Of a DNA stretch of 64,000 nt, positions 1 through 64,000 are shown piece by piece (position 1 is the first letter of the stretch; every line of letters starts with the position of its first letter). The translations under genes and the position numbers were made by a program. Source of the stretch: Phycicoccus sp. Soil802 (GTDB lineage Bacteria; Actinomycetota; Actinomycetes; Actinomycetales; Dermatophilaceae); contig NZ_LMSS01000003.1 of assembly GCF_001429605.1 (NCBI RefSeq), positions 466,025-530,024 of the forward strand, given 5' to 3'. The notes beneath the pieces were generated by a model. That model did no database searches and was not told where the DNA came from. It was given only the letters and a program-made list of their open reading frames with translations.

Positions 1-1189
1 CCGTTGGGCTTCGGTGAAGAAGCGTTGGGTGCGGCCGAGGTCGAGCAGCTGGGACTGGCCGTCGAGGACGGCCGGCAGCAGGCCGGCCCCGCAGGCCAGT
101 CGGCGCGCTTCGGAGGTGGAGAGGTCGTGGCCGGTGTCGAGGTGGGCCGCGCCGAGCGAGGCCTTGAGCTGGTCGTGGTCGAGCGTGACCAGGACGGTGG
201 CGTTGACCTTGCCGGAGAGGTGGTCGGTGGGCAGGTGCTCGAGGAGCTCGACGAAGGCCCGCCCGTACTTCTGGGACCAGTCGAGGTCCTCGGCGCGGAA
301 CGCGTCCCAGGTCGCCTCGGCGACCTGGCCGGCGGTCAACGCGGAGCCGTGCGACGCCGCTCGCGCCTTGGCGTCCCGGGCCGCCTGCTGGGCGAACCGG
401 CGCGGCGACGCCATCTGCTGCACGACCTTCTTGAGGATGGTGGCGGCGAGGGTGGGCACGGTGAAATGTCCGGCGGTGGTGCCGTCGTGGTTGTCGTGCA
501 GGGTCAGCCTGGTCGCGGCGAGGGCGTGCTCCTCCTCGCCGCGCAGCACCGCGTCCTCGTGGGCGTCGACCTCGGCCCGGGACCGCTGCGCCGCCTCCAG
601 GGCTCGTCGGCTCCTCCTCGCCGCGCAGCACCGCGTCCTCGTGGGCGTCGACCTCGGCCCGGGACCGCTGCGCCGCCTCCAGGGCTCGTCGGGCCTTGCG
701 CCGCAACGCCGCCGGGTCGACCCGCTTGGCCACCGCCACGAGCGACTCCTCGATCGCAGCTCGTTCGACTTCGGCCAGTCCAGCAGGCAGCTGCTGGGTG
801 GCGGTCGCGATCACCCTGGCGTGCTCGGTGGTCACCTCGCCCTCGCCCAACGCCGCCTTGGTGGCCGTCAGCCCGTCGTCGAGGGCGGTCGCCAGCGAGA
901 CCTCCCGTGCGGCGGACGCGCCATCCCGTCGGGACCGGGCGGCCAGCCACGCCGCGGTGCCGGTCATCCCGGCGTCGGCGGCGACGGGTGACTTGTCGAC
1001 CGTGGCGACGAGCGAGAGCTCCATCGCCTCCAGCCGGGTCCTGGCCCGCTGGACATCGCCGAGGAGGCGCGACGCGGCATACCCATCGAGGTCGTCAACG
1101 GGAGCACAGCGGTCGAGCACGGTGTGCACCTGACGCACCGCATCGGCGGCCGCCAGGGGCGGCGCCGGGTTGATGGGTGCGATGGCCAT
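1..1189 (-). pseudogene. DUF222/HNH endonuclease family gene, frameshifted and cut by the window edge
   Basis: The reverse strand encodes a DUF222 (13E12 repeat) protein of the kind that usually ends in an HNH nuclease domain. The N-terminal part begins MAIAPINPAP at 1189 and runs through the helical DUF222 region to about 690. The rest, in a different frame, runs from about 540 to the window start and ends in the family motif LGRTQRFFTEAQR. The two frames differ by +1. An exact 82-bp tandem duplication (529-610 and 611-692) lies precisely at the switch; removing one copy joins the frames. The HNH region would lie outside the window. The ATG sits 5 nt after a -10 box, so the mRNA is probably leaderless. 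A sequencing or assembly error is the alternative to a real mutation. Confidence 0.85.
529..692. repeat. 82-bp perfect tandem duplication inside the DUF222 gene
   Basis: Positions 529-610 are repeated exactly at 611-692. Because 82 is not a multiple of three, the duplication shifts the DUF222 reading frame and truncates the protein after the duplicated segment. The two copies show no differences, which points to a recent event or an assembly artefact. Confidence 0.95.
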
Positions 1190-1194
1190 GCCTC

Positions 1195-1224
1195 ATCATA
1201 TTCGAACATACGTTCGAACGTCAA
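1195..1224 (-). promoter_or_regulatory. SOS promoter: LexA box filling the -35/-10 spacer
   Basis: On the minus strand a -35 box TTGACG (1224-1219) and a -10 box TATGAT (1200-1195) are 18 bp apart. That 18-bp spacer is exactly TTCGAACGTATGTTCGAA, which matches the actinobacterial LexA consensus TCGAAC-N4-GTTCGA. The ATG of the DUF222 gene starts 5 nt after the -10. LexA binding would therefore block RNA polymerase directly and make the gene DNA-damage inducible. Confidence 0.8.
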
Positions 1225-1465
1225 CCCATGAAGGTGGTCATTTCTGCGCACTCGTTGACCCACACCCTCGCATGGCGGACGATCAACCCAACGGATGAGG
1301 GGGAGTCAAGCGCACCCGCGACGAGCGACGGGCCGACGAGTACGGCGACATGAGGCCCGGCTCGTTCAAGGTCACGCCGGGCATCGGTGGCGACGTCGAC
1401 GGTGGCACCGGCGCGGTCTGAGCCTCGAGGGCGGCTCAGCGCCCAGGCCTGGGGATGCCGCGTGG

Positions 1466-1948
1466 TCAGGATGAGGAGGGTGCGGCCGCCTCGATGAGGC
1501 GGGTGAGGCCGTCGCGCATGGCTTCGAGCTCGGAGAGCTCCATGCCGAGGCGGTCGATGATCGCGGGCGGGATGCGTTCGGCACGCTTGCGCGCCGCGGC
1601 TCCCTTGCGCGTCAGGGAGACGGCCAGGGCGCGGTCGTCGAGCGGGTCGCGTCCACGGGTGACCATGCCGCTTGCTTCCAGCCGCTTGAGCAGCGGCGAG
1701 AGGGTGGCCGGCTCCAGGCTGAGTCGGGTAGCCAGCTCGCTGACCCGCAAGGGTGAGTCCTCCCAGAGGGCGAGCATGACGAGGTACTGCGGATGGGTCA
1801 GCCCCATCGGCTCGAGCAGCGGCCGGTAGAGCGCGATCACGTTGCGCGACGCGACCGCCAGGGCGAAGCAGACCTGGCGGTCGAGCTGGAGGAGGTCGGT
1901 CCCGTCAGCGGGCGACGGGCGGCGAGCACTCTTCGTCGATGCAGTCAC
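1466..1948 (-). CDS. MarR/OhrR family transcriptional regulator
   Basis: A 160-aa winged-helix repressor. The segment VCFALAVASRNVIALYRPLL followed by LTHPQYLVMLALWE is typical of the OhrR branch of MarR, which senses organic hydroperoxides through a conserved N-terminal Cys; a Cys is present here in LDRQVCFAL. The wing motif DPLDDRALAVSLTRKG follows the recognition helix. The GTG start lies 7 nt after TAGACT (1961-1956), suggesting a leaderless transcript with no ribosome site. It is divergent from a small unknown gene and shares an 89-bp control region containing an inverted repeat. No ohr gene is adjacent; an OsmC-family gene lies 32 kb away. Peroxide sensing is inferred from family resemblance. 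Confidence 0.85.
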   Translation of the reverse strand: MTASTKSARRPSPADGTDLLQLDRQVCFALAVASRNVIALYRPLLEPMGLTHPQYLVMLALWEDSPLRVSELATRLSLEPATLSPLLKRLEASGMVTRGRDPLDDRALAVSLTRKGAAARKRAERIPPAIIDRLGMELSELEAMRDGLTRLIEAAAPSSS

Positions 1949-1973
1949 GATTTCGAGTCTAGCCCGACCGGGG

Positions 1974-1994
1974 CTATCGTTAGTGCAGCGATAG
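1974..1994. promoter_or_regulatory. Candidate operator between the OhrR-like gene and the divergent small gene
   Basis: CTATCG and CGATAG form 6-bp inverted arms separated by 9 bp. They sit just upstream of the probable -10 of the regulator gene and 43 bp before the start of the 61-aa gene. The position suits MarR autoregulation, but the sequence differs from the AT-rich operator known for Bacillus OhrR. Confidence 0.4.
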
Positions 1995-2036
1995 TTAGCC
2001 CACTAAGTAATACGGACGCAGACCAAGGGAGAGCAG

Positions 2037-2222
2037 ATGAGCAAGGCTGATCGCGAAGGACTGTCGTGGGGATACCGACTCGGCTACCGGGTCAAGTGGA
2101 TCGGTATGCACCTGTACGGCCCCGCGCAGCTCGGTGACGCCGAGGACCCGCACCGCCGGCTCGAGCGGCAGCGCGCAGCCAGGGTCGCAGCGGCCAGGCT
2201 GGCCCGCGAGACGGGTCAGTAG
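2037..2222 (+). CDS. Small hypothetical protein (61 aa)
   Basis: A basic 61-aa protein beginning MSKADREGLSWGYRLGYRV, with a tail rich in Arg and Ala (ERQRAARVAAARLARE). No domain or signal peptide is recognised. A GGGAGAG ribosome site lies 3 nt before the ATG. It is divergent from the OhrR-like repressor and is its natural regulatory target. Its stop overlaps the end of the convergent D,D-carboxypeptidase gene by 7 nt. Function unknown. Confidence 0.7.
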   Translation: MSKADREGLSWGYRLGYRVKWIGMHLYGPAQLGDAEDPHRRLERQRAARVAAARLARETGQ

Positions 2223-3541
2223 CAGCCGTTGACCGTGGCGGCGAGCATGTCGATGTTCTGTCGCATGACCGTCGTCGAGGTCGGGTTGCCGTTGATGATG
2301 AACGCGAACGCCTTGATGCGCCCGTCCTTGCCGATCGTCCAGCCGGCCAGCGCCACCGCGTCCCTCAGCGTGCCGGTCTTCGCGTAGACCTTGCCGGCGG
2401 CGCACTTCGACGTGCTCGCGGTGAACCGGTCGTAGGACGCCCTCAGCGTGCCGGTCATGCCGGCCTGCGGCAGCCCCGGGCTGGACCGCAGGATCCGGAA
2501 CGGCACCCGGTTGGCCGGCTCGAACGTGTTCTTGACCATCTTCGCGAGCTGGATGCTGGTCAGTCGGTCGCTGCGCGACAACCCCGACCCGTCGTAGATC
2601 GCCGTCGCGGCAAGGCCTTCGTAGGTCAGGCCCTTCTTGGCGGCGGAGCTGGCAGCTGACCACGTCTTGCCGGCGCCGGAACGCACGCCGACGAGCCGGT
2701 GCAACGCCTCGGCGTGCTCGTTGTCCGACTCCATCATCATCCGCGTGACGATCTGGTCGACCGTCTGCCCCGCGGAGGTCGCGAGGACCGGGTTGGCGGT
2801 CGACGCGGTGCCACGAGTGACGCTGGCGACGGTGATCCCGTAGGTCTTGAGCTTCGCCGCGAAGATCTTGGCCGCGTCGATGGTGGTGTCACTGACCTGG
2901 CGCTGGTCGACGACGAGCGCGCGCAGCCACGTGGTCTCGTCGGGGATGTAGGTCGAGGGCCAGCCCGTCGCGAGGCTCGGCGCGGCGAAGAGGGTGTCAT
3001 CGGCATACAGGCGCACGCGCAGCTGGCCGTTGGCCTTCATGGCGTACGCGGTCTGCTTGGCCAGCGACACCAGCTGCGTCGACGAGAGCGCGGGGTCGCC
3101 GGAGCCGATCAGGACCACCTGGTCGGCCTGGGTGCCGCGACGGACGGTGGTGGTGAAGCGGTAGGTGGGGCCGAAGCGGCGCAGCGCGTTCGTGGCCGCG
3201 ACGAACTTGATCGTCGACGCCGGCTTGAGCGCGGTGTTGCCGTTCTTGCTCCACAGCAGCTTGCCGGTGCGCGCGTCCATGACCGCGCCGCTGAACTGCG
3301 TCCCGAACCGCGCCGTGGTCGCCCGGGCGGTCAGCTTGCTGACGATGCGGGCGTCGGCAGCGGACGGCTCGTATGCCGTGACGAGCGTCGGTGCGCTTAC
3401 AGCGGCCGCCGTGGTGGTGACCGTCGTGGTGGTGGCCGTGGCGGCGGGGGAGGCCGTGGCGGTCGGCGCGACCAGCGCGGTGGCGGCCAGGGCTGCGACG
3501 ACGGCGGAGGAGGTCAGGAGGGAACGCGCGCGTGTGGTCAT
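2216..3541 (-). CDS. dacB: D-alanyl-D-alanine carboxypeptidase / endopeptidase (PBP4, peptidase S13)
   Basis: A 441-aa secreted penicillin-binding protein that trims or cleaves peptidoglycan stem peptides. The three serine-transpeptidase motifs are visible: SxxK as S109-T-I-K112, SxN as SDN in MMMESDNEHAEA, and KTG in AKTGTLRD. The N-terminus MTTRARSLLTSSAVVAALAA is a signal peptide with an Ala-rich cleavage region and a Thr/Ala linker. The open frame extends 38 codons further upstream, but AAGGA lies 7 nt before the ATG at 3541, so that start is preferred. The large insertion domain between SxxK and SxN is typical of S13 enzymes. It is transcribed alone. Confidence 0.92.
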   Translation of the reverse strand: MTTRARSLLTSSAVVAALAATALVAPTATASPAATATTTTVTTTAAAVSAPTLVTAYEPSAADARIVSKLTARATTARFGTQFSGAVMDARTGKLLWSKNGNTALKPASTIKFVAATNALRRFGPTYRFTTTVRRGTQADQVVLIGSGDPALSSTQLVSLAKQTAYAMKANGQLRVRLYADDTLFAAPSLATGWPSTYIPDETTWLRALVVDQRQVSDTTIDAAKIFAAKLKTYGITVASVTRGTASTANPVLATSAGQTVDQIVTRMMMESDNEHAEALHRLVGVRSGAGKTWSAASSAAKKGLTYEGLAATAIYDGSGLSRSDRLTSIQLAKMVKNTFEPANRVPFRILRSSPGLPQAGMTGTLRASYDRFTASTSKCAAGKVYAKTGTLRDAVALAGWTIGKDGRIKAFAFIINGNPTSTTVMRQNIDMLAATVNGCY

Positions 3542-3709
3542 GCCGAGTCCTTGGGGGTGTGCCGCGGCTGGGGAGGCTGAGGCGGGTGTGGCGTCGGGGG
3601 TGTGGCGAAGGTACCCCCACCCCCGTGGTCGTGGGGGCTTTCGACCGATTTTCACAGCGTTTCTGGCCGTTCACCCGAGGTTGGCTTGCGAGGCTCCGGC
3701 GCGGCTGGC

Positions 3710-3997
3710 TCAGACGTCGACGAAGAGCTGGATCGTGGTCGTGGCGCCGACCTCGAGCCCCTCGGCTCGTCGCACCGCGGCCTTGAGCGGCACGATGTAG
3801 CGACCGTCCTTGGGCCACAACGACGTCGTCCAGTCGGTGCCGCCGATGCTGACGCGCACCGGGATCATCCCCCAGCCGTAGCTGACCAGCCCGGCCGTCG
3901 CGTCGAGCGCGTCGCAGAGCTCCTCGGGCACGGTGACGAAGTGGAACGGTGACGGACCCTTCCAGTGCCAGATCTCTCCGGTGAACTCCAGCTCCAT
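3710..3997 (-). CDS. DUF1905 domain protein
   Basis: A 95-aa single-domain protein with the DUF1905 pattern: MELEFTGEIWHWKGPSPFHF, VTVPEE and a GWGMIPVRVSIGGTDWTTSLWPKDGRYIVPLK core. The family is a small beta-barrel of unknown biochemical role, often found alone or fused to YdeI-like domains. It starts 8 nt after the stop of the GH31 gene, so the two are co-transcribed. No link to sugar metabolism is known. Confidence 0.85.
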   Translation of the reverse strand: MELEFTGEIWHWKGPSPFHFVTVPEELCDALDATAGLVSYGWGMIPVRVSIGGTDWTTSLWPKDGRYIVPLKAAVRRAEGLEVGATTTIQLFVDV

Positions 3998-4005
3998 GAC
4001 GTAGC

Positions 4006-6360
4006 TCAGTAGTGGGCCAGGGCCAGCTCGAGCAGCGCTGACTCGACCTCGTGGTCGAGCTCGAGCCCGCGGAGCCGGGCGGCTGCGTCCGTCGGCCCGT
4101 CAGCTTCCTTGACGAGGTCGAAGGCGGTGCGCTTGAGGTTGTGGTCCATCCGCGCCCGGTCGAGGACTTGCCGCAGCTGCTCGACGGTCCGGCTCCAGTC
4201 GAACGGCTCGACCTCGCCCAGCGTGACGGTGACGCCCGCAGTGGTGTCTACGGCGCCCAGGCTGTACCGCGTGCCGACACTGGTCGACTCGGCATCGACG
4301 CTCGTGTCGCCTTGTGTCGCAACGGCGTTGGCACCGAGCAGCACCACGGACCAGTCGCGCGAAGCGGGCAGCACGTCCGTGTCCCCGGTGGCGGGCGCCA
4401 CCGTGAGCGTCCCACTGGTGTCGTCCCAGGTGATCGTCGTGACGGCGGTGCGGGCGTCGGCGCTGCCGTCGTCCTCCACGAGCTCGAAACGACCATCCGC
4501 TCCGGGTGCGACCACCAGCTCGAGCCGATCGGGGAGCTCGGTGCCGACGTTCTGGTCCTCGCCACCGGCCAGGGGGAGGATGCCGCCGGCCCGGAGCAGG
4601 ACCGGCAGCGTCTCCATCGGGCGGTGCAGCCGGAGCTGGCGCCCGCCGCGGTAGCGCGTGCCGGTGAAGAGGTCGGTCCAGTCGCCCTCGGGCAGCCAGG
4701 CCTGCACGCTGCCGAGTCCCAGGGTGCGCTGCTGCGGGGTGGTGATAGGGGCGACGACGAGCTCGGTCCCGAACCGGAACTGCGTCGGCACGTCGTACGA
4801 CTCGTCGGCGCCGGGGTCGCCCCAGTACATCGGCTCCACCAGCGGTGCCGCGTCGCGTGCCGCCCGGGCGTTCATGGTGTGCAGGTAGGGGATCAGCCGG
4901 TGGCGCAGTCGCAGGAAGGTGTCGATGGTGGCGCGCGGCTCGGCCGGGAAGTTCCACGGCTCCTTGCGGATGAAGGGATGCAGCGACGAGTGCAGTCGCA
5001 TGATCGGCGAGAAGACGCCGAGCTGCACCCAGCGCACGGTGAGGTCGTCGTCGCGGCTGCCGTACCAGTGGCCGCCGATGTCGTGGCTCCACCAGCCGTA
5101 GCCGATGTTCGAGGCGCTCGCGGTGAAGTAAGGCTGGAAGTCGAGGGAGTCCCAGGTGATGTGGGTGTCGCCGGAGAAGCCGACGGGGTAGCGGTGGCTG
5201 CCCGGACCGGCATACCGGGAGAAGGTCAGCGGCAGCTGGCCGCGGCGCGCGGAGTCGTTGAAGTGCTCGATGTTCAACAGCCACAACGGATCCACACCGG
5301 GCGTGCGGCTGAACGAGCCCTGCTGCCAGTCCAGCCACCAGAAGTCGACGCCCTCGTCCTCGAGCGGGTGGTGGAGCCGGGTGAAGTACGACTCCATGAA
5401 GCGGGCGTCGGTGGGGTCGAACGGGATCGCTCGCTCGGTGGCCGGGTCGACACCCATGTCCTCGGCGACCTGCGGGTAGGCGTCCTCGAACGCGCGGACG
5501 CCGTCGGCCGGGTGCACGTTGAGCGTCACGGCGAGGCCGCGACGGTGCAGTTCGGCGAGGAAGGCGGGCGGGTCCGGGAAGAGGTCCTTGTTCCACGAGT
5601 AGCCAGTCCATCCCTTGCCGAACCGCGGCTCGATGTCGACCCAGTGCCAGTCCATGTCGATCACCGCGACCGACAGCGGCACCTGCTCCTTCTCGAACGC
5701 GTCCATCACCTCGAGGTACTCCGCCGCGGAGTAGGGGTGGTAGCGGCTCCACCAGTTGCCCAGCGCCCACCGGGGGAGCATCGGCACATCGCCCGACACC
5801 GCGTAGAGGTCGGCGACGGCGGCGCGGTAGTCGTGGCCACGCGCGAAGACGTAGAGGTCGGTGGCGCCTTGCTTCCGAGGTGCGGCTGCGCCGTCCTCGA
5901 TGAGGAACGACTCGGAGTCGTCGATGACCGCGATCCCGTTGCGCGACACCACTCCCGGGCCAAGCGGCACCGCCCCGTCGATGTCGTCGAGCGTGCGCGC
6001 CGTGCCGCCGAGCCCGTCGGCCGGCTCGCCGAACCGCCACTGCACGGTGTGCTCATCTGGCGTCGCCGCGATGCCAGTGACCACGAGCCCACTGGCGCTG
6101 AAGGGCAAGCCGTCATAGGCCAGGTGGAGGAAGTCGGTCGTGAGCTCGACCCGCGCGCCGTCCCGGTGCACCTCGACGTCGGGGGTGGGCAGCGCGCGGT
6201 TGACCGCGAACGTGCTGGCGCGGTCCTCGAAAGTGCCCTCGTCAGACCACTCGAGGCGCACCAGGCCGGGGGTGAGGACGGTGATCCGCCAGTGCTCGCC
6301 TTGCACGACCGAGTCGGGGTTCGCGACCGGGTTGCCGGGGACCGTGAGTCGTGAGGCCAC
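4006..6360 (-). CDS. Glycoside hydrolase family 31 (alpha-glucosidase / alpha-xylosidase type)
   Basis: A 784-aa cytoplasmic retaining alpha-glycosidase. The N-terminal beta-sandwich (about 1-190) is followed by the TIM barrel: IDMDWHW (235-240), nucleophile Asp344 in WWLDWQQG, and probable acid/base Asp398 in GFSGDTHITW. C-terminal beta domains follow, with an unusual helical extension after about residue 690 (FDWSRTVEQLRQVLDRARMD). There is no signal peptide. The GTG start has AAGGA 8 nt upstream. Substrate (maltose-, isomaltose- or xylose-linked) cannot be decided from sequence. The downstream DUF1905 gene is in the same operon. Confidence 0.9.
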   Translation of the reverse strand: MASRLTVPGNPVANPDSVVQGEHWRITVLTPGLVRLEWSDEGTFEDRASTFAVNRALPTPDVEVHRDGARVELTTDFLHLAYDGLPFSASGLVVTGIAATPDEHTVQWRFGEPADGLGGTARTLDDIDGAVPLGPGVVSRNGIAVIDDSESFLIEDGAAAPRKQGATDLYVFARGHDYRAAVADLYAVSGDVPMLPRWALGNWWSRYHPYSAAEYLEVMDAFEKEQVPLSVAVIDMDWHWVDIEPRFGKGWTGYSWNKDLFPDPPAFLAELHRRGLAVTLNVHPADGVRAFEDAYPQVAEDMGVDPATERAIPFDPTDARFMESYFTRLHHPLEDEGVDFWWLDWQQGSFSRTPGVDPLWLLNIEHFNDSARRGQLPLTFSRYAGPGSHRYPVGFSGDTHITWDSLDFQPYFTASASNIGYGWWSHDIGGHWYGSRDDDLTVRWVQLGVFSPIMRLHSSLHPFIRKEPWNFPAEPRATIDTFLRLRHRLIPYLHTMNARAARDAAPLVEPMYWGDPGADESYDVPTQFRFGTELVVAPITTPQQRTLGLGSVQAWLPEGDWTDLFTGTRYRGGRQLRLHRPMETLPVLLRAGGILPLAGGEDQNVGTELPDRLELVVAPGADGRFELVEDDGSADARTAVTTITWDDTSGTLTVAPATGDTDVLPASRDWSVVLLGANAVATQGDTSVDAESTSVGTRYSLGAVDTTAGVTVTLGEVEPFDWSRTVEQLRQVLDRARMDHNLKRTAFDLVKEADGPTDAAARLRGLELDHEVESALLELALAHY

Positions 6361-6390
6361 GGGAGCCGTCCTTCGCCATCGAGGGTGGGG

Positions 6391-6411
6391 TAGCGTGCGC
6401 GTCTCACGCTA
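6391..6411. promoter_or_regulatory. Inverted repeat in the GH31 upstream region
   Basis: TAGCGTG and CACGCTA form 7-bp arms around a 7-bp spacer, 31 bp upstream of the GH31 start. It is a possible operator; no regulator gene is adjacent, so the assignment is weak. Confidence 0.3.
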
Positions 6412-6447
6412 TCGACGCCGCCACCACCCGCAACAGGCGTGTCCCGT

Positions 6448-6897
6448 TCACCCTCTGGGCGGTCCCTCACGTTCCAGCAGCTGGTCCTCGACGACTGTGT
6501 CGGAACCAGTGAGGACATAACTGCCGATAGCTGCCTCGAAAGCGTACGTCTCTACCGTCACGGTGATCGTCGCCGGCCCGCTGTTGAAGGCGATCAGCTG
6601 CGAACGTGGCAGCCCCGCGCCTCGGGTGCCGGGGGAGGTCGTGAGGGGCTCGCCGGTGCAGTCAGGGCCGCCTTGGAATGTCGTGCCCTGCACGTGCTTC
6701 TGGCGGACGCCCAACGTGACCGTGACCACTTCACCGGGGTCGCACACGTACGTGACAGGGACCGACGCGGCATATCCGTTGGTGGTTGCTTGTCCCACAT
6801 CCACGATCGCAACCGCGGCGGATGCAGGTAACGCAACCCAGACACTGAGAGCGACCCCTACGAGAGTGCTCAAGAGTCCGCGTGCCGTCGCTCTCAT
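6448..6897 (-). CDS. Secreted hypothetical protein (149 aa)
   Basis: Starts MRATARGLLSTLVGVALSVWVALPASAA, a clear Sec signal peptide ending in AxA. The mature part (about 120 aa) is beta-rich, with two Cys (VCDPGEV and GGPDCTGE) that could form a disulfide; it resembles small immunoglobulin-like secreted proteins but no family is recognised. GGAGGAGG lies just before the ATG at 6897, so the 30-codon upstream extension is excluded. The next gene, also encoding a small secreted protein, is divergent. Confidence 0.75.
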   Translation of the reverse strand: MRATARGLLSTLVGVALSVWVALPASAAVAIVDVGQATTNGYAASVPVTYVCDPGEVVTVTLGVRQKHVQGTTFQGGPDCTGEPLTTSPGTRGAGLPRSQLIAFNSGPATITVTVETYAFEAAIGSYVLTGSDTVVEDQLLEREGPPRG

Positions 6898-7083
6898 GAC
6901 GGCCTCCTCCCCATGACAGGGCATTCGTGCGACTCCCCACAAGCCGCAGGACGGTGGGTTGCCCGAAACGGTAGAGCAGCCACCCAAGGATCACTTCGTC
7001 CTTCGGGACTACGTCTGGTGATGGTTTCTTGACTGCGGTCAAGCCTGCTTGACTCCGGGCGAGTGAGTGCTTGGAGGTTGATG

Positions 7084-7545
7084 ATGCGACGAATCATCGC
7101 TGTCGTGGTTGCGTGCGTGCTCCTGACGTTGGGTCTACCGGTAGCCGCGCAAGCTGCTGGCGGTGGCGCGACAGTCACAGGCGGCGCGATCCAGTTCCGC
7201 CTCGACACGTGCTACGAGCAGGAGGGGTGGGCGACCATCTGCCAGCAAGTGCATCTCGTGGGCAACTTTCGGGCGCTGCCGAGCGGCTCGTTCCTGATCA
7301 CGCAGGCGGTCACCAACACGATCACGATCAAGGACGTGGTGGCCCCCGGTTTGCAGGAGAGCACCACTACGGAGCAGTACGTCACCCAGCAATTCGCCAG
7401 CGTCGACTCCGCGGGTCGCTCCTTCGAGACCCACAGGACCACACTGAGCGACGGGCACTCGACGTGCACGACGACGTACACAGTCAACGTCGTGGGCGAC
7501 ACGGTAGTCGTCGCCGCCGACCCGCAAACCCGCTGCCACAGCTGA
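7084..7545 (+). CDS. Secreted hypothetical protein (153 aa)
   Basis: MRRIIAVVVACVLLTLGLPVAAQAAGG is a signal peptide cleaved after AQA. The mature protein is Thr/Val rich with four Cys (DTCYEQ, TICQQ, STCTTT and the terminal RCHS), probably disulfide bonded. No family is recognised. GGAGG lies 6 nt before the ATG at 7084; an ATG one codon earlier is possible but too close to it. The low-GC composition is unlike the neighbouring enzymes. Confidence 0.75.
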   Translation: MRRIIAVVVACVLLTLGLPVAAQAAGGGATVTGGAIQFRLDTCYEQEGWATICQQVHLVGNFRALPSGSFLITQAVTNTITIKDVVAPGLQESTTTEQYVTQQFASVDSAGRSFETHRTTLSDGHSTCTTTYTVNVVGDTVVVAADPQTRCHS

Positions 7546-7702
7546 AGGAGCAGGCGCTCGGGCGGGCTTGAGTCGTCCTGTGGGCCACGGCCGTAGACCC
7601 CGTGACGACCCACTCTGGCCCCGCGGCTGGTGACGTGCATGGAGAGAGGGAGGACAGTCAGGGGTAACCCGTTGCAGGAGGCGGATACCCAAAGGAGATG
7701 TC

Positions 7703-8167
7703 ATGCCGTCGTTTCCGAGAGTGATCCGTCGGGTCTTGCCGCAGCCCTGGAGCAGATCCCTGCTCGTCGCACTGATCCTGTGGCTTGTGGCGCTGGTCGC
7801 CACGCAGATGCCGTTGTTCCTCAATGCTCCGGAGCCGTCCGCGTCTGACTACGACCTGGTCGCCCAGCTCGCGGCCGCCATGGTGGTTGCCACCGTCGTG
7901 TTGGGGTTCGCCATTGGCTGGACGAGACGTGCGGCGAGCATCGTGCGGTGCGCGCTCTACGGCGCGTTCGTGCTGACAGTCACCCAGTTCGTGCTCACCC
8001 ACTGGGTGCCCGAGGGCGGCGACCCCATCTTCCCCATGCCCGTCAACTTCGTCATCGCCCTGGTGTTCAGGGGGATCCAGCTCGGCTTACTGCTCCTCCT
8101 TGGCTCCCTCGCCGCTGCCGGCGCTCGCCGCTTGCTGCCGACGCGCGCGGCGCACCCCGTGTCGTAG
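7703..8167 (+). CDS. Hypothetical membrane protein (154 aa)
   Basis: Four predicted transmembrane helices: LLVALILWLVALVATQMPLF, LAAAMVVATVVLGFAIGW, CALYGAFVLTVTQFVLTHW and a C-terminal FVIALVFRGIQLGLLLLLGS. A basic N-terminus and basic tail suggest both ends are cytoplasmic. AAAGGAG precedes the ATG with good spacing. No family is recognised and there is no operon partner. Confidence 0.7.
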   Translation: MPSFPRVIRRVLPQPWSRSLLVALILWLVALVATQMPLFLNAPEPSASDYDLVAQLAAAMVVATVVLGFAIGWTRRAASIVRCALYGAFVLTVTQFVLTHWVPEGGDPIFPMPVNFVIALVFRGIQLGLLLLLGSLAAAGARRLLPTRAAHPVS

Positions 8168-8271
8168 GCGGCACCGCTCTCGCGCATGGACAGAGCAGAG
8201 CCCGTAGCGAGAGCGGCCACGAGGAGAGAGTCGGCGCCCCAGTTCGAACGTCGGCGCTGTGGCGCTTCGCG

Positions 8272-9099
8272 TCAGTCCGACTGCGCTCGTGGGCTGCCGA
8301 GATCCGCGACGTGGGCGGCGAGGTCGCCGGCCACGCGCTCTGGGCTCTCCCAGTAGAAGGCGTGTCCCGCCCCGGGGTAGACCAGGAGTCGTGAGTTGGG
8401 GATTGCGGCCGTCATTGACTCCTGGTCGCTCCGGGGAAGGATTGCGTCCTGGTCCCCCCAGACGACCAGCGTCGGAGCGTTGATGTGGTGAAGCTCCCGG
8501 AAGGAGTTGTCCTCCAGGAGTCCCTTGAAGGTCGCTGTCCACACCCGCGCCGGGGGTTTGAGGTTCTCCTGAACGATGGTCTCGAAGAACGGGGCCGGGA
8601 CCGGTTGGGCAAGGCAGCTCTGCGCGAAATCGCGGACGAGCTGGGGATCGATGGGATCTGTCAGCGTGGCCAGTGTCGAGTGCCACAGCTCGAGAAGATC
8701 CGGCTTGCCCTGCAGGGTTGCTGGGGAGCCCAACAGCACCAGCCCCAGCGTTCGCTCAGGGTGGTCAATCGCCAGTCTGCGGCCGATGAAACCCCCGCTG
8801 GAGCCGCCCGCGAAGACCGCTGCCTCGACGGCAACGGCATCTAGGAACGCGAGCATGTCCGCCGCGAAATCCGCAGGCCGATAGCCGGTTGCTGGGCGGG
8901 TCGCGTCGCCGTGGCCCCGCTGCGTTGGCACGAAGGCGTGGATGGAGTCGGGCAGATGGGCCAGGACGCGTTCGAAGCTGTGCCACGAGTCTGCGATCGC
9001 GTGCAGGAACAGCATGGGCACGCCCGCCGGATCCCCCTGTTCCGCATACGGAAGCGTCACCCCGGTGGGGAGCCGAACAGACTTGAGGACGGGTGCCAT
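8272..9099 (-). CDS. Alpha/beta hydrolase
   Basis: A 275-aa alpha/beta-hydrolase fold enzyme. Oxyanion region LFLHAIADSW, nucleophile elbow GGSSGG with Ser101, catalytic Asp in VVWGDQDAIL, and catalytic His in PGAGHAFYWE near the C-terminus are all present. The substrate is unknown; the family includes esterases, haloperoxidase-like and lactone hydrolases. The open frame continues upstream, but the ATG at 9099 has GAGGTGG nearby and begins the conserved part. It lies 82 bp downstream of the pentapeptide-repeat gene on the same strand and may be its operon partner. Confidence 0.88.
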   Translation of the reverse strand: MAPVLKSVRLPTGVTLPYAEQGDPAGVPMLFLHAIADSWHSFERVLAHLPDSIHAFVPTQRGHGDATRPATGYRPADFAADMLAFLDAVAVEAAVFAGGSSGGFIGRRLAIDHPERTLGLVLLGSPATLQGKPDLLELWHSTLATLTDPIDPQLVRDFAQSCLAQPVPAPFFETIVQENLKPPARVWTATFKGLLEDNSFRELHHINAPTLVVWGDQDAILPRSDQESMTAAIPNSRLLVYPGAGHAFYWESPERVAGDLAAHVADLGSPRAQSD

Positions 9100-9181
9100 G
9101 GCGACCACCTCGGGATTTCTTGCGCCGCGCAACGAGCCGCAGGACGGTGGACTGGTAGCAACGTTAGAGCCGCCATGCGAG

Positions 9182-10039
9182 CTATGGCACGAGGTGTCCT
9201 TCGCAGGAGCCGTCCTTGCCGCTGGCTGAGGCGGTGTCCTCGCTGTTGGTGCCATCCGGGCACGTCGTGTTGGACCAGGTGACGTCCTTCAGGATCGCGT
9301 CCTTCATCACGGCGCCCTTCAGGTTGGCGCCTGTCAGGTTCGTCCCCGTGAGGTCGGCGCCCGCCAGCGACACCCCCGTCAGGTCGGCGCCCGACAGGTC
9401 CGCGTTGCGCAGGGTGGCGGGAGACTTCTCAGGAGGGTTGGCAGCCCAGGCAAAAACGCTGATGCCGGCCGCGGCCAGGAGCATCGCCAGCGCCAGGGCA
9501 GGCTTCATCCGGGCGAACGCGACGCGAGCCCGCGTGTACGTCGCCAGTGCGACCATGTTGTTGATGGCCTCCAGGGCGGCCTGACGATCGGGCCTGCGTT
9601 TCTCCTCGCTCTTCTTCCAGTGTTTGAGGAGCTCCTTGGGAGAGTCCTGTCCAGCAAGGTGCTCCGAGTTTCGGGCGAACCAGTCGGGGACCGGATGGCG
9701 GTATCGCTTCCACCACCCCCTGACGCCCTCGTCCGCCACGGCCCCGGAACGGACCCATTCCGCGGACAGCTCGCTGATCGTGTACCGCCGCGGAGCGAGC
9801 ACGTCGAGCACCCGCCAGATCGCCCAGATGACGCCGACCAGACCCAGGGCGAGTCCGACCAGTGCGGCGGTGAACCTCGGCCCCAGCGGCAGGCTGCCGA
9901 GGCTGGACAGCTGGCTCCCCGCGACCAGGACGGCGCCGATTGCTCCCAGCGCCGCGATGAGCCACTTGGACGAGCTCGAGAGGAGCGCGTTTGCCTGTTC
10001 GAGCACCCGAGAGCGCTCATCTGACGCCTCAGTCGGCAC
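9182..10039 (-). CDS. Membrane protein with C-terminal pentapeptide repeats
   Basis: A 285-aa protein. Two helices (SKWLIAALGAIGAVLVAG and FTAALVGLALGLVGVIWAIW) form an N-terminal hairpin, followed by a cytoplasmic linker of about 120 aa. A third helix (PALALAMLLAAAGISVFAWAA) leads to about ten pentapeptide repeats of the A(D/N)LxG type (ADLSGADLTGVSLAGADLTG onward), then a Cys-containing tail (TTCPDG, DGSCEGH). The repeat block would form a short right-handed beta-helix outside the membrane. GTG start with GAGGGGG upstream. It follows two tiny ORFs on the same strand at 23 bp, suggesting one operon. Confidence 0.85.
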   Translation of the reverse strand: MPTEASDERSRVLEQANALLSSSSKWLIAALGAIGAVLVAGSQLSSLGSLPLGPRFTAALVGLALGLVGVIWAIWRVLDVLAPRRYTISELSAEWVRSGAVADEGVRGWWKRYRHPVPDWFARNSEHLAGQDSPKELLKHWKKSEEKRRPDRQAALEAINNMVALATYTRARVAFARMKPALALAMLLAAAGISVFAWAANPPEKSPATLRNADLSGADLTGVSLAGADLTGTNLTGANLKGAVMKDAILKDVTWSNTTCPDGTNSEDTASASGKDGSCEGHLVP

Positions 10040-10062
10040 CGGTAACCCCCTCAGTGCTCGAG

Positions 10063-10182
10063 CTAGTTCGACCGAGCAACCTCGGGCGGTGGATCGGGTA
10101 TGGGCCGTGGCTTCGGGTTGAGCGGCCTTGGCGTAGGCCGGATTGGCTTCTCATCAGTCAATGACAAAGCGAGGATGTCCAT
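10063..10182 (-). CDS. Proline-rich micro-ORF 2 (39 aa), translationally coupled
   Basis: Encodes MDILALSLTDEKPIRPTPRP followed by a proline-rich tail ending PPPEVARSN. The ATG overlaps the TGA of the preceding 50-aa ORF (TGATG), the usual sign of translational coupling, and the next gene starts 23 bp later. A PIRPTP hexapeptide at residues 13-18 is shared with the preceding ORF. No known family; it could be a peptide substrate, toxin, anchor or spurious. Its reality rests on the coupling and shared motif. Confidence 0.45.
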   Translation of the reverse strand: MDILALSLTDEKPIRPTPRPLNPKPRPIPDPPPEVARSN

Positions 10183-10334
10183 CAGCTTTCCTCCACTCCT
10201 TCGGCCTGCTCGCCGTCAGGGTGTTCAGCCCCTTCGGCCGCCTCGTCAGAGTCCGCTCCGGACTCTTCAAAGTGATTCGGGGTTGGCCGGATCGGGGGAA
10301 AGTCGCGGTCACCGTCGCGAGTCTCTTTGCCCAT
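10182..10334 (-). CDS. Acidic micro-ORF 1 (50 aa) with PIRPTP motif
   Basis: Begins MGKETRDGDRDFPPIRPTPN. After the shared PIRPTP motif (residues 14-19) it becomes strongly acidic (ESGADSDEAAEGAEHPDGEQ). GAGGGTGG lies a few bases before the ATG. It overlaps the next micro-ORF by one base. It is divergent from the patatin-like gene, whose start lies 242 bp away. Function unknown. Confidence 0.45.
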   Translation of the reverse strand: MGKETRDGDRDFPPIRPTPNHFEESGADSDEAAEGAEHPDGEQAEGVEES

Positions 10335-10576
10335 CAGATCCACCCTCGGCCTGCAGACAACAACATTCAGTAGAACGCTCGCAGTTGCACAACGACTCAT
10401 GCAAATGGACGAACCTTCGAGGTTCACTGCGCCACACAATGGCTCGTAGGTGGACGGCGGTTCCCGCGTCGACCGGTGGGTGATGAGGGCGTTCACAAGC
10501 CCACAGCTGAGTCTGCCTTGCTCCGCGGCCCTCACGAGCGAATCGAAGTTCAGCAGCACGGCTCGAAGGAGTCACG

Positions 10577-13500
10577 ATGACGAACGACGTTTCCGGGCTG
10601 GCAGGCCATGCCGACTTGAAGGACGTCCCTCGCGAGGAGGTCCGGTTCGGCGTGGTGCTGAACGGTGGGGTCAGCCTCGCGGTGTGGATGGGCGGCACGG
10701 TCACCGAGCTGGACCGGCTCGCCAAGGCCGATCCTGACAAGCCGGACAGTCCCTATGCCCTGATGCTGCGACTGGCTGGCTGCGTCGCCCGGGTCGACGT
10801 CATCGCCGGCACGTCGGCTGGCGGAATCAACGGCGCTGCGCTCGCCTTGGCGCAGGTGAACCAGGCCGCCCGGATCGCGACGCTGCGCGACCTGTGGATC
10901 GAGCAGGGCCAGCTGGAGACGTTGCTCCGGACGCCGTTCGTGGGCTCTCCGTCCTCGCTGATGCGAGGCGACGAGTACTTCCTGCCCGAGCTGAGCAAGG
11001 CCCTCGGTGCCCTTGCCTGGCCACTCAAGACGACGACAGCGGCGCAGGCGCCGATCGACCTGACGATGGCCACCACCGTGCTCCAGGGCAACCAGCTGGT
11101 CACCACCGACGCCCTCGGCCAGCCGTTGCCGCAGGCCCTGCACGCGGGTCGGCTGCGTTGGAGCCGATGGCCCTCCCCGGAGCGTGATCCGGGCACCGAC
11201 AAGCCGCTGCCCGACCCGTTCTCCCCGGACCGGATCCGCGCGACCGCGGCGGAGCTCGCGCTGGCGGCCCGCGCCTCCGCCAGCTTCCCGGTGGCCTTCG
11301 AGCCGACCTTCGTGCCGGTGGGCGAGGGTCGAAAGCCCGCCCAGAAGGGCCAGCCGGCGACCCGGGTCTCAGCGCGCTCAGCCGACGACCAGAAGGTGCG
11401 TCCCGACCTGGAGTCGGTCGTCGCGTCGTGGGGGGAGGTCCGGCACAGCCGCGACCGGTCCCGGTTCGCCGTCGACGGCGGCCTCCTGGCCAACACCCCG
11501 ACGCACTACGCGCTGAGGGCGATCCAGGCGATGCCCGCCGATCGTCCGGTCCGGCGGGTCATGCTGCTGGTCTACCCCCACGCGCCGATGCCGGGGGAGG
11601 ACCCGGCTGACGCCCTCGATGCGCCGCCAACCCTTCGCGAGACGCTGACCGGGGTGCTGTCGTCCCTGTCCGCGCAGGGGGGCCGGACGTTCGTCGAGGA
11701 GATCGAGCAGCACAACCGCGCCGCTGCCGGGCGACGAGGCACCCGCACCGACATCCTGCTCACCATCGCGGAGGCGCAGAGCGGCACCGGTCGCCAAGGC
11801 GACGCGGCAGCCGAAGGCGCAGACGCGGCATACCAAGGAGCGCATGAGGCGACGAAAGGTGGTGCGGCGCAAGCGAACCCGCCCGACGAGGTCCATGGGC
11901 CTGCAGGGCGGCAGACGGTGGAGTCGCTCGCGGGCTCGCTGTTCCCGCACTATCGGAGGCTGCGCAAGTGGCGGGCCGCTCGTGACCTGGCCCGGCGGTT
12001 GCTCGACGCGAGGGCGGCCAACATCGACCTGGCCAGTGCCGAGGTGTCGGCGTGGAGCTACGAACGGGTGCGGCAGGCGGCGCAGAACGCACAGCGGGCG
12101 CTGGACGACCCAGGCAACATCGGTATGCCGTATGTGCCGGAACACGTGCCCGACGCCGCCCACCCCGACCGCGGGCCGGGCTGGGCCTGGGGCAACAGCG
12201 GGGCCGAACGGATCGCCGAAGCCGGCATCGACCTGATCCGCCGCCTGATCTGGGTGCTGGAGCCCGGTCCGGCGTACGAGAAGGTGGCCAACGCGTTCCA
12301 GGTGGTCTCGGAGGAGTCGGTCCGCCTCACCGACTGTCGCGGGCTGATCGACGACGACTGGGAGACCGACGAGGTGCTGGTGACCCTCGAGCCGAACCAG
12401 TCCTACTGGGAGTTCCGGCTCGGGTGCTACGCCGTGCTGATGCTCGGCGTCGAGCCGCCTGGTCTCGACCAGCAGGCCCAGGACCTGGCCGCGCGGGAAG
12501 CCGCCATCGTGCGCGCCCGGACTGGTGCGCAAGGCCCTGCCGACGCGCGGGCGGCGGAGGTGCTGCGCGGCCTCCAGAAGCGGCTGGCCTCGGTCCGCGA
12601 GGACCCCGGTCACGTCGGCCGGGCGGTCCGCAGCCACGTGCTGACCGTGGTCGACTGCCTCGTGGGGATCGTGCCCTACCTCCCCGCGTCGCCGGACGCC
12701 GACGGGTGCATGACCCCGGACGACGGGCTGCTCGCCTGGCACGACTTCCTGGTGCCGGAGGCCGAGCGCGGCGGCAAGGGGGGCGCCAAGGCGCTTGACG
12801 CCGAGCAGGTGCTCACCCGGCTGCTGCAGCTGGAGGTCGCCAGCACCGCGCTCGGCGACGAGACCACGGACGGCTCGACCGTCGCGGTCGACCTGGTGCA
12901 GCTGTCGGCACAGACCGCGAACGCCTTCGCCCGACACTCGATCACCGCCGACGACAAGCTCGGTGGGATGGCGGTCCTGCGGTTCGGTGGCTTCCTGAAA
13001 CGGTCATGGCGCCTCAACGACTGGATCTGGGGCCGGCTCGACGCAGCGTCCGTGCTGAGCCTCACCGTGCTGGACCCGTCACGCGTGCGTCGCGCGGCCG
13101 AGCTCTCCGGGTACCTCGTCACCGGACCACCGGCCACACTCGCCCAGCAGACGGTCGACGGCCTGGTCGTGTCGCTCTTCGGTGAGGGGTCCGCGATCGT
13201 CGCGAGTGACCCGAGACTCACCAAGCTCCGGGAGGAGGCGGTCGCCGAGCTGACCCTGACCTTCAACCCGGACACCCCGCCCGGTGACCTGCCGCCCTCG
13301 ATGCCTTCTCTCGCAGCGCTTTTCGCGTGGGCCATCCACCTCGACGTGGTGCCGGAGGACCTGCCCGCCCTGCTCGGGGCGATCCGTGGCGACGAGGTCG
13401 ACGGTGCCAGCTCCCGCTCCCGCGGGCAGCTCCTCGTCAAGGCTGACGCGGCCTTCCTGGACGGGGTGTCCACCAAGGTGCGCGACGGGAGCCCGCTCAC

Positions 13501-14944
13501 GCAGGCGGAGAAGATCGAGACCCTCGCGGCGTTCGACCGCGCGGGTGTCGGGCGCGAGACGTTGGCGTCGGAGGTGAGCAGCGACCTGCTGATCCGCTCC
13601 GTCACCACCGCTGCTGCCGTCGCCGCGACCACGCTCGACTCCCCGCGCTCCGGCCTCGGCGCGCTCCGTCTGCTCACCCGCACCCTGCGGGGACTCATGC
13701 TCGTGGTCTATTGGGGCGTCGTCGGGCTCACGAGTCGCGGTGTCGCCCGTGCCCTGGCGACGCTCGGGCTGGCCTTGGGTGGCGTCCTCGTGGTGCTGTC
13801 CCTCTTCGGCGCACTGCCCGCCGCGGTGTCGGGGCCGGCGACGGCGATCGGCTTCGGGGTGCTGATCCTCGGATTCAGTTACGGGGCAATGAGATCGGGC
13901 ACCGTGTTGCACGGACTCGTGCTGCTGACCCCGCTCGTCCCGCTGGTCGCCGAGGCGGTCACCCAGGCGAGGGAGGACGCCACGGAAGCCGGCGGCGCGA
14001 TCCAGGGCGCCACGGTCGTCATCGCCACGGTGGTGCTCTCGTTGGGGCTCATGCTGCTGGGGTCGATCCCGGCGGTGATGGGCAGCCCGTATGCCGCGCT
14101 GGGTGGCCTCGCGGTCCGGGCGGGTGTGCTGCCCCCGGAGCACCCGAGCTCGAACACGTGGGTGCACCTCGCCCAAGGCATCTGGTGGCGGCTCCGGGGA
14201 GTGTCGCGCTACCTCGACCTCGCCCTCATCCGACTGGCCCTGGTCGCAGCGCCGTTCGGGCTCGCCATCTGGGTCACGTCGTCGGGGTGGGACCGCGTCT
14301 TCGAGACCCTCCAGGACCACTGGACGCTGTGCCTGGTCGTGGGCATCCTGCTGTCCGTGAGCGGTGTGGTCATCGCGGGGGTGACCGCGTTCGCGTTGCA
14401 GCAGCTGGCCGAGGACCGCAGCGCCGACACGGTGAGCTGGGCGTTCGGGCGGGTGGCGCACCCGGTCGGGGTCCAGGTGGGCTGGTCGGCGCTCTACGGC
14501 ATCGGCTACACCGCCCTCGCGCTCGCCCTGATCCGCGACTCGTGGGGGTGGCAGTCCCGGACCTGGGCGCAGGCTCTCTGCGCCTTCGCGATCGTGGCCG
14601 GGATCCTGCTGACCGTCGTCGTCCCGATCGTCCTGCCGTTGTGGGCGATTCGCGCGGCGGCTCGGCTCGAGTACGAGCGCGCCAGGATCACTCCCGCGTT
14701 TGTCGCGGTCGCGGCCGACTTCGGCGTCGCGGACACCGGGGCCACCATCAGTGGCGCGAGGTCGTATGCCGTGGACCTCCTCCGCCGCGACCGGTCCTAC
14801 CGCTGGTGGGTCAGGTATCCACCGCCCAAGCGCATCACCGACCCCGGTCCGTCACTCAAGCGACGCGGCACCAAGCTCCTCGAACGCGTCGAGCAAGAGC
14901 GCGCCGCGGTGGCGGCACGGACCCGAGGCGACGCCGGCGACTAG
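10577..14944 (+). CDS. Giant patatin-like phospholipase with membrane domain
   Basis: A 1455-aa protein. The N-terminal patatin domain (about 20-340) carries the oxyanion-type FGVVLNGGVSLAVWMGG, nucleophile Ser80 in GTSAGG and catalytic Asp in AVDGGLLANTP. It resembles the actinobacterial patatin-like/DUF3376 family. A long helical region follows. The last 400 residues hold about eight transmembrane helices, including GLMLVVYWGVVGLTSRGVA and AIVAGILLTVVVPIVLPLWAI. AAGGAG precedes the ATG. The expected activity is acyl-ester hydrolysis of lipids at the inner face of the membrane; the physiological role is unknown. Its stop codon overlaps the stop of the convergent gene in a CTAG tetranucleotide. 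Confidence 0.88.
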   Translation: MTNDVSGLAGHADLKDVPREEVRFGVVLNGGVSLAVWMGGTVTELDRLAKADPDKPDSPYALMLRLAGCVARVDVIAGTSAGGINGAALALAQVNQAARIATLRDLWIEQGQLETLLRTPFVGSPSSLMRGDEYFLPELSKALGALAWPLKTTTAAQAPIDLTMATTVLQGNQLVTTDALGQPLPQALHAGRLRWSRWPSPERDPGTDKPLPDPFSPDRIRATAAELALAARASASFPVAFEPTFVPVGEGRKPAQKGQPATRVSARSADDQKVRPDLESVVASWGEVRHSRDRSRFAVDGGLLANTPTHYALRAIQAMPADRPVRRVMLLVYPHAPMPGEDPADALDAPPTLRETLTGVLSSLSAQGGRTFVEEIEQHNRAAAGRRGTRTDILLTIAEAQSGTGRQGDAAAEGADAAYQGAHEATKGGAAQANPPDEVHGPAGRQTVESLAGSLFPHYRRLRKWRAARDLARRLLDARAANIDLASAEVSAWSYERVRQAAQNAQRALDDPGNIGMPYVPEHVPDAAHPDRGPGWAWGNSGAERIAEAGIDLIRRLIWVLEPGPAYEKVANAFQVVSEESVRLTDCRGLIDDDWETDEVLVTLEPNQSYWEFRLGCYAVLMLGVEPPGLDQQAQDLAAREAAIVRARTGAQGPADARAAEVLRGLQKRLASVREDPGHVGRAVRSHVLTVVDCLVGIVPYLPASPDADGCMTPDDGLLAWHDFLVPEAERGGKGGAKALDAEQVLTRLLQLEVASTALGDETTDGSTVAVDLVQLSAQTANAFARHSITADDKLGGMAVLRFGGFLKRSWRLNDWIWGRLDAASVLSLTVLDPSRVRRAAELSGYLVTGPPATLAQQTVDGLVVSLFGEGSAIVASDPRLTKLREEAVAELTLTFNPDTPPGDLPPSMPSLAALFAWAIHLDVVPEDLPALLGAIRGDEVDGASSRSRGQLLVKADAAFLDGVSTKVRDGSPLTQAEKIETLAAFDRAGVGRETLASEVSSDLLIRSVTTAAAVAATTLDSPRSGLGALRLLTRTLRGLMLVVYWGVVGLTSRGVARALATLGLALGGVLVVLSLFGALPAAVSGPATAIGFGVLILGFSYGAMRSGTVLHGLVLLTPLVPLVAEAVTQAREDATEAGGAIQGATVVIATVVLSLGLMLLGSIPAVMGSPYAALGGLAVRAGVLPPEHPSSNTWVHLAQGIWWRLRGVSRYLDLALIRLALVAAPFGLAIWVTSSGWDRVFETLQDHWTLCLVVGILLSVSGVVIAGVTAFALQQLAEDRSADTVSWAFGRVAHPVGVQVGWSALYGIGYTALALALIRDSWGWQSRTWAQALCAFAIVAGILLTVVVPIVLPLWAIRAAARLEYERARITPAFVAVAADFGVADTGATISGARSYAVDLLRRDRSYRWWVRYPPPKRITDPGPSLKRRGTKLLERVEQERAAVAARTRGDAGD

Positions 14945-16197
14945 GCGACCTTGAGCTTCACCGACTTCTGCGCGGAAACCGTTGAACATCCGCGCTGATT
15001 GCAGGCCGTCGCAGTCACCGTCACGTCGACCACGCCGCCAGTGAAGAGGTAAGTGGTCGAAGTCGCCGTGCCCATCCATCGGCTTGACGTCGCGCACCCC
15101 GTGACCCCGGTGAAGGAGAGGGGCGCGGACTGGATCACGCGCTTGTAGACCTGCCGCACGGTGCCCTGCAGCGACGGCACGTCGGTGCCCCCGGCGCAGC
15201 CCAGCGTTCCGCTCACCTTCACCACACCGGTCTTCTTGTTGACGGTGCCGGCCGCGTCGATGTTGAGGCTCAGGGCCGGCACCGGTGGCAGGAACGCCGC
15301 GTTGAGGCTGAAGGTCCCGGTCTGCTGGAGGTCGTCGGAGGTCCCCCAGATGGCGATGAGGTATTGGGTCCCCGCATGCGCGCTGATGACCTCGTCGCAG
15401 GTCGACTCACCCACCTCGCCGTTCACGACGGGAGCGACGGCAGTGTGCACGTCGTAATTCGCGGTGACCCCGAACTGAACGAGGTCGGTGCGCGGTGCGT
15501 TCCACGAGAACCACACTTCCGGGCCCCTGCCGAACTTGTTGAAGCACCCGACGCCACCGAAGTTCGTGGTCGCGAGCGTGGTGTCCTGCGTGGTGGTGAA
15601 GGGGAGCGACGTGATGGCGGTCGCGTTCTCGGGCTCGTCGTTCGCCGGGACCACTCCGCTGCTGGGATATACGCCGATGAGGGGCCCGTAGAAGCTGTCC
15701 TGAGCCGCGGGGAGGTAGGCCACGATCAACCTGGATTCGCCCGCAGCGATGGAGAGGGCTCCGGTCTTGGAGATGTCGACCTGCCCTGTCCCGCACTCGA
15801 TGACCGTTGAGGCGTCACCTGCAAGGACAGCCAGGCCAATCGGCTCGTAGCTGGCGATCCCCTGGAACTCGGCCGCGTGCACGACGAAGGTGCTTGCCTG
15901 CGTTGCGTCGTAGCGCCAGTAGGCGGGGCCGTAGATCGGGCTCGCCGCGTTGCAGGCGGTAGCCACGCGTTGGCTCGCGGCGTCGGTGGCTTCGTCGGCT
16001 TGGTACCAACTGTCAGTGGATCCGGTGAACGGCAATGACGAGAACGGGATCGCCGTTGTGGGTGTGCCGTTCACGAGGTTCTGTGCGGCGGCGTAGGTTG
16101 CCGTGCCCATCAATGCGCCCAACGTCATCGCTGTGGCGGCGAGCGCTGAGACGAAGTAGCGCGCGCGGCTACGCTGACCAACTGCTGGTGTGTCCAT
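14941..16197 (-). CDS. Secreted beta-sandwich protein (418 aa)
   Basis: Starts MDTPAVGQRSRARYFVSALAATAMTLG with a cleavable signal (ATYAAAQ). Two similar halves follow, each opening with a LPFTGSTDSW- or LPFTTTQDTT-type strand and containing paired Cys; the second half (NDEPENATAITSLPF ... EVWFSWNAP) resembles bacterial pre-peptidase C-terminal domains. A final beta domain holds two Cys pairs (LGCAGG with TGCATS, and ATACNQRGCS). The extracellular role may be binding or adhesion. AAGGGG lies 9 nt before the chosen ATG; an ATG three codons upstream is possible. Convergent with the patatin gene. Confidence 0.75.
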   Translation of the reverse strand: MDTPAVGQRSRARYFVSALAATAMTLGALMGTATYAAAQNLVNGTPTTAIPFSSLPFTGSTDSWYQADEATDAASQRVATACNAASPIYGPAYWRYDATQASTFVVHAAEFQGIASYEPIGLAVLAGDASTVIECGTGQVDISKTGALSIAAGESRLIVAYLPAAQDSFYGPLIGVYPSSGVVPANDEPENATAITSLPFTTTQDTTLATTNFGGVGCFNKFGRGPEVWFSWNAPRTDLVQFGVTANYDVHTAVAPVVNGEVGESTCDEVISAHAGTQYLIAIWGTSDDLQQTGTFSLNAAFLPPVPALSLNIDAAGTVNKKTGVVKVSGTLGCAGGTDVPSLQGTVRQVYKRVIQSAPLSFTGVTGCATSSRWMGTATSTTYLFTGGVVDVTVTATACNQRGCSTVSAQKSVKLKVA

Positions 16198-16259
16198 CCC
16201 CGACATCCCCTTGATCGTTTGAGCTGGGTGACGTAGACAGGCCCCCGCTCGCCGCCCAG

Positions 16260-16507
16260 CCTGACGCGGGCAAATTCGCCTCACCACAGGCAAAAGTTCC
16301 ACCCGGCGTGCGAGAAATGCCGTAGTCCGCGGCCTGACGTCCCCACTGACCGGATGCGGAGCAAGTGTGGCTTGTGTAGGCCGATTCGTTCCGGATCCCC
16401 CACTGGCAGACCGCGAAGCCGGTGCTGGCGATGGTCCAAGTTCCGCCCGGCGCCACAGGTCTGGAGCAAAGGTCGTGAGGCTCGCGGGTCGAGACATCCC
16501 CGCGAGG
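16260..16507 (-). pseudogene. Possible remnant of a secreted Cys-rich protein
   Basis: An open segment reads REPHDLCSRPVAPGGTWTI, then FAVCQWGIRNESAYTSHTCS, then SGQWGRQAADYGISRTPGGT and FACGE. The Trp/Cys/Gly pattern and the partly repeated PGGTW / PGGTF motifs look like real extracellular protein, but there is a stop just upstream, no good start or ribosome site, and the frame runs into the next gene's start region. It may be a decayed gene. Apart from this, nothing is seen in 16198-16570. Confidence 0.25.
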
Positions 16508-16570
16508 TCACGGTGTGGAGGCATTGCTGACGGGCTGCCAGCGATGGCGGTTCGCGGAGGTGAGCCTTGG

Positions 16571-16756
16571 CTAGCCCCAAGGAGGCGCGGGGAAGTTGCC
16601 GGGCGTCAGCTTGGGTCCGTCGCCGGGCTTCAGGTCGTCGCGCCAGTCGTCGTCCTTGGTCCGGCCCCTGATCCGGTTCACGATGCCCTTGCCGATGACC
16701 CACGCGATCGCCAGCGCTCCGAGTCCGAAGGCGCCCATCAAGACGATTTCGAACAT
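16571..16756 (-). CDS. Small single-span membrane protein (61 aa)
   Basis: MFEIVLMGAFGLGALAIAWVIG is a membrane helix, followed by a basic patch (NRIRGRTKDDDWRDD) and a Pro/Gly tail. GGGGAGG lies upstream with good spacing. No family is recognised. The next gene upstream on this strand encodes a potassium channel, 110 bp away. Confidence 0.65.
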   Translation of the reverse strand: MFEIVLMGAFGLGALAIAWVIGKGIVNRIRGRTKDDDWRDDLKPGDGPKLTPGNFPAPPWG

Positions 16757-16866
16757 GGGCCAAGCCTCCCCTGAGGGATCGCGTGTCCCTGTCAGCTCAG
16801 CGTACGCCCCGAGATCCGGAAGGGGGCCGGGGTTCCCGCTCCTGGGTCAGCACGCCTGCTAGCGGT

Positions 16867-17535
16867 TCAGCGATCTCCCTCCGCGACGCGTTCGGGCTCG
16901 TTGGACCTCGTTTGTCGCTCGCGGTCAAGACTCGTCACGAACCATGCGGCGATGGAGGCGGTGATCGCTCCGACGAGGGCGATTCCGACCACCATGAGGG
17001 TGATGGAGATGATCCTGCCGGTGGTCGTCACGGGGTAGCGGTCCCCGTAGCCCACCGTGGTCACCGTGGTGGCCGCCCACCACAAGGCATCACCGATGGA
17101 GATGATGTTGGCCTTTGGGTCGTCTTGCTCCGCGTCGAGTACCGCCACAGCCCCGAGGCCAACTGCCATCACGGCGGCGCCGATGACGTAGGTAGTCACG
17201 CGATTGGCCAGGTTGCCCGCCGCACTCCTGTTGAGGATGCGCAGGAAGGCGAGCAGGCGAAGCAGTCGGAGTGGCCGCAGAACTGGAAGCGCGATCAGCG
17301 CGACGTCGTACCAGTGGCGGAGGGCGTAGTCGGCACGGTTGCGCGCAAGGACCAGGCGGACCACGAAGTCGAGTGCGAAGGCGGCCCAGACGGTCCAGCT
17401 GACGTAGCTCAGGAACCTGTTGAGCGTCGGATCGATCCGGGGGTCCAGCACCGGCCACGCATAGGCCACAAGAAAGGCCAGGGCCAGTAGCAGTAGGGGG
17501 ACCTCGGCTCGGCGTTCCCAGCGCTCGACAGTCAT
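16867..17535 (-). CDS. Voltage-gated-type potassium channel (222 aa)
   Basis: A six-helix ion channel subunit of the bacterial Kv type. Four helices come first, including an Arg-rich S4-like segment (LRPLRLLRLLAFLRILNRS). The pore helix and selectivity filter TTVTTVGYGD follow, then a final helix (IISITLMVVGIALVGAITASI). It would conduct K+ as a tetramer. The frame extends 107 codons upstream, but the family begins near MTVERWERRAEV, so the ATG at 17535 is chosen. The C-terminal tail is short, charged and lacks an RCK domain. Confidence 0.9.
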   Translation of the reverse strand: MTVERWERRAEVPLLLLALAFLVAYAWPVLDPRIDPTLNRFLSYVSWTVWAAFALDFVVRLVLARNRADYALRHWYDVALIALPVLRPLRLLRLLAFLRILNRSAAGNLANRVTTYVIGAAVMAVGLGAVAVLDAEQDDPKANIISIGDALWWAATTVTTVGYGDRYPVTTTGRIISITLMVVGIALVGAITASIAAWFVTSLDRERQTRSNEPERVAEGDR

Positions 17536-17791
17536 GCGCGTGAGGCTACGAGGTCGACCGACTCCCTGTCCGGTGGTTGTCCCGGCCTCCAAGACATGCG
17601 GAATCGCGGGGGGAAATGGCTGCGCCCCCTCGCCGCGTGCGCCCGTCCTGGCGAGGTGACTGTGGCGTGTACGGCTGGCATGCCCGCGGACTCGCTCAAC
17701 GCCAGGTACGACGACAACTGTGGATCGGCGGGCTCTGAGGGTGTAGGCAGGGGTGGGCGCGACCCGCGCGTTCGTCACCGAGGAGGATCCC

Positions 17792-18727
17792 ATGGCCGCA
17801 CTCGACAGCGCCCAGTTGCTCGCCGCCCTCGAGCCGACGGTCGAGGAGAACCTCAACCGTCACCTCGCGGCCGCCCAGGACTGGATGCCGCACGAGTACG
17901 TCCCGTGGTCGCTGGGCCGCGACTTCTCCGAGCTGGGGGGCGAGGCGTGGTCGCCAGACCAGTCGCAGCTCTCGCCGATCGCGCGCACGGCGCTGGAGGT
18001 CAACCTCCTCACTGAGGACAACCTGCCGAGCTACCACCGGGTGATCGACCAGGCCTTCGGACGGGACAGTGCCTGGGGGACCTGGGTCAACCGCTGGACC
18101 GCCGAAGAGGGGCGGCACGCGTTCTGCATCCGTGACTACCTGCTCGTCACTCGCGGCGTCGACCCCGACGAGCTGGAGCGGGCGCGCATGGACACGATGG
18201 AGACGGGTTACGACGCGGGTGACAAGCCACTGCTCAACGTCTGTGCCTATGTCTCGTTCCAGGAGCTGGCCACCCGCGTGTCGCACCGGAACACGGGCCG
18301 CTACACCGAGGAACCGATCGCCGAGAAGCTGCTCACACGGGTCGCCAAGGACGAGAACCTCCACATGATCTTCTACCGGAACCTCGTCCAGGCTGCGCTC
18401 GAGCTGACGCCGAGCCAGACGATGCGGGCGATCACCGACGAGGTGGTCACCTTCCAGATGCCCGGCGCGATCATCCCGGGGTTCGGCCGCAAGGCCGTGC
18501 AGATGGCCATGGCCGGCATCTACGACCTGCGGATCCACCACGATGACATCGTGGCTCCGATGCTGCGCCAGTGGGGCGTCTGGGACCTCGAGGGCCTCGA
18601 CGCCGACGGCGAGAAGGCCCGGGAGGAGCTCGCGGCCGCCGTCGCCTCCCTCGATGAGGAGGCCGCTCGGTTCGTCGCTCGCCGCGAGGAACGCGCAGCG
18701 AAGCAGGCGGCCCGCCAAGGGGGCTAG
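17792..18727 (+). CDS. desA: Acyl-[ACP] desaturase
   Basis: A 311-aa soluble diiron desaturase that introduces a cis double bond into acyl-ACP. Both iron-binding motifs are present: EEGRH (ExxH type) in TAEEGRHAF and DENLH in KDENLHMIFYRN, on the four-helix bundle expected for the fatty acid desaturase type 2 family. GAGGAGG precedes the ATG at 17792, which excludes the 13-codon extension. Transcribed alone. An unpaired spacer of 142 bp separates it from the convergent LacI gene; no clear terminator is seen there. Confidence 0.93.
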   Translation: MAALDSAQLLAALEPTVEENLNRHLAAAQDWMPHEYVPWSLGRDFSELGGEAWSPDQSQLSPIARTALEVNLLTEDNLPSYHRVIDQAFGRDSAWGTWVNRWTAEEGRHAFCIRDYLLVTRGVDPDELERARMDTMETGYDAGDKPLLNVCAYVSFQELATRVSHRNTGRYTEEPIAEKLLTRVAKDENLHMIFYRNLVQAALELTPSQTMRAITDEVVTFQMPGAIIPGFGRKAVQMAMAGIYDLRIHHDDIVAPMLRQWGVWDLEGLDADGEKAREELAAAVASLDEEAARFVARREERAAKQAARQGG

Positions 18728-18869
18728 CGTCGCTGTCGGGCCCTGAGAGAAACCACGGTCACGGCGTTCTAGCAGCTCGCCGAAGTCCCGGAGGTGGGTC
18801 GCTTCGCCATGGTCGCCCACCCTCGGTCTCCCCTGCACTGTCACAGGAAGCTCGACTGTGCTGCTCGCG

Positions 18870-19931
18870 TTACGAGTTGGGTTGGCAACCGCAACTCTGC
18901 CGCACCATCAACTGGACGGGCAGGCACTCCGAGACTGCGGGGATCCCCGGCTGTTCGATGCGGTCGATGAGGACCCGGACCACGGTCGCGCCCATGGCCT
19001 CCATCGGCTGGCGAACGGTGGTGAGCTGGGGGCTGATCAATCGCCCCGAAACGAGCCCGTCGAAGCCCGTCACCGCAACCTGTCCCGGGACATCGATCTT
19101 GAGTTCCCTCAACGTGTCCATGACCGCCAGGGCAACTTCGTCATTGACACACATGAAGGCGTCAGGGAGTTCATTGCGCCTCATCAGGTCCGAAATGGCC
19201 TCTCGATGGTCGCCGGCTGCCGCCAGCGGCCTGCGCGGCACGGGAAGTTTGGCGGCGCGTAGCGTGTCGCGAAACGCGTCGTAGCGTTCCCTCCGATCCG
19301 AGTCGTAGGTAGGGCCGACAAAGCGCAGGTGGCGCAGGTTGTGTGTCTCCACGAGGTGTTGGGTCAGCGCCCGCATCCCAGCCGCGTTGTCCACGCGTAC
19401 CGTGCTCAGCGCGTCATCGCCTGGTCCACTGAGGAGCACCACTGGCAGGCGCTCAGCCACGCGGCGGACCTCTGCGTCGTCCGCCATTCCAGCAAAGAAC
19501 AATGCAAAGCCATCGACCCGCCCGGCCATGTCTGTCAGAACTGCTTCGGCGTTGGAGGGATTGGCTCCGGCGACCATCACCGCATACCCCCGGCGCCAGC
19601 ACTCCTGCTCGACGCCCCGTTGGACCTCGTCCACGAACACCGGGAACGAGCGGAAGTCATCGTTCGCATCCCCCGAACCCGAAATGCCTGCGATTTCGGG
19701 GGCGGCGTGGGGCCGGTAATCCAGCGAGATCAAGCCCAAGGCACCTGTCCGACCGCCGGCCAGTCCCCGGGCGCTACCGCTTGGTATGTAACCCAGTTCG
19801 CGGGCAGCCGCGTGGACCAGGTGCCGTGTCGCTTCTTTCACCTTTTCGGGTCGCCGAAAAGTGAAGGACACCGTCGCGATCGACACGCCGGCTCGCTCGG
19901 CGACCTCGTAAACAGTGGGACCCCTGCGCAT
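18870..19931 (-). CDS. LacI family repressor of the sugar cluster
   Basis: A 353-aa repressor. The N-terminal helix-turn-helix [21 protein letters not shown] and hinge helix SGSARGLAGG are followed by a periplasmic-binding-protein-like effector domain (VDGFALFF, VTGFDGLVSG, LTTVRQP). Divergent from the GH3-ABC-GH32 operon, so it probably represses that operon and itself. AGGAGG lies 7 nt before the ATG. A TATGCGCATA palindrome sits in its own leader, and a larger palindrome with the same TATGCGC core lies farther upstream. The C-terminus carries a CGC pair (RQSCGCQPNS). Confidence 0.9.
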   Translation of the reverse strand: MRRGPTVYEVAERAGVSIATVSFTFRRPEKVKEATRHLVHAAARELGYIPSGSARGLAGGRTGALGLISLDYRPHAAPEIAGISGSGDANDDFRSFPVFVDEVQRGVEQECWRRGYAVMVAGANPSNAEAVLTDMAGRVDGFALFFAGMADDAEVRRVAERLPVVLLSGPGDDALSTVRVDNAAGMRALTQHLVETHNLRHLRFVGPTYDSDRRERYDAFRDTLRAAKLPVPRRPLAAAGDHREAISDLMRRNELPDAFMCVNDEVALAVMDTLRELKIDVPGQVAVTGFDGLVSGRLISPQLTTVRQPMEAMGATVVRVLIDRIEQPGIPAVSECLPVQLMVRQSCGCQPNS

Positions 19932-19955
19932 CAGGCAACCTCCTGATGCGCACTA

Positions 19956-19965
19956 TATGCGCATA
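19956..19965. promoter_or_regulatory. LacI-type palindrome near the repressor start
   Basis: TATGCGCATA is a perfect 10-bp palindrome with the central CG typical of LacI operators, 25 bp upstream of the repressor start codon. It shares TATGCGC with the large inverted repeat at 20129-20173 and probably mediates autoregulation. Confidence 0.5.
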
Positions 19966-20128
19966 GACCGGCAGATCTTCCAGGGGGTGCGAGCCGGGCA
20001 TCTCCGCCGATGGACGGGCAGACGACCTCACGACGTCGTCTCGCTCGGCGCGCGCGGCCACGTCCCAGCGCGCTCACCCAAGGGACGCGCGCGATGAAAA
20101 CAGGAGTCGGGACCCCCTTGCCACGCGG

Positions 20129-20173
20129 GAATCTATGCGCTTAACTTTGCGTCGAACTTAAGCGCATAGATTC
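20129..20173. promoter_or_regulatory. Large perfect inverted repeat in the sugar-operon control region
   Basis: Two perfect 16-bp arms, GAATCTATGCGCTTAA and TTAAGCGCATAGATTC, are separated by 13 bp. The element lies about 240 bp before the GH3 gene and 200 bp before the divergent LacI gene. The AT-rich arms stand out from the GC-rich surroundings. The 480-bp gap (19932-20412) holds this site, the small palindrome and presumably the two promoters; no gene is seen in it. Confidence 0.65.
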
Positions 20174-20412
20174 TCGAACGCCGATCAGCAGGTCGGCCAG
20201 GGTTCCCAAGCCAAAAGCGACTGTGACCCTGGCCCACGGCTAGCCCCACGTGGCGCTCGCCGTCTCTCGTTTCTCCCAATTGGGGACGCGAACGGTGTTC
20301 GCGGAGCGCACTCACTCCGACCGGAGAGCAGCTGGATGCCCTGACAAGGGCAGCACCCGTCTGGCGCATCGCACTTACACACGACCCCGGTCGAGAAAGA
20401 ACTCTCTGACCT

Positions 20413-22749
20413 GTGACGACTCATGACTTGGAGACCATGGTGGGACAGTCGGTCCGCTCTGCGATGTACCTGGATCCGGAAGCTCCCGTGGGGGCGCGGG
20501 TCGACGACCTGCTCCCCCGAATGAGCCTGGCGGAGAAGGTCGGGCAGTTGTTGATGCTTGATGCTCAGCACGAGGATCTCGTGGACATCGTGTCGACCAA
20601 GCTGGCCGGGTCGGTGCTGCACGTGCCTCCGGCCCGAATGCCCGAGGTCATGGAACTGAGCCGACGAACGCGGCTCAGCATTCCGCTGCTCACGGCCGAG
20701 GACGGTATCCACGGCCATTCGTTCTGGCCCGGCGCGACAATCTTCCCAACTCAGCTGGCCATGGCTTGCACCTGGGATCCCTCGTTGCTGCAGCGTGTCG
20801 CCCGCGCGGCCGCGACCGAGATCTCGTCCACAGGCACCCACTGGACCCTGTCGCCGGTGCTGTGCATCGCTCGGGACCTGCGCTGGGGTCGGATCAACGA
20901 AACCTTCGGCGAGGACCCGTTCCTGATCGGCGAGCTCGGCGCAGCGATGGTCCGCGGATATCAGGGCGACGGCCTCGGCGACCGTACCGCCGTGCTGGCC
21001 TGCGCCAAGCACTTCGCCGGCTACTCCGAGACCCTTGGCGGGCGCGACGCGAGCGAGGCCGACCTGAGCCCCCGCAAGCTCCGGTCCTGGTTTCTTCCTC
21101 CATTCGAGCGCGCAGTCCGCGCCGGCTGCCGCACGTTCATGCTGGGGTACCAGTCGATCGACGGAGTGCCGATCACGGCGCATCAGTGGCTGCTCGACGA
21201 CGTCCTCAAGCGCGAGTGGGGTTTCGCCGGCGTATTGGTGACCGACTGGGACAACGTCGGCCGGATGGTCTACGACCAGCGCATATGCGCCGACCAGGTC
21301 GAGGCGGCGGCAGTCGCGGTCAACTCCGGGAACGACCTGATCATGGCGACACCAGCATTCTTCGAGGCCGCGCAGGAGGCTGTCGCCCTCGGCCTGGTCG
21401 ACGAGAAGCAGATCGATGACGCAGTACGGCGGGTCCTGCGGCAGAAGTTCGAGCTTGGGCTCTTCGAGGACCCCCGCGGCCCCGACCCCGAGCGGCAGGC
21501 AAAGGAAATCGGCTGCCGCGAACACGCCGCTCTCAACCTGGACACGGCTCGTCGCTCTCTGGTGCTGCTGCGCAACGACGGCGTCCTGCCTCTCGAAGGC
21601 GGCCTGACCGCGGACGGAACCAACCGCACCGCAGGCCGGGTCCCATCGCGGACAGTCGCCGTCATCGGGCCCAACGCCGACAGCCCCGAAGCCATGCTCG
21701 GCGACTGGGCAGGTGCCAGCGGCCAGGTCCGGTGGATGCCCGACGGACATCCGCGCGAGTCGGTGGAGACGGTGCTCGACGGCCTTCGCGCCATCGCGCC
21801 TGCCGACTGGACCGTCACTCACGCCCGCGGGGCCGACATCGGATGCCCCGCCACCCACGATGAGTGGTCCCTCGGGCCCGACGGCCAACCGCAGGCACCG
21901 GCCTTCACCCCCGCGGCGGACGACCAGGCACAACTTCGGGAAGCCACCGCCACCGCCGCTGCCGCCGACTACGCCGTCGTCGTGGTGGGGGACACCATCG
22001 CCCTCACAGGCGAGGGGCGCTCCACGGCCACCCTCGACCTCCAAGGCGGCCAGATCGCGCTGCTGGACGCGGTTGCCGCCACTGGCACCCCGATGATCGT
22101 CGTCCTGATCCAGTCCAAGCCGAGCACCCTGCCGGAGTCGGCCCTCAACGCGGCAGCGCTCATCGAAGCGTTCAACCCGGGCATGCGCGGCGGTCGCGCC
22201 ATCGCCGAACTCCTCCTCGGACTCATCGAACCCAGCGGTCGACTCCCAATCACGTTCGCGCGGCATGTCGGACAGCAACCGGTCTTCTACAACCAGGTGC
22301 GAGGCCAGCACGGGAGCCGGTACGCGGATCTCACCCAAGACCCCTTGTTCATGTTCGGCGAGGGGCTCAGCTACACCACCATCACCTACTCCGACCTCGT
22401 CGTGGACCACCCGGACGTCTGCGCTGACGGCAGTGTCAATGCCACGGTGCGACTCACCAACAGCGGGACCCGTCCGGCTTTGGAAACGGTGCAGGCCTTT
22501 GTCAGCGACCTGACCACCAGCGTCACCTGGGCCGAACAGGAGTTGAAGGCCTTCACCCAGGTCGTGATCCCTCCCGGCGAAAGCGTCGACGTCGACATCA
22601 GCATTCCTGCCTCGCAGTGCTCACTGGTCACCGCCGCCAACCGGCGCGTGGTCGAGCCGGGTGATTTCACACTCCGCGTCGGCCCCAGCTCACGCCGAGA
22701 CAAGCAGCTGAGCGCGGGATTCCGCATCTCATCGAGGGCCGACCCTTGA
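20413..22749 (+). CDS. Glycoside hydrolase family 3 (beta-glucosidase / beta-xylosidase type)
   Basis: A 778-aa intracellular enzyme with no signal peptide. GH3 N-domain motifs: LLTAEDGIHG, RWGRINETFGEDP, CAKHFAGYSE and nucleophile Asp278 in VLVTDWDNVG. The C-terminal alpha/beta sandwich (VAVIGPNADSPEAMLGDWAG) and a fibronectin-III-like end domain (VNATVRLTNSGTRPALETVQ) complete the BglX-like architecture. It would hydrolyse imported oligosaccharides. GTG start; ribosome site weak. First gene of the operon that continues with ABC transporter genes and GH32. Substrate not determined by sequence. Confidence 0.9.
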   Translation: MTTHDLETMVGQSVRSAMYLDPEAPVGARVDDLLPRMSLAEKVGQLLMLDAQHEDLVDIVSTKLAGSVLHVPPARMPEVMELSRRTRLSIPLLTAEDGIHGHSFWPGATIFPTQLAMACTWDPSLLQRVARAAATEISSTGTHWTLSPVLCIARDLRWGRINETFGEDPFLIGELGAAMVRGYQGDGLGDRTAVLACAKHFAGYSETLGGRDASEADLSPRKLRSWFLPPFERAVRAGCRTFMLGYQSIDGVPITAHQWLLDDVLKREWGFAGVLVTDWDNVGRMVYDQRICADQVEAAAVAVNSGNDLIMATPAFFEAAQEAVALGLVDEKQIDDAVRRVLRQKFELGLFEDPRGPDPERQAKEIGCREHAALNLDTARRSLVLLRNDGVLPLEGGLTADGTNRTAGRVPSRTVAVIGPNADSPEAMLGDWAGASGQVRWMPDGHPRESVETVLDGLRAIAPADWTVTHARGADIGCPATHDEWSLGPDGQPQAPAFTPAADDQAQLREATATAAAADYAVVVVGDTIALTGEGRSTATLDLQGGQIALLDAVAATGTPMIVVLIQSKPSTLPESALNAAALIEAFNPGMRGGRAIAELLLGLIEPSGRLPITFARHVGQQPVFYNQVRGQHGSRYADLTQDPLFMFGEGLSYTTITYSDLVVDHPDVCADGSVNATVRLTNSGTRPALETVQAFVSDLTTSVTWAEQELKAFTQVVIPPGESVDVDISIPASQCSLVTAANRRVVEPGDFTLRVGPSSRRDKQLSAGFRISSRADP

Positions 22750-22874
22750 ACGCCGCGAACACCACCACAACACCGTGGGGTTGCGACTCACCCCAACCCA
22801 CGAAGGCACAACTCCCCCGCTGCGGCCCGGCCGCATCGGTCGCACGACCCAACCATGTTGAAGAAAGGAAGCTC

Positions 22875-24197
22875 ATGCGTGCATCAAACGCAGCCAAGGC
22901 AACGGTCGTAGCGGCCGCCGTGGCACTGCTGACATCGGGGTGTCTCTCCGGCTCGCCCAGCGGCGCCTCTACGGGGACCGCAACCGGGCCAGGAAAGTCG
23001 ACCGTCGAGGTCATGTACGGGTTCGGCGACAGCCAGGAGGCGGCTTTCCAGAAGGACCTCAACGTCTTCGCCCAGGCCAACGGGTTCAAGATCAAGTTCA
23101 CCAAGGCCGGCTCCTGGGACACCGAGATCCGTGCGCGCGTCGCCGGCGGCAGTGCGCCGGACGTTGGCCTGTTTCCCCAGCCGGGCCTCATGTGTGGCCT
23201 GGCCGCGCAGAACAAGGTCGTTCCGTACGACGACGCGACGGTGCAGTTGGACGCGGCGACCCTCGTCCCCGGGTTCGTCGGGGCGGGCACCTGCCCCGAC
23301 GGAAAGGTCTACGGCCTGCCCGCAGCCGTCAGCGTCAAGAGCCTCCTGTGGTACGACAAGCCGGCCTTTGCGGCCGCCGGATACACCGTGCCGAAGACGC
23401 TCGATGACTTGACCGCCCTCACCGACAAGATCAGGTCGGAGGGGAAGACCCCTTGGTGCATCGCCGCAGAATCCGGCCAGGCGACCGGGTGGCCGCTCAC
23501 CGACTGGATCGAGGACCTGGTTCTGCGGCTGGCCGGGCCGGAGAACTACGACAAGTGGGTCAAGGGAGAGCTCAAGTTCTCCAGCCCCGAGATCAAGCCC
23601 GCCTTCGAGTACCTCCAGAAGATCGCCATGACCAATGGCAACGTCCTCGGGGGAACCAAGGCCATCATCGCGACGGGTTTCCAGACCGGTGGTAACGCCC
23701 TGTTCAAGCAGCCTCCGGGCTGCTACCTGTTCAAGCAGGCCACCTTCGTGGCCGGCAAGGGTGGCTTCCCGGACGCCGTCCTCGCCAAGCTGGACACCGA
23801 GGTCGGCGTCGCCGCCTTCCCCGCGAAGCAAGCCGGCAACAACCCCGTCCTCACCGGCGGCGACCTTGCCGCGGCCTTCAGCAACGACGCCAACTCAGTC
23901 AAGCTGCGCAACTTCATTGCCAGCAAGGAGAACGGCGTCGAGGTCGGTAAGGCCGGCTACTTCTCGCCGCACAAGTCGTTCGACGTCTCGCTCTACCCCA
24001 ACGAGATGCTCCGGACGATTGCCTCAGACGTCCTCTACAGCTCCACGGCCGCCCGCTTCGACGGATCCGACCTCATGCCCGCCAAGGTCGGGGCCGGGAC
24101 CTTCTGGACCGAGCCGGTCGCGTGGATCTCGGGGAAGGAGAGCCTCGACGAGGCGCTCAAGAAGATCGACGCCAGCTGGCCGAAGGCCGGCAGCTGA
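22875..24197 (+). CDS. ABC transporter sugar-binding lipoprotein
   Basis: A 440-aa extracellular solute-binding protein of the oligosaccharide type (similar to alpha-glucoside binders). The signal peptide ends in the lipobox LLTSGC, so Cys is lipidated. The start MRASNAAKATVV has AAAGGAAG 5-10 nt upstream; the 43-codon extension before it lacks a signal peptide and is rejected. The mature domain shows a two-lobe fold pattern (VEVMYGFGDSQEAAFQKDL ... DWIEDLVLRLAGPENYDKW). It delivers sugar to the following two permeases. Confidence 0.92.
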   Translation: MRASNAAKATVVAAAVALLTSGCLSGSPSGASTGTATGPGKSTVEVMYGFGDSQEAAFQKDLNVFAQANGFKIKFTKAGSWDTEIRARVAGGSAPDVGLFPQPGLMCGLAAQNKVVPYDDATVQLDAATLVPGFVGAGTCPDGKVYGLPAAVSVKSLLWYDKPAFAAAGYTVPKTLDDLTALTDKIRSEGKTPWCIAAESGQATGWPLTDWIEDLVLRLAGPENYDKWVKGELKFSSPEIKPAFEYLQKIAMTNGNVLGGTKAIIATGFQTGGNALFKQPPGCYLFKQATFVAGKGGFPDAVLAKLDTEVGVAAFPAKQAGNNPVLTGGDLAAAFSNDANSVKLRNFIASKENGVEVGKAGYFSPHKSFDVSLYPNEMLRTIASDVLYSSTAARFDGSDLMPAKVGAGTFWTEPVAWISGKESLDEALKKIDASWPKAGS

Positions 24198-24290
24198 ACT
24201 CTGGTGGCCGCGGGAGCTTCAGGAGCCCGCGGCCACCAGCCTCCAGACCAGGTGACGTCGTCGCCATCGCTTGCACGAAAGGACAGCCCC

Positions 24291-25274
24291 ATGGTGATCA
24301 AGCTCGCCAGCGCGGTACTCGCGATCCTCGGAGGCATCAGCGGCGCGATGCTCCTCTTCTGGATCCTCAACAAGCTCGTGGAGTCCCTCGGCCACCGTTG
24401 GGAGGACCGAATCAAACCCTGGGCCTTCGCGGGCCCTGCGATCCTCGCTATCGGCGTCTACCTCATCTACCCAGCTGTAGTCACCGTCCAGCTCAGTTTC
24501 GCGAACGCCACATCAACGACGTACGTCGGACTGGCGAACTACAAGGACCTGCTGACGAGCAGCGACTTCCTCGGCGTCCTGCTCAACAACCTCCTGTGGA
24601 TCCTCATTGTCCCCGCAGGCACCATCGTCCTGGGGCTCGGCGTCGCAGTCCTCGCCGATCGACTTCGGCCGAGGGGAGAGAGGGTCACCAAGACCGCCAT
24701 CTTTCTCCCGATGGCGATCAGCATGGTCGGTGCAGCGACGATCTGGCGCACCATCTACGAGTACCAGCCGGAGGGTGAAACCCAGACAGGGTTGCTCAAC
24801 GCCGTCCAGGGACTCTTCCACGCCGGTCCCACGTTCTGGTACTCGATCGAGACACTCCACCTCAACAGCCTGCTCCTCATGGTCATCCTCATCTGGACCC
24901 AGGCTGGCTACTCAATGGTGTTGTTGTCCTCTGCCATCAAGGCCACACCCGAGGAAACCATCGAAGCGGCGCGGATCGATGGCGCGAACGAACGGCGGAT
25001 CTTCTTCAGAATCATCGTTCCTCAGATCAAGGGCACGATCATCACCGTCTTCATCACCGTGCTCATCGGAGTCATGAAGGTCTTCGACATCGTGTACGTG
25101 ACGACCAACGGCGCCTTCAACACGGACGTCATCGGCCGGCGGTTCTACAACGAACTCTTCACCAACGGCAACGCGGGCTACGCCGCGACCATCGTCGTCC
25201 TGCTGATGCTGGCCATCACTCCGGTCCTCATCGTGCAAGTGCGGCACTTCAAGGCCGAGGAGGCAGGCAGATGA
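24291..25274 (+). CDS. ABC sugar transporter permease, MalF/AglF type
   Basis: A 327-aa membrane permease with seven helices; the extra N-terminal helix (LASAVLAILGGISGAMLLFWI) precedes the six-helix core. The cytoplasmic EAA loop EAARIDGANERRIFFRIIVP, which contacts the ATPase, is present. AAAGGAC lies 8 nt before the ATG. It overlaps the next permease by ATGA. No ATPase gene is in the cluster, so a shared MsmK-like ATPase encoded elsewhere is expected. Confidence 0.92.
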   Translation: MVIKLASAVLAILGGISGAMLLFWILNKLVESLGHRWEDRIKPWAFAGPAILAIGVYLIYPAVVTVQLSFANATSTTYVGLANYKDLLTSSDFLGVLLNNLLWILIVPAGTIVLGLGVAVLADRLRPRGERVTKTAIFLPMAISMVGAATIWRTIYEYQPEGETQTGLLNAVQGLFHAGPTFWYSIETLHLNSLLLMVILIWTQAGYSMVLLSSAIKATPEETIEAARIDGANERRIFFRIIVPQIKGTIITVFITVLIGVMKVFDIVYVTTNGAFNTDVIGRRFYNELFTNGNAGYAATIVVLLMLAITPVLIVQVRHFKAEEAGR

Positions 25275-26230
25275 CCGACATCATGGACCCCCCGCGCGCA
25301 GGCGGCAGCAGGACAAAACCGTCCCGGCGCTCGCTCCGTGCCAAGAGCGCCGACGGGCGTGGTGGAGGCATGGTCACCGGCGCGGCAACATGGCCGGTAC
25401 GTATCGTCCTCACATTCGCCTGCGTCGTGTGGCTCATGCCCATCGCGGGCTTGCTGATCAACTCGTTCCGCACCAGGGACAGCCAGTTCAACTCCGGCTG
25501 GTGGAGCGTCTTCGGCAACCCGCTCGACGCGACCCAGTGGACCCTCAACAACTATGACCGTGTGCTCAGCAGTGCCGACGCCAACGGCGCCAACATGGGC
25601 GAAGCATTCATCAACAGCCTTGTGGTCACGGTTCCAGCGACCGTCATCCCGATCCTCATCGCCGCCTTCGCCGCCTACGCCTTCACCTTCATGACATGGC
25701 GCGGCCGCAACGTCATATTCGTCGTGATCGTTGGCCTGCTCGTCGTCCCCAACCAGGTCGCCCTCGTGCCGCTCCTCAAGCTCTACGGCCAACTCGGAAT
25801 CAACCAGACGTTCCTCGCTGTGTGGCTCACCCACCTAGGGTTTGGCATGCCGCTGGCGGTCTACATCTTCCGCGGCTACATGTCGGGCCTGCCCGGCGAG
25901 ATCATCGAGTCTGCCAAGATCGACGGCGCCAGCCACTTCACCACCTTCTGGCGCCTCATCGTTCCGATGTCCGTCCCCGCCCTCGCCTCGTTCGCCATCT
26001 TCCAGTTCCTCTGGGTCTGGAACGACCTGCTCGTCGCCCTGCTCTTCCTTGGCCGTGGGGAAAACACCGTCCTCACCGTCGCCCTCCAGGGACTGCAAGG
26101 ACAGACCGGGCAAGGGCGGGAACTCATCCCAGCGGCGGGCTTCGTGACCATCATCGTCCCGGTCTTGGTTTTCCTGTCACTTCAACGGTTCTTCATCCGC
26201 GGCATGACCACGGGCGCGGTCAAGGGCTGA
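25271..26230 (+). CDS. ABC sugar transporter permease, MalG/AglG type
   Basis: A 319-aa partner permease with a basic, Pro/Arg-rich N-terminus followed by six helices. EAA loop: ESAKIDGASHFTTFWRLIVP. The ending FLSLQRFFIRGMTTGAVKG is the usual C-terminus for this subfamily. Its ATG overlaps the stop of the first permease. It forms the transport pore with that protein, fed by the lipoprotein encoded upstream. Confidence 0.93.
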   Translation: MTDIMDPPRAGGSRTKPSRRSLRAKSADGRGGGMVTGAATWPVRIVLTFACVVWLMPIAGLLINSFRTRDSQFNSGWWSVFGNPLDATQWTLNNYDRVLSSADANGANMGEAFINSLVVTVPATVIPILIAAFAAYAFTFMTWRGRNVIFVVIVGLLVVPNQVALVPLLKLYGQLGINQTFLAVWLTHLGFGMPLAVYIFRGYMSGLPGEIIESAKIDGASHFTTFWRLIVPMSVPALASFAIFQFLWVWNDLLVALLFLGRGENTVLTVALQGLQGQTGQGRELIPAAGFVTIIVPVLVFLSLQRFFIRGMTTGAVKG

Positions 26231-26244
26231 GGTGAGACGGCTCC

Positions 26245-26688
26245 ATGTCCGCCATGACTCAATCTCCTCGCCCGGCGCCAAACGGCGACGCACCAACCTC
26301 CGCGTCGCAGAACCACCCTGCGGTTGCAGGAACCGAACCGGGAGGGCCCACCCGGGACGACGGGTTGAAGTCGGCGAGAGCGCATCCCAGGGACCAGCAC
26401 GCAGGCGGCACGCCCACGGTCAGGGATGTGGCCCGGATCGCTGGAGTGAGCATCGCCACCGTCTCGCGCGTCGTGAACGGAAATCCCCACGTTCGCGACA
26501 CCACCCGCGCTGCTGTGCTCCAGGCGATTGGGTTGGTGGGGTATGAACGGAACGAGGCTGCGGCATCGATGAGGCGGATGCACAAGGTTGCGCTACCCGT
26601 CGACCGGGAGGCCTTCAGTGGGGAAGCCATTGCATCCGAAGGAGCCAAGGCTGAAGGTCTCCCAACGAGTCCTTCTGCCAGGAGCTAG
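26245..26688 (+). CDS. HTH-only LacI-type protein (147 aa, truncated)
   Basis: After a disordered N-terminus (about 55 aa) comes an intact LacI DNA-binding domain: [39 protein letters not shown] and hinge [12 protein letters not shown]. The 300-residue effector domain is missing; only about 35 unrelated residues follow. The stop codon TAG abuts the ATG of the GH32 gene with no gap. It could be a decayed second regulator or a ligand-blind DNA-binding protein. GAGGTGA lies 9 nt before the ATG at 26245. Confidence 0.7.
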
Positions 26689-28140
26689 ATGAGCGAGCAC
26701 CTGTTTCCCAAGTACCACGTGCGTCCACCCACCGGGTACATGAACGACCCGAACGGCCCGATCCTCGTCGGGGACCTCGCCCACCTCTACTACCAGTACC
26801 GGCCCACCCTCGACCTTGCATCACCAGTCCTGTGGGCCCACGTCACCAGTACAGACCTCGTGCACTGGGACTACCACAGGCCCGCGATCACCCCGCATCC
26901 ACAGCTGGGCGACCGAGGCGGGTGCTGGTCCGGGAACACCGTCCTCGACGACTCGTCGCTCGTGCGGGCCTTCTACTCCGGAAACGTCATCGGCGAGCCG
27001 CTGCAACGCACCCTCAGCGCTACCTCGAGCGACGGCGGCTTCTCCTTCGCCCGGCCGCGCGAGGTCGTGGAGAGTCCGGCTGCTGTGGAGAACATCGAGG
27101 TCCTCCGTGACCCGTTCGTGTGGCGCGACGGACCCATCTGGCGGATGGCCATGGGTGCCGGCACCTCCGATGAGACCGCCATGGTCCGGCTCTACGAGTC
27201 CGACGACCTCGAAACCTGGGCGTACGCCGGGCCCCTACTGAGAATGCCTCGCACGAGGACCGACGGATGGGACTCGGGCGCCATGTGGGAGTGCCCTCAG
27301 GTCCTGGTCCTCGACGGTCAGCTCGTCGCGATCGTCGGGTCCTGGTCGCCAACCGAGGGGATCATGAACGTCCTCTCGGTCGCAGCCCCGGATCGCTCGA
27401 CCAACCCGGAGGTGGAGGCGTCGGCCCTGCACTTGGTCGACCACGGCCCCAACTTCTATGCGGCATCGGCCCTGGGCCACAGCCCTTACGGCCCACTCGT
27501 CTGGGGCTGGGCGACGGAGGGACGCTCCCCGGAGTGGTGCCAGGCGGACGGCTGGTCGGGGATGCTCACCCTTCCTCGCGCGGTGTCTCTCCGGCCCGAC
27601 GGCGCTCTCTCCAGCGCGCCGCTTGCGCAGATGTCGACATTGCGAGTGGAGCAGTCCGGTCGGGCCGTGCCCGGAAGCCTCGATGGACTCGGGGCCCAAT
27701 TGGAACTCTTGATGACCCCCCTCGGCCCCGTCACTGACGACGCATGCGTCCTGCGCCTCCACTTCGGGCAGGGTGAGTACCTCGAAATCTCGGTCGACTA
27801 CGGTGCGAACAGCGTCACGATCGATCGCGAGCAGGCGAGCCACGACCCCAGGGCCGACGGAGGCGTGTTCACCCTCAGCGACCTCGACGAACTGCGCTCT
27901 ACCGACGGCATCGTGGGGTTCGTAGACGGGTCCATCCTCGAGCTCTTCCTCCCGGGCGGCAGGGTCGCGACGACCAGGTTCTACCCAACCAATCCACCAC
28001 CATGGTCGCTAGAGCTGACCGGGCACAAGCACGCCCACGTACGCGTATGGGAGTTGACAGGCTCGGATCGCTCCCCGCACCAGACGGGTAGGCCGGGCGA
28101 CGGACCAACCTCCTCGGACTCTTGGACGTCTCAGGGGTGA
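26689..28140 (+). CDS. Glycoside hydrolase family 32 (beta-fructosidase / sucrose hydrolase)
   Basis: A 483-aa intracellular enzyme cleaving terminal fructose from sucrose or fructo-oligosaccharides. The three signature sites are present: nucleophile Asp20 in MNDPNG, Arg140-Asp141-Pro142 (RDP, transition-state stabiliser) and acid/base Glu201 in WECPQ. The five-blade propeller is followed by a C-terminal beta-sandwich (LELTGHKHAHVRVWEL). Last gene of the operon. Paired with a GH3 enzyme, it suggests import of a mixed gluco-fructo-oligosaccharide. Confidence 0.92.
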   Translation: MSEHLFPKYHVRPPTGYMNDPNGPILVGDLAHLYYQYRPTLDLASPVLWAHVTSTDLVHWDYHRPAITPHPQLGDRGGCWSGNTVLDDSSLVRAFYSGNVIGEPLQRTLSATSSDGGFSFARPREVVESPAAVENIEVLRDPFVWRDGPIWRMAMGAGTSDETAMVRLYESDDLETWAYAGPLLRMPRTRTDGWDSGAMWECPQVLVLDGQLVAIVGSWSPTEGIMNVLSVAAPDRSTNPEVEASALHLVDHGPNFYAASALGHSPYGPLVWGWATEGRSPEWCQADGWSGMLTLPRAVSLRPDGALSSAPLAQMSTLRVEQSGRAVPGSLDGLGAQLELLMTPLGPVTDDACVLRLHFGQGEYLEISVDYGANSVTIDREQASHDPRADGGVFTLSDLDELRSTDGIVGFVDGSILELFLPGGRVATTRFYPTNPPPWSLELTGHKHAHVRVWELTGSDRSPHQTGRPGDGPTSSDSWTSQG

Positions 28141-28171
28141 AGCGTTCCGCCGAGCCGAGGTGGTGGTCCCC

Positions 28172-29584
28172 ATGCGGGCCCGTTCCGGTCTGATCCGTGG
28201 TCTCGTCGTTGCCACAGCTGTGGGAGTGGTCTCGGTCGGTGCCCCGGCCGTTCCCCGCGCGGAGGCGACCACCGCTGCGGGATTGGCGCAGGCGGCATAC
28301 ACGCGGATGAGTAACGCTCAGCGCATCGGCCAACTGTTCATGGTCGGCACGCCAGCCACCGGTCTGTCCTCCGCTGCGGCGACCGCGATCGGGAAATACC
28401 ACGTCGGCAATGTGATCCTCACCGGCCGGTCCACGGTCGGCGCCGCGCCGATCCGTGCCCTGACTGCGCGCCTCGACCGGCTGGCCACGGGCACCGCCAC
28501 GGCGGGCGTCCCGCTGTGGATCTCCACGGACCAGGAGGGCGGCTACGTCCAGGTGTTGCAAGGCAGCGGGTTCTCGCGGATGCCGACCGCCCTGACCATG
28601 GGTACGTGGTCGACGACCACCCTGACGTCGTCAGCGCGGACCTGGGGTCGACAACTGCGCCGCGCTGGCGTGGACGTGAACCTCGCTCCGGTGCTCGACA
28701 CCGTACCTGCTGCGACTGCGTCGACCAACCCGCCGATTGGCCACTGGCAGAGGGAGTTTGGCCACACACCGAGCGTTGTGACGACCAAGGGTGGCGCGTT
28801 CCTCTCGGGCGAGCGTTCGGCTGACCTCGCGATGACGGCCAAGCACTTCCCCGGGCTGGGCTACGTCACTGCCAACACCGACACCACCGCGGGTGTGAAG
28901 GACACCGTGACGACGACGAGCTCCGCTTCGATCGCGCCGTTCAGGTCGGCCGTGGCGAACGGCGTCCCGATCGTCATGACGTCGTCGGCGGTCTACACCA
29001 AGATCGACGGGTCGCGTCCGGCGGTGTTCTCGCCGACTGTCATCACTGGCCTCCTTCGGACGAACCTCGGCTTTAGCGGCGTCGTCATGAGCGACGACCT
29101 CGGCAACGCCAAGGCGGTCGCGGCATGGTCGGCGGGCGACCGTGCAGTCCGCTTCATCGACGCCGGAGGGGACGAGGTGCTGACCGTCAACGCCTCGACC
29201 ATCCCGGTGATGGTGACCGCGGTGACCTCGCGCGCCGCGAGTGACTCTGTCTTCCGCGGCAAGGTTGCGACGGCGGTGATGAGGGTGCTCACCGCGAAGG
29301 CTGCCGAGGGGCTACTCGGCGCTCGACTCGCGCTGGACGGATCCCTCGGCGCCCACACGATCTCCGCGCTCCAGCGCTGGCTCGGCGTCAGCGTCACCGG
29401 CACGCTCAACCCGACGACGATCCGGGCACTGCAGACGCGAGTCGGCACGACCCCCGACGGTGTCTGGGGTCTGGCGTCCATCCGGGCCCTCCAGCTCTAC
29501 CTCGGCATCGCGACCGACGGTGCGCGGACGTGGAACTCGCGGACCGTGACACAGCTGCAGGGCTACCTCAACACGCAGCTCTGA
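28172..29584 (+). CDS. Secreted GH3 beta-N-acetylhexosaminidase-like protein with C-terminal peptidoglycan-binding-like domain
   Basis: A 470-aa secreted protein. Signal peptide MRARSGLIRGLVVATAVGVV to about residue 40. NagZ-type GH3 barrel with RIGQLFMVG, STDQEGGYVQ, TAKHFPGLG and nucleophile Asp in VVMSDDLGNAKA. In NagZ the acid/base His lies in a DSH motif after KHFPGHG; here KHFPGLG is followed by NTDTT, so the usual His is absent. The end (LGAHTISALQRWLGV and WGLASIRALQLYLG) forms a two-repeat peptidoglycan-binding-like domain. Probable cell-wall glycosidase. GAGGTGG lies 8 nt before the ATG. Confidence 0.85.
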   Translation: MRARSGLIRGLVVATAVGVVSVGAPAVPRAEATTAAGLAQAAYTRMSNAQRIGQLFMVGTPATGLSSAAATAIGKYHVGNVILTGRSTVGAAPIRALTARLDRLATGTATAGVPLWISTDQEGGYVQVLQGSGFSRMPTALTMGTWSTTTLTSSARTWGRQLRRAGVDVNLAPVLDTVPAATASTNPPIGHWQREFGHTPSVVTTKGGAFLSGERSADLAMTAKHFPGLGYVTANTDTTAGVKDTVTTTSSASIAPFRSAVANGVPIVMTSSAVYTKIDGSRPAVFSPTVITGLLRTNLGFSGVVMSDDLGNAKAVAAWSAGDRAVRFIDAGGDEVLTVNASTIPVMVTAVTSRAASDSVFRGKVATAVMRVLTAKAAEGLLGARLALDGSLGAHTISALQRWLGVSVTGTLNPTTIRALQTRVGTTPDGVWGLASIRALQLYLGIATDGARTWNSRTVTQLQGYLNTQL

Positions 29585-29694
29585 CGTCTCGCCGCACGCG
29601 CGGCTTCAGTCACTCCTCCTGCTCCGCCTGTCTCCCCACGAACGGGCTTCGGCAGGCAGTCGTCACCCGCGACGTCGAGGCGCAAGATTGGACC

Positions 29695-30210
29695 GTGGAG
29701 ACCTGGGACGCCATGCGCGCGCGACGAAACGTCAGGCAGTTCACCGACCAGCCGGTCTCTGACGAGGCGCTCGACCGGATCCTCGAGGCAGGCCGGCGTG
29801 CTCCGTCGGCGGGCAACTGGCAACCGTGGGATCTCGTCCTCGTCACGGACCGGGCGCAGCTGGCCGAGCTGGCCAAGGTCTGGCAGGGCGCGCGACATGT
29901 CGCCGGAGCAGCTGCCGCAATCGCGATCGTCGCGCCGGAGCCGAAGGATGATCGGCAGTCGGAGCTGCTCCAGTACGACCTCGGCCAGGCCACGTATGCG
30001 ATGACGATCGCGGCGGCAGACCTGGGGGTCGGCACGGGCCATGCGGCGGCCACCGACCAGGCCAAGGCCAGAGGCGTCCTGGGCTTCCCCGAGGGACGAT
30101 TCCTGGCCTACCTGCTCTCCGTCGGGTATCCCGCCGACAAGCCGCTGGCCGTCATCCACCGGCTGAACCGCCGGCCGTTCGACGAGGTCGTGCACCGCGG
30201 GCGGTGGTGA
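29695..30210 (+). CDS. Nitroreductase family protein
   Basis: A 171-aa FMN-dependent oxidoreductase. RARRNVRQFTDQPV, RRAPSAGNWQPWDLVLVT and the C-terminal GYPADKPLAVIHRLNRRPFDEVV are family signatures; the basic RARRN and SAGNWQPW segments bind FMN phosphate and isoalloxazine. The longer open frame starts inside the preceding gene; GTG 29695 (VETWDAMRARRN) matches the family N-terminus, though its ribosome site is weak. Reduces nitro or quinone-like compounds with NAD(P)H; real substrate unknown. Confidence 0.88.
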   Translation: METWDAMRARRNVRQFTDQPVSDEALDRILEAGRRAPSAGNWQPWDLVLVTDRAQLAELAKVWQGARHVAGAAAAIAIVAPEPKDDRQSELLQYDLGQATYAMTIAAADLGVGTGHAAATDQAKARGVLGFPEGRFLAYLLSVGYPADKPLAVIHRLNRRPFDEVVHRGRW

Positions 30211-30303
30211 CCCCAAACAACGAGGTATGCCGCGCTGTTAGCGCCCGCTGCGCCCGCAACTTGGCGTCGTGCCGACGTCTCGAGCGGCTCAGGGGTCAGT
30301 GGG

Positions 30304-30618
30304 TCAGTGGGTCAGCTTCAGCCCCACGACGCAACCGACCAAGCCAACCAAGAGCAGCACCTTGACGGGTGTCACCGACTCTGCCCCGGTCGCCATGCCG
30401 TAGGCGACGGTCAGCGATGCCCCGATGCCGACCCAGATCGCGTACGAGGTCCCGATCGGCAGGGTGCGCAAGGCGTACGCGAGCCCGCCCATGCTGAGGC
30501 CGAGCCCCGCGAGGAACACCACTGAGGGAACGAGCCGCGAGAATCCTTCGGACTTGCCGAGGGCCACAGCCCAAACGGCTTCGAGGACACCGGAGAGAAT
30601 GAGCACCAACCACGCCAT
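30304..30618 (-). CDS. sugE: SMR family guanidinium exporter (Gdx/SugE type)
   Basis: A 104-aa four-helix small multidrug resistance protein that works as a dual-topology dimer. Essential Glu13 is present in VLEAVWAVALGKSEGFS, whose K-S-E-G-F pattern is typical of the Gdx (SugE) guanidinium/H+ antiporters rather than EmrE. TYAIWVG-like motif in GTSYAIWVGIGA. The mRNA leader carries a guanidine-III riboswitch ending just before the AGGAG ribosome site, which supports guanidinium as substrate. Confidence 0.93.
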   Translation of the reverse strand: MAWLVLILSGVLEAVWAVALGKSEGFSRLVPSVVFLAGLGLSMGGLAYALRTLPIGTSYAIWVGIGASLTVAYGMATGAESVTPVKVLLLVGLVGCVVGLKLTH

Positions 30619-30633
30619 GACGAGCTCCTGGAA

Positions 30634-30673
30634 GGCCGTCTTGTCGCAGTCCGGGTACGGCTCCCTCGTCCGG
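30634..30673 (-). promoter_or_regulatory. Guanidine-III riboswitch (mini-ykkC-III)
   Basis: The leader reads CCGGACGAGGGAGCCGTACC followed by CGGACTGCGACAAGACGGCC. It matches the guanidine-III consensus pieces ACGAGG, GCCGTACCCGG and GACAAGACGGC, which fold as a pseudoknot. The last bases are 10 nt from the AGGAG that serves the exporter gene, so ligand binding most likely exposes the ribosome site. Confidence 0.88.
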
Positions 30674-30735
30674 CGAGCCTGATCGGCTCGTGCCTGAGTC
30701 TATGAGAAGCCGAGACGGGGTCGACCGACAGGCAC

Positions 30736-30966
30736 CTAGGACTCTGGATCTCCGCGCAACCAGCGTGACGCCTTCTGCGCCAGCCCAGCGGAGTCAGGAC
30801 GCTGGGGGCTGGCGGATGCTTCCGGAGCCGGCCGACCTCCCTGTTCGTAGTAGCGCAGAGTCTCGATCACCTGGTCGAGGAAGTCGTCGACCTCGCGTTC
30901 GTCATACCCGCGGCGCATCGACGTCGGGGTGAAGTTCTGTCGTGTGACGTCCTTCGAGGTCAGCAT
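30736..30966 (-). CDS. DivIVA-domain small protein (76 aa)
   Basis: MLTSKDVTRQNFTPTSMRRG then YDEREVDDFLDQVIETLRYY is the N-terminal DivIVA lipid-binding and coiled-coil start, normally leading to a long coiled coil. Here the protein ends after a short Pro-rich tail (GGRPAPEASASPQRP), so only the membrane-curvature-binding part is present. May cooperate with full-length DivIVA/Wag31 at poles. Transcribed alone. Confidence 0.88.
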   Translation of the reverse strand: MLTSKDVTRQNFTPTSMRRGYDEREVDDFLDQVIETLRYYEQGGRPAPEASASPQRPDSAGLAQKASRWLRGDPES

Positions 30967-31079
30967 GAACCCATGATGCGCCCCGGAGGCCGTCGGAGCA
31001 TGTCCGCGGCAGTTGCCAGACGTTGCATCGGTCGACTCGGCCCTGCGCGATCGTGACCTGCGTCAGGAGGGTGAGCGCG

Positions 31080-31262
31080 TTACCTGAGGGGTCCGACTCC
31101 GGGGCTGCCGCTGCTGAAGGGTTTGGTCGGATGGTCGATGTCGTGTTTCTCGACTTCGACCGCTCCACATCGTCGACACGTCAGTATTTCCGTGTCGTTG
31201 GGCCGCCGCTCCCGTTGCCAACGGTGGCCCCTTACCAAGCAGTTCAGGGCCTTAATGTCCAT
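31080..31262 (-). CDS. Small zinc-ribbon-like protein (60 aa)
   Basis: MDIKALNCLVRGHRWQRERR and ILTCRRCGAVEVEKHD give a C-x4-H ... C-x2-C arrangement like the DUF1660 group of small phage or chromosomal proteins. Probably binds one zinc ion. No clear ribosome site precedes the ATG. Family assignment is by motif only. Confidence 0.5.
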   Translation of the reverse strand: MDIKALNCLVRGHRWQRERRPNDTEILTCRRCGAVEVEKHDIDHPTKPFSSGSPGVGPLR

Positions 31263-31408
31263 CTATCGAGTGTGCGCGCTCATAGCTGCTTTTGACCCGC
31301 CCAACATGGGCGCGCTCAGGCTGCCGGTCTAGCTGTCCCAGGAGTCTCAGGCCGCAGCCATTTGAGGTCGCCAAGGCGCAGAAGCTGTAGCCCTTGCTTC
31401 GCGCAGGG

Positions 31409-31738
31409 CTAGTCGGGAAGGTGGCCGAGAGTCGACTTTGCGAGGCCGCGGACGAGACCCATCTCGTCGCTCGCGATGACGTCATCTGCGGAGGCAGTCG
31501 CCGGCACCAGACGCAAGGCCGCATCCAGCTCGCGCAGGCACTGGTCTGGGTGTTCGCCGAACACCTCCGTCGGACCGTCGAGTGCGGCGCCCAGGCCACT
31601 GTCGTCGAACAGCCGCTCCCAGCACTCCTCGAGCGAGGACTGGCCGGACGGGGTCAGGCTGGTCCAGACCTGGCGTTGAAAATCCTCGTCTGCGAGCTCA
31701 CTCAGTGCGTCGCGGACCATCTCTTCGTAGACCTGCAC
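31409..31738 (-). CDS. Hypothetical protein (109 aa)
   Basis: An acidic, helical 109-aa protein beginning MQVYEEMVRDALSELADEDF with EECWERLFDDSGLG and LRELDAALRLVP. It resembles small uncharacterised actinobacterial proteins of about this size; no domain name can be given. GTG start with AGAGG 8 nt upstream. A tRNA gene lies upstream on the same strand. Confidence 0.65.
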   Translation of the reverse strand: MQVYEEMVRDALSELADEDFQRQVWTSLTPSGQSSLEECWERLFDDSGLGAALDGPTEVFGEHPDQCLRELDAALRLVPATASADDVIASDEMGLVRGLAKSTLGHLPD

Positions 31739-31839
31739 CTGGCTACCTCTCGACGATCCGGTACTTCGAGGTCTACCACAACCGGTGCCGACCTCCCCGA
31801 AGTATCCGGACCGACCGGACTCTCGCCGGCGTTTGGAAG

Positions 31840-31915
31840 TGGTGCCCTCGGGCAGATTCGAACTGCCGACACCCGCTTTAGGAGAGCGGTGCTCTATCCC
31901 CTGAGCTACGAGGGC
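31840..31915 (-). tRNA. tRNA-Arg (anticodon CCU)
   Basis: The minus strand folds as a full cloverleaf: acceptor GCCCTCG/CGAGGGC, D arm TAGCTCAGGGGATAGAGCA, anticodon stem CCGCT/AGCGG with loop CTCCTAA (anticodon CCT), T arm GGCAGTTCGAATCTGCC, discriminator A and an encoded CCA. It reads the AGG codon. Confidence 0.95.
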
Positions 31916-32121
31916 GGGGCAAGGCTTGGACCCTCGCTGTCACGGTCGCTGCGACCGAGAGCACTGGAAGCCCTGCGACAGGAAGGGTAGCCCAAGCCCG
32001 CCCTTGCTCGTCCCCCGGTCACGAACCCCGGACCTCCGGCGACCGACCATTGACCTCGATCGCTGCGCAGGACGATCCTGAGGCAACCGGGTGACCCCGC
32101 CCGCGATCCTGGGAGGCCGCG

Positions 32122-33027
32122 ATGATCCTCGTGGTGGGTGGCACCGGTGACCTTGGTGGGCGGGTCGTGCGCCGCCTCCTCGATGCCGGACATCGGGTCC
32201 GCTGCTTGGTGCGGGCCGGCTCGGACGGGTCTGCGCTTCGCGCCGCTGGGGCCGAGCTCGTCCAGGGCGACCTGACCGATCCGGCTTCCCTCCGCGCGGC
32301 GTGCCATGAGGTCGACATCGTCATCGCCAGCGCGACAGTCATCGGTCGACGGCTGGCCGGGGTCAAGGGGCCCACCATCCGCGCGGTCGAGGACCAGGGG
32401 ATGGCTGCGCTCATCGACGCCGCAGAAGCCAACAAGGTCCAGCGGTTCGTCTACCTCTCCTACGCAGGCGTTGGGGAGGGGCCGGCCACGCCGATGTCAC
32501 GGGCCAAGGCCGCCACCGAGCGTCGGCTCGCGAGGTCCTCGATGCGGCGAGTGATCGTGCGGCCCGACGCATTCCAGGAGGTGCACGTCGCAGCAGTGGG
32601 GCGTTTCGACCTCAAAGCCGGCCGCGTCGCCACCTTCGGCCGGGGGAACACCAGGCACCGGTGGGTCGCCACCGAGGACGTCGCGGCCCTGGTGGCAGCG
32701 GTCGCCACCGAGCGGAACCCACCCGAGCTGATCGAGTTCGGAGGGCCGGAAGCCCTCAGCCGCAACGAGTGTGTGGCTGTCGCCGAGCACGCCACCGGCA
32801 GGTCGATCAAGGTCATGCGCGCCCCACTCCCGGTGGCGCGGCTCCTGACCAAGGTCCTGCAGCTGAGCGGCCGTGGCGACGCCATGGCGAGCATCATCGG
32901 ACTCGGAGTCATGATGGACGAGTACGAGATCACCTGGGACGACGCGCCGTTGCGCGAGCGCGGCATCACGCCGCGCTCCACCACCGACTGGATCAACCAG
33001 CAGGCCGCCGCCCTCGCAGCCGGGTAG
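32122..33027 (+). CDS. NAD(P)-binding atypical short-chain dehydrogenase (NmrA-like)
   Basis: A 301-aa Rossmann protein. MILVVGGTGDLGGRVVRRLL carries the GxxGxxG dinucleotide motif; FVYLSYAGVGEG and the middle region match the atypical SDR / NmrA group, which often lacks the YxxxK catalytic pair and may act as a redox sensor or NAD(P)-dependent isomerase/reductase. GGGAGG precedes the ATG. The C-terminal part (ITPRSTTDWINQQAAALAAG) is usual for the group. Transcribed alone. Confidence 0.85.
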   Translation: MILVVGGTGDLGGRVVRRLLDAGHRVRCLVRAGSDGSALRAAGAELVQGDLTDPASLRAACHEVDIVIASATVIGRRLAGVKGPTIRAVEDQGMAALIDAAEANKVQRFVYLSYAGVGEGPATPMSRAKAATERRLARSSMRRVIVRPDAFQEVHVAAVGRFDLKAGRVATFGRGNTRHRWVATEDVAALVAAVATERNPPELIEFGGPEALSRNECVAVAEHATGRSIKVMRAPLPVARLLTKVLQLSGRGDAMASIIGLGVMMDEYEITWDDAPLRERGITPRSTTDWINQQAAALAAG

Positions 33028-33071
33028 CGCCAAGTCTCTGTCCGGCGCGGCTCGACGCCGAGGCCGAGCCC

Positions 33072-33114
33072 TCCACGTTTGGCGTAGGACCCGAGTCCAC
33101 GTTTGGCGTAGGAC
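33072..33114. repeat. Direct repeat in the spacer between SDR and cupin genes
   Basis: TCCACGTTTGGCGTAGGAC occurs twice, at 33072-33090 and 33096-33114, with a 24-bp period. It could be a regulator site or a degenerate dispersed repeat. Otherwise the 240-bp spacer (33028-33267) holds only the probable promoter and an AAGGGA ribosome site for the cupin gene. Confidence 0.8.
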
Positions 33115-33267
33115 GAAGAGGGGGTGTTCGCGCCACCTTGCCTCGGCATGCTTGCGATCAGCGCCGTTGACCGTGAGTCGTCACGCGTGGTGGGGGAAGG
33201 GAGGAGATTCCGCGCTGGAGGCGGCCAGACCCGGCGGCGTCTGTCTCCACCAGTGAAGGGACCTCTG

Positions 33268-33747
33268 ATGAAGCCAAAGACCACAGCCATGACCGTTGTC
33301 GCCGCTGTCGTCCTGCTGGGAGCCGCAGCGCTCTCGGTGTCGACTGGCGCCCAAGCCACGCCGCCGAGCGTTCCAGGACCCGCAGCATCCCAGCTCGTCC
33401 TGGGCACCCTGGCCGGGCCGTCGAAGGCGAAGAAGGACAACATCGAGCTCAAGGTGGGCTCTGACACGACCGTCCGCACCTTCACGCTGACCTACCCGCC
33501 GGGCTCGTCCTCGGGCTGGCACGCCCACCCGGGCATCGTGTTGGCCGTCGTCGAGTCGGGCTCCGTCACCCGGCAGTTCGCGGACTGCTCAGCGCCGCAG
33601 ACCTTCACCGCGGGCCAGGCGTTCACCGAGGTCCCCGGACACCTCGTGACCAACCCCGGAGCCACGGACGCCGTCCTGCGCATCACGCAGCTGTTCCCTG
33701 CGGGCACGACCGTCCTGCGTGAGGACCTGCCCGACCCGGGCTGCTGA
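33268..33747 (+). CDS. Secreted cupin-domain protein (159 aa)
   Basis: The signal peptide MKPKTTAMTVVAAVVLLGAA ends before ATPPS. The mature protein is a small cupin barrel: motif 1 GWHAHPGIVLAVVESGSV, motif 2 GQAFTEVPGHLVTNPG. Two of the usual metal-binding His are seen in the first motif (WHAHPG) and one in the second. Two Cys (ADCSAPQ, PDPGC) may pair. The longer frame is excluded because AAGGGA serves the ATG at 33268. Function unknown. Confidence 0.82.
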   Translation: MKPKTTAMTVVAAVVLLGAAALSVSTGAQATPPSVPGPAASQLVLGTLAGPSKAKKDNIELKVGSDTTVRTFTLTYPPGSSSGWHAHPGIVLAVVESGSVTRQFADCSAPQTFTAGQAFTEVPGHLVTNPGATDAVLRITQLFPAGTTVLREDLPDPGC

Positions 33748-33789
33748 CCAACAGAGGGTGCCCCTCAGGGAGGGGCACGGCATGGCAAA

Positions 33790-33831
33790 GGCGGGCGCGT
33801 CGCCGGGGTGTCTCCCCGTGACGCGCCCGCC
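33790..33831. terminator. Strong bidirectional hairpin between convergent genes
   Basis: Perfect 12-bp arms GGCGGGCGCGTC and GACGCGCCCGCC enclose an 18-nt loop that itself folds (GGGG/CCCC). It lies between the cupin gene and the convergent 63-aa gene and is placed to end both transcripts. There is no U-run. Confidence 0.65.
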
Positions 33832-33845
33832 CCGTGAGGCGCATC

Positions 33846-34037
33846 TCAGCATCCAGAGCTGAGGGCGGCTTCACGCCCGGCTGACACGGTCAGCCGCGAT
33901 CGGAACTGCGACCAGCGGGCACGGCGTGCCTGCCGCTTCTCGAGTGCGAGGTCGTACGCCATTGCGTGGACTGGGTGCTGGGACTCCAGCGTCGCCACCT
34001 TGTGCACGGCCATCGTCATCGTCGTCAACTCACTCAT
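33846..34037 (-). CDS. Small hypothetical protein divergent from the OsmC operon (63 aa)
   Basis: Starts MSELTTMTMAVHKVATLESQ; the second half is very basic (ALEKRQARRARWSQFRSRL). A perfect AAGGAG lies 7 nt upstream. No family is recognised. It is transcribed away from the OsmC operon out of a shared 221-bp region. Three 11-bp-phased GCGGAAGGT boxes point toward it, so it is likely controlled by the SARP-type regulator encoded at the end of that operon. The tail ends in a single Cys (SSGC). Confidence 0.65.
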   Translation of the reverse strand: MSELTTMTMAVHKVATLESQHPVHAMAYDLALEKRQARRARWSQFRSRLTVSAGREAALSSGC

Positions 34038-34103
34038 GTCGATCTCCTTGGTCAGGCCAAGGAGCCGATCTCCTTGGTGCCTGCCGAGCAGGTTGACCGA
34101 GCG

Positions 34104-34145
34104 ACCTTCCGCAGACCTTCCGCGTCGCCGCCCCGCACCTTCCGC
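34104..34145 (-). promoter_or_regulatory. SARP-type direct repeats facing the 63-aa gene
   Basis: On the minus strand GCGGAAGGT occurs at 34145-34137, 34123-34115 and 34112-34104. Successive starts differ by 22 and 11 bp, so all lie on one face of the helix. The last copy is followed by 8 nt and CAACCT, a weak -10. The gene starts 67 bp away. Confidence 0.6.
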
Positions 34146-34169
34146 GCCGCCTGAGCGGCCGGCCAGCAG

Positions 34170-34203
34170 GCGAAAGGTCGGCGAAAGGTGCCGTTCCTAC
34201 GGT
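34170..34203 (+). promoter_or_regulatory. SARP-type direct repeats and -10 box for the OsmC operon
   Basis: GCGAAAGGT occurs at 34170-34178 and 34181-34189, an 11-bp period. Exactly 8 bp later comes TACGGT (34198-34203), a TAnnnT -10 box. Direct repeats spaced 11 bp with the last copy 8 bp before the -10 are the hallmark of SARP activator sites in Streptomyces. Confidence 0.65.
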
Positions 34204-34258
34204 CCTCTCCATCAACCAATCCGCCGGGACACCGGCGCTTCCGAAGGAGAGCTCCACC

Positions 34259-34837
34259 ATGAGCAACACGGCATACGCAACCCCCGCATCCATCAACGGT
34301 GTGGACGTGGCAACCCTTTTCGCCACCCTCGACGCCGTCAAGGGACAGAACGAGATCGCCAAGTTCCAGTTCCGCGCCGAGAACACCTGGCAGACCGGCA
34401 CCCACAGCCAGTCGCGCATCCACGGTTTCTACGGCGCCGGCCAGGAGCTGACGCACACCCACGAGACGGTGCTCGACGCCGACCACCCGGTCGTCCTCAC
34501 CGGCGCCGACCACGCGCCGACGCCGGTCGAGTACCTGCTGCACGCCCTCGCCGCCTGCCTCACCGCGGGCATCGCCAACATCGCGTCGGCCAGGGGGGTG
34601 AAGCTCACCAAGGTCACCTCGACCGTGGAGGGCGACATCGACCTGCTCGGCATCCTCGGCCTGTCCGACGGCTCGGTCCGCAACGGCTACCAGGGCATCC
34701 GCGTCGAGTTCCACATCGAGGGCGACGCCGACGACGAGACCCTGCGCGGCATCGTCGAGCAGTCGCGCCGCCGCTCCGCCGTCTACGACGTGCTCACCAA
34801 CCCCACACCCGTCTCCGTCTCCGTCGTGACCGGCTGA
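34259..34837 (+). CDS. OsmC/Ohr family protein
   Basis: A 192-aa OsmC-fold protein. HPVVLTGADHAPTPVEYLLH is followed by ALAACLTAGIANIASARGVK, the classic central helix. Ohr/OsmC peroxidases use two Cys; only Cys100 (AACL) is present here and the partner position reads RIHGFYG, so hydroperoxide reduction by the standard mechanism is doubtful. First gene of an operon with two flavoproteins and a SARP-type regulator. GAAGGAGAG precedes the ATG. Confidence 0.88.
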   Translation: MSNTAYATPASINGVDVATLFATLDAVKGQNEIAKFQFRAENTWQTGTHSQSRIHGFYGAGQELTHTHETVLDADHPVVLTGADHAPTPVEYLLHALAACLTAGIANIASARGVKLTKVTSTVEGDIDLLGILGLSDGSVRNGYQGIRVEFHIEGDADDETLRGIVEQSRRRSAVYDVLTNPTPVSVSVVTG

Positions 34838-34899
34838 GCGAAACCAGGCGCGTCCCCGTCCGGCGATCCCGGACGGGGCGCACCAGAAGGAGCAACACC

Positions 34900-36183
34900 A
34901 TGCCCGCCATCGACACCGTCGTCATCGGTGCCGGCCACGCAGGTCTCGCCGTCAGCCGACTGCTGACCCTTGAAGGCCGCGACCACGTGGTCCTCGACCG
35001 CGGTCGCGTCGCCGAGAGTTGGCGCACCGCCCGTTGGGACTCCCTGCACCTGCTCACCCCCAACTGGATGGCCCGCCTGCCCGAGTGGTCCCACACCGGC
35101 CCCGACGCCGACGGCTTCATGAGCGCCTCCCAGTTCGTCCGCTACCTCGAGAGGTATGCCGCGAGCTTCAGTGCCCCGGTCCTGTCCGGTGTGCGTGTGG
35201 AGGAGGTGAGTGCAGTGGGTGACCGCTACCGCGTCGTCACCGACCGCGCGACCTGGCTCGCGCGCCACGTCGTCATCGCGACCGGACCCGGCGGCCAGCC
35301 GCGGATCCCGGCGGCCTTAGAGGGCCTCGGCGCTGACGTCCACCTGACCACCTCGGCCGACTACCGCAACACCCGGCAGGTCGCCGAGGGTGGAGTGCTG
35401 GTCGTGGGGGCCTCGGCCTCCGGTGTGCAGATCGCCGACGAGCTGGCCGCGGCCGGCCGTGAGGTCGTGGTGGCCGTGGGTCGGCACAACCGCATGCCCC
35501 GCGAGTACCGCGGCATGGACATCTACTGGTGGCTCGAGCGCACCGGCCGCACGGCCCGCACCATCGACGAGGTGCGCGACGCCGACGAGGCCCGGCGCGA
35601 GCCGTCGCTGCAGCTGATCGGCCGACGCGGCCACCACACCCAGTCCCGAAACCTCGACCTGCGCACGTTGCAGGCCAGGGGAGTCCTGCTGGCCGGTCAC
35701 CTGGTGGGAGCTGAAGGCGAACGGGTGAGCTTCGCCGACGACCTGGTCGACTCGGTCAGCGGCGCCGACAACCGGATGCACCGGTTCCTCGACACCGTCG
35801 ACCGGCACATCGACCAGAGCGGGCTGACGCGTGAGGTCTGGGCGGCCGAGCGGCCGAAAACCGTTGCGGTGCATGGCGCGCCTTCGACCTTGGACCTCGC
35901 GGCTGCGGGGATCCGGACGGTCCTGCTCGCGACTGGCTACCAGCAGAGCCACCCGTGGCTGCAGCTGCCGATCACCGCAGCCGACGGTTCGATCCGGCAG
36001 CAGCGCGGCCGGACCGAGGCCCCGGGGGTCTACGTCGTCGGCCAGCGGTTCCAGCACCGCCGCAACTCGGGGATGGTCGACGGCGCGCGGCACGACGCCG
36101 CGATGGTCGTGGCCGACCTCGTGGGCGCGGACCGAGCGGCCGTCGCCGCAAAGGATGAGCGTTGTGAAGGGAAGGCGTCATGA
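34900..36183 (+). CDS. Flavin-containing monooxygenase-like protein
   Basis: A 427-aa FAD/NAD(P)H-dependent oxidoreductase. The FAD site IDTVVIGAGHAGLAVSRLL and the second dinucleotide site GGVLVVGASASGVQIADELA are both GxGxxG/A type. ATGY near the end (LLATGYQQSHPWLQLP) is typical of flavin monooxygenases. AGAAGGAG precedes the ATG 62 bp after the OsmC gene; its stop overlaps the next gene (ATGA). Likely oxidises a small lipophilic or thiol/amine compound; substrate unknown. Confidence 0.85.
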   Translation: MPAIDTVVIGAGHAGLAVSRLLTLEGRDHVVLDRGRVAESWRTARWDSLHLLTPNWMARLPEWSHTGPDADGFMSASQFVRYLERYAASFSAPVLSGVRVEEVSAVGDRYRVVTDRATWLARHVVIATGPGGQPRIPAALEGLGADVHLTTSADYRNTRQVAEGGVLVVGASASGVQIADELAAAGREVVVAVGRHNRMPREYRGMDIYWWLERTGRTARTIDEVRDADEARREPSLQLIGRRGHHTQSRNLDLRTLQARGVLLAGHLVGAEGERVSFADDLVDSVSGADNRMHRFLDTVDRHIDQSGLTREVWAAERPKTVAVHGAPSTLDLAAAGIRTVLLATGYQQSHPWLQLPITAADGSIRQQRGRTEAPGVYVVGQRFQHRRNSGMVDGARHDAAMVVADLVGADRAAVAAKDERCEGKAS

Positions 36184-37403
36184 CCACCTACGACGCAGTC
36201 GTCGTCGGCGCCCGGGTGGCCGGCGCGTCCACCGCGATGCTGCTGGCCAGGGCCGGGGCCAGGGTGCTGCTCCTCGAGCGCAGCCCCTACGGCTCTGACA
36301 CCCTGTCGACGCACGGCCTCATGCGGGCCGGGGTCTTGCAGCTGTCGCGGTGGGGGCTGCTCGACCAGGTCGCCGCAGCCGGCACGCCGCCGGTGACGCG
36401 GACCCTGTTCCACTACCCCGGCTCCAGCCCGGTCCGGATCTCCATCCGGGCCAGCCACGGCGTGCCGGCGCTGTACGCACCGCGCCGGCACGTCCTCGAC
36501 CGGATCCTCGTCGACGCTGCCGCGGCAGCCGGGGCCGAGGTGCGGCACGGCGTCTCCGTGACCGACCTGCTCACCGACCCCGGTGGGCGGGTCACGGGCG
36601 TGCGCGGGGTCGACGCGGCCACCGGCACGTTCACGGCATACGCGAAGACCACGATCGGTGCCGACGGGATCAGGTCCACCGTCGCCTCCGCGGTGGGGGC
36701 GCCGGTCGAGCGGGCCTCGACCGCGGGCGGCGCCGTGCTCTACGGCTACTTCGACGGGCTCCCGACCGAGGGTTACGAGTGGGCCTACGGCACCGCCACC
36801 GCGGCGGGGCTGATCCCGACCAACGACGGGCAGACCTGTGTCTTCGTCGGCACCACCCCCGAGCTGCTCCGGCTGGCCCGGCGCAACGGCGCTGACGCCG
36901 CGTTCGCCGAGCTGTTCGGGAGGGCTGCACCGCTGTTGAGGGACCGGTTGGAGGCGGCGACGCGGGTGGGTCGGTTGCGCGGCTGGTCGGGGCAGCGCGG
37001 GCACGTGCGTCGGTCGCACGGCCCCGGGTGGGCCCTGGTGGGTGACGCCGGCTACTTCCGCGACCCGATCACGACGCACGGCATGACCGACGCGCTGCGC
37101 GACGCCGAGCTGCTCGCCGACGGCCTGCTGGCGACGTGGGCCGGCGAGCAGTCCGAGGCCGTCGCCCTATCCGGCTACCAGGCCAAGCGCGACCGGCTGT
37201 CGTCGCAGCTGTTCGACGTGAGCGACCGCATCGCCGGGTACGGCTGGGACTCCGCCGAGATCCAGCAGCTGCTGCGCGAGGTCAGCTCCGCCATGAGCGA
37301 CGAGGTCGGGCTGCTCCAGTCCCTGCCGCCGCGACTGGCGCGCCCGGTTGCCACCGGTTTGGGCGAGCTTGTCTCGGCTGACATGCCTGGCACCGGTCGC
37401 TAG
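36180..37403 (+). CDS. FAD-dependent oxidoreductase (aromatic hydroxylase / geranylgeranyl reductase type)
   Basis: A 407-aa flavoprotein with TYDAVVVGARVAGASTAMLL (FAD ADP-binding), YAPRRHVLDRILVDAAAAAG (DG-like region) and ALVGDAGYFRDPITTHGMTD, the GD motif that binds the FAD ribityl chain. This is the PHBH / GGR fold. Translationally coupled to the preceding monooxygenase gene. With that gene it could perform consecutive oxidations in one pathway. Confidence 0.85.
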   Translation: MTTYDAVVVGARVAGASTAMLLARAGARVLLLERSPYGSDTLSTHGLMRAGVLQLSRWGLLDQVAAAGTPPVTRTLFHYPGSSPVRISIRASHGVPALYAPRRHVLDRILVDAAAAAGAEVRHGVSVTDLLTDPGGRVTGVRGVDAATGTFTAYAKTTIGADGIRSTVASAVGAPVERASTAGGAVLYGYFDGLPTEGYEWAYGTATAAGLIPTNDGQTCVFVGTTPELLRLARRNGADAAFAELFGRAAPLLRDRLEAATRVGRLRGWSGQRGHVRRSHGPGWALVGDAGYFRDPITTHGMTDALRDAELLADGLLATWAGEQSEAVALSGYQAKRDRLSSQLFDVSDRIAGYGWDSAEIQQLLREVSSAMSDEVGLLQSLPPRLARPVATGLGELVSADMPGTGR

Positions 37404-37462
37404 CGTTGAAGACCTTTCTGGAAGACGTCACAGACGGCAGACGGCACAGATCGGCACCGGCC

Positions 37463-40400
37463 ATGGATGCGCGCATCAGCCTCCTCGGAGGTTTCGCGGT
37501 ATCAGTCGGCGGCTCCGTGGTCACCGACCAGCAGTGGAGCCGCCGCAATGCCAGCGCGCTGGTTAAGGTGCTCGCCCTGACCGCGGGTCGCCGGCTGCAC
37601 CGGGAGCAGGTCATCGACCTGCTCTGGCCCGACCTGTCGCCGGAACAGGCCGGGCCACGACTCCACCAGGCTGCCCACTACGCGCGACGGGCGTTGGGAG
37701 AGGCCGGGCAGGGCGTCGTGCTGCGCCACGACTTCGTCGAGCTCCTGCCGGACAGCGACGTCGCCATCGACGCCGTCGACTTCCGCGCGGCTGCCGAGGC
37801 AGCGCTCGCGGGATCTGACGGTGGGGCGGGTGCGGCGACCGCTGCCCTCGAGCTCTACGGCGGGGTGCTGCTGCCCGACGACCTCTACGAGCCGTGGGCC
37901 GAGGAGCACCGGGAGTCGCTGGCCCTGCTCCACCGCGAGCTCCTGCGGGTCAGCGGGCGCTGGGAGGAGCTGGTGGCGGCCGACCCCGCCGACGAGCAGG
38001 CGCACCTGACCCTCGCGCGGGCCCACGCCGATCGCGGTGACGTCAGGGCGGCGCTGCGTCAGCTCGAGCGGCTCGAGCTGGTCCTGCGGCGCGAGCTCGG
38101 CACGGCGCCGGGAGTCGAGGCCGAGTCGCTGCGCGCCGAGCTGATGGCCATGGGGGCCGAGTCCACCCCCACCGGATCGGCCCCGACCGAGACCGCAGCG
38201 ACCGAACCGCGTCGGCTGGTCGGGCGCCGGGCAGTGGGCGACGCCCTCCGCGAGCGGATCGCCGCGGCCCAAGGCGGGCGCGGCGGGGCCGTGCTGATCT
38301 CCGGACCGCCGGGAGTCGGCAAGTCGAGCGTGCTCGACCTCGCGGACGTGCTGGCCCAACGGGCCGGCTGGCGCACCGGTCGCGGCACGGCGTCGGCGGT
38401 CGAAGGGCCGTGGCCCTACGCCCCGGTGCTCGAGGCGCTCGGCGACCTGAGCCGCCGGCACCCGGCGCTGCTCGACGGGCTCGACGACCGCTACCGCCAG
38501 GAGCTGGACCGAGCCCTGTCCGAGCGCCAGGTGAGCTGGTCGGGGGAGAGCGCCCACCAGCGGCTCTTCGTCGCTGCCGCCGAGCTGCTGCGGCTCGGGG
38601 CCGCCGGCCGCGGCCTGCTGCTGGTCGTCGACGACGTGCACGAGGCCGACGAGGCATCACTGCGACTGCTCCACTACCTCGCACGCTGCGCGGCCACCGA
38701 CCAGGTGTTGCTGGTGCTGGCGCACCGGCCCACCCACAACCCGGCGCTAGAGGAGGTCCACACCAGCCTGGTCGCACGCGGCATGGGGTCCCGCATCGAC
38801 CTCGGCCCGCTCACCGAGTCGGCCACCCGGCGCCTGCTCGCCGAACGCTTCCCCGACCTCGACGAGCCCACCCAGCACCACATCTGGGCCGTCAGCGGCG
38901 GGCTACCCTTCACGGCCCTCGAGCTCGGTGCGGCAGCGGCGACCGGACGGGAGCCGGCGACGATCTCCAACGTCCCGCCCGACGCCCTGCGGGCCCTGCA
39001 GCGCGCCGCCCTGCTCGGGCTGTCGTTCACCACCGACGAGTTCCTCGCGGTGGCGGGGGTGGGTGAGGCAGAGGCCTACGAGCACCTCGAGATCGCGCAG
39101 GCCTGTCTCGTGGTGGAGTGGTCCGAGACCGGCTACCAGTTCCGCCACGCCTTGGTGCGCGAGGCGGTGCTGGAGAGCCTGCCGCCCACCGCGCGGAGCG
39201 CAGCCCGGGTCGAGGTGGCTCGGGAGCTGGCGCGGCTCGGTGCCCCGCCCGCCCGCATCGCGCACCAGTACCTCGCCGCAGGCCAGCCGCGCCAGGCCAT
39301 CCCCTACGTGCTCCCGGCCGTGGAGACCTCTGGCGCCCTCGGTGCCTACCGTGACGCCCTCATCCTGGTCGACGGGGTCCTGGACTTCGCGACGGGCGAG
39401 GTGCGCGGCCACCTCCTGGCCCGGCGCGGCGATCTGCTCACTGCACTGGGCGACCCTGCGTCGGTGGAGAGCTACCGGGCTGCGGTGCCCCTGACGACAG
39501 GGATGGAGCACCGGCTCGTCCGCGCCCGGCTGGCCCGCGCGGCGTGCTTCGCCAGCGACCTCGACACGGCCCGCTCGGCCCTCGCCGGGCTCGAGCTGCT
39601 GGATGACGAGGCGGACGGGCCGATCATGCTGGCCCGGGGCAACCTCGCCTACTTCAGCGGTGACATCGACGGAGCGTGGGACCACGCTGTGGGAGCGCGG
39701 CAGTCGCTGCTGACCGACAAGGACCCGTGGCGTTACGTCGACCTGATCGCCCTGCAGGGCATGATCGCCCACCAGCGGGGGGAGTGGTTCGAGCGCTTCC
39801 GCTCCCACCTCCGCCGCACGGTCACCGACGCAGGACTCACCACCGCCCTCTTCGACGCCCACCTGTGCGTCGCCGAGTACCTCCTCTACGGGGGCGTGCC
39901 CTACCCGGAGGTCATCGAGCTGGCCAGGACCTTGCGCCTGCGCTCCCAGCAGTTCGGTGCGCTGCGCGGGGTGGCGTTCACGACGGCCCTGATCGGGGAG
40001 GCGGCGCTGCTGATGGGCGACCTCGACCTCGCCGAGCGCGAGCTGCAGGAGGCGGTCGACCTCCACCGCGACTCCGATGCCCCGGCGGGGGAGGCCCATG
40101 CGCTCCAACGGCTCGCCGAGGTGCGCCTCGCGCAAGGCGACCGCGACGAGGCGGGCAGGCTGCTCCACCAGGCGCTCCCGCTGGCCCGCTGGTCCATCAT
40201 CAGGATGCACCTGCTCCAGCGGATCCATGGCTCGCTGGTGCTCGCCGCCCCGGACCCCACCGCAGCCCGTGCCGCGGTCGAACGCGCCGAAGCGAGCCTG
40301 GGCGACACCGACCGGTGCCCGTTCTGCGCCGTGACCTTCGAGGTCCCCGCCACCATCGCCTGTGCGGATGCCGGCGACCTCCCCGCGGCTGAGCGCCACC

Positions 40401-40636
40401 TCGCCGCCGCCGAGGAGTCGGCCGCCAGGTGGGAGGGCACGGCGTGGCCGGCGGCCGTGCTCGAGGCGAAGGCCCACCTCGCCATTGCGGTCGGCGAGCC
40501 CGACGACGCCGCGAGCCTGTTCGCCGAGGCGACCGACCTGTTCGGCAGTGCCGGCCAGGTGCTCGACGCCGCGCGGTGCGCCGCCCAGGGCTCGATGCGG
40601 GTCACGTCGCGTCCGGCCAGCCCCACGAAGGCGTAA
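37463..40636 (+). CDS. Large SARP-type regulator with AAA ATPase and TPR domains
   Basis: A 1057-aa AfsR-like activator. The winged-helix DNA-binding domain (MDARISLLGGFAVSVGG to about 90, with LHREQVIDLLWPDLSPEQAG) is followed by the bacterial transcriptional activation domain to about 240. The AAA module has Walker A GPPGVGKSS and Walker B LLLVVDDVHEAD. The rest is helical TPR-like repeats (AHLAIAVGEPDDAASLFAEA). The ATG at 37463 is preferred over an upstream TTG; neither has a strong ribosome site. Fourth gene of the OsmC cluster, 59 bp after the flavoprotein, and the likely binder of the 11-bp-phased repeats upstream of the cluster. Confidence 0.88.
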   Translation: MDARISLLGGFAVSVGGSVVTDQQWSRRNASALVKVLALTAGRRLHREQVIDLLWPDLSPEQAGPRLHQAAHYARRALGEAGQGVVLRHDFVELLPDSDVAIDAVDFRAAAEAALAGSDGGAGAATAALELYGGVLLPDDLYEPWAEEHRESLALLHRELLRVSGRWEELVAADPADEQAHLTLARAHADRGDVRAALRQLERLELVLRRELGTAPGVEAESLRAELMAMGAESTPTGSAPTETAATEPRRLVGRRAVGDALRERIAAAQGGRGGAVLISGPPGVGKSSVLDLADVLAQRAGWRTGRGTASAVEGPWPYAPVLEALGDLSRRHPALLDGLDDRYRQELDRALSERQVSWSGESAHQRLFVAAAELLRLGAAGRGLLLVVDDVHEADEASLRLLHYLARCAATDQVLLVLAHRPTHNPALEEVHTSLVARGMGSRIDLGPLTESATRRLLAERFPDLDEPTQHHIWAVSGGLPFTALELGAAAATGREPATISNVPPDALRALQRAALLGLSFTTDEFLAVAGVGEAEAYEHLEIAQACLVVEWSETGYQFRHALVREAVLESLPPTARSAARVEVARELARLGAPPARIAHQYLAAGQPRQAIPYVLPAVETSGALGAYRDALILVDGVLDFATGEVRGHLLARRGDLLTALGDPASVESYRAAVPLTTGMEHRLVRARLARAACFASDLDTARSALAGLELLDDEADGPIMLARGNLAYFSGDIDGAWDHAVGARQSLLTDKDPWRYVDLIALQGMIAHQRGEWFERFRSHLRRTVTDAGLTTALFDAHLCVAEYLLYGGVPYPEVIELARTLRLRSQQFGALRGVAFTTALIGEAALLMGDLDLAERELQEAVDLHRDSDAPAGEAHALQRLAEVRLAQGDRDEAGRLLHQALPLARWSIIRMHLLQRIHGSLVLAAPDPTAARAAVERAEASLGDTDRCPFCAVTFEVPATIACADAGDLPAAERHLAAAEESAARWEGTAWPAAVLEAKAHLAIAVGEPDDAASLFAEATDLFGSAGQVLDAARCAAQGSMRVTSRPASPTKA

Positions 40637-40668
40637 CGCCACGAAGGCGTAACGCCAAGGCGTAAGGA
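40623..40668. repeat. Short tandem repeat across the end of the SARP gene
   Basis: CCACGAAGGCGTAACG is repeated directly at 40623-40638 and 40639-40654 with a partial third copy (CCAAGGCGTAAGG). The stop TAA of the regulator falls within the first copy. The following 190 bp before the metalloprotease gene show no other gene. Confidence 0.85.
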
Positions 40669-40860
40669 GAGCCCGGTTCGCGCCGTCCAGTGGGTAGAAG
40701 TCAACGAGGCACAACTGGAGGCAAACGGCCCCACGTCCACCCGGGCAGACCAGGATCACCCGAAGGGACGAGTCACGGACCAAACCCGTGACGAAGGTGA
40801 CCAGACGCGACATACCCTCCAGGTTCGAACCCCGGCCGCCCCCGAGCCAGAGGAACCCGC

Positions 40861-41619
40861 ATGCCCAAGCCACTCGCCGTCGTCGGCGCCACCCTGGTGC
40901 CACTCGCACTCACGGTGGTCCCGATGGCGACCACGCCGCTCGTCGCCGACGGCGCCGTCGCGACGTACAAGCTCAGCTACGCCAGCCTCCCCAACGGGAC
41001 CAAGCAGGTCGTGCGGTGGAACGGCTGCCAGCTGGGCATCACCTACAAGGTGAACCTCGGCGCCGTGCCGCTCGCCCAGCGAGCGGCCGTCCTGGCGGAC
41101 ACGCAGAAGGCGCTGGTCCAGGTGCAGAACAGCACGGGCTTCCGGTTCGTCTACAAGGGCAGCACCACCGAGGTCCCGCGGGTCGGGTCGATGCCCAAGC
41201 AGACTGCCGAGCTGGTCGTGGCGTTCACGTCGCCGACCAAGACCGACTACCCGCTCTCCGGGTCCACCCTCGGGCAGGGCGGGCTCTACTACGGCTGGGT
41301 GTCGCGCACGGTCAGCGGCAAGACCACCTACACCGTCGCGGCGCAGCGCGGGTTCGTCGTCATCGACACCCCGCAGATGCTCAGCCAGCTCAAGAGCGGC
41401 ACGGGCACGGGTCTGCGGCGCCAGAACCTGCTGTCCCACGAGCTCGGCCACGCCGTGGGTCTGCAGCACGTGGACGACACCCACCAGCAGATGTACCCCA
41501 GCCTGCGCACCACCTCGCCGCAGTTCTTCTACACCGGCGACCGCACCGGCCTGACCAAGGTGGGCAAGCCGGCCGGCTGCATCAACACGGCCTACATGCC
41601 CCTGCCTGACCTCAACTAA
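40861..41619 (+). CDS. Secreted zinc metalloprotease, matrixin-like
   Basis: A 252-aa secreted protein. The N-terminal hydrophobic signal (LAVVGATLVPLALTVVP) is followed by a catalytic domain with the metzincin zinc motif HELGHAVGLQH (His193, Glu194, His197, His203). The downstream QMYPSLR is the expected Met-turn. Two Cys (NGCQLG, AGCINT) may pair. Most similar in pattern to small actinobacterial M10/M57-type peptidases; no propeptide Cys switch is seen. AGAGGAA precedes the ATG. Confidence 0.85.
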   Translation: MPKPLAVVGATLVPLALTVVPMATTPLVADGAVATYKLSYASLPNGTKQVVRWNGCQLGITYKVNLGAVPLAQRAAVLADTQKALVQVQNSTGFRFVYKGSTTEVPRVGSMPKQTAELVVAFTSPTKTDYPLSGSTLGQGGLYYGWVSRTVSGKTTYTVAAQRGFVVIDTPQMLSQLKSGTGTGLRRQNLLSHELGHAVGLQHVDDTHQQMYPSLRTTSPQFFYTGDRTGLTKVGKPAGCINTAYMPLPDLN

Positions 41620-41632
41620 CCCGCCAGTGCCG

Positions 41633-41686
41633 GTCCTGTTGGAAGCGGAACTGCCGGATTTCCGGTAGTTCCGCTTCCAACAGGAC
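41633..41686. repeat. Long palindromic element (26-bp arms)
   Basis: Two 26-bp arms starting GTCCTGTTGGAAGCGGAACT and ending CCGCTTCCAACAGGAC, with one mismatch, flank a 2-nt loop. A related copy lies at 62536-62582. It could stop transcription of the protease gene but has no U-run, so a dispersed REP-like element is more likely. Confidence 0.85.
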
Positions 41687-41695
41687 GGTCCACCC

Positions 41696-41728
41696 GAAGC
41701 CCGTTCGCCAGCCCGGCGAGCGGGCTTC
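41696..41728. terminator. Hairpin downstream of the metalloprotease gene
   Basis: GAAGCCCGTTCGCC pairs with GGCGAGCGGGCTTC (one wobble) around a 5-nt loop. A plausible factor-dependent terminator for the protease transcript. The remainder of 41729-41922 shows no gene. Confidence 0.5.
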
Positions 41729-41922
41729 GTCGGGTCCGGACCCGATCCGGGGCACGTCCCGGGTGGCCGGGACGCCTCAGCCGCAAATCATCCGGTACTG
41801 ACTCAAACTGGACAGAACGCGTACACCACTCACCTCGATGTCCGCAGGCTCTTGACCAAATCTAGAACCAATCGGGTGGTTTCTTGCCCCACTAAAGACC
41901 TTCTTGGGTGACTTGACAGGTG

Positions 41923-42039
41923 ATGTGGCGCCCCCGTGACAGCGGCAAGTATTCAGGCACCATCCAGCTCAAGAACCTGGGCACCAACCAGGACAACTTC
42001 AAGGGCGTCACCGTGCCCCTGGTCTTCACCAGCAACTGA
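41923..42039 (+). pseudogene. C-terminal remnant paralogous to the following gene
   Basis: An open segment encodes MWRPRDSGKYSGTIQLKNLG then TNQDNFKGVTVPLVFTSN and stops. Its L-x-T-x-x-Q-D ... V-x-x-P-L-x-F ending lines up with the end of the next gene (LDTATSQDACRDVSFPLAFG). Upstream in frame is a stop and no signal peptide, so it is the tail of a lost paralogue. Confidence 0.5.
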
Positions 42040-42183
42040 GTGACTGCGCCCGCCTGATCCCCGCCCGGTGGTGTCACCCTCCCCCCGACACCGCCGGGCG
42101 GCCCGGCAGGCACGAAAGCACCACCCGTACGACATGCACCACCTGCCACGTTCGACCGCATGCCCGAACAGGGAGATGAACCC

Positions 42184-42720
42184 ATGGCCACCACACCACG
42201 CCAGCGCCGCAACCTCGCGGTCGTGATCGGCGTCGTCGTGGTCCTCGCCCTGATGGGCGGGTGTGGCGTGTGGCTCACCCGTGACGACCCCGCCGCCCCG
42301 CGGGACGGCGCGCTCAACGTCGTGCAGGGCACTGGCAGCACCGCCGCCGCAAACGACTCGGGCCACGCCCCGTTCGCTGCCGTCGGCGCCGTCAATCAGC
42401 TGCGCCCCGGTCAGATGAGGACCCTGTCGGTCAAGGTCACCAACCCCGACCAGGTCGCCTACCGGATCCTCGAGCTCACCGCGACGCCCAAGGACGCGAA
42501 CTCCGCGTGCGCCGGCTCGACGAACCTCGTCGTCAGCGCCTACGAGGCGACCAAGCCCGGCGCCGTCACCTACGTCGTGCCGCGCAACTCCTCGATCACC
42601 ATCCCGCTGACCGTGATGAGGCTCGACACGGCGACGTCGCAAGACGCCTGCAGGGACGTCTCCTTCCCGCTCGCCTTCGGTGGCCTCGCCACCCAGGGCC
42701 AGGGCAACGGCAACTCGTGA
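42184..42720 (+). CDS. Membrane-anchored or lipoprotein-like secreted protein (178 aa)
   Basis: After MATTPRQRRN comes one hydrophobic stretch, LAVVIGVVVVLALMGGCGVW. The Cys in LMGGC could be a weak lipobox (Met at -3 is unusual); otherwise it is a signal anchor. The exported part is a beta-sandwich (MRTLSVKVTNPDQVAYRILE) with a Cys pair. GGGAG lies 9 nt before the ATG. Its family is not recognised; a decayed paralogue lies just upstream. Confidence 0.7.
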   Translation: MATTPRQRRNLAVVIGVVVVLALMGGCGVWLTRDDPAAPRDGALNVVQGTGSTAAANDSGHAPFAAVGAVNQLRPGQMRTLSVKVTNPDQVAYRILELTATPKDANSACAGSTNLVVSAYEATKPGAVTYVVPRNSSITIPLTVMRLDTATSQDACRDVSFPLAFGGLATQGQGNGNS

Positions 42721-42870
42721 CCACCCCGACCGTCTCCATCACGGTCACCGGGGCCGGCTGAGCCACCCGCCGGCGGGCTGGCAGGTCCCAGCCGGCGGGT
42801 CCCCCGGCCCGGTCCGCATCCTGCGGGCCGGGCCGGTTCCGGGGTCCGGGCCACGCGGCATACTGGCCGG

Positions 42871-44223
42871 ATGCCTGCCGACCACGCGCCCCACTACTTC
42901 CGGACGGTGCAGCGGCAGACCGTGTCGACCCTGATCGTCACCCAGGTGCTCGTCGGTGTGGGGGTCTCCGCCGGTGCCGGGGTGGGGGCGCTGCTCGCCG
43001 AGGACGTCGGCGGCTCCGCCGACCTCGCCGGGCTGGGAGGCACCTTCCAGGTGCTGGGTGGTGCGCTCATCGCGATCCCGATGGCGCACGTGATGGCTGC
43101 CCGCGGCCGTCGCTGGGGGCTGCTCCTCGGCTACGCCCTCGGCATCACCGGCGCGGTAACGATGATCGTCGCCGGCGCGATCCGCAACTTCCCGCTGCTC
43201 CTCGCCGGGGCCGCCCTCTTCGGCGGCTCCAACGCCGCCAACAGCCAAGCCCGGTATGCCGCGGCCGACCTCGCCGACGAAGCGCACCGCGGGCGCGACC
43301 TCTCGACCGTGGTGTGGGCGACCACGATCGGCGCGGTCTTCGGGCCCAACCTCGCGGGTCCGGGGGAGCCGATCGCCGAGTGGCTGGGTATCCCGCCGCT
43401 GACCGGGCCCTACGTGTTCTCGCTGCTCGGGCTCGTCCTCGGGGCGGCCGTGCTGTTCCTGATGCTGCGGCCGGACCCCCTCCTGCTCGCGCGGGAGCGC
43501 GCCGCCGCCGTCGCGACCGAGCCGCTGGAGCGGCAGCACGGGTCGATCGTGCGCGGGTGGCGCACCCTGCTGGCGCACCCCGGTGCGCTGCTCGGCCTGG
43601 TCACGATGGCGCTGGGTCACACCGTGATGGTCAGCGTCATGGTGATGACCCCGTTGCACATGCACCACGGTGGCGCCAGCCTGCGGGTCATCGGCCTGGT
43701 CATCAGCATCCACGTGCTGGGGATGTTCGCGTTCTCCCCGCTCACCGGCCTCGCGGTCGACCGGTGGGGCGGACGGTCGTGCGGGCTGGCCGGCGCGATG
43801 ATCCTCGTGGTGGCCAGCGTGCTCGCGGCCCAAGCGCCGATCGGGTGGTCGGCCGGGCTCGCGATCGGGCTCTTCCTGCTGGGTCTCGGCTGGTCGTTCA
43901 CGCTGGTCAGCGGCTCGACGCTGGTGGTGAAGTCGGTGCCGCTGGCGGAGCGGGCCGGTGCGCAGGGCGCCGCCGACCTGGTCATGGGCCTCGCGGCGGG
44001 CGGTGGGGGAGCGCTCGCGGGCGTCGTCGTCGGCCAGCTCGGCTACTCCGTGCTCGGGGCCTGCTCGGCCGTCCTCGCCGCGATCGTCGCCCTCGCGTCC
44101 CTGCTGATCCGCGTCGACGGCAGCACCCCGACCGACGCTGTCAGGGGGCACACCTCGGTCACACCAGACCCCGTGCTGCCCGACACCGTGTTGCCTGACC
44201 GGGAGGGCGACCAGGTTGGTTAG
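42871..44223 (+). CDS. MFS transporter
   Basis: A 450-aa 12-helix major facilitator. The 2-3 loop MAARGRRWGLLLGY is the conserved motif A variant. It resembles drug- or metabolite-efflux members without a clear substrate. The C-terminal tail repeats PDPVLPDTVLPD. CATACT lies 6 nt before the ATG and there is no ribosome site, so the transcript is probably leaderless. The helicase gene follows after 9 bp but has its own -10. Confidence 0.85.
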   Translation: MPADHAPHYFRTVQRQTVSTLIVTQVLVGVGVSAGAGVGALLAEDVGGSADLAGLGGTFQVLGGALIAIPMAHVMAARGRRWGLLLGYALGITGAVTMIVAGAIRNFPLLLAGAALFGGSNAANSQARYAAADLADEAHRGRDLSTVVWATTIGAVFGPNLAGPGEPIAEWLGIPPLTGPYVFSLLGLVLGAAVLFLMLRPDPLLLARERAAAVATEPLERQHGSIVRGWRTLLAHPGALLGLVTMALGHTVMVSVMVMTPLHMHHGGASLRVIGLVISIHVLGMFAFSPLTGLAVDRWGGRSCGLAGAMILVVASVLAAQAPIGWSAGLAIGLFLLGLGWSFTLVSGSTLVVKSVPLAERAGAQGAADLVMGLAAGGGGALAGVVVGQLGYSVLGACSAVLAAIVALASLLIRVDGSTPTDAVRGHTSVTPDPVLPDTVLPDREGDQVG

Positions 44224-44232
44224 CCTGCTTGG

Positions 44233-47200
44233 GTGACCCCGCCGACCGACCAGACCCCACCAGTGCCGACGGCGACCCCTGACGCAAGCACCCCCGACCC
44301 GACCGCGCCTGACGCTCCCGGCACGGACGCTCCCGCCACGGACGCTCCCGCCACGGACGCGCGCGACGCGGACCCGCGCGGTGCGCGGGTCGCCGAGGCG
44401 GTCAAGGCCTGGCAGCGCCACCTCGTCGACCTCGGTGGTCGCAACACCCTGCTCTGGTACCGCGACCTGCCCAGCGGCACCCTCGACCTCACCACCGCTC
44501 ACCCCGGTGGCCTGGCCATGCTGCTCGCCGGCCGGCCGACCCGCCTGTCCGACCTGGTCCGCGAGCCGGCCGCCCTCGACGAGGCCCGGCGCCGGGCCCG
44601 GGTCATCCGCGCCAAGACCCTGGAGCTCTCCGAGGAGCGCGGCATCGCGGCCGGGTTCATCGCGATCGGCATGGCCAGCTGGACCGTCCGCGGTGCGTCG
44701 CGAGCACCCGCCGCCCCGGTGCTGCTGCGGTCCTGCGTCCTCAAGCCCACCGGCGCCGCCCGCGAGGACTTCGACCTCGACCTCGGCAACGACGTGGAGT
44801 TCAACCCGGTCCTCGAGCACTACCTGCGCTCCGAGCAGGGTCTCGACCTCGACACCGCCGCGCTCGAGGAGCTGGCCAACGCCAGCGGCGCCTTCGACCC
44901 GCACCCCGTCTACGTCGAGCTGGCGCGCCTGTGCGAGTCGGTCCCCGACTTCAGCGTCATGCCACGACTCGTCGTCGGCACCTTCTCCTACGCCAAGCTG
45001 CCGATGGTGGCCGACCTTGCGGCACAAGGGGATTCGCTTGCCGACCACGACGTCATCGCCGCCCTCGCGGGCGACCCCGGAGCGTTGCGCTCGGTGCGCA
45101 CCTCTGTGCCCGAGTCGCCGGCCGACTCCGACCCGGCGCACGAGCTGCTCATCCTCGACGCCGACTCGACCCAGCAGGCCGCGATCGACGCGGTCCGGTC
45201 CGGCGCCCACCTCGTCATCAAGGGCCCGCCCGGCACCGGCAAGTCGCAGACCATCGCCAACCTCATCGCGAGCCTCGCGGGCGAGGGCAAGCGGGTGCTC
45301 TTCGTCGCCGAGAAGCGGGCTGCCATCGACGCCGTGCTGTCGCGGCTCGAGGGCGTGGGCCTCGGCGACCTCGTCCTCGACGCCTACGACGGCGCGAGCA
45401 ACCGGCGCCGGCTGGCGCAGCAGTTCGGCGCCGCGCTCGAGCGGGGCAGCCAGGTGCAGGACCCCGACACCACCGAGATCGAGCAGGCCCTCGTCGACCG
45501 GCGAGCCACCCTGGTGCAGCACGCGGCCGCCCTCCACGAGGTGCGCCAGCCCTGGGGCGTCTCCGCGCACCAGGCGCAGGAGGCGATCTCCACCCTCGGC
45601 AGCCTCCCCCACCCGCCGACGTCCCGGGTCCGGGTGCGGGGCGAGCAGCTCGCCGCGCTCGACCGCCAGCGCGTCCAGGAGCTGGGGCGACAGCTGACCG
45701 AGGCCGCGAGCCTGGGCGCCTGGTCCACGCAGGAGGGCACCGACCCGTGGTTCGGCGCCCGCATCGCCACTTCCGAGGAAGCCGTGCGCGCCCGCGACAT
45801 CACCAGTCGTCTCAGCCAGGGTGGGCTCCAGGACGTCGAGCAGACCATGCACGAGGTGTTCTCCGACGTGCGGCTGCCGCAGGCCGACCGCACCGGTGAC
45901 TGGGGCGACGTGCTCGACTCGGTCGGCCGGGTCCGCGACACCCTCGAGGTGTTCCGCCCGGAGATCTTCGACATCCCCCTCGGCGAGCTCGTCGCGGCGA
46001 CCGGCACCAAGGCACAGCGTGCGGCGGACGGCGTTGCGCTGGGCTGGTACTCGCGCTGGCGGCTGCGCCGGCAGGCCCGCTCGCTCCTGCGCCCCGGACC
46101 GCCACCGGCCGACCTGCACGCGGCCCTGCTCGATGCGCAGACCCAGCGCCTCGCCTGGCAGCAGATGGCCGGCGCGGGCGGCCGCCCCGAGATCCCGGTC
46201 GACCTCGACCGGGCGCGCGCGGCATACGAAGCACTGTCGGCCGACCTCACCTGGCTGGGCGAGCGACTCGCCACCACCCACGGTGGCGGCGACCTGTTCG
46301 GGGCCACCCTCGGCGAGCTGCGGGAGCGGATGGCCGAGCTCGACGCCCGACCCGACCGCCTCACCGTGGTGCCACAGGTCCTCGGGACCCTCGACGCCCT
46401 GCGTGAGTCCGGGATGGGAGCGCTGCTCGACGACCTCGCCCGACGCGGCGTCGAGCCGGACGACGTCGCCGCCGAGCTCGACTTCGTCTGGTGGACCTCG
46501 CTGTCCGAGGACCTCACCGTGCGCGACCCGCGCTACGGCGCCCACGACGGCGCGCAGCTGCAACGCGTCGCCCGCGAGTACGTCGCCGCCGACCACGCCC
46601 ACCTGCGCGTCAGCGCCGACCGGGTGCGGGCCGGGGCCGGGCGACGGCTGCGCGAGGTCCTGGCCGACCACCCCGACCAGGAGGCGCTGGTGCGCGCGGA
46701 GGCAGGCAAGGCGCGTCGCCACCGCCCCCTGCGCGAGCTGCTGCCCAAGGCCGCCGAGACCCTCACCGCCGCCAAGCCCGCCTGGGCGATGTCGCCGCTG
46801 GTGGTCGCCTCGGTGCTGCCGCCCGGGCGCTGGTTCGACGTGGTGATCTTCGACGAGGCCTCGCAGATCCCGCCCGCCCAGGCCGTGTCGGCGATCTCGC
46901 GCGCCCACCAGGTCGTCGTGGCCGGCGACGAGCGGCAGCTGCCGCCGACCAGCTTCTTCACGGCGGCGGTCGACGAGGACACCGCGCCCGAGTCCGACGC
47001 CCTCACCGAGGGGTTCGAGTCGGTGCTCGACGTGCTCACCGCCGCGCTGCCGACCCGCCGGCTGTCCTGGCACTACCGCTCGCTCGACGAGCGCCTGGTC
47101 GCCTTCGCCAACCAAGAGATGTACGACGGCGCGCTCGTCACCTTCCCCGGCACCGGCACCGACGCGGTCGTGCGCCTCGAGTCGGTCGAGGGCTCCGGGG

Positions 47201-48510
47201 TGGTCACGCCCGGCGAGGAGGCCATCGAGTCCACCGAGGCCGAGGTCTCGCGGGTGGTCGAGCTCGTCCTCGAGCACGCCCGCACCCGGCCCCACGAGTC
47301 GCTGGGCGTCATCGCGCTCGGCATCAAGCACGCGACCCGGCTCGACGACGCGTTGCGCCGGGCCCTGGCCACCGATGCTGCCGCCGGGGTGGGTGACTTC
47401 TTCGACGAGGACCGGCCCGAGCGGTTCTTCGTCAAGAACCTCGAACGCGTCCAGGGTGACGAGCGCGACGCCATCATCCTGTCGGTCGGCTACGGCAAGA
47501 CCCCGCACGGTCGGGTGCTGCACCGGTTCGGTCCGCTCAACCTCGAGGGCGGCGAACGTCGCCTCAACGTCGCCATCACCCGCTCCCGTCGGCGGATGAC
47601 GGTGGTCTCGTCGCTGCTCGCCAGTGACCTCGACCCCGCTCGCCTCAAGGCGCGCGGCGCGATCATGCTCCGGGACTTCCTGGCGTATGCCGCGGACGGC
47701 ACCTTCCCGGTAGCGCCCACCGGCGAGACCCCCAGCCCCGCCCCCACTCCTGCAGGTAATCGTCCATTTGGAACGAGGTTGGCGGCTGCGGACCCGCTGC
47801 GGGCTGAGTTCGCCCGTCGGCTGCGCGACACCGGTCTCGTCGTGCACGAGGCCTACGGGTCGGCGGGCCAGCCGATCGACCTCGCGGTCGAGGACCCGGA
47901 CCACCAGGGCACCGTCCTCGTCGCCGTGGAGACCGACGGCCCGGCCTATGCCGCGATGCGCAGCAGCCGCGACCGCGACCGGCTGCGGGGCGAACAGCTC
48001 GGCCGGCTCGGCTGGATGCACGTCCGCGTCTGGTCCACCGACCTCTTCCGCGACCCGGCCCGTGACGTCGCCCGGGTGCATGCCGCCGTGCAGCAGGCCG
48101 TGGCCGGCCGCGCAGCCGCCGTGCCCGTCGCGGCCGAGCCGACCGCTCCAGAGCCGACCGTTCCGGAGCAGCCCGCCGAGGAGACGGCAGCACACGGGGC
48201 TGGCGAGGAGTCGGCAACGCAGGGGGCTGGGGAGGAGATGCTGCCGATGGAGGACTCCGGGGAGGCGCCGTCGGCCGACGAGTTCGTGCCGACGACAGAC
48301 GACACCGCCCGGCAGCGTCGGGTCCGTGGTCGCAAGGGCAAGCGGGTCATCGCCCCGGCCACGTCGGACCAGCCCGAGCCCCTGACCCTCGACATCCAGA
48401 CGGAGCAGACCAAGGACGACACCGACACCGGCTGGGGCGAGCGACCTGACGAGTCGGCGTACGACCGCTACCTGCGCGAGCAGCGTCCACCGCACTGGGG
48501 CTCCGACTGA
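44233..48510 (+). CDS. DUF4011-type superfamily 1 helicase with C-terminal nuclease-like domain
   Basis: A 1425-aa protein. A disordered Pro/Ala/Asp N-terminus (1-50, with repeated TDAPA) leads into a DUF4011-like region (WQRHLVDLGGRNTLLWYRDL). The helicase core has Walker A GPPGTGKSQT (about 330-339) and Walker B IFDEASQIPP (about 872), VVVAGDERQLPPTSFF, and C-terminal helicase motifs near ERVQGDERDAIILSVGYGK and NVAITRSRRRM. The final module (about 1195-1290; PIDLAVEDP, VLVAVETDG) matches the Vsr-like MTES_1575 nuclease fold. Such helicase-nucleases include proteins reported as anti-phage. GTG start 6 nt after TAGCCT. Confidence 0.85.
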   Translation: MTPPTDQTPPVPTATPDASTPDPTAPDAPGTDAPATDAPATDARDADPRGARVAEAVKAWQRHLVDLGGRNTLLWYRDLPSGTLDLTTAHPGGLAMLLAGRPTRLSDLVREPAALDEARRRARVIRAKTLELSEERGIAAGFIAIGMASWTVRGASRAPAAPVLLRSCVLKPTGAAREDFDLDLGNDVEFNPVLEHYLRSEQGLDLDTAALEELANASGAFDPHPVYVELARLCESVPDFSVMPRLVVGTFSYAKLPMVADLAAQGDSLADHDVIAALAGDPGALRSVRTSVPESPADSDPAHELLILDADSTQQAAIDAVRSGAHLVIKGPPGTGKSQTIANLIASLAGEGKRVLFVAEKRAAIDAVLSRLEGVGLGDLVLDAYDGASNRRRLAQQFGAALERGSQVQDPDTTEIEQALVDRRATLVQHAAALHEVRQPWGVSAHQAQEAISTLGSLPHPPTSRVRVRGEQLAALDRQRVQELGRQLTEAASLGAWSTQEGTDPWFGARIATSEEAVRARDITSRLSQGGLQDVEQTMHEVFSDVRLPQADRTGDWGDVLDSVGRVRDTLEVFRPEIFDIPLGELVAATGTKAQRAADGVALGWYSRWRLRRQARSLLRPGPPPADLHAALLDAQTQRLAWQQMAGAGGRPEIPVDLDRARAAYEALSADLTWLGERLATTHGGGDLFGATLGELRERMAELDARPDRLTVVPQVLGTLDALRESGMGALLDDLARRGVEPDDVAAELDFVWWTSLSEDLTVRDPRYGAHDGAQLQRVAREYVAADHAHLRVSADRVRAGAGRRLREVLADHPDQEALVRAEAGKARRHRPLRELLPKAAETLTAAKPAWAMSPLVVASVLPPGRWFDVVIFDEASQIPPAQAVSAISRAHQVVVAGDERQLPPTSFFTAAVDEDTAPESDALTEGFESVLDVLTAALPTRRLSWHYRSLDERLVAFANQEMYDGALVTFPGTGTDAVVRLESVEGSGVVTPGEEAIESTEAEVSRVVELVLEHARTRPHESLGVIALGIKHATRLDDALRRALATDAAAGVGDFFDEDRPERFFVKNLERVQGDERDAIILSVGYGKTPHGRVLHRFGPLNLEGGERRLNVAITRSRRRMTVVSSLLASDLDPARLKARGAIMLRDFLAYAADGTFPVAPTGETPSPAPTPAGNRPFGTRLAAADPLRAEFARRLRDTGLVVHEAYGSAGQPIDLAVEDPDHQGTVLVAVETDGPAYAAMRSSRDRDRLRGEQLGRLGWMHVRVWSTDLFRDPARDVARVHAAVQQAVAGRAAAVPVAAEPTAPEPTVPEQPAEETAAHGAGEESATQGAGEEMLPMEDSGEAPSADEFVPTTDDTARQRRVRGRKGKRVIAPATSDQPEPLTLDIQTEQTKDDTDTGWGERPDESAYDRYLREQRPPHWGSD

Positions 48511-48522
48511 GCAACCCTCCCG

Positions 48523-48567
48523 GTCGAGCTCCAACCCGCCAGTGATCTTCGGCGGGTTGGACTCGAC
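48523..48567. terminator. Hairpin after the helicase gene
   Basis: CCAACCCGCC pairs with GGCGGGTTGG, extended by GTCGAG with TCGAC outside. It lies 12 nt after the helicase stop codon. Confidence 0.6.
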
Positions 48568-48599
48568 CCGAAGTGGGCAAGGGGCGGGCAGGGGACACG

Positions 48600-48632
48600 A
48601 AGGCGCCGGACCCCTGAGGGGCCGGCGCCTTT
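48600..48632. terminator. Bidirectional hairpin between helicase and mscL
   Basis: AAGGCGCCGG and CCGGCGCCTT enclose an ACCCCTGAGGGG inner stem; three T follow on the plus strand. It is 20 nt after the end of mscL on the minus strand and also downstream of the helicase. Confidence 0.75.
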
Positions 48633-48652
48633 GCGTGGTCTGGTGGTGCTGC

Positions 48653-49012
48653 TCAGGCGCGGCTGCGCAGCGAGTCGCGGATCTCCCGCAGCAGGACGAT
48701 GTTCTCGTCCGGGGCGGCGTCCTCCTCGACCTTGGAGTAGCGCGCCTTGGCCACCTCGTAGGGCTTCACCACGAAGAAGTAGACGACGAAGGCCAGGATG
48801 AGGAACGACACCAGCGCCGTGAGGAAGATGCCGACCGGGAGGCCCCCGGGCTTGTAGGTGCTGAAGTCGGGCTTCCCGCCGGCCCTGCCGATGATCCCCA
48901 TCAGGAGGTCGGTGAAGGTCTTGACCACGGTGCCGAACGCACCAGCGATGATGAAGGCGACGGCAAGCTCCACGAGATTGCCCCGCATGACGAAGTCCTT
49001 GAAACCCTTCAT
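48653..49012 (-). CDS. mscL: Large-conductance mechanosensitive channel MscL
   Basis: A 119-aa two-helix channel subunit that opens as a pentamer under membrane tension to release solutes on osmotic downshock. MKGFKDFVMRGNLVELAVAF is the amphipathic N-terminal helix and start of TM1; FVVYFFVVKPYEVAKARY ends TM2. Length and the charged C-terminal bundle (NIVLLREIRDSLRSRA) are normal. GTG or ATG alternatives are not needed. Next upstream on the strand is a SAF-domain gene. Confidence 0.93.
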   Translation of the reverse strand: MKGFKDFVMRGNLVELAVAFIIAGAFGTVVKTFTDLLMGIIGRAGGKPDFSTYKPGGLPVGIFLTALVSFLILAFVVYFFVVKPYEVAKARYSKVEEDAAPDENIVLLREIRDSLRSRA

Positions 49013-49099
49013 GGGTGTCGCGACCTTTCCCTAGTTGTCGATCTGACGCGCTCCACGCTAGCGACTGTGGGGCCTACGACACGGGTGTGACGCGTGGGT

Positions 49100-49843
49100 T
49101 CAGCCCACCCGAGGTCGGTCGCGGGTGAGCACCACGGCGAGCTGGGCGCGGCCGAGCGCGTCGTCAGGGACCGAGAGGATGCGGCCCACGACGTCGTGAC
49201 CTGCGGAGACGACCAACCCGGCGCCGTCGACGTCGTAGCCGCTCGACGACCCCTGGCCCTGGATGACCGCCCCGAAGTCGGTCACCCACGAATCGTCCAC
49301 ACTCAACACGAGCACCGAGCGCGCCACGGGACCGTCCGGGCCCCAGAGGTCGACCCGGTCACCGGCCGACACCATCGCCAGCAGGCCTGGATCAGGCACC
49401 GAGACGTGCACCGCCACCAGGTCGACCGGCTGGCCGAGCAGCAGCCCGTCGCGAGCGACGCGCGTCCGCGTGAGGGGTTCACCCCGGCCGAGCGGCACCG
49501 AGAGGGGCCGACCCAGCACCGAGCCGAGCTCGTGGACGCTGGCCTCCGGCACGAGGTCGGCGGGCCACCAGACCTCACGCAGGGCTGACGGGGTGGCGAT
49601 CTCCCCGACGGCGAGTGGGCGCACCGCGACGACGACCCGTTCCATGGGCTGCCGGTCGGCGGACCGCGCGATCCCCACCACCCCGGCGGCCGCTGCCACC
49701 GCGCACACCACGGCCAGGGCACGTCGGACCACCCGTCGGCGCCACTGCCTGCGCCGACCCGGGCCACGCAGCCACCCGGCCACCCGCAGCCCACCCGCAG
49801 GCTGGGCGTCCGCAGGTGCGGGTCGGTCGAGGGCCACCGGCAT
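49100..49843 (-). CDS. SAF-domain (CpaB-like) membrane protein
   Basis: A 247-aa protein with a basic N-terminus, one membrane helix (ALAVVCAVAAAAGVVGIA) and an extracytoplasmic SAF domain (VVVAVRPLAVGEIATPSALREVWW ... GRPLSVPLGRGEPLTRTRV). CpaB/RcpC proteins assist Flp/tad pilus assembly, but no tad genes are nearby, so a role in pili is uncertain. It starts 9 bp after the MTA phosphorylase gene and is in the same operon. Confidence 0.82.
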   Translation of the reverse strand: MPVALDRPAPADAQPAGGLRVAGWLRGPGRRRQWRRRVVRRALAVVCAVAAAAGVVGIARSADRQPMERVVVAVRPLAVGEIATPSALREVWWPADLVPEASVHELGSVLGRPLSVPLGRGEPLTRTRVARDGLLLGQPVDLVAVHVSVPDPGLLAMVSAGDRVDLWGPDGPVARSVLVLSVDDSWVTDFGAVIQGQGSSSGYDVDGAGLVVSAGHDVVGRILSVPDDALGRAQLAVVLTRDRPRVG

Positions 49844-49852
49844 CGACCTCGC

Positions 49853-50686
49853 CTAGCCCGGCAGCTCGAACGGCAGGGTGATCCCGTCGAGGGCACGACG
49901 ACAGGCGCAGGTTGCGGTGTCGTCGGGCTCCGCGGCCGGCATCGACCCGAGCGCGGACCGCAGCACCTGCTTGAGCCCGTCGACGTTCTTGGCGAAGACG
50001 GCGAGCACCTCTTCGTGGGTGACCGCCGCACCGCCGTCGACCCCGGCGTCGTGGTCGGTCACGAGGGCGACCGTCGTGAAGCACATCGCGAGCTCGCGGG
50101 CGATGGACGCCTCGGGCATGCCCGTCATGCCGACGATCGTCCACCCGGCCTGTTGGTGCCAGGCCGACTCGGCCTTGGAGGAGAACCGGGGCCCGTTGAC
50201 GACGACGAGCGTCCCACCGTCGGCGACCGGCTTGTCCGCAGCTTTCCCGGACTCGAGGGCGACCGCCCGTCCGCGCGGACAGTAGGGGTCGGCGAACCCG
50301 ACGTGCACGACCGGTCCCTCCGCGGCATACACGGTGTGCTCGCGTCCCCAGGTGCGGTCGACCACCTGGTCGGGCACCACGATCGTGCCCGGCCCGAGCT
50401 CGGGCTTGAGCGAGCCGACGGCGCACGGCGCGAGCACCTGGCGGACCCCGACCGAGCGCAGCGCCCAGAGGTTCGCGCGGTAGTTGACCCGGTGGGGAGG
50501 GAACCGGTGGCCCTGGCCGTGCCGGGCGATGAACGCCACCCGCCGACCGTCGACCTCACCGATGACCAGGTCGTCGCTCGGGTCGCCGAACGGCGTGGTC
50601 ACGCTCACCCGCTCCGCCGCCTCGAAGAACTCGTAGAAGCCGGAACCGCCGATGAGGCCGAGGTCGGCGCGAGGGGTCGAGGTCAT
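49853..50686 (-). CDS. mtnP: S-methyl-5'-thioadenosine phosphorylase
   Basis: A 277-aa purine nucleoside phosphorylase family enzyme that splits methylthioadenosine into adenine and methylthioribose-1-phosphate (methionine salvage). LGLIGGSGFYEFFE, FIARHGQGHRFPPHRVNYRAN (phosphate site) and MTGMPEASIARELAMCF (family signature with substrate-binding Met-Glu) are present. ATG 6 nt after TAGGCT without ribosome site, so leaderless. The neighbouring gene order is typical for actinobacteria. Confidence 0.92.
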   Translation of the reverse strand: MTSTPRADLGLIGGSGFYEFFEAAERVSVTTPFGDPSDDLVIGEVDGRRVAFIARHGQGHRFPPHRVNYRANLWALRSVGVRQVLAPCAVGSLKPELGPGTIVVPDQVVDRTWGREHTVYAAEGPVVHVGFADPYCPRGRAVALESGKAADKPVADGGTLVVVNGPRFSSKAESAWHQQAGWTIVGMTGMPEASIARELAMCFTTVALVTDHDAGVDGGAAVTHEEVLAVFAKNVDGLKQVLRSALGSMPAAEPDDTATCACRRALDGITLPFELPG

Positions 50687-50841
50687 GCCAGCAGCCTACG
50701 CAGCGGCCTCCCGGCGGCACCTCCCGCCGGCGGGCCCTGTGGACACCGTGACGACGACGCCCGCCCTGTGGACGGGGCGGGCGGTGACGGTATGCCGCGT
50801 GGTCGCGGCCGGCAGCCAGCGCGGCTGCGGTGGGGCTGGCC

Positions 50842-51168
50842 TCAGGCGGCCGAGCCGTCGGCCTTGGCCGCGGTCGAAGCCGAGGAGGACGAGCCGGAGC
50901 CCGAGGACGAGCTCGACGAGCTGGACGAGCTGGACGAGCTGGACGAGGCGGAGTCGCTCGAGCTGGCGGCCGGCACGGAGGAGGACGAGCCGCTGCGCGA
51001 GTCGGTGCGGTAGAAGCCGCCACCCTTGAACACGACGCCCACGGCGTTGAAGACCTTGCGCAGCCGGCCCTGGCACTCGGGGCAGACCGTCAGGGAGTCG
51101 TCGCTGAACGACTGCACCGCGTCGAAGCGGTGGTCGCACTCGGTGCAGGCGTAGGAGTACGTCGGCAC
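50842..51168 (-). CDS. FmdB family zinc-ribbon protein with polyserine tail
   Basis: A 108-aa protein. VPTYSYACTECDHRFDAVQS and LTVCPECQGRLRKVFNAVGV give the CxxC ... CxxC zinc ribbon and the FKGGGFYRTD ending typical of FmdB. Residues 65-105 are almost pure Ser (one run of about 15). The family role is unknown, probably regulatory. The GTG at 51168 has GGAGG 5 nt upstream, so the 18-codon extension is dropped. The tail is encoded by direct repeats of TCCAGCTCG. Confidence 0.9.
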   Translation of the reverse strand: MPTYSYACTECDHRFDAVQSFSDDSLTVCPECQGRLRKVFNAVGVVFKGGGFYRTDSRSGSSSSVPAASSSDSASSSSSSSSSSSSSSSGSGSSSSASTAAKADGSAA

Positions 51169-51261
51169 TGTTCCTCCAATGGGGCGTCCTGACCGGCGCG
51201 CACGGTCCGTGCGGGCTGGCACTGTAAGGGTTCGACTGCCAACTATAAGGCCGCGCGAGGG

Positions 51262-52935
51262 CTACTTCTTCCCGCTGCCGCCCTCGCGGCGACTGCTGCC
51301 GACCTCCCGCAGCCGGGCACTGGCCTCGCGCAGGCGTCCGGCCCGGCTCCTGACCCGGGGGGCCTGGTCGCGCCAGCCCGCCAGTCGACCCTGCTGGCTG
51401 ACCGACCTGACCCGCTTCTCCGCGAGGGTCCTCACCTCGGCCGTGGAGACGATGAGCAGCTGGTCGCCCCGCCGGAGCACGGTGTTGTTGCCGGGCACGA
51501 AGCCCTTGCCGCCACGCACGACCAGGGTGACGTTCGCCCCCTCGGGCAGGCGGAGCTCGAACACCTCCACGCCGTGCAGCTTCGACGCCGGACCCACGGT
51601 GACCTGCATCAGCTCGGCCTGCAGCTCCTCCAGGGGCGTGGCCTCCACCGCGAGGTCGAGGCTGCGGTAGTCCTCCACGATGCCCAGGCGCCCCGCCACC
51701 CAGGGCAGGGTGGGCGCCTGCACGAGCGTGAAGATGACGACCAGGACGAAGACCAGCTCGAAGATCCAGCTGACGTTGCGGGCACCCACCGTGAGCGGCA
51801 CGGTCGCGAGCACGACCGGCACGGCACCCCGCAGCCCGGCCCAGGACAGGAAGACCTGGTCGCGCCAGCCGAGCCGAAAGGGCGAGACCGACACCAGCAC
51901 CGACAGGGGTCGGGCGAAGAGCAGCAGCACCAACCCGATCACGATGGCCGGCAGGATCTGGCTGCCCATCTTGCTCGGCGAGGCCAGCAGCCCGAGCAGC
52001 ACGAACAGCCCGATCTGGGCCAGCCACCCGAGCGCGGTGGAGAGGCCGAGAACGGCCGGTCCGTGCGGCAGCTTGAGGTTGCCCAGCACCAGGGCCGCGA
52101 GGTAGCACGCGATGAAGCCGCTGGCGTGCACGCTGGCCGCCGCGGCATACGCGAGGACCGTGAGGGCCACCACGCCGATGCTGAACAGACCCGACGAACC
52201 GGAGGCGGCCCGTCGCATGAACTGGCCCCCCGCCCAGCCCACGGCGAGGCCGATGGCGGCGCCGGCGCCGAGCTCGGCGACCGCCTTGAGCGCCAGGGTG
52301 AACCAGCCCTCGGCGTCCGCGGGGTTGGCCGACCGTGCGGCGAGGGCGGTCACGAGGATGACCACGGGGGCGTCGTTGAAGCCGGACTCGGCCTCGAGCA
52401 TGCCGGTGATCCGGCGGGGGAGCGGGACCCGGCGCAGCACCGAGAACACCGCGGCGGCGTCGGTCGACGAGAGGATCGCGCCGACCAGCAGGGCGGAGTT
52501 CCAGTCGAGGTGCAGCACGAACCGCGCAGCCAGTGCGACGACGGCCACCGACACGATGACCCCGACGGTCGACAGGACGGCGGCCGGCCCGACCGAGCGG
52601 CGGATGCCGTCCCACCTCGTGCTGAGACCGCCCTCGCTGAGGATCAGGATGAGCGCGGCGTAGCCGAGCACCTGGGTGAGCTCGTTGGAGTCGAACCGGA
52701 TCTGGAGGAACGGTCCGGCCTCGCCGATGGCCAGTCCGATGCCCAGGTAGATGAGCAGGGAGGGCAGCCCGGACTTCAGGGACAGGCGCACGGCGGCCAC
52801 CGAGACCAGCAGCACCAGCGAGCCGATCAGCAGCGCCGGCGTGAGCTCGTGGAGCGTGAACGCGTCGGACGACCCGGCCCCCGGGAACCCGTTCACGAGG
52901 TCGGGAGCCACACCCGGGAGGATCGCAGCGCGCAC
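51262..52935 (-). CDS. K+/H+ (or Na+/H+) antiporter of the CPA1/NhaP2 type
   Basis: A 557-aa transporter with about 13 helices and a C-terminal TrkA_C-like cytoplasmic domain (VEVFELRLPEGANVTLVVRG ... NNTVLRRGDQLLIVSTAE). The ion-binding site is the typical CPA1 STDAAAVFSVLRRV and ESGFNDAPVVILV; WAGLRGAVPVVLATVP is another family block. The basic C-terminal tail is Arg/Ser-rich. GTG start with AAGGA at 11 nt. Divergent from the penicillin acylase gene. Controls cytoplasmic pH and K+. Confidence 0.92.
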   Translation of the reverse strand: MRAAILPGVAPDLVNGFPGAGSSDAFTLHELTPALLIGSLVLLVSVAAVRLSLKSGLPSLLIYLGIGLAIGEAGPFLQIRFDSNELTQVLGYAALILILSEGGLSTRWDGIRRSVGPAAVLSTVGVIVSVAVVALAARFVLHLDWNSALLVGAILSSTDAAAVFSVLRRVPLPRRITGMLEAESGFNDAPVVILVTALAARSANPADAEGWFTLALKAVAELGAGAAIGLAVGWAGGQFMRRAASGSSGLFSIGVVALTVLAYAAAASVHASGFIACYLAALVLGNLKLPHGPAVLGLSTALGWLAQIGLFVLLGLLASPSKMGSQILPAIVIGLVLLLFARPLSVLVSVSPFRLGWRDQVFLSWAGLRGAVPVVLATVPLTVGARNVSWIFELVFVLVVIFTLVQAPTLPWVAGRLGIVEDYRSLDLAVEATPLEELQAELMQVTVGPASKLHGVEVFELRLPEGANVTLVVRGGKGFVPGNNTVLRRGDQLLIVSTAEVRTLAEKRVRSVSQQGRLAGWRDQAPRVRSRAGRLREASARLREVGSSRREGGSGKK

Positions 52936-52982
52936 GGCCGGTCACGTCCTTTCCCTTGGTGTGGTGCGGATAGTCTCGCAGG

Positions 52983-55661
52983 GTGTCTCGCGCCATTCTT
53001 GCCCGCCGCATCGCTGTGGCCGTGGCTGTTCTGCTCGTCGTCGTCCTCGGAATTGTCGCCGTTCTCGCGGTCACGTGGGTGCGGCGTCCGTTCCCGACGA
53101 CGGAAGGCCAGATCCAGGTGCCGGGCCTGTCCGGCAAGGTCAGCGTCCTGCGCGACGACCGTGGGATCCCGCAGATCTACGCCGACAGCAGTGACGACCT
53201 GTTCCGGGCCGAGGGCTTCGTGCACGCCCAGGACCGGTTCTTCGAGATGGACCTGCGCCGCCACATCACGGCCGGCCGGCTGTCCGAGCTGGTCGGCGAG
53301 GGCGGCCTCGAGACCGACCGCGTGATCCGCACGCTCGGCTGGCGCCGGGTCGCCGAGGCCGAGCTGCCGACCCTCAAGCCCGAGACCCGCCGCTACCTGC
53401 AGGCCTACGCCGACGGCGTCAATGCCTACATCAAGCAGCAGGGCGACCCGGCGAAGATGTCGCTCGAGTACGTCGTGCTGGGCCAGAAGGTGAAGGACTA
53501 CCGCGTCGAGGAATGGACCCCCGCCGACTCCCTCGCCTGGCTCAAGGCGATGGCCTGGGACCTGCGTGGCGACTACACCGCCGAGCTGATGCGGGCCCGC
53601 CTCGCCGGCTCGATGTCGATCAACCAGATCAACGAGCTCTACCCGGCCTACGACTACAACGCGAACAAGCCGATCCTCTCCGGCCAGGACTGGTCGCCGC
53701 TCGCTTCGTCCTCCTCCACCTCCGCGAACTCGGCCGTCCCGGCCACCGCGGCCAAGGTCGGCGCTGGCGCCGCCGGCACGAAGTCGGGGGCCAAGGTCAA
53801 GGGCGAGCTCGCCGCCGAGACCGCTCCCGGTGCCGAGCGTGCGTATGCCGTGGTGCAGCGTGCGCTGAACGCCGTCCCCGTCACGATGGGTCGGGGCGAC
53901 GGCATCGGCTCCAACTCGTGGGTCGTGGGCGGCAACCGCACCAGCACCGGCAAGCCGTTGCTGGCCAACGACCCGCACCTCGGGGTCTCGATCCCGGGCA
54001 TCTGGTACCAGGTCGGCCTGCACTGCCGCTCGGTCGGCAGCTCCTGCCCGTTCGACGTCGCCGGCTACTCGTTCTCCGGGCTGCCGGGCGTCGTCATCGG
54101 GCACAACCAGTCGATCGCCTGGGGCTTCACCAACCTCGGCCCCGACGTCAGTGACTTCTTCCTCGAGCAGGTGCGGGGCAACACCTACCTGCGGGACGGC
54201 AAGCAGGTCCCGCTGACGATGCGCACGGAGACGATCAAGATCGGCGGCGGGGGCGAGCAGACCATCACGGTCCGCAGCACGGTGCACGGCCCGATCCTGT
54301 CCGACGCCATCGAGGACGTCGCCAGCGCCGGTGACCGACCACCGGTCAACGGGCGTCCCAGTGCCGGCTCCTACGAGGTCGCCCTCCAGTGGACCGGCAT
54401 CGAGGTGACCCAGACCGCTGATGCGATCTTCGGTCTCAACACCGCCCAGAACTTCGAGCAGTTCCGCACGGCCGCAAAGGACTTCGCGGTGCCGTCACAG
54501 AACCTTCTCTACGCCGACACGGCCGGCAACATCGGCTACCAGGCGCCCGGCCGGATCCCGGTCCGCAGCCGCTACATGGAGGCTGCCCCGGGCTTCTGGA
54601 TCCGCCCGGGCTGGGTCTCGTCGTGGGACTGGAAGGGTTACGTGCCGTTCGACGAGATGCCGCACAGCTACAACCCGCCCGAGGGCTTCATCGTCGCGGC
54701 CAACCAGGCCGTGACCGAGAGTGGGACGCCGTTCCTCACGACCGAGTGGGACTACGGCTACCGGGCCCAGCGGATCCGGTCGCTGGTCGAGAAGGACGCC
54801 AAGATCACGCCCGCGATGATGTCGCAGATCCAGGGTGACACCCGCAGCCAGTTCGCCCCCACCCTGGTCAAGGCGCTGCTCAAGGTCGACCTCGGCCACG
54901 ACGACTTCACCAAGCAGGCCCAGGACCTGCTGCGCAGCTGGGACTTCACCAACCCGGTCGGCGCCAGCGAGTCCGGCGCAGCGGCCGCCTACTACAACGC
55001 GGTCTGGGCCAACCTGCTCAACCTGACGTTCAACGACGAGCTGCCCAAGGACCTGCGCGCCGACGGCGGCGACCAGTGGATGCGCGCGATGACCGTCCTG
55101 CTGACCAAGGAGGGTTCGCCCTGGTGGGACGACAAGCGCACACCGGGTGTGGCCGAGGGCCAGTCCGAGATCCTCCGCAAGGCACTGGTGGCCGCGCGGC
55201 TCCAGCTGACCAAGGAGCTCGGCAAGGAGCCGTCCGACTGGCAGTGGGGTCAGCTGCACCAGCTCACCCTGACCCACCAGGTGCTCGGCGGTGACGACAT
55301 CTCGCCGCACATCGTCACCAAGCTGTTCAACCGTGGGCCGATCAACATGCCCGGCGGGTCGGCGATCGTGAACGCCAACGGCTGGGACGCCAGCGTCGGC
55401 CTCGACGACGAGGACTCCGACAAGGCGTTCGACGTCGACTGGGCGCCGTCCATGCGGATGGTCGTGGACCTCTCGAACCTCGACAAGTCGCGCTGGGTCA
55501 ACCAGACCGGCAACAGCGGCCACACCTACAGCCCGCACTACAGCGACCAGACCGATGCCTGGGTGAAGAACCAGCTCTACGACTGGCCGTTTACCGAGAA
55601 GGCGGTCCGCGACGCCGGTGGCGACGAGCTCACCCTGATCCCCGGCGGCACCACCAGCTGA
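52983..55661 (+). CDS. Penicillin acylase family protein (N-terminal nucleophile hydrolase)
   Basis: An 892-aa precursor with a membrane anchor (VAVAVLLVVVLGIVAVLAVTW). The alpha part has GVHAQDRFFEMDLRR-type residues (GFVHAQDRFFEMD). The spacer peptide ends at the autocatalytic cleavage Gly309-Ser310 (GIGSNSWVVGG), freeing the beta-chain nucleophile Ser310. The beta part contains NDPHLG and the conserved Asn-containing region. Ntn amidase for beta-lactams or acyl-homoserine lactones; real substrate unknown. The GTG lies 6 nt after TAGTCT with no ribosome site. Confidence 0.9.
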   Translation: MSRAILARRIAVAVAVLLVVVLGIVAVLAVTWVRRPFPTTEGQIQVPGLSGKVSVLRDDRGIPQIYADSSDDLFRAEGFVHAQDRFFEMDLRRHITAGRLSELVGEGGLETDRVIRTLGWRRVAEAELPTLKPETRRYLQAYADGVNAYIKQQGDPAKMSLEYVVLGQKVKDYRVEEWTPADSLAWLKAMAWDLRGDYTAELMRARLAGSMSINQINELYPAYDYNANKPILSGQDWSPLASSSSTSANSAVPATAAKVGAGAAGTKSGAKVKGELAAETAPGAERAYAVVQRALNAVPVTMGRGDGIGSNSWVVGGNRTSTGKPLLANDPHLGVSIPGIWYQVGLHCRSVGSSCPFDVAGYSFSGLPGVVIGHNQSIAWGFTNLGPDVSDFFLEQVRGNTYLRDGKQVPLTMRTETIKIGGGGEQTITVRSTVHGPILSDAIEDVASAGDRPPVNGRPSAGSYEVALQWTGIEVTQTADAIFGLNTAQNFEQFRTAAKDFAVPSQNLLYADTAGNIGYQAPGRIPVRSRYMEAAPGFWIRPGWVSSWDWKGYVPFDEMPHSYNPPEGFIVAANQAVTESGTPFLTTEWDYGYRAQRIRSLVEKDAKITPAMMSQIQGDTRSQFAPTLVKALLKVDLGHDDFTKQAQDLLRSWDFTNPVGASESGAAAAYYNAVWANLLNLTFNDELPKDLRADGGDQWMRAMTVLLTKEGSPWWDDKRTPGVAEGQSEILRKALVAARLQLTKELGKEPSDWQWGQLHQLTLTHQVLGGDDISPHIVTKLFNRGPINMPGGSAIVNANGWDASVGLDDEDSDKAFDVDWAPSMRMVVDLSNLDKSRWVNQTGNSGHTYSPHYSDQTDAWVKNQLYDWPFTEKAVRDAGGDELTLIPGGTTS

Positions 55662-55673
55662 GCCCCGCGGAAC

Positions 55674-55746
55674 CGGGCAATTGGCCGAATCCTGCGGGTG
55701 TCGCCGACACACCTGGCTCTGGAAGCGGGCAGTTGGCCGAATCCTG
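55674..55746. repeat. Direct repeat downstream of the penicillin acylase
   Basis: CGGGCAATTGGCCGAATCCT (55674) and CGGGCAGTTGGCCGAATCCT (55726) are 52 bp apart. They may be part of the same dispersed family as the 41633 palindrome (GGAAGCGGG occurs nearby). Confidence 0.7.
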
Positions 55747-55750
55747 AAGG

Positions 55751-56308
55751 TCAGCCGAAGGGTGTTACTCCGCTGTCAGCCGTGATCGCGGAGTGCACCG
55801 GCCGGTCGTGCGGCTCCCGTGGCAGCTCCTCGTCGAGCACCTCCCACGGGTGGACGACGGCGACCACCATGGCAGCGGTGCGGGGGAGCACGCGGTCGTA
55901 GCAGCCCTTGCCCTGGCCGATCCGCGTGCCGGCGCGGTCCACCCCGTGGGCCGGCACGAACGCCACCTTGGCGCGGGCGACCGCCTCCACCCCGAGCAGC
56001 TCGCCGGGCGCCTCCCCGACGGAGTGCACCTCACGCCAGTCCAGGTCCCAGTCCTCGAGCGTGACCGGCACCATGACCCGTATGCCGCGTGCCACGAACG
56101 CCGCGACCAGGGCTTCGGTGGGTGGTTCGAGAGGAGTGGCCTCGTAGGCCGCGACCCAGTCGCCGGGAGCCAGCCCCGCGGCATACCCCACCTCGAGGGC
56201 GGCGAGCTCGAGCTCGGCCGCGTCCCTGGCCCGGTCGCGCCCGGGGACGCGCTCGCGGCGCAGCTCGCGCAGACGTTGTCGCACTGCCGTCTTGGTGTTC
56301 GGATGCAC
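55751..56308 (-). CDS. 5-formyltetrahydrofolate cyclo-ligase
   Basis: A 185-aa enzyme converting 5-formyl-THF to 5,10-methenyl-THF with ATP. The signature GQGKGCYDRVLPRT (ATP-phosphate loop) and N-terminal basic KTAVRQRLRELRRERV are present. GTG start. Divergent from UDP-glucose pyrophosphorylase over a 29-bp gap; this gene pair is conserved in actinobacteria near the Glp locus. Confidence 0.92.
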   Translation of the reverse strand: MHPNTKTAVRQRLRELRRERVPGRDRARDAAELELAALEVGYAAGLAPGDWVAAYEATPLEPPTEALVAAFVARGIRVMVPVTLEDWDLDWREVHSVGEAPGELLGVEAVARAKVAFVPAHGVDRAGTRIGQGKGCYDRVLPRTAAMVVAVVHPWEVLDEELPREPHDRPVHSAITADSGVTPFG

Positions 56309-56337
56309 GCCCAGATCGTCCCACTAGGCTGCCGCCC

Positions 56338-57735
56338 ATGAGCAAGGACGGGCTGGCGCAGGCAGTCGAGCGCATGACGCAGCGCGGGGTGGACCCCCTC
56401 GCGGTACACGTCTTCCAAGATGCCTACGCCCAGCTCGAGGCGGGCAACACCGGTCTCATCCCGGAGTCCGACATCGAGCCGCTGACCGACGTGCCACGGC
56501 TCGAGGACCTCACCAGCGACGCGGACGAGCAGGCGCAGGCGCTGGCGCACACCGCGGTCGTGAAGCTGAACGGCGGGCTGGGCACGAGCATGGGCCTCTC
56601 GGGGCCGAAGTCGGTGCTGGAGGTGCGCGACGGCCTGACCTTCCTCGACGTCGTGGCCCGGCAGGTGCTCGCGCTCAGGGAGCGACACGGCGTGCCGGTG
56701 CCGCTGGTCCTGATGAACTCGTTCCGCACGCGGGAGCAGTCGCTCGAAGTGCTCGCCGCCTATGCCGACCTCCCGGTCGACGGGCTGCCGCTCGACTTCC
56801 TCCAGAACGCCGAGCCCAAGCTCCGCGCCGACGACCTCACTCCGGTCTCGTGGCCGGACGACCCCGACCTCGAGTGGTGTCCGCCCGGTCACGGCGACGT
56901 CTACGTCGCCCTCGCCGCGAGCGGAGTGCTCCAGGCGTTGCGCGACAAGGGTTTTCGCTACGCGTTCCTGTCGAACTCCGACAACCTCGGGGCGACCTGC
57001 GACCCGGCGATCCCGGCCTGGATGGCCCGCGAGTCGATCACCTACGTGTCGGAGGTCTGCGAGCGCACGGTCAACGACCGCAAGGGCGGTCACCTCGCGG
57101 TCCGCCGCAGCGACGGCCGGGTCGTGCTGCGCGAGCGCGCGATGGTGGCGCCGGAGGACGAGCAGTACTTCGAGGACACCGACCGGCACGCGCTCTTCCA
57201 CGCCAACAACCTGTGGGTCGACCTCGACGCCCTGCACGAGCAGCTCGAGACCCGCGACGGCGTCCTGGGGCTGCCGATCATCATCAACCGCAAGACCGTC
57301 GACCCCAGCCGCTCCGACTCGACTCCGGTGATCCAGGTCGAGTCGGCCATGGGCACGGCGATCGAGGTGTTCGACGGGTCGCGGGCGGTGCACGTGCCGC
57401 GTCGCCGGTTCCGGCCGGTCAAGACCACGAACGAGCTCCTGCTGCTGCGCTCCGACCTCTACGGATTCGGCGACGGCCACGAGGTCGTCGCGCAGACCGA
57501 CCGGCCTGACCCCCGCGTCGACCTCGATGGGCACTACACGCTGATCGACGACTTCGACGCGCGCTTCCCGGAGGAGGCGCCCTCGCTCGTCGAGTGCACG
57601 TCGTTGGCGGTCCGCGGGGACGTCACCTTCGGAGCCGGCATCCGGTGCGTCGGCGACGTCGTGGTCGAGACCGACGAGCCGTGGAGCATCCCCGACGGCA
57701 CCACCCTCAGCGCCGAAGAAATGGCTGTCCCGTGA
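56338..57735 (+). CDS. UTP-glucose-1-phosphate uridylyltransferase (UGP type)
   Basis: A 465-aa enzyme that makes UDP-glucose. VVKLNGGLGTSMGLSGPKSV is the nucleotide-binding signature of eukaryote-type UDPGP, unlike bacterial GalU. Other blocks: FLQNAEPKL, FLSNSDNLGATCDP, VESAMGTAIEVFDG. ATG 7 nt after TAGGCT (leaderless). The MoeA/Glp gene overlaps by GTGA. UDP-glucose feeds cell-wall polysaccharides. Confidence 0.92.
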   Translation: MSKDGLAQAVERMTQRGVDPLAVHVFQDAYAQLEAGNTGLIPESDIEPLTDVPRLEDLTSDADEQAQALAHTAVVKLNGGLGTSMGLSGPKSVLEVRDGLTFLDVVARQVLALRERHGVPVPLVLMNSFRTREQSLEVLAAYADLPVDGLPLDFLQNAEPKLRADDLTPVSWPDDPDLEWCPPGHGDVYVALAASGVLQALRDKGFRYAFLSNSDNLGATCDPAIPAWMARESITYVSEVCERTVNDRKGGHLAVRRSDGRVVLRERAMVAPEDEQYFEDTDRHALFHANNLWVDLDALHEQLETRDGVLGLPIIINRKTVDPSRSDSTPVIQVESAMGTAIEVFDGSRAVHVPRRRFRPVKTTNELLLLRSDLYGFGDGHEVVAQTDRPDPRVDLDGHYTLIDDFDARFPEEAPSLVECTSLAVRGDVTFGAGIRCVGDVVVETDEPWSIPDGTTLSAEEMAVP

Positions 57736-58952
57736 TCAGCGTCGAGCAGCACCTCGAGCGGATCCTGGCCACCGTCAAGGTGATCCGGCCCTTCGACTTC
57801 GGCGTCCTCGATGCCCAGGGCTGCGTCCTGGCCGTCGACGTGGAGGCGCGCGGCTCGCTGCCCGGCTTCACCAACTCCGCCATGGACGGGTATGCCGTGC
57901 ACGCCGCTGATGTGGCGACGGCCACCCCCGACTCGCCCGTCGTGCTCCCGGTCGTCAACGACATCGCGGCCGGCAACACCAAGGCGCTCTCGCTGGCGAC
58001 GGGCCAGACGATGCGGATCATGACCGGTGCGCCGATGCCGCACGGAGCCGATGCGGTCGTGCCCGTCGAGGCGACCGACGGTGGCGTCGTGAAGGTCCAG
58101 ATCCGCGAGACGCGCGGCGTCGGTGCGCACGTCCGCGAGGTCGGGGAGGACGTCGAGGCCGGCAACGTCGTGCTGCGCCGCGGCACGCTGCTCGGCCCGG
58201 GGCAGATCGCCCTCCTCGCGGCGGCCGGCATCTCGCGGGTGCGGGTCGTGCCCCGGCCGCGCGTGGTCGTGGTCTCGACCGGCGACGAGCTCGTCGAGGT
58301 CGGCCGCACCCCCGGCTTCGGCCAGATCGTCGACTCCAACTCGGTGATGCTGACCGCCGCGGTGACGGCAGTGGGGGCCACGCCGTTCCGGGTCGGCGGC
58401 GTGCCCGACGACGCCCGCACCCTGCTCGACACCCTCGAGGGCCAGCTCGTCCGCGCCGACGTGATCATCACGACCGGCGGGGTGTCGATGGGCGCCTTCG
58501 ACACGGTCAAGGAGGTGCTGTCCCGCGTCGGGACGGTGCAGTTCGACAAGGTCGCCATGCGACCCGGTATGCCGCAGGGTTTCGGCGTGCTCGGCGAGGA
58601 CCAGGTGCCGGTGTTCACCCTCCCCGGCAACCCGGTCAGCGCCCTCGTCTCGTTCCACGTCTTCGTCGCACCCGCCCTGCGGGCGATGGCTGGTCGCCCC
58701 GAGCCGTCGTACCCGCCGGGTTACGTGCCCGCCGTCGCCGCCGAGCCGTTCCGGTCGGTGCCGGGGAAGATGGAGTTCGTGCGCGTGGTGCTCGACGACG
58801 ACCGGGCCCGGCTGGCCGGCGGGCAGGGGTCGCACATGCTCGGCGCCCTCGCCGCGGCCGATGCGCTGGCGGTGATCCCGGCCGACGTCTCCGAGGTCGC
58901 CGCGGGCGACGAGCTGATGTGCCTGCCGCTGCTCGGGAGGGAGGGCCAGTGA
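57732..58952 (+). CDS. MoeA / gephyrin-like protein (possible Glp)
   Basis: A 406-aa MoeA-fold protein. FTNSAMDGYAV, TGAPMPHGADAVVPVE, VVSTGDELVEVG, TTGGVSMGAFDTVKEVL and LPGNPVSALVSFHVFVAPAL are the family motifs; the last two bind adenylylated molybdopterin. In corynebacteria the homologue Glp at this same position (after the pyrophosphorylase gene) acts in cell division with membrane partner GlpR, and a GlpR-like gene is found three genes downstream here. Adjacent MoaC and MogA argue for a cofactor role. GTG start overlapping the preceding stop. Confidence 0.9.
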   Translation: MISVEQHLERILATVKVIRPFDFGVLDAQGCVLAVDVEARGSLPGFTNSAMDGYAVHAADVATATPDSPVVLPVVNDIAAGNTKALSLATGQTMRIMTGAPMPHGADAVVPVEATDGGVVKVQIRETRGVGAHVREVGEDVEAGNVVLRRGTLLGPGQIALLAAAGISRVRVVPRPRVVVVSTGDELVEVGRTPGFGQIVDSNSVMLTAAVTAVGATPFRVGGVPDDARTLLDTLEGQLVRADVIITTGGVSMGAFDTVKEVLSRVGTVQFDKVAMRPGMPQGFGVLGEDQVPVFTLPGNPVSALVSFHVFVAPALRAMAGRPEPSYPPGYVPAVAAEPFRSVPGKMEFVRVVLDDDRARLAGGQGSHMLGALAAADALAVIPADVSEVAAGDELMCLPLLGREGQ

Positions 58953-59038
58953 CACCCGAACACCCAATGACACCCGAACACCCAGTGACACCCGAACACC
59001 CAGTGACACCCGAACAGCCCGTGACCTCCGAACTGCCA
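58949..59038 (+). repeat. 18-bp tandem repeat at the moaC start
   Basis: Five copies of an 18-bp unit (GTGACACCCGAACACCCA and variants) start at 58949, 58967, 58985, 59003 and 59021. Units 1-4 are near-identical; unit 5 is degenerate. Each begins GTG or ATG in frame, giving five potential translation starts. Confidence 0.9.
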
Positions 59039-59554
59039 GTCACCTCCGACCCCGTAGGGGCCGCTGACGCGGCCGAGCGGGGCCCGGGCCTCACCCACGT
59101 GCGCCCCGACGGCACCGCCCACATGGTCGACGTCTCGGCCAAGGCCGTCACCGCCAGGCAGGCCTCAGCCGCGGGACGGGTGCTGCTCTCGACCGCAGCG
59201 GTCGCCGCCCTGCGCGACGGCACCGTGCCCAAGGGTGACGCGCTCGCGGTCGCCCGCATCGCCGGGATCCAGGCGGTGAAGCGGACCCCGGAGCTCATCC
59301 CGCTGGCGCACCCGGTCGCCGTCCACGCGGTCGAGGTCGACCTGGTGGTCGTCGACGACGGTGTCGACATCCGCGCGACGGTGCGCACCGCCGACCGCAC
59401 CGGCATCGAGATGGAGGCCCTGACGGCGGTGTCGGTCGCGGCGCTCGCCCTCATCGACATGGTCAAGGCGGTCGACAAGCACGCGCGGATCACCGACGTG
59501 CGGGTGACCGCCAAGTCCGGCGGTCGGTCGGGTGACTGGGTGGAGGAGCCGTGA
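58949..59554 (+). CDS. moaC: Cyclic pyranopterin monophosphate synthase MoaC
   Basis: A 201-aa MoaC (core about 155 aa). LTHVRPDGTAHMVDVSAKAV, KRTPELIPLAHPVAVHAVEV, EMEALTAVSVAALALIDMVK and AVDKHARITDVRVTAKSGG are family blocks, including the catalytic Asp/Lys in DMVKAVDK. The N-terminal 30 residues are tandem (V/M)TPEHP repeats, absent from ordinary MoaC, and each repeat begins with a possible start codon. GTG 58949 overlaps the MoeA stop. MoaC forms cPMP, the first intermediate of molybdopterin. Confidence 0.88.
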   Translation: MTPEHPMTPEHPVTPEHPVTPEQPVTSELPVTSDPVGAADAAERGPGLTHVRPDGTAHMVDVSAKAVTARQASAAGRVLLSTAAVAALRDGTVPKGDALAVARIAGIQAVKRTPELIPLAHPVAVHAVEVDLVVVDDGVDIRATVRTADRTGIEMEALTAVSVAALALIDMVKAVDKHARITDVRVTAKSGGRSGDWVEEP

Positions 59555-60051
59555 GCGAGCCAGCCACCTCCGGCTCGGCTGGCCGGGCGATCGTCATCAC
59601 CTGCTCCTCGCGGGCGGCCCGGGGCGTCTACCCCGACCGTGGCGGCCCGCTGATCGTGGACACCCTGCGGCAGTGGGGTTTCGAGGTCGGTGACCCGTTG
59701 GTCGTGCCCGACGGCCCGGAGGTGGCCGAGGCGCTCGAGGCGGCCCTGGCTGCGACCCCCGACGTGGTGGTGACCACCGGGGGCACCGGGCTCTCGCCCA
59801 CCGACCGCACCCCCGAGGCGACCCACGCGGTGCTCGACCGCGAGGTGCCGGGCCTGGCCGAGGCGATCCGCGGCGCCGGGCTGGCTGCCGGAGTGCCGAC
59901 CGCCGCCCTCTCCCGGGGGTTGGTCGGGATCGCCGGCAACACGCTGGTGGTCAACCTGCCCGGGTCGACCGGTGGCGTCCGTGACGGGCTGGGGGTGCTC
60001 GAGGCGGTCCTGCCGCACGCACTCTCGCAGATTCGCGGCGGCGACCACTGA
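59551..60051 (+). CDS. Molybdenum cofactor adenylyltransferase-like protein (MogA/MoaB)
   Basis: A 166-aa MPT-binding protein. AIVITCSSRAARGVYPDRGG, VVTTGGTGLSPTDRTPEATH (the molybdopterin-binding loop) and GNTLVVNLPGSTGGVRDGL are the family blocks. MogA adenylylates molybdopterin before MoeA inserts Mo; MoaB-like members are close. GTG start overlapping the moaC stop. Same operon as MoeA and MoaC. Confidence 0.9.
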   Translation: MSEPATSGSAGRAIVITCSSRAARGVYPDRGGPLIVDTLRQWGFEVGDPLVVPDGPEVAEALEAALAATPDVVVTTGGTGLSPTDRTPEATHAVLDREVPGLAEAIRGAGLAAGVPTAALSRGLVGIAGNTLVVNLPGSTGGVRDGLGVLEAVLPHALSQIRGGDH

Positions 60052-60713
60052 TGGCCACCTGGCCCGTCGTGCTCCGGGGCGAGACCCCGGGCGGAGAGCA
60101 GCTGGTGCTCGACCCGCTGCGCCGGCGGGACCGGGGGGAGTGGGTCGAGGTCCGCAGTCGCAACCGGCACTGGCTGGGCCCCTGGGATGCGACGTCGCCC
60201 GAGCGTGAGCCGACCTACGTCTCCTTCCCCACCCTCGTCCGGCACTACCGCGCCGAGGCCAAGGCGGGTCGGATGCTCCCACTCGTCGTCCGCCTGGACG
60301 ACCGGATCGTCGGGCAGATGGTGCTCTTCGGCATCTCCTACGGCTCCCTGCTGTCCGTGGCGGCGGGTTACTGGGTCGACGAGTCGGTCGCGGGCCGGGG
60401 CATCGCGCCCACGGCGCTGGCCCTGGCCGGCGACCACGCCCTGGGGCCGATGGGGCTGCACCGGATCGAGGTCAACATCCGCCCCGAGAACGTCAACAGC
60501 CTGCGCGTCGTGCAGAAGCTGCGCTTCCGCGACGAAGGGGTGCGGGCGGCATACCTGCACATTGACGGGGCCTGGCGCGACCACCGGACGTTCGCGCTGA
60601 CGACCGAGGACCTCCGGGGCCGATCCCTGCTCGAGCGAATGCACACCAATCACACCAGTCACATTGGCGACACACCGCCCCACGTCCCCGGCGCACCGAC
60701 TCGAGACACCTAA
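60051..60713 (+). CDS. GNAT N-acetyltransferase (RimJ-like)
   Basis: A 220-aa acetyltransferase. GYWVDESVAGRGIAPTALAL is the acetyl-CoA binding motif A (R/QxxGxG/A type); GLHRIEVNIRPENVNSLRVV and KLRFRDEGVRAAYLHIDGAW are typical of RimJ/RimL members. In corynebacteria a RimJ-like gene lies between glp and glpR, as here. Overlaps the preceding stop by one base. The C-terminus (HTNHTSHIGDT) is low-complexity. Confidence 0.88.
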   Translation: MATWPVVLRGETPGGEQLVLDPLRRRDRGEWVEVRSRNRHWLGPWDATSPEREPTYVSFPTLVRHYRAEAKAGRMLPLVVRLDDRIVGQMVLFGISYGSLLSVAAGYWVDESVAGRGIAPTALALAGDHALGPMGLHRIEVNIRPENVNSLRVVQKLRFRDEGVRAAYLHIDGAWRDHRTFALTTEDLRGRSLLERMHTNHTSHIGDTPPHVPGAPTRDT

Positions 60714-60723
60714 CGTCGTATCC

Positions 60724-61692
60724 GTGCAGCCCAGCAGTCTCGTCTTCCTCGTCATCATTGCGGTCTGGGCTGCCTATTTCGTGCAGTACTGGGTCCGTCG
60801 CCGCGAGCACCTCGCCACCGCGCGCTCGGTCGACCAGTTCTCCGAGTCGATGCGCGTCCTCGAGCGCCGCAGCCCGCTGCCCGCGTCGAACCTCTCGACG
60901 CCCCAGCCTCGTTCGTATGCCGTGACGCCGGCTCGCGCCGCGCGCCCCCAGGTGCTCGTGAAGCGGGCCGAGACGACGCCCAGCGCGCCGACCCCGTCAC
61001 CCGCCCCGACCGCGCCACCCGCCGAGGACGAGGCACCCACGCCTCGTGCCCTGCCGTCGGCCCGGCGCACCCGGGCCGTCATCATGCTCGGCGCCCTCGC
61101 CACGGTCGTCGTGGTGGGCACCCTCGTCGCCGTCTCGCTCGTGCCGCTGTACGCCGTGGCCGTCCCGGTCGTCGCCGTCGGTGCTGCCCTCGCGTGGTCG
61201 CGCGCCGACGCGCAGGCCCAGCGTCGTGCCCGGCTGGCAGCCCGCCAGGCCAGTCGCCGAGCCGGCCAGCCACGCCCGGTCGCCGAGCGACGCACCGCCG
61301 AGCCTGCGCCGCAGACCGCCCCGGCCGCGCCCATCGCCGAAACCGCTCCGGTCACCGCTGGGGCCGAGATCGCCGACGAGGTGCCGACCTCGGCGCCGGT
61401 CCCTGTGCGGGGCGAGCTCTACGACGTCCAGGCCGTCGAGACCAGCCTCCGACAGCCGGCCGCTGCCCGCGTGGCCACGCCAGTCGCCGCGCCCGCCGCC
61501 CCGGCCCGCCCGCTCGTGGACGAGGACGACATCCCGCTCACCTGGGACCCGGTGCCGGTGCCCCGCCCGACGTACACGATGAAGGCGCGGGTCACCCGTC
61601 CCGCCCCCACCTCCGCGGACCTGGTCGGCGACGCCGACACCGAGTACGCGGCATACGACGAGGCTCCTGAGCGACGCGTCGCCGGCGCCTGA
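60724..61692 (+). CDS. GlpR-like membrane protein
   Basis: A 322-aa protein with VQPSSLVFLVIIAVWAAYFV (TM1), a basic linker, two adjacent helices (VIMLGALATVVVVGTLVAVS and PLYAVAVPVVAVGAALAWS), a basic segment and a long disordered Ala/Pro-rich C-terminus. This topology and the position three genes after the MoeA/Glp gene match corynebacterial GlpR, the membrane receptor of Glp at the divisome. GTG lies 7 nt after TAACGT, so it has its own leaderless promoter. No enzymatic motif. The assignment rests on synteny and topology. Confidence 0.7.
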   Translation: MQPSSLVFLVIIAVWAAYFVQYWVRRREHLATARSVDQFSESMRVLERRSPLPASNLSTPQPRSYAVTPARAARPQVLVKRAETTPSAPTPSPAPTAPPAEDEAPTPRALPSARRTRAVIMLGALATVVVVGTLVAVSLVPLYAVAVPVVAVGAALAWSRADAQAQRRARLAARQASRRAGQPRPVAERRTAEPAPQTAPAAPIAETAPVTAGAEIADEVPTSAPVPVRGELYDVQAVETSLRQPAAARVATPVAAPAAPARPLVDEDDIPLTWDPVPVPRPTYTMKARVTRPAPTSADLVGDADTEYAAYDEAPERRVAGA

Positions 61693-61740
61693 CGCAGGGT
61701 GGTCGCGCGGCCGGTCACGGTGGTTGCCATAGTGGGTCGC

Positions 61741-61761
61741 ATGACTGAGGCGACCCCGTGA
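61741..61761 (+). CDS. Short leader ORF before the methionine aminopeptidase
   Basis: ATG ACT GAG GCG ACC CCG TGA encodes MTEATP and ends on the GTG start of the next gene. CATAGT lies 7 nt before the ATG, so the mRNA probably begins at this ATG. It would let leaderless ribosomes reach the aminopeptidase start by coupling. Confidence 0.4.
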   Translation: MTEATP

Positions 61762-62534
61762 TCGAGATCCTGAGCTCCGCCGAGCTGGTGCGGGCCAAGG
61801 AGAGTGGCGCCCTCGTCGCCGACATCCTGCAGGCGGTCAAGAGCCGCGCCACGGTCGGCACGAACCTGCTCGACATCGACCGCTGGACCAAGGCGATGAT
61901 CCGCGACGCCGGGGCGCAGTCCTGCTACGTCGACTACGAGCCGTCGTTCGGGCGCGGACCGTTCGGGCACTACATCTGCACCTCGGTCAACGACGCGGTG
62001 CTCCACGGCCTGCCCCACGACTACGCGCTGGCCGACGGCGACCTGCTGTCGCTCGACCTGGCCGTCCTCAAGGCCGGCGTGGCCGCCGACTCCGCGATCA
62101 GCTTCGTGGTGGGTGGGTCGAGCCAGCCGGAGAGCGTCGCCCTGATCGAGACCACGCAGCGCGCGCTGGCCGCGGGCATCGCCGCCGCCCGGCCCGGTGT
62201 TCGGATCGGGGACCTCTCGCACGCCATCGGCACGGTCCTCACCGAGGCCGGGTACCGGGTCAACACGCAGTTCGGCGGCCACGGCATCGGGTCGACGATG
62301 CACCAGGACCCGCACGTGTCCAACTCCGGACGCCCGGGGCGTGGCTACCCGCTGCGACCCGGGCTGCTTCTCGCCCTCGAGCCGTGGATCATGGCCGACA
62401 CCGACGAGCTGGTCACCGACGACGACGGGTGGACCCTGCGCAGCGCGACCGGGTGTCGCACGGCGCACAGCGAGCACACCATCGCCATCACCGACGACGG
62501 GGCCGAGATCCTCACCCTGCCGTCCGCGTCCTAG
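61758..62534 (+). CDS. map: Methionine aminopeptidase, type I
   Basis: A 258-aa metalloenzyme removing N-terminal Met. Metal ligands are all present: Asp in LLSLDLAV, Asp in GVAADSAISF, His in GGHGIGSTMH, Glu in LLALEPWIM and Glu in RTAHSEHTIAI. Without an SH3-type zinc N-domain. GTG start overlapping a six-codon leader ORF; no ribosome site. A second map elsewhere is likely, since actinobacteria usually have one or two. Confidence 0.92.
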   Translation: MIEILSSAELVRAKESGALVADILQAVKSRATVGTNLLDIDRWTKAMIRDAGAQSCYVDYEPSFGRGPFGHYICTSVNDAVLHGLPHDYALADGDLLSLDLAVLKAGVAADSAISFVVGGSSQPESVALIETTQRALAAGIAAARPGVRIGDLSHAIGTVLTEAGYRVNTQFGGHGIGSTMHQDPHVSNSGRPGRGYPLRPGLLLALEPWIMADTDELVTDDDGWTLRSATGCRTAHSEHTIAITDDGAEILTLPSAS

Positions 62535-62535
62535 C

Positions 62536-62582
62536 CCTGTTGGAAGCGAAACTGCCGGAGATCCGGTAGTTCCCGCTCCGAC
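62536..62582. repeat. Second copy of the palindromic element
   Basis: CCTGTTGGAAGCGAAACTGC then CGGAGATCCGGTAGTTCCCG matches the element at 41633-41686 with a few changes that weaken the palindrome. It lies just after the methionine aminopeptidase gene, again at a gene end. Confidence 0.75.
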
Positions 62583-62598
62583 CCGGAGGCCACCTTTC

Positions 62599-62636
62599 AG
62601 CGGTTGCCCCTAGCGGTTGCCCCTAGCGGTTGCCCC
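62599..62636. repeat. 13-bp tandem repeat over the end of the DUF2231 gene
   Basis: AGCGGTTGCCCCT is repeated at 62599, 62612 and 62625 (last copy 12 bp). On the minus strand each copy contains CGC-TAG, so the stop codon region has been multiplied beyond the end of the reading frame. Confidence 0.85.
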
Positions 62637-63060
62637 AGACGGCGCGAGCGCCCGAGTCGCCGGTGAGCGCGACGATGGTCGCGGTGCCGATGGCGCTCGC
62701 GATCACCAGCACCGCGAGCACCAGCCGTGGCGCGGTCGCGCCGCCGCGACGCAGGTAGAGCCACTGCGCCAGCGTCGTCACGGCCAGGGCGGCGGCCCAG
62801 GGGAGCACCATGTCGCCGAAGTTCGCGTGCTTGTCGATGAAGGGCGGGTTGCCGAGCTTCTTCGCGAGGTCCTCGCCGGCCCGGGTCGTGATCGGCACGG
62901 CGATGGCACCGACCACCGCTCCCAGGGGGACGAGGAAGGTCAGCTTGCGCTGGGCAGCGGGCCACGCGCTCACGACGATGGCGGCCACGGCGGTCAGCGG
63001 CAGCAGCACGACGACGAGGTGCACCAGCAGGGCGTGTGCGGGAAGTCCGTTGATCTCCAT
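62623..63060 (-). CDS. DUF2231 membrane protein (145 aa)
   Basis: A four-helix membrane protein: INGLPAHALLVHLVVVLLPL (with the family His pair near the N-terminus), a second helix, PLGAVVGAIAVPITTRAGED, and two C-terminal helices ending VIASAIGTATIVALTGDSGA. DUF2231 members often carry heme-like His ligands but their role is unclear. A longer open frame is rejected because the family starts at MEINGLPAHA. Convergent with the map gene. Confidence 0.85.
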   Translation of the reverse strand: MEINGLPAHALLVHLVVVLLPLTAVAAIVVSAWPAAQRKLTFLVPLGAVVGAIAVPITTRAGEDLAKKLGNPPFIDKHANFGDMVLPWAAALAVTTLAQWLYLRRGGATAPRLVLAVLVIASAIGTATIVALTGDSGARAVWGNR

Positions 63061-63174
63061 GTCGCAGGAACGTAGCCGAGGCCGGTGTGGTTCACCTGCC
63101 CGGCTCACCCGGTGAACCCGGACGGGTGGTGTCTCGTCCTTTACGGAGACTTCCCCGACCGGGGAGGATCGGTC

Positions 63175-63720
63175 GTGTCGGCTTCCGAGGGTCGAAGGAG
63201 CGGGTTGGTGGCGGCGAGTCAGCGGGAAGCGGCCCTCCAGGGTCTGCACGACCGCCATGCCTCGGAGCTGTGGCGGTTCGCGCTGCGACTGACCCGTGAC
63301 CCGCAGGTCGCCGAGGACGTCGTGCAGGAGTCCCTGCTGCGCGCCTGGCGCGACCCCGCCCTCGGCACCCGCTCCGAACCGCAGGCCCGCGCGTGGCTCT
63401 TCACCGTCGTCCGCAACCTCGTGGTCGACCGCTGGCGCAGCGCCGCGTCCCGGCACGAGGTGGCCGGCATCGACTTCGTCGAGGCGGGCGTCGGTGACCG
63501 GTCGGGCGAGGTCCTGGACCGGTGGTTGATCGCGGACGCGCTGGGCTCGGTGTCGCGCGAGCACCGCCAGGTCATCGCCGCCGCGTACTACGAAGGGAGA
63601 ACGGTGGCCGAGATCGCCGCCGAGCTGAGGGTGCCCGAGGGGACCGTGAAGTCACGGCTCCACTACGGGCTGCGCAGCCTGCGTCTCGTCCTGCAGGAGA
63701 AGGGGGTGACGAGCCCATGA
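63175..63720 (+). CDS. ECF sigma factor
   Basis: A 181-aa extracytoplasmic-function sigma factor. Region 2: ASELWRFALRLTRDPQVAED and VVQESLLRAWRDP, RAWLFTVVRNLVVDRWRS; region 4: LGSVSREHRQVIAAAYYEGR and TVAEIAAELRVPEGTVKSRL. Similar to the SigL/SigK-type group with a zinc anti-sigma partner. GTG at 63175 has GGGGAGG 7 nt upstream, excluding the 30-codon extension. The anti-sigma gene overlaps by ATGA. Divergent from the DUF2231 gene. Confidence 0.9.
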   Translation: MSASEGRRSGLVAASQREAALQGLHDRHASELWRFALRLTRDPQVAEDVVQESLLRAWRDPALGTRSEPQARAWLFTVVRNLVVDRWRSAASRHEVAGIDFVEAGVGDRSGEVLDRWLIADALGSVSREHRQVIAAAYYEGRTVAEIAAELRVPEGTVKSRLHYGLRSLRLVLQEKGVTSP

Positions 63721-64000
63721 GCAGCCCCGACGACTACACCGACTGGGACGCCGCCTACGTGCTCGGTGCCCTGCCGGTCGCCGAGCGACGCGAGTACGAG
63801 TCGCACCTCGCGGGGTGCGCCGCGTGCCGGGCCGCTGTCGCCGAGCTGGCCGGTATGCCGGGCCTGCTCGCCCAGCTGCCACCGGGCGAGGTCCTCGCGA
63901 TGGACATCGACGGTGGGGGAGACCTGCAGCCACCGGCCTCGCTGATGCCCGTCCTACCGGCCGCACCCGAGTCACCGTTGTCCCGCCGGTGGCTGGCTCC
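63717..64000 (+). CDS. Anti-sigma factor with zinc-finger motif (partial)
   Basis: The first 94 residues are visible; the gene runs out of the window. MSSPDDYTDWDAAYVLGALP then ERREYESHLAGCAACRAAVA carries the ZAS motif His30-x3-Cys34-x2-Cys37. It should bind and inhibit the ECF sigma factor encoded just upstream (ATGA overlap) and end in a membrane helix outside the window. Confidence 0.88.
   Translation, partial: MSSPDDYTDWDAAYVLGALPVAERREYESHLAGCAACRAAVAELAGMPGLLAQLPPGEVLAMDIDGGGDLQPPASLMPVLPAAPESPLSRRWLA

Follow-up and report, generated by a model that had tools for sequence, protein, structure and literature searches.

The 100 bp from 34104 to 34203 of the window, as the whole 64,000-nucleotide stretch of Phycicoccus sp. 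Soil802 DNA under analysis is called here, are, judging by their sequence, a real and conserved control region of the SARP type that is two-way in its anatomy. The right arm of this region faces an operon encoding an OsmC-family protein, two flavoproteins (FMO and FAD3) and a regulator; it is well supported and is likely to be a SARP promoter read by the operon's own SARP. The left arm, facing a 63-aa ORF, is plausible.

The divergent control region and its operon

The features of the control region and of the genes on its two sides were as follows:

33846..34037, minus strand: 63-aa ORF, an orphan, with a good Shine-Dalgarno sequence and a borderline coding score
34038..34078, minus strand: leader preceding the 63-aa ORF, able to fold into either of two 8-bp hairpins, one of them over the Shine-Dalgarno sequence
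34090..34095, minus strand: putative −10 CAACCT, weak, 8 bp beyond the last left-facing box, read from the sequence
34104..34112, minus strand: left-facing box 3, nearest to the −10, GCGGAAGGT, by sequence
34115..34123, minus strand: left-facing box 2, GCGGAAGGT, with box 3 at 11 bp
34137..34145, minus strand: left-facing box 1, GCGGAAGGT, with box 2 at 22 bp, one register being skipped
34170..34178, plus strand: right-facing box 1, GCGAAAGGT, by sequence
34181..34189, plus strand: right-facing box 2, GCGAAAGGT, 11 bp from right-facing box 1
34198..34203, plus strand: putative −10 TACGGT, 8 bp beyond right-facing box 2, a match to the full pattern
34259..34837, plus strand: OsmC-family protein of 192 aa with a single cysteine (OsmC domain, 71.1 bits)
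34900..36183, plus strand: FMO, a pyridine-nucleotide/FAD monooxygenase-like flavoprotein (Pyr_redox_3; a relative of TIGR04046 that stays under the cut-off of that family)
36180..37403, plus strand: FAD3, an FAD_binding_3 oxidoreductase, by Pfam match
37406..40636, plus strand: SARP-BTAD-AAA_16-TPR regulator, open frame from TTG 37406, by Pfam and model

In PMC10936776, SARP promoters are described as carrying direct repeats 11 or 22 bp apart, the last of which lies 8 bp from the −10. The repeats in the window are separated by 11 and 22 bp in the left set and by 11 bp in the right set, and on both sides the 3' repeat stands 8 bp from a putative −10, the left hexamer being poor and both assignments being guesses from the sequence. 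The five boxes, three left-facing and two right-facing, which the sequence-only reading had reported, are present and placed as it claimed, and so is the 8-bp distance between the outer box of each set and a −10-like hexamer. Its 11-bp phasing within each set is true of the right set, but in the left set one interval of 11 bp is followed by one of 22 bp. Between the nearer box and the start codon there are 69 and 66 bases on the two sides, which agrees with the reported distances of 70 and 67 when these are counted by difference.

The motif GCGRAAGGT occurs in the window five times, every time inside 34104-34203, compared with a mean of 1.10 and a maximum of 4 in 100 shuffles. The perfect tandem GCGRAAGGT-NN-GCGRAAGGT was detected in one of the 297 genomes of the order sample, the window genome itself, and in none of the 296 others.

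Ohr/OsmC peroxidases use two redox cysteines. The operon's protein shares the OsmC domain with these thiol peroxidases but has one cysteine, invariant across 14 aligned OsmC sequences, and is therefore not a classic two-cysteine peroxidase. The FMO matched the MSMEG_0569 flavoprotein family (TIGR04046) with 325.6 bits, under the curated cut-off of 498.35, and was not assigned to it.

The regulator gene preferably starts at ATG 37463, judging by the point at which homology sets in; neither this codon nor TTG 37406 is preceded by a clear Shine-Dalgarno sequence. With Pfam, the regulator matched BTAD (25.5 bits against a cut-off of 22.1), AAA_16 (81 bits) and TPR families; NB-ARC was not among the families found up to an E of 0.001. 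The model of the SARP domain, comprising the first 236 residues from ATG 37463 and based on a 16-sequence alignment, had a mean pLDDT of 93.4, and in a Foldseek comparison with solved structures its top six chains were AfsR and EmbR (E < 1e-6, TMq 0.66-0.71). A profile search with the same domain reached EmbR at 1.9e-6 and AfsR at 1.4e-4, three engineered TPR proteins scoring higher, and a single-sequence phmmer search returned nothing up to E 0.01. On the strength of the model, the operon regulator is a SARP in fold, with an N-terminal winged-helix domain and a BTAD. AfsR has the architecture SARP, NB-ARC and TPR. The operon regulator does not share it as a whole, so the label "AfsR-like" given to it earlier suits the DNA-binding half, which has the AfsR/EmbR fold, but not the other half, in which AAA_16 and TPR were matched and NB-ARC was not.

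Conservation of the boxes and the SARPs that accompany them

A search with an OsmC alignment yielded 431 relatives, the best 80 named loci of which were retained. Seventeen of the 80 loci, with a SARP match at tblastn E < 1e-25 near OsmC, formed the SARP group. The weaker SARP matches of L080 and L082, on the other strand, were counted as non-SARP, and the pair of boxes is absent from both; in L082 (3340-3742, minus strand) the SARP match falls into two overlapping pieces, perhaps owing to a frameshift or an assembly error. The order OsmC–FAD3–SARP on one strand was found in 16 of the 17 SARP loci, with FMO between OsmC and FAD3 in 12 of these 16, and the AAA and TPR parts of the regulator were also matched in 12/17. 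The hosts are Nocardioides, Kribbella, Phytoactinopolyspora, Actinomadura, Acrocarpospora, Microbispora, Actinoplanes, an acidimicrobiian and two metagenome bins.

The lack of box conservation in related loci had been named beforehand as grounds for rejecting the proposal, and the boxes proved conserved. The 11-bp-phased pair RAAGG-N6-RAAGG, facing OsmC within 300 bp upstream, was present in 12/17 SARP loci versus 2/62 others (Fisher 9.5e-9), where the RAAGG core had been widened after inspection of the 17 SARP-group upstream regions and then used unchanged on both groups, where one of the 63 non-SARP loci was left out for too little upstream DNA, and where the loci are not independent (L069/L070 and L086/L088 are close pairs). 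Since 17 of the 63 non-SARP loci are short, the count was also limited in that group to loci with at least 5 kb downstream, which gave 1/46 (2.7e-8). With the following TANNNT included, the figures were 10/17 versus 2/62, and with pairs counted anywhere in the locus 15/17 versus 6/63. Control spacings of 9, 10 and 13 gave 0 in both groups, and a spacing of 12 gave 1/17 on each strand and 0/62. The consensus of 18 sites is GGGGGAAGG....GGGAAGG.GG.C.TCCTAGCGT, and the −10 is mostly TAGCGT/TACGGT-like.

Exceptions occurred in both groups. In the non-SARP locus L072 the contig ends inside the FMO gene, and L099 (Frankia), with a perfect site and no SARP match in its 14.5 kb, is a true exception. 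Five SARP loci did not show the strict pair toward OsmC: in L069 the repeats are 22 bp apart, in L070 they contain one mismatch, and L075, L079 and L115 each have pairs in the locus but none within 300 bp of OsmC, those of L079 standing before the MaoC gene that precedes OsmC. In two Microbispora loci, an extra strong site was noticed at the end of the SARP gene (L086 12007, plus strand, score 41.0; L088 11988, plus strand, score 39.6), facing a protein of roughly 200 aa with a likely signal peptide. This last assignment, like all those marked below as made by eye, was made without a search.

The SARPs linked to the boxes form a group in a quickly built tree that carries no support values, and their recognition helix has the form PRLHKAAHYARR, with variations. 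This grouping, together with the helix, is the best sequence evidence for the operon SARP as the reader of the boxes. The small SARP of L049 lies outside the group, has a similar helix and is divergent from OsmC–FMO, and an 11-bp-phased GGAAGG pair stands there 8 bp ahead of GAGGGT. Among less related SARPs (39-49 % identical) the pair was found in 1/29 loci, a count that covers 29 of the 42 non-own SARP matches with at most about 1.5 kb on each side, some clipped by contig ends, so that farther promoters would have escaped notice; the idea that every SARP uses GRAAGG boxes was therefore dropped. Helix and box associate only loosely, since L159, L164 and L167, whose helices are fairly similar, lack the pair in their fetched DNA. 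A further BTAD match in the window genome (C7:2-232) is truncated by the contig end.

The left arm was examined against the same loci. The sequence-only reading had described control in both directions; the left boxes and their 8-bp spacing fit this, but the left arm is the weaker one, with a poor −10, an orphan ORF and a borderline coding score. The left-facing site scored 9.1 in a promoter matrix, the second best score in the window, versus 34-46 for the sites used to build the matrix, whose own scores are circular as 15 of the 18 pattern-chosen sites went into it. CAACCT at the identical spacing recurs in L079 (6470+). A strict left-facing pair within 300 bp upstream of OsmC was found in 1/17 SARP loci, and L067, L076, L079 and L131 also contain left-facing pairs, not all of them perfect. 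The gene they face is MaoC in L131 and an ABC-ATPase-like frame, by eye, in L076; in two Nocardioides, L067 (frame 6187-7113, minus strand) and L079 (5621-6259, minus strand), the boxes face a gene resembling a GNAT acetyltransferase, also by eye.

The 63-aa ORF has a clear AAGGAG Shine-Dalgarno sequence, and its coding score of 0.218 is the highest among the six frames and falls between the 5th percentile of true genes (0.177) and the 95th percentile of wrong frames (0.23), where the two ranges overlap. No homologue was found in the 98 other genomes of the family sample (99 with its own, which gave the self-match only), the best of the matches listed among the fetched loci had an E of only 0.21, and no Pfam or NCBIfam family was matched; a conserved 63-aa partner was thus found neither in the family sample nor in the fetched loci. 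On the minus strand of the leader (34038-34078), CCAAGGAG, CTCCTTGG and again CCAAGGAG follow one another and can form two alternative 8-bp hairpins, the second of which masks the Shine-Dalgarno sequence. The RNA fold of the leader has a z of -2.81, with 1 of 200 shuffles equally stable. In this single case, the alternative hairpins may serve translational control of the 63-aa ORF.

The second locus on contig C5

The full promoter pattern, RAAGG-N6-RAAGG-N9-TANNNT, was found at two places in the window genome, the control region and a site on contig C5, and the reversed control gave 0. A weak match at C6 (L005, 2 mismatches) was not counted. The C5 site is as follows:

C5:432398-432454 of the window genome (= L006 8399-8455), both ways: another divergent region with SARP boxes, flanked by a MaoC-like gene and a SARP–alpha/beta-hydrolase gene

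On one side of this divergent region the boxes face the MaoC-like gene and on the other the SARP–alpha/beta-hydrolase gene (a 557-aa frame), the boxes facing the SARP having a poor matrix score of -1.6. The C5 SARP was placed by the unsupported tree among the box-linked SARPs, on a long branch. The module had been called self-contained, which does not hold, as the full promoter pattern recurs here before a MaoC-like gene and beside a second SARP.

A close relative of MaoC stands directly behind FAD3 of OsmC–FMO–FAD3 in 7 of the 80 loci, none of them actinobacterial (L096, L100, L102, L112, L128, L130 and L140), and a MaoC relative is present somewhere in the locus in 15/80. When the window genome was searched with the MaoC of L130, the C5 gene was returned at 1.8e-53 and the next best match at 4.5e-6. 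Given the shared boxes at C5 and the MaoC genes behind FAD3, the OsmC–FMO–FAD3–MaoC module seems, on sequence grounds, to be divided between two loci and coordinated through the shared boxes. OsmC, FMO, FAD3 and MaoC probably act jointly on one small organic compound, perhaps an acyl or aromatic one.

In L067 (Nocardioides jiangsuensis), the closest relative, with an OsmC 85 % identical, a MaoC gene (4102-4524) and a BTAD–hydrolase regulator gene (about 4538-6043) both adjoin the OsmC operon, less than 3 kb from the OsmC start. A weak site (score 12.4) lies upstream of this MaoC gene, and the hydrolases of L067 and C5 share only 30 % identity. In L103 (1350-2523, Streptosporangiaceae) a MaoC relative was noticed divergent from another SARP, as at C5, with a different helix and no listed site.

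Sixteen proteins related to the C5 hydrolase domain, with an identity of 42 % or more, were found near OsmC in 14 of the 80 loci. Pfam scans of 10 of these 16 proteins revealed a DNA-binding family in seven (six Trans_reg_C and one GerE), AAA_16 in two (L110 and L124) and the hydrolase alone in one (L102). In L110 (10143-14402, minus strand) and L124 (9611-14530, plus strand), near OsmC, alpha/beta-hydrolase and AAA_16 thus lie in one chain by Pfam, and by eye both chains also contain SARP-like and cyclase-like parts. Eight genomes chosen for a hydrolase near OsmC held 1-2 copies each. In 396 genomes of the phylum, the hydrolase domain was found in 8 and OsmC in 19, with the window genome as the only one common to both, provided that the two counts drew on the same 396 genomes, as they apparently did, judging from the handles; the notion that hydrolase-fused regulators always accompany OsmC was rejected on this count. 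The fetched DNA of the eight hydrolase loci outside the window genome (L188-L195, from 7 genomes) contained no match to OsmC, FMO or MaoC, and L190 was the sole one with a match to FAD3, a weak one (28 %, 5.8e-5).

RsbQ-like and strigolactone-type hydrolases act as small-molecule receptors, and by analogy the hydrolase of the C5 SARP may be one. The neighbourhood in L067 and the hydrolase–AAA_16 chains of L110 and L124 fit sensors of one pathway. Tentatively, a module of four enzymes that are adjacent in other phyla would be split here, and two sister SARPs, one sensing through an ATPase/TPR half and the other through an alpha/beta-hydrolase half, would read the same boxes and let two signals act on a single regulon.

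Proposed mechanism and known SARP systems

The control region would be formed by two SARP-type promoters placed back to back. The last gene of the right-hand operon encodes a SARP domain whose dimers are expected to bind the direct repeats (core GRAAGG, 11-bp phase), which would replace the −35 element 8 bp ahead of the −10, and to recruit RNA polymerase for transcription of OsmC–FMO–FAD3–SARP. The regulator would in this way activate its own operon, an autoregulation suggested by the gene order, and its AAA_16/TPR half would likely be a signal-gated switch. The left-facing boxes would direct a second, probably weaker start toward the orphan ORF, and the regulon would include the distant C5 locus, with the same kind of boxes facing the MaoC-like enzyme beside the related SARP–alpha/beta-hydrolase; cross-talk between the two SARPs could follow from these shared boxes.

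The probability given above to reading by the operon's own SARP stands beside those of the alternatives and is not to be set off against them, as one-way control and reading by the C5 SARP contest other parts of the proposal and do not all exclude its core. That control is one-way, the right-facing pair alone being functional, the left boxes being extra sites or remnants that aid cooperative loading and the 63-aa ORF being unregulated or no gene at all, is a possibility of some weight, though it is the less probable view. It agrees with the weak left −10 and the low matrix score of that site, with the borderline coding score and lack of homologues of the ORF and with the rarity of strict left-facing pairs upstream of OsmC. 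It fits poorly with three perfect left boxes at the exact 8-bp spacing, with the box and CAACCT 8 bp apart before MaoC-OsmC in L079, with the left-facing pairs of four other loci and the boxes facing both ways at C5, and with the clear AAGGAG of the ORF. It is unlikely that the boxes are read mainly by the hydrolase-fused C5 SARP, with the operon's SARP regulating something else or only modulating: although that protein adjoins boxes almost identical to these, its recognition helix is similar, and its hydrolase-domain relatives recur near OsmC, mostly with a DNA-binding family in those scanned and in one or two copies in the eight chosen genomes, the boxes are conserved in genera whose operon includes the SARP gene, and among the 396 phylum genomes hydrolase and OsmC coincide in the window genome only.

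Chance or low-complexity repeats in G+C-rich DNA are a scarcely credible source of the boxes. Three of the seven GRAAGG-N5-GRAAGG matches in the window genome are indeed located within long open frames, and the reversed control yielded 3 as well; but the perfect pair is confined to a single genome of the order sample, the full pattern is found at two SARP-linked loci of the window genome only, and for the right-facing pair the comparison of SARP and non-SARP groups speaks strongly against it.

If the operon's own SARP reads the right-facing boxes as proposed, a SARP group with a box of its own would control redox enzymes that form a conserved set in actinobacteria such as Nocardioides, Kribbella, Microbispora and Actinoplanes. 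A direct handle is provided by this box: a regulon can be predicted from it, it ties together two loci that are not linked, and it opens the function of the widespread OsmC–flavoprotein–MaoC module to testing; pairs of box and recognition helix could extend a specificity code for SARPs. In the literature consulted, SARPs figure chiefly as switches for antibiotic clusters. No description of a SARP with an OsmC operon was recognised from titles and the beginnings of abstracts in the open-access literature, and none of the regulator clade, the box or the enzyme set was found there, so they are apparently undescribed; the accessible part of PMC3936707 mentions both SARP and OsmC, separately.

EmbR ends in an FHA domain. 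The DNA-binding/BTAD fold of the operon regulator is the same as in EmbR of Mycobacterium tuberculosis (2fez, 2ff4; TMq 0.66-0.68), whereas in place of the C-terminal FHA domain the operon regulator matches AAA_16 and TPR. With AfsR/afsS of Streptomyces coelicolor (8hvr, 8k60) the window has in common the SARP DNA-binding and BTAD fold and the 11-bp repeats before a −10. According to PMC10936776, the 11-bp direct repeats of the afsS promoter overlap the −35 and precede a poor −10, and the box covering the −35 is engaged jointly by the SARP dimer and sigma region 4. The window repeat differs from the AfsR repeat, given as CGTT(T/C)ATCGNN in PMC10972967, the C-terminal half matches AAA_16 and TPR families but not NB-ARC (a part that the literature on AfsR names NOD), and the target is an enzyme operon.

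The SARP-LAL regulators PimR, SanG and PolR are likewise large SARPs with an ATPase half that use two or three 11-bp-phased repeats at intergenic sites. The PimR site lies between the counterparts of pimM and pimR in relatives (PMC5930380, PMC10972967) and the SanG site between sanO and sanN (PMC10972967), so SARP sites in such intergenic regions are not new. The PimR operator is composed of CGGCAAG heptamers with 4-bp spacers (PMC5930380) and the SARP-LAL systems serve antibiotic clusters, whereas the boxes of the window are GCGRAAGGT and the consensus of its relatives is GGGAAGG. Compared with known SARPs, the mechanism proposed here is thus known in kind, and the differences are the GGGAAGG box, the sensor half, the enzyme set and the layout over two loci.
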